5,652 nt of DNA from Desulfobulbaceae bacterium (GTDB lineage: Bacteria > Desulfobacterota > Desulfobulbia > Desulfobulbales > Desulfobulbaceae), in NCBI GenBank assembly GCA_026986885.1, contig JALSNT010000016.1, forward strand, positions 1 through 5,652, read 5' to 3'. The position numbers were made by a program, and so were the translations under genes. The notes below the pieces were generated by a model. It was not told the origin of the DNA and did not search any database. It was given only the letters and a program-made list of their open reading frames with translations. Shown here in pieces: positions 1 to 5,652 of the stretch. The first letter of the stretch is position 1; every line of letters starts with the position of its first letter.

Positions 1-213
1 GCCCAAAAGGCGGGACTACAGGGAATACGTCAGGTTCAGGGCGGAATAATCCCCGGTGACAGCATCCTGGCGATTGACGGCAAGAAAGTCCAGGATTATA
101 ATCAGTTGAGAGATTATATCGAACAGCGTCAAGTCGGCGACACCGTTCGTCTGACTTTATTGCGTGCAGGTCGGCAACTGGACGTCACCGTTACTCTTGA
201 GGCCATGGAGTAA
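1..213 (+). CDS. C-terminal PDZ domain of an S1C (HtrA/Deg-type) serine protease, partial
   Basis: An open frame enters from the left edge and runs 70 codons to a TAA. The residues form a PDZ domain C-terminal half: AQKAGLQG, then GGIIPGDSILAIDGKKV, a helix with DYNQLRDYI, and the closing strand GDTVRLTLLRAGRQLDVTV. The GD-I-x-x-I-D/N-G-x-x-V pattern and the AGL motif are typical of PDZ domains that end HtrA/DegP-like periplasmic proteases, which degrade misfolded envelope proteins. The trypsin-like catalytic domain lies outside the window, so the protease assignment is inferred from the PDZ type; another PDZ protein, such as an RseP-like or secretion-system protein, is possible. The following gene is on the same strand 55 bases downstream and could be co-transcribed. 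Confidence 0.75.
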   Translation, partial: AQKAGLQGIRQVQGGIIPGDSILAIDGKKVQDYNQLRDYIEQRQVGDTVRLTLLRAGRQLDVTVTLEAME

Positions 214-257
214 CAAAGAACCGGCGGAAAGACCATTTTTGCCAAGAAGGTTTATCC

Positions 258-262
258 AGGAG
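258..262 (+). promoter_or_regulatory. Shine-Dalgarno site deciding a GTG start
   Basis: AGGAG sits 6 bases before GTG at 269. This choice removes 35 codons from the longest reading frame (ATG at 164, inside the PDZ gene) and puts a hydrophobic segment at the N-terminus, as expected for this protein. Confidence 0.7.
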
Positions 263-268
263 ATTGTT

Positions 269-721
269 GTGCGATTGACCGGAAAAACAAGAAGATTTTT
301 CATTCTCATTGCCGCCCTGTTGCTTACCGGCCTCTATTCCAGATATCCCCACCTGATTCATTCAATTCCAGGTGGAAATGATGTCCACCGGACACATTCG
401 ATTACTGCAGCCTACAGAGGCGAAAAGCGTCATGTTCAGGTTACGGGAGAGGGGGTTGTGCTCCGGATACTTGCCGATGATGTCCAGGGTATACGGCATC
501 AGAAATTTATCCTGCAGTTACCTTCCGGGCTAAGTCTGCTGGTGACCCATAATATAGACCTGGCCCCAAGAATAAGGGACCTGCATAAAGGAGACAGGGT
601 TTCCTTTGCCGGTGAATATATCTGGAATGATAAGGGTGGCATTCTGCACTGGACCCATAAGGATCCCCATGGCCGCCATGCCGACGGCTGGCTGCGGCAC
701 AAGGGCAGGATATATCAATAG
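269..721 (+). CDS. DUF3465 family membrane-anchored or exported protein
   Basis: From the GTG at 269 the protein is 150 residues. A short basic stretch (RLTGKTRR) is followed by a hydrophobic segment at about residues 10-22 (FFILIAALLLTGL), a signal anchor or signal peptide, so the rest should face the periplasm. The conserved body starts near residue 55 and contains VQVTGEGVVLRIL, RHQKFIL, THNIDLAPRI, GDRVSFAGEYIWN and HWTHKDPHGRHADGW, ending GRIYQ. This is the pattern I recognise as DUF3465, a small family of unknown function with a compact beta-rich, OB-like appearance. Its histidine- and tryptophan-rich end (HWTH, GRH) is conserved in the family, but no activity can be claimed. It looks full length. 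It follows a PDZ protease gene on the same strand, which may mean a shared envelope role, but this is only context. Confidence 0.8.
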   Translation: MRLTGKTRRFFILIAALLLTGLYSRYPHLIHSIPGGNDVHRTHSITAAYRGEKRHVQVTGEGVVLRILADDVQGIRHQKFILQLPSGLSLLVTHNIDLAPRIRDLHKGDRVSFAGEYIWNDKGGILHWTHKDPHGRHADGWLRHKGRIYQ

Positions 722-774
722 CGGCACTACAATGATTCCTGGCGAGTCTTTACAGGTATGATGACGGAGGCGGT

Positions 775-816
775 AAAAAAAAAGTCAAAATCAACCGATC
801 AGGCGGCCGCTGGTTA
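775..816 (-). terminator. Possible weak terminator after dxs
   Basis: Reading the minus strand past the dxs stop there is an AACC...GGTT pairing (4 bp) enclosing a GC-rich palindromic core GCGGCCGC. After 9 more bases comes a run of nine T at 783-775. The T-run is clear, but the stem is short and not directly adjacent, so this is a poor match to an intrinsic terminator. No better hairpin was seen in the 92-base convergent gap between the DUF3465 gene and dxs. Confidence 0.25.
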
Positions 817-2718
817 TTGCTTCATCACCTCAAGAACGCCGTTGATGATCCCGGCGGCATCTATTCCGGCATCTTTCCACAGGGTCGCCTGTGGGCCCTG
901 TTCGATAAAGGTATTGCCATAGCCCAGTAAACGTATCGGCAGATGGATGTGCAGCTCGGCCAGCATTTGCAGGATCGCGCTGCCGAAACCGCCTTTTTTA
1001 ACATTATCCTCGACCGTTACCATACGTCCTGTTTTTTGGGCCCAACAACTGATCAGTTCATTGTCAAGGGGTTTTATGAAACGTGGATTGATAACGGCGG
1101 CGCTGATACCCAGTTTTTCGAGACCTTCGGCCGCTTCCATGGCTGGATAGACCCTGTTGCCCACGGGCAAAATCAGGACATCGTCACCCTCGCGCAGCAG
1201 TTCGCCTTTGCCGATTGCCAGTTCCTGCTCAGGATTTGCAAGCTTTATACCCACACCGCTGCCACGCGGATACCGAAGCATAACCGGTCCCCCATGGTTA
1301 ATGGCGGTATACAGCATGAACTGCAGCTCATTTTCATCCTTGGGCGCCATCATGGTCAGGTTGGGGATGCAGCGGAAAAGAGAAAGATCGAACACGCCAT
1401 GATGGGTTGGACCATCATCACCGACAACGCCGCCTCGATCAAGGGCCAGGGTAACGGGCAGGTTGGGGAGGCAGACATCATGAATAACCTGATCCATGGC
1501 CCGTTGCATAAAGGTGGAATAAACGGCCACTACCGGCCGCATCCCTTCCATGGCCTGACCGGCGGCAAAGGTGACAGCGTGCTGTTCGGCGATACCGACA
1601 TCAAAAAAGCGATCCGGAAATTCTTTACTGAAATCCATTAAGCCGGTACCGGCGGGCATGGCAGCGGTGATGGCCGTGATACGCTTGTCCTTGCGGGCCA
1701 GAGAACAGAGGGTATTGCCGAATACCCTGGTGTAGGCAACGGTACCGCCCGAGCTTTTTGCCTTGCCGGTTGCAATATCAAAAGGACCGACGCCGTGATA
1801 ATCACCGGGATTTGTTTCCGCCGGTTCATATCCCTTGCCCTTGGTTGTCAGCACATGAACGAGAACAGGACCGTGACTGTGCTTTTTAACGTTTCTCAGG
1901 GTTGTAATCAGGTCGTCAAGGTTGTGGCCGGGAATGGGGCCGACGTATTGAAATTTCAGGGCCTCAAATAACATGCCGGGGGTAAGGAATGCCTTCAGGC
2001 TTTCCTCGCTCTTGCGCAGGACCTGCAGGATATTTTCCCCCACCGACGGCAGGGCCATAAGAGAGTTCTCAATATGATCCCGCAGACGGCGAGCGGTTTT
2101 GCCGGTCAACTTTTTATTGAGAAAGCTTGACATGGCGCCGACATTTGGTGAAATCGACATCTCGTTGTCATTTAAAATGACGATCAGGTCTTTATCCAGA
2201 TGGCCGGCCTGATTCAAGCCCTCAAAGGCCAGACCGGCAGTCATTGAGCCGTCACCGATCACCGAGATAACCTTGCGGCAACTCTTCATGAGACATTTAC
2301 CAACGGCAATACCCAGACCATAGGAAATGGAGGTAGAGCTGTGTCCGGTTTCCACTACGTCATAGGGGCTTTCTTCCCGTTTGGGAAAACCACTGAGTCC
2401 ATGGTGCCGGCGCAGGGTATGAAAACGATCCCGGCGACCGGTCAGTAATTTGTGGGCATAGGTCTGGTGGCCGACGTCCCAGATGATCTTGTCTTCGGGC
2501 GTATCAAAGACATAGTGCAGGGCAATGGTAAGTTCCACCACACCAAGACAGGGCGCAAGATGGCCCCCGGTCTCGGCAACGGTATGGATAATTTTTTCGC
2601 GCAGTTCTCCGGCAAGTTTTTCGAGTTGTTCCGGTGCCAGTTTGCGCAGGTCCGTGGGAGAATCTATGGTATCAAGCAGGTTTACCTGCGGGTCTGCCGG
2701 CGGATTCATCATGAGCAT
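814..2718 (-). CDS. dxs: 1-deoxy-D-xylulose-5-phosphate synthase
   Basis: DXS is the cytosolic ThDP-dependent enzyme that condenses pyruvate and glyceraldehyde 3-phosphate to DXP, the first step of the MEP isoprenoid pathway and a source for thiamine and pyridoxal. The frame gives 634 residues, close to the usual 620-640. Visible landmarks are GGHLAP with the active-site histidine (about residue 53), [15 protein letters not shown] (81-95), GHSSTSIS (125-132), the ThDP/Mg motif [15 protein letters not shown] through NDNEMSIS (155-190), YVGPIPGHN (258-266), the catalytic glutamate in [10 protein letters not shown] (372-381, E378), and [18 protein letters not shown] (427-444). All domains are complete. 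The start is uncertain: ATG at 2718 or the ATGs two and three codons later, since none has a strong Shine-Dalgarno sequence. It lies downstream of xseB on the same strand. Confidence 0.97.
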
Positions 2719-2748
2719 ATGATCATCATCAGGTAATAGTTAGTCAGA

Positions 2749-2770
2749 ACCTAAATTGAGCGATTTAGGT
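2749..2770. repeat. Inverted repeat in the xseB-dxs gap
   Basis: ACCTAAAT (2749-2756) and ATTTAGGT (2763-2770) form a perfect 8-bp stem with a 6-base loop in the 77-base gap between xseB and dxs. In the direction of dxs transcription a T-rich stretch comes before the stem, not after it, so it is not a standard intrinsic terminator. It could be an mRNA processing or stability hairpin in a bicistronic transcript, or an operator. It lies 31 bases from the dxs ATG. Confidence 0.6.
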
Positions 2771-2795
2771 AGAAAAAAGATGCGACGTGCAGCCG

Positions 2796-3029
2796 TTATT
2801 CCGACTCCACCTCTTCATTAAATGGCCGGGACTGCAAGCCGGCATCCGTTTTAAGTATCAGGTCGATCCTGTTCTTTGCCTCTTCAAGTTTATGGTTACA
2901 AAATTCTACCAGGGCAATACCCTCATCGAATTTTTTTAAACTTTTCTCAAGGTTGAGTTCACCTGCTTCAAGTTCATCGGTAATGGACTCCAGGCGGGAC
3001 AGCGCGGATTCAAAGGTTTTTTTCGCCAT
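2796..3029 (-). CDS. xseB: Exodeoxyribonuclease VII small subunit
   Basis: XseB is the small subunit of exonuclease VII, which several copies form with XseA to degrade single-stranded DNA into acid-soluble oligonucleotides. From the ATG at 3029 the protein is 77 residues (E. coli has 80). It carries the family pattern: [40 protein letters not shown], then [13 protein letters not shown], two amphipathic helices ending in an acidic tail. The frame stays open upstream to a TTG at 3050, but the family N-terminus (MAKK-x-FE) supports the ATG. That ATG lies inside the right core site of the attC candidate. The only Shine-Dalgarno-like sequence, GGTGAG at 3045-3040, is part of that site, with a rather long 10-base spacing. 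The usual upstream partner xseA is not adjacent; restriction-gene remnants are there instead. Confidence 0.92.
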
Positions 3030-3103
3030 AACGATCAAGCTCACCGGCAATTTTGTTTTGGAGCGCAGCGGAACAAATGTCCGCGTGTAGCGCCTTGTTA
3101 TGT
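3026..3103 (-). other. attC: Candidate integron attC recombination site (78 bp)
   Basis: On the minus strand the element begins with R'' ACATAAC (3103-3097) and ends with R' GTTATGG (3032-3026); CATAAC and GTTATG pair perfectly. The inner boxes L'' GCTACACGCGG (3091-3081) and L' CCGGTGAGC (3047-3039) pair as GCT/AGC, CAC/GTG and CGG/CCG with two unpaired bases, A3088 and G3084, on one side. These behave like the extrahelical bases that orient attC folding. Further in, TTTGTT (3077-3072) pairs with AACAAA (3057-3052). Sequence words such as TAACAAGGCGCT and CCGGTGAGCTTGATCGTTATG are familiar from attC sites of chromosomal integron cassettes. R'' overlaps the TAA stop of the upstream restriction-gene remnant, as is common in cassettes. 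No integrase or second attC is visible. Confidence 0.8.
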
Positions 3104-4066
3104 TTTGTTTTTATATCTAACGAACCCATCGAGAATATCTTGAAAAGACTTTAGCTTGTATTTCTCGAAACTCTCCTGATCGACATATACAAAGTCGTAA
3201 TTTATTTCCTGCTGCAACGCGTTAATATCCTCACACCACTGGCGCAACCGTTCCATTTTAAGTGGCACATCCAGGTCTTCCTGCCCCTTTGTTTCCACAA
3301 TCACGACACAATCGGCAAAAAGTTTCGTAAAAAAAAATCAGGATAATAATGAGAGATATCGCCATCAGCGTTCACATAATCCAGCTTGAAATGCACGGCC
3401 AGATAATTCTTGGCGTAAGATACCACATCGCTGCATTCATCCAGGAATGCGGCAAATTGTAATGCAAAATGGCTATCACCGATGATGCGATTAAACACGC
3501 ACTTTTTCGGCATTAAATAACCCTGGTCTTTTACGACAAAAGGTCGCGTATTCCGCAGCTTGATTGTATCCCTTATTTCCGCATCACCTTTATCCCGCAC
3601 AGTCAATTAATTGATTGCTTTTTTGACGGTTTCAAGCACGGTTTTGGTTGCTGCCAACTCAGACAGGTTCCTCAATGTGTTGGGAGACTCCAGGGCAACG
3701 GTCCGGCCAAACAGCGCTTTTTGAATAAAGCCCTTTACCTTGCCGTATAGTACATCATAACCACTGACAGGCGCAATTCTTTCATTATGGTCTGCGCGAA
3801 ACAGCCAATGCAACCATGGTTCCGTCGGCCCTTGGCAACAGGTGCGGTTCCCTGAACCACCAGTTGAGCAGGCTTTTGCTTGTATCGCCGGCACCCGCAT
3901 AACCACTGTCGCGAAACTCCCTCACCTTTTTGCGCAAGCCGGCCACCAGCGGCGGCATCAGCTTGTCCATGCTGGTGTAGCGCAAAACTTCGGCCACCGG
4001 AAACCGGCGAATCTCCGGGTTCAGGATGACGTGGAGTGAATCAGGAAAGTCGGGATGCAGGGCCAT
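3098..4066 (-). pseudogene. Decayed type III-like restriction subunit (helicase/PD-(D/E)XK nuclease, BPTD_3080-like)
   Basis: Three blocks of one family are present. Block A (4066 to about 3815) is the N-terminus, with SMDKLMPPLVAGLRKKVREF and SKSLLNWWFREPHLLPRADGTM. The frame then changes and the whole ATPase/helicase part is missing. Block B (about 3825-3328) resumes at SGYDVLYGKVKGFIQ, continues NTLRNLSELAATKT to KKAIN, has an in-frame TAA (3609-3607), then LTVRDKGDAEIRDTIKLRNTRPF to YYPDF. Block C (about 3325-3098) follows a frameshift in a T9 tract and has VVIVETKGQEDLDVPLKMERLRQWCEDI. PDF plus ETK form a PD-(D/E)XK nuclease signature, now split across frames. Intact relatives are far longer, with helicase motifs, and cut DNA as part of a restriction system. 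The start at 4066 overlaps the KilA-N stop (TAATG) and has GGAGG 7 bases upstream. It is almost certainly inactive. The family name is from memory. Confidence 0.85.
3329..3337. repeat. A9/T9 homopolymer at a frameshift
   Basis: Nine A on the plus strand (nine T in the coding direction) lie exactly where the reading frame of the restriction subunit changes, between YYPDFF and TKLFADCVVIVETKG. Seven or ten T would restore one frame across both halves of the nuclease motif. This may be slippage during decay, a sequencing error, or a formerly variable tract. Confidence 0.7.
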
Positions 4067-4893
4067 TATTTTTCCTCCAGCCGCTTGATTCCCGGATCTT
4101 CCGTCAGCACGCGCATCTGTTGTATGGCGAGCCGGTTCAACCGAATCAATCGGTCGGACTGGGCAATACCCTCATGGATAAGGTGCGCGTTCAGACTCTC
4201 CATGTTCGCCAGGCAAACCAGTTGTGCCCCATTGGCAAAGTCACGGATATTGCCTTTTTCGTCTGGATGGGCCTCGCGCCACTGTTTTGCCGTCATACCG
4301 AACAGCGCCATATTCAGCACATCCGCCTCCGAGGCATAGACGGAATTGACTTGCCGCGAGGTTAGCTCGGCGGGGATCAGGTTTTCCTTGATGGCGTCGG
4401 TATGGATGCGGTAGTTGATGCGCGCCAGATTGCGACGGATGTCCCAGCCCAGTTGTTGCTGCTCGGTTTCCTTGAGGCGCTGGAACTCCTTGATCAAATA
4501 GAGCTTGAACTCCACCGACACCCAGGCGGCGAACTCGAAGGCGATGTCCTTGTGGGCGAAAGTGCCGCCATAGCGCCCGGCTTTGGAGACGATGCCCACG
4601 GCACCGGTGCGCTCGATCCACTGTTTCGGTGTCAGGGTGAAGCTGTTCAGGCCGGCCTGCCTTCTAAACCCGTCGAATTCGACGGGTTTAAAATTCGGGT
4701 TATGGATCTGCTCCCAGATACCCAGGAACTCAACCGTATTGCGGTTGCGAATCCAGTTCCGCACCAGGTCATCCGTTCTATCCGTGTCCCGGTGGCGGGC
4801 AATATCGGTGAGTGAGATAAAATCCTCCTCCGCGATGCGCGACACCTTGATCAAGGTATCCAGCACCTCGATTTCGCGGTTCTTGCGGCTCAT
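4066..4893 (-). CDS. KilA-N domain protein, intact, within a decayed restriction operon
   Basis: The product is 275 residues and appears complete. Residues about 9-140 form a KilA-N DNA-binding domain: DFISLTDIARHRD, DLVRNWIRNRNTVEFLGIWEQIHNPNF, then the signature GRYGGTFAHKDIAFEFAAWVSVEFKLYLIKEFQRLKE. KilA-N domains occur in phage and large DNA virus proteins and bind DNA. The C-terminal part (about 185-265: EADVLNMALFGMTAKQWRE, RDFANGAQLVCLANMESLNAHLI) is a helical region found in bacterial members and may be regulatory or for dimerisation. The ATG at 4893 overlaps the upstream methyltransferase stop (ATGA) and has GGAGG at 4905-4901, 7 bases away. The stop overlaps the next start (TAATG). 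This tight packing implies translational coupling in an original three-gene operon. Its exact role there is unknown. It is the only member still open from end to end. Confidence 0.88.
   Translation of the reverse strand: MSRKNREIEVLDTLIKVSRIAEEDFISLTDIARHRDTDRTDDLVRNWIRNRNTVEFLGIWEQIHNPNFKPVEFDGFRRQAGLNSFTLTPKQWIERTGAVGIVSKAGRYGGTFAHKDIAFEFAAWVSVEFKLYLIKEFQRLKETEQQQLGWDIRRNLARINYRIHTDAIKENLIPAELTSRQVNSVYASEADVLNMALFGMTAKQWREAHPDEKGNIRDFANGAQLVCLANMESLNAHLIHEGIAQSDRLIRLNRLAIQQMRVLTEDPGIKRLEEK
4665..4690. repeat. Perfect 26-bp palindrome inside the KilA-N gene
   Basis: The arms TAAACCCGTCGAA (4665-4677) and TTCGACGGGTTTA (4678-4690) are exact reverse complements with no spacer. The next bases outward do not pair. 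It encodes FKPVEFDGF in the KilA-N domain. In single-stranded form it would give an 11-bp stem with an AATT loop. Confidence 0.9.
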
Positions 4894-5226
4894 ACCGAAA
4901 CCTCCACAATCGTCATGGTGTCATTGCCGAAGATATCCACCACCTTGACCGCGATCTTGCGCCTGCCCGGTGAACATTTATGGGCCACGCTCTTAGGCTC
5001 CAGCGAGCGGTCTTTTTTGGTGCGGAAGCTCTGCCACTCGTTCTCAAAGATATAATCGCCGGTCCACTGCTCCTCTATTTTGCCGGTTATGTACCCGGAT
5101 GATCTCCTGCTTGCTCTCAAAGTCGAAATCCACGCTCCAGTAGTCGATCCAGTCAGTCCAGTGCCGGGTAAGGGTTTCACGGGTGATGATACCGTTCTTG
5201 TCACGGCTGACCTTCACGATCCGGCC
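4890..5226 (-). pseudogene. C-terminal remnant of a site-specific DNA methyltransferase (Mod-like)
   Basis: Only about 110 residues of similarity remain. The upstream part reads KGRIVKVSRDKNGIITRETLTRHWTDWIDYWSVDFDFESKQEIIRV (about 5229-5095). The frame then breaks, needing a net one-base insertion or two-base deletion, and continues EEQWTGDYIFENEWQSFRTKKDRSLE through RKIAVKVVDIFGNDTMTIVEVSV to TGA at 4892-4890. I recognise this tail as the C-terminus of type III-like adenine methyltransferases that accompany KilA-N and BPTD_3080-type restriction genes. The catalytic motifs (DPPY, AdoMet-binding) are absent, so assignment rests on the tail and on context. The 5' end of the gene is lost; family-like sequence fades near 5226, where an AT-rich promoter region begins. 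It ends with a 4-base ATGA overlap into the KilA-N gene. It has no likely function. Confidence 0.7.
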
Positions 5227-5227
5227 C

Positions 5228-5254
5228 TTTACAAAAAGTTTATACAGAGATAAT
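5228..5254 (+). promoter_or_regulatory. Possible sigma70 promoter for the recombinase gene
   Basis: TTTACA (5228-5233) and GATAAT (5249-5254) each match five of six consensus bases, but the spacer is only 15 bases. The surrounding 75-base gap is AT-rich. On the other strand TATAAA (5244-5239) with TTTAAT 18 bases upstream could serve leftward transcription of the KilA-N remnant operon. Neither can be confirmed by eye. Confidence 0.3.
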
Positions 5255-5301
5255 CTATCTATATTAAACCGTAATTATATCGCTTTCAAGGGTTCTTTTT
5301 T

Positions 5302-5652
5302 ATGCCTGATATTGCTGCATTTCGTGACTGGCTTTGTGTGGAGCGCGGATATTCACCAAGAACGGTCACGTCATATCTCTCCGATGTCAATGAGTTGTAC
5401 ACATTTTGCCGTCGCAACGGGGAACTGGACCCATGGAAGCTGGATTCCCTGCGCAGATTTGTCGGCTCTCTGCATGGAAAAAATTCCGCAACATCCGTTG
5501 CCCGTAAGCTGTCGGCGCTTCGAACTTTTTTCAGATATCTCCAGCGAGTGGGTAAAATTAATAAAAATCCCATGCCGGCTATTGCCAACCCTCGCCTGGT
5601 TCGCTATATTCCATCGTTTCTCACTGTGGATGAAGTCTTCTGTCTTCTCGAT
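5302..5652 (+). CDS. XerC/XerD-type tyrosine recombinase, N-terminal part
   Basis: The frame starts at ATG 5302, with AAGGG at 5288-5292 nine bases upstream, and is open for 117 codons to the window end. Residues 1-88 are the SAM-like core-binding domain: FRDWLCVERGYSPRTVTSYLSDVNELYTFC, then SVARKLSALRTFFRYLQRVGKINKNP. The linker NPRLVRYIPSFLTVDEVFCLLD leads into the catalytic domain, whose R-K-H-R-H-Y residues are outside the window. The spacing and the words YSPRT, LSALRTFFRYL and NP...R.IP.FLT.DEV are typical of XerC, which with XerD resolves chromosome dimers at dif. It lacks the EQAYVHWIKRFI.FHGKRHP-like start of integron integrases, so it is not an evident IntI. It is divergent from the decayed restriction operon. 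Whether it is the housekeeping XerC or a mobile-element paralogue cannot be told from half the protein. Confidence 0.85.
   Translation, partial: MPDIAAFRDWLCVERGYSPRTVTSYLSDVNELYTFCRRNGELDPWKLDSLRRFVGSLHGKNSATSVARKLSALRTFFRYLQRVGKINKNPMPAIANPRLVRYIPSFLTVDEVFCLLD

Follow-up and report, generated by a model that had tools for sequence, protein, structure and literature searches.

The DNA analysed here (a stretch of 5652 bp, hereafter the window) contains a decayed type III restriction operon which ends in what is almost certainly an attC site, judging by the match of the segment 3026–3103 (minus strand) to two covariance models. This segment runs directly into the start of the core gene xseB. 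We find it somewhat more probable than not that an outsized integron cassette (mod-kilA-res), whose 3' end the attC would mark, was placed by an integrase at an attG-type site before xseB.

The attC architecture that the original prediction had claimed for positions 3026–3103 was recovered with exactly these boundaries, and the covariance search returned a strong match rather than an absence. With model R1, cmsearch gave a full-length match on the minus strand (61.8 bits, E 1.1e-18), and the remaining three matches in the window up to E 10 scored 5.7–6.4 bits. Model R2 placed the boundaries identically (40.3 bits, E 1.7e-8 in 117.6 kb). The outer boxes R'' (ACATAAC, 3103–3097, minus) and R' (GTTATGG, 3032–3026, minus) form 6 of 7 pairs, and the stop codon of res, TAA at 3100–3098, is contained within R'', as had been predicted. 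From known attC sites, the crossover (G^TT) is predicted to lie between 3032 and 3031. The bottom strand alone folds as an attC hairpin; this part of the prediction held, except that three single bases are unpaired on one side where two had been described. The fold energy of the site is unremarkable (−11.8 kcal/mol, z −0.95, a value equalled or bettered by 33 of 200 shuffles; z −0.04 when the flanks are included) and, not being discriminating, was dropped as proof of an attC. A search of the window against Rfam gave nothing at the gathering threshold. Neither an integron integrase nor a second attC was found within the 5652 bases, which do include the start of xerC, in agreement with what had been stated beforehand.

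Seventeen attC sites at other loci went into model R1, the window being excluded. Thirteen of them, spread over 9 genomes, were found by scanning 297 Desulfobacterota genomes with a pattern (the reversed-pattern control gave 0), two came from plasmids, where a blastn search with the window had picked them up (84% over 44 nt, E 1e-3), and two from the vicinity of integrase genes. The structure imposed on the model covaries, as 13 of its 23 pairs are changed on both sides, and the covariation score is 0.271, compared with 0.095 in shuffles; sliding the structure gives no more than 0.069. R1 is not blind to the window site, because the search pattern behind 13 of the 17 sites was modelled on that very site, which matches the pattern. 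Two checks are less exposed to this bias. One is R2, built from 10 sites in a single array beside an integrase in genome G049; these sites were found with R1, and one of the ten fits the pattern. The other is a structure-only finder, written before any model, which ranked 3026–3103 at the top in the window (24.0–24.3 vs 16.3 and 14.8).

Further attC sites were noticed in the course of the analysis. Four sites in one genome (G173; L335 8545–8619, L336 7836–7909, L337 7756–7827 and L338 7847–7918) have differing bodies and share, after the crossover G of R', near-identical sequence that starts with the palindrome GTTCRTGGGACGC...GCGTCCCACGAAC. Palindromes like it occur at R' in L332 (G838) and L349 (G233), and the repeat abuts the attC exactly at the crossover. 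Plasmids carry attC-like sites near conjugation genes, one in Vibrio pectenicida (L082, 5998–6069), downstream of TIR and macro domain genes, and one in Shewanella (L081, 3998–4069).

The window comes from a Desulfobulbales-like bacterium, with a Dxs that is 91–92% identical to that of four genomes from the order of G002, and at most 71% identical to that of genomes in the named collection. On one side of the operon lie xseB, encoding the small subunit of exonuclease VII (2796–3029, minus; Pfam PF02609, E 4.5e-18), and downstream of it dxs (814–2718, minus; Pfam DXP_synthase_N, E 2.5e-120). On the other side is the 5' part of xerC (5302–5652, plus; NCBIfam TIGR02224, E 3.6e-22). Beside dxs, on the plus strand, are the end of a gene for a PDZ-domain protein (1–213) and a gene for a DUF3465 protein (269–721; PF11948, E 1.4e-46). 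The spacing between xseB and dxs is 77 bases (2719–2795) and is also close in L288–L294; it is about 0.9 kb in L295–L297 and several other loci, with a 314-aa frame at this place in L002.

In relatives, xerC and xseB face each other across a short gap, measuring about 103–1036 bp between matches in the loci of 10 relatives and 122–411 bp in 15 of 20 loci around closer relatives (the other 5 had no xerC match in reach). In the window this gap is 2272 bp. No attC was detected by R1 between xerC and xseB in the relatives' loci scanned (33 loci and a set of 20), and the original prediction withstood this comparison, since the sequence found upstream of xseB in the window is absent from the relatives examined. 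Outside the gap, R1 gave three matches of 14.9–16.4 bits among the 33 loci and one of 21 bits beyond xerC in L299 among the 20.

Both joints of the additional DNA can be located. Host sequence upstream of xerC (5230–5301) aligns with four close relatives (L288–L291) up to TTTGTAAAG (~5235) and is followed by mod at codon ~588, the joint lying at ~5229–5235. On the xseB side, the sequence becomes attC two bases ahead of the start codon (ATG, 3029–3027), so that the R' box GTTATGG is half site and half xseB start. When this arrangement is compared with an attG insertion, the gap is short in 25 relatives and the right joint fits G^TT; on the left, a deletion has carried the joint into mod. The four closest relatives all lack a GTT ahead of the xseB start, and for this reason the attG target is one that we infer.

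Between the joints are, in operon order, a mod C-terminus, a KilA-N gene and res, all on the minus strand. The mod remnant (4890–5229) starts at about aa 588 and is frameshifted (tblastn 80% and 71%). The KilA-N gene (4066–4893) is open and encodes 275 aa; it is a PADLOC candidate (PDC-S22, E 2.5e-134) and matches Pfam KilA-N (E 3.7e-20). What is left of res amounts to aa 1–85 and about 660–895, with a frameshift and a stop. Its N-terminus (aa 1–85) lies at 3812–4066 (tblastn, 73%). A second piece (3325–3809, aa ~660–821; tblastn 78% over aa 674–821), ahead of which aa 86–659 are missing, has an in-frame stop at 3609–3607. The C-terminal end (3098–3334, aa ~818–895; tblastn with Aminobacter Res, 68%) is in a frame of its own. 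This end is complete by comparison with the GFREYKEKI-stop of L380 and L118, and its stop is the TAA of R''. Homologues of Mod and Res thus occur together in one operon, as is characteristic of type III restriction-modification systems, and the remnants in the window are predicted not to be functional.

Integron recombination uses only the bottom strand of attC, as described in PMC8352920, and the crossover is placed at the G of R' in PMC12901181. As the crossover is at R' and involves the bottom strand only, R'' stays with its original gene, and a res gene adjoining R'' would therefore be either the cassette's own gene or the product of a non-integron accident exactly at the stop codon. Among 26 reference sites, chosen as the best of 45 matches, 6 have a stop in the same register of R''. 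Because the res stop is built into R'', the operon is probably the cassette itself. The original prediction was correct in joining the attC to the remnant of a restriction operon, and is probably to be revised where it saw this remnant as standing in place of a cassette. As in a cassette, the 3' end of the gene abuts R'' of its attC. A cassette's 5' border, at the crossover of a preceding attI or attC, is absent, with mod truncated, and this loss of the 5' border of the insertion is a point against the cassette reading. A type III operon, at about 6 kb, is also large for a cassette.

If the operon is a cassette, a unit consisting of mod, kilA, res and attC would have been released from an array in circular form. 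The bottom strand of its attC, once folded, would then have recombined with G^TTATGG, a site two bases ahead of the xseB start codon, by means of an integrase acting from elsewhere in the cell. A later deletion would have brought mod codon ~588 up against the flank on the xerC side, and res would have lost about 575 codons as well as its frame. A source of integrase in trans is plausible; an integron integrase scoring above the curated cut-off is encoded in 108 of 297 genomes of the phylum and in 6 of 8 near relatives tested, and attC matches at E ≤ 0.001 occur in 5 of 8 near relatives.

The main rival, to which we attach a modest but serious probability, holds that an ordinary cassette or a small array had earlier left the attC before xseB, and that the restriction operon arrived otherwise and was fused to it at the res stop by a deletion or by illegitimate recombination. 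Remnants as full of deletions as these are in keeping with such a fusion, but the event must have struck the stop codon exactly, and no examined relative has an attC before xseB. The Res family also bears on the question. It was searched for in 297 Desulfobacterota genomes, 369 genomes of other classes and 242 order-level genomes (the sets of 297 and 242 overlap), and in plasmids and viral contigs. Most members of the family are without an attC, which favours a fusion, and R1 had no match at the res ends of 11 loci, nor of 20 loci, nor among 53 except for G233. In G233, an intact Res of 895 aa has its stop within R'' of a degenerate attC (R1 40.1 bits, E 1.7e-9; R2 just 16.3 bits, E 0.16). The recurrence of an attC at the same codon, in G233 and weakly elsewhere, argues against a fusion by accident.

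Fainter signs are present at other res ends. G050 (L380) has TAACCAGGCGCTATAC...GTATAGC at the res stop, where R1 without filters gave 12.4 bits (E 0.45), and G852 (L384) gave 10.3 bits (E 2.2) at the corresponding position under the same setting. Only TAACAAGGCG is seen at the res end of G690, and only a palindrome at that of G030. When R1 was run without filters on ten loci, L383 and L385 were without a match at the res stop, and R2 had no match up to E 5 in G050, G690, G852 and G030 (L380, L383, L384, L385). In G175, an attC-like R1 match (L176 12550–12612; 17.2 bits, E 0.081; R2 12.8 bits, E 1.8) is found about 60 bases upstream of a mod start; its R'' holds the stop of the 796-aa ORF that precedes it. 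This match resembles the cassette that would be expected as the 5' neighbour of the operon.

In 5 of 66 res ends, the letters following the stop codon agree with the left end of attC at no fewer than 8 of 11 places. The window is counted among the 66 (and among the 5); L380 and L382 were added to the set by hand after reading, and L381 (same batch, without the motif) was left out. The corresponding figure for control ends, taken from other ORFs of at least 200 codons, is 0 of 1241. Without the window, Fisher's test gives p values of 6e-6 with L212 and 1e-4 without it, which are optimistic because the res ends are related to each other. The res end of L212 passes the 8 of 11 count and was rejected as an attC; a G+C-rich palindrome follows, R1 finds no match, and it is likely a false positive, probably a terminator. 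A relaxed palindrome score at gene ends was dropped as evidence, as 37 of 700 control ends reach 28; among the res ends only L128 stood out (37.2, with 1 of 700 controls as high).

When 57 Res C-termini are placed in a tree (219 columns, bootstrap not settled), the six rows that show signs of an attC stand apart from each other, and the starred branches force at least 3 changes of attC state, so that a single origin of all attC-bearing Res is not supported by this tree. Such scattering across the tree is in keeping with a fusion. The same can be said of L118 and L382, which are free of attC and end in ...KI with TAAC, so that an R''-like end exists without an attC. This KI-stop/TAAC tail also hints at one old cassette that often lost its attC. 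For the history of the family, several independent joins of an attC and one old cassette with frequent loss both fit.

A different and unlikely account takes the attC to be the last site of an integron that once occupied the xerC-xseB locus and then decayed, with its integrase lost or just beyond the window. In its favour, the contig of G002 that carries xseB and dxs also has, next to xerC, a homologue of integron integrases (L002 699–1637 / L103; TIGR02249, 461.7 bits; open frame of 505 aa). This homologue is located on the far side of xerC from xseB, however, and no attC is found there or in the gaps of other relatives. A chance hairpin, or an assembly chimera of an integron contig and an xseB contig, is very improbable, since the fold energy, which taken alone is unremarkable, is set against two covariance models that agree on the boundaries, and a simple chimera is hard to reconcile with flanks that are both host DNA in ancestral order.

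The interpretation of the operon as a cassette can be extended, tentatively and with less than even confidence, to other genomes. Complete type III operons (mod, KilA-N gene, res) might move as integron cassettes of 6–10 kb in Desulfobacterota, with the res stop built into the attC, landing outside integrons beside core genes (xseB here; in G050 a LivH-type permease gene, with SIR2-HerA preceding), and with the attC joined or lost several times. In G050 (L390 12157–17325), genes for SIR2 and HerA, a mod remnant, a KilA-N gene and a res remnant are situated between two genes for branched-chain amino acid permeases. G050 was rejected as a bounded cassette, with its 5' border unplaced; in G175 almost identical bases precede the LivH-type gene, and the operon's end is missing there, so that R' in G050 may be host sequence.

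If multi-gene defence operons can be cassettes, the usual picture of the size of cassette cargo is too small, and integrons could deliver entire restriction systems to core loci that lie far from any array. A Res family in which some members have an attC at the stop codon and others lack it there would make the acquisition of an attC by a gene testable by comparison, and if such giant cassettes are real, the family could show the birth of a new cassette.

Type II restriction systems, which are small, occur in integron cassettes and share with the window the arrangement of a restriction enzyme gene followed by an attC; the window differs in that its remnant is of a type III operon, which when complete is about 6 kb long and in G050 adjoins SIR2-HerA genes. 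Type III restriction-modification operons with a KilA-N gene have the same mod-kilA-res order in G083 and G496, whereas the operon in the window is decayed and ends in an attC. A partial literature search, covering papers other than PMC12024412, in which the phrase occurs, did not turn up a type III restriction operon described as an integron cassette. The name SALIN is used in PMC12690207 for a single attC without an integrase, and single-attC CALINs can be true positives according to the description of IntegronFinder 2 (PMC9024848). The window is similar to these in having one attC and no integrase within 5652 bases, and unlike them in its cargo, a decayed multi-gene restriction operon. Insertion of cassettes at attG sites has been published (Loot et al. 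2024, as cited in PMC12444791 and PMC12901181). The likeness here would be that of a cassette outside an integron, next to a host gene and at a site that is neither attC nor attI; the difference is that the case in the window would be natural and old, its target deduced rather than observed. A lone attC and insertion at attG are both known already, and it is the type III operon as cargo that seems unusual.
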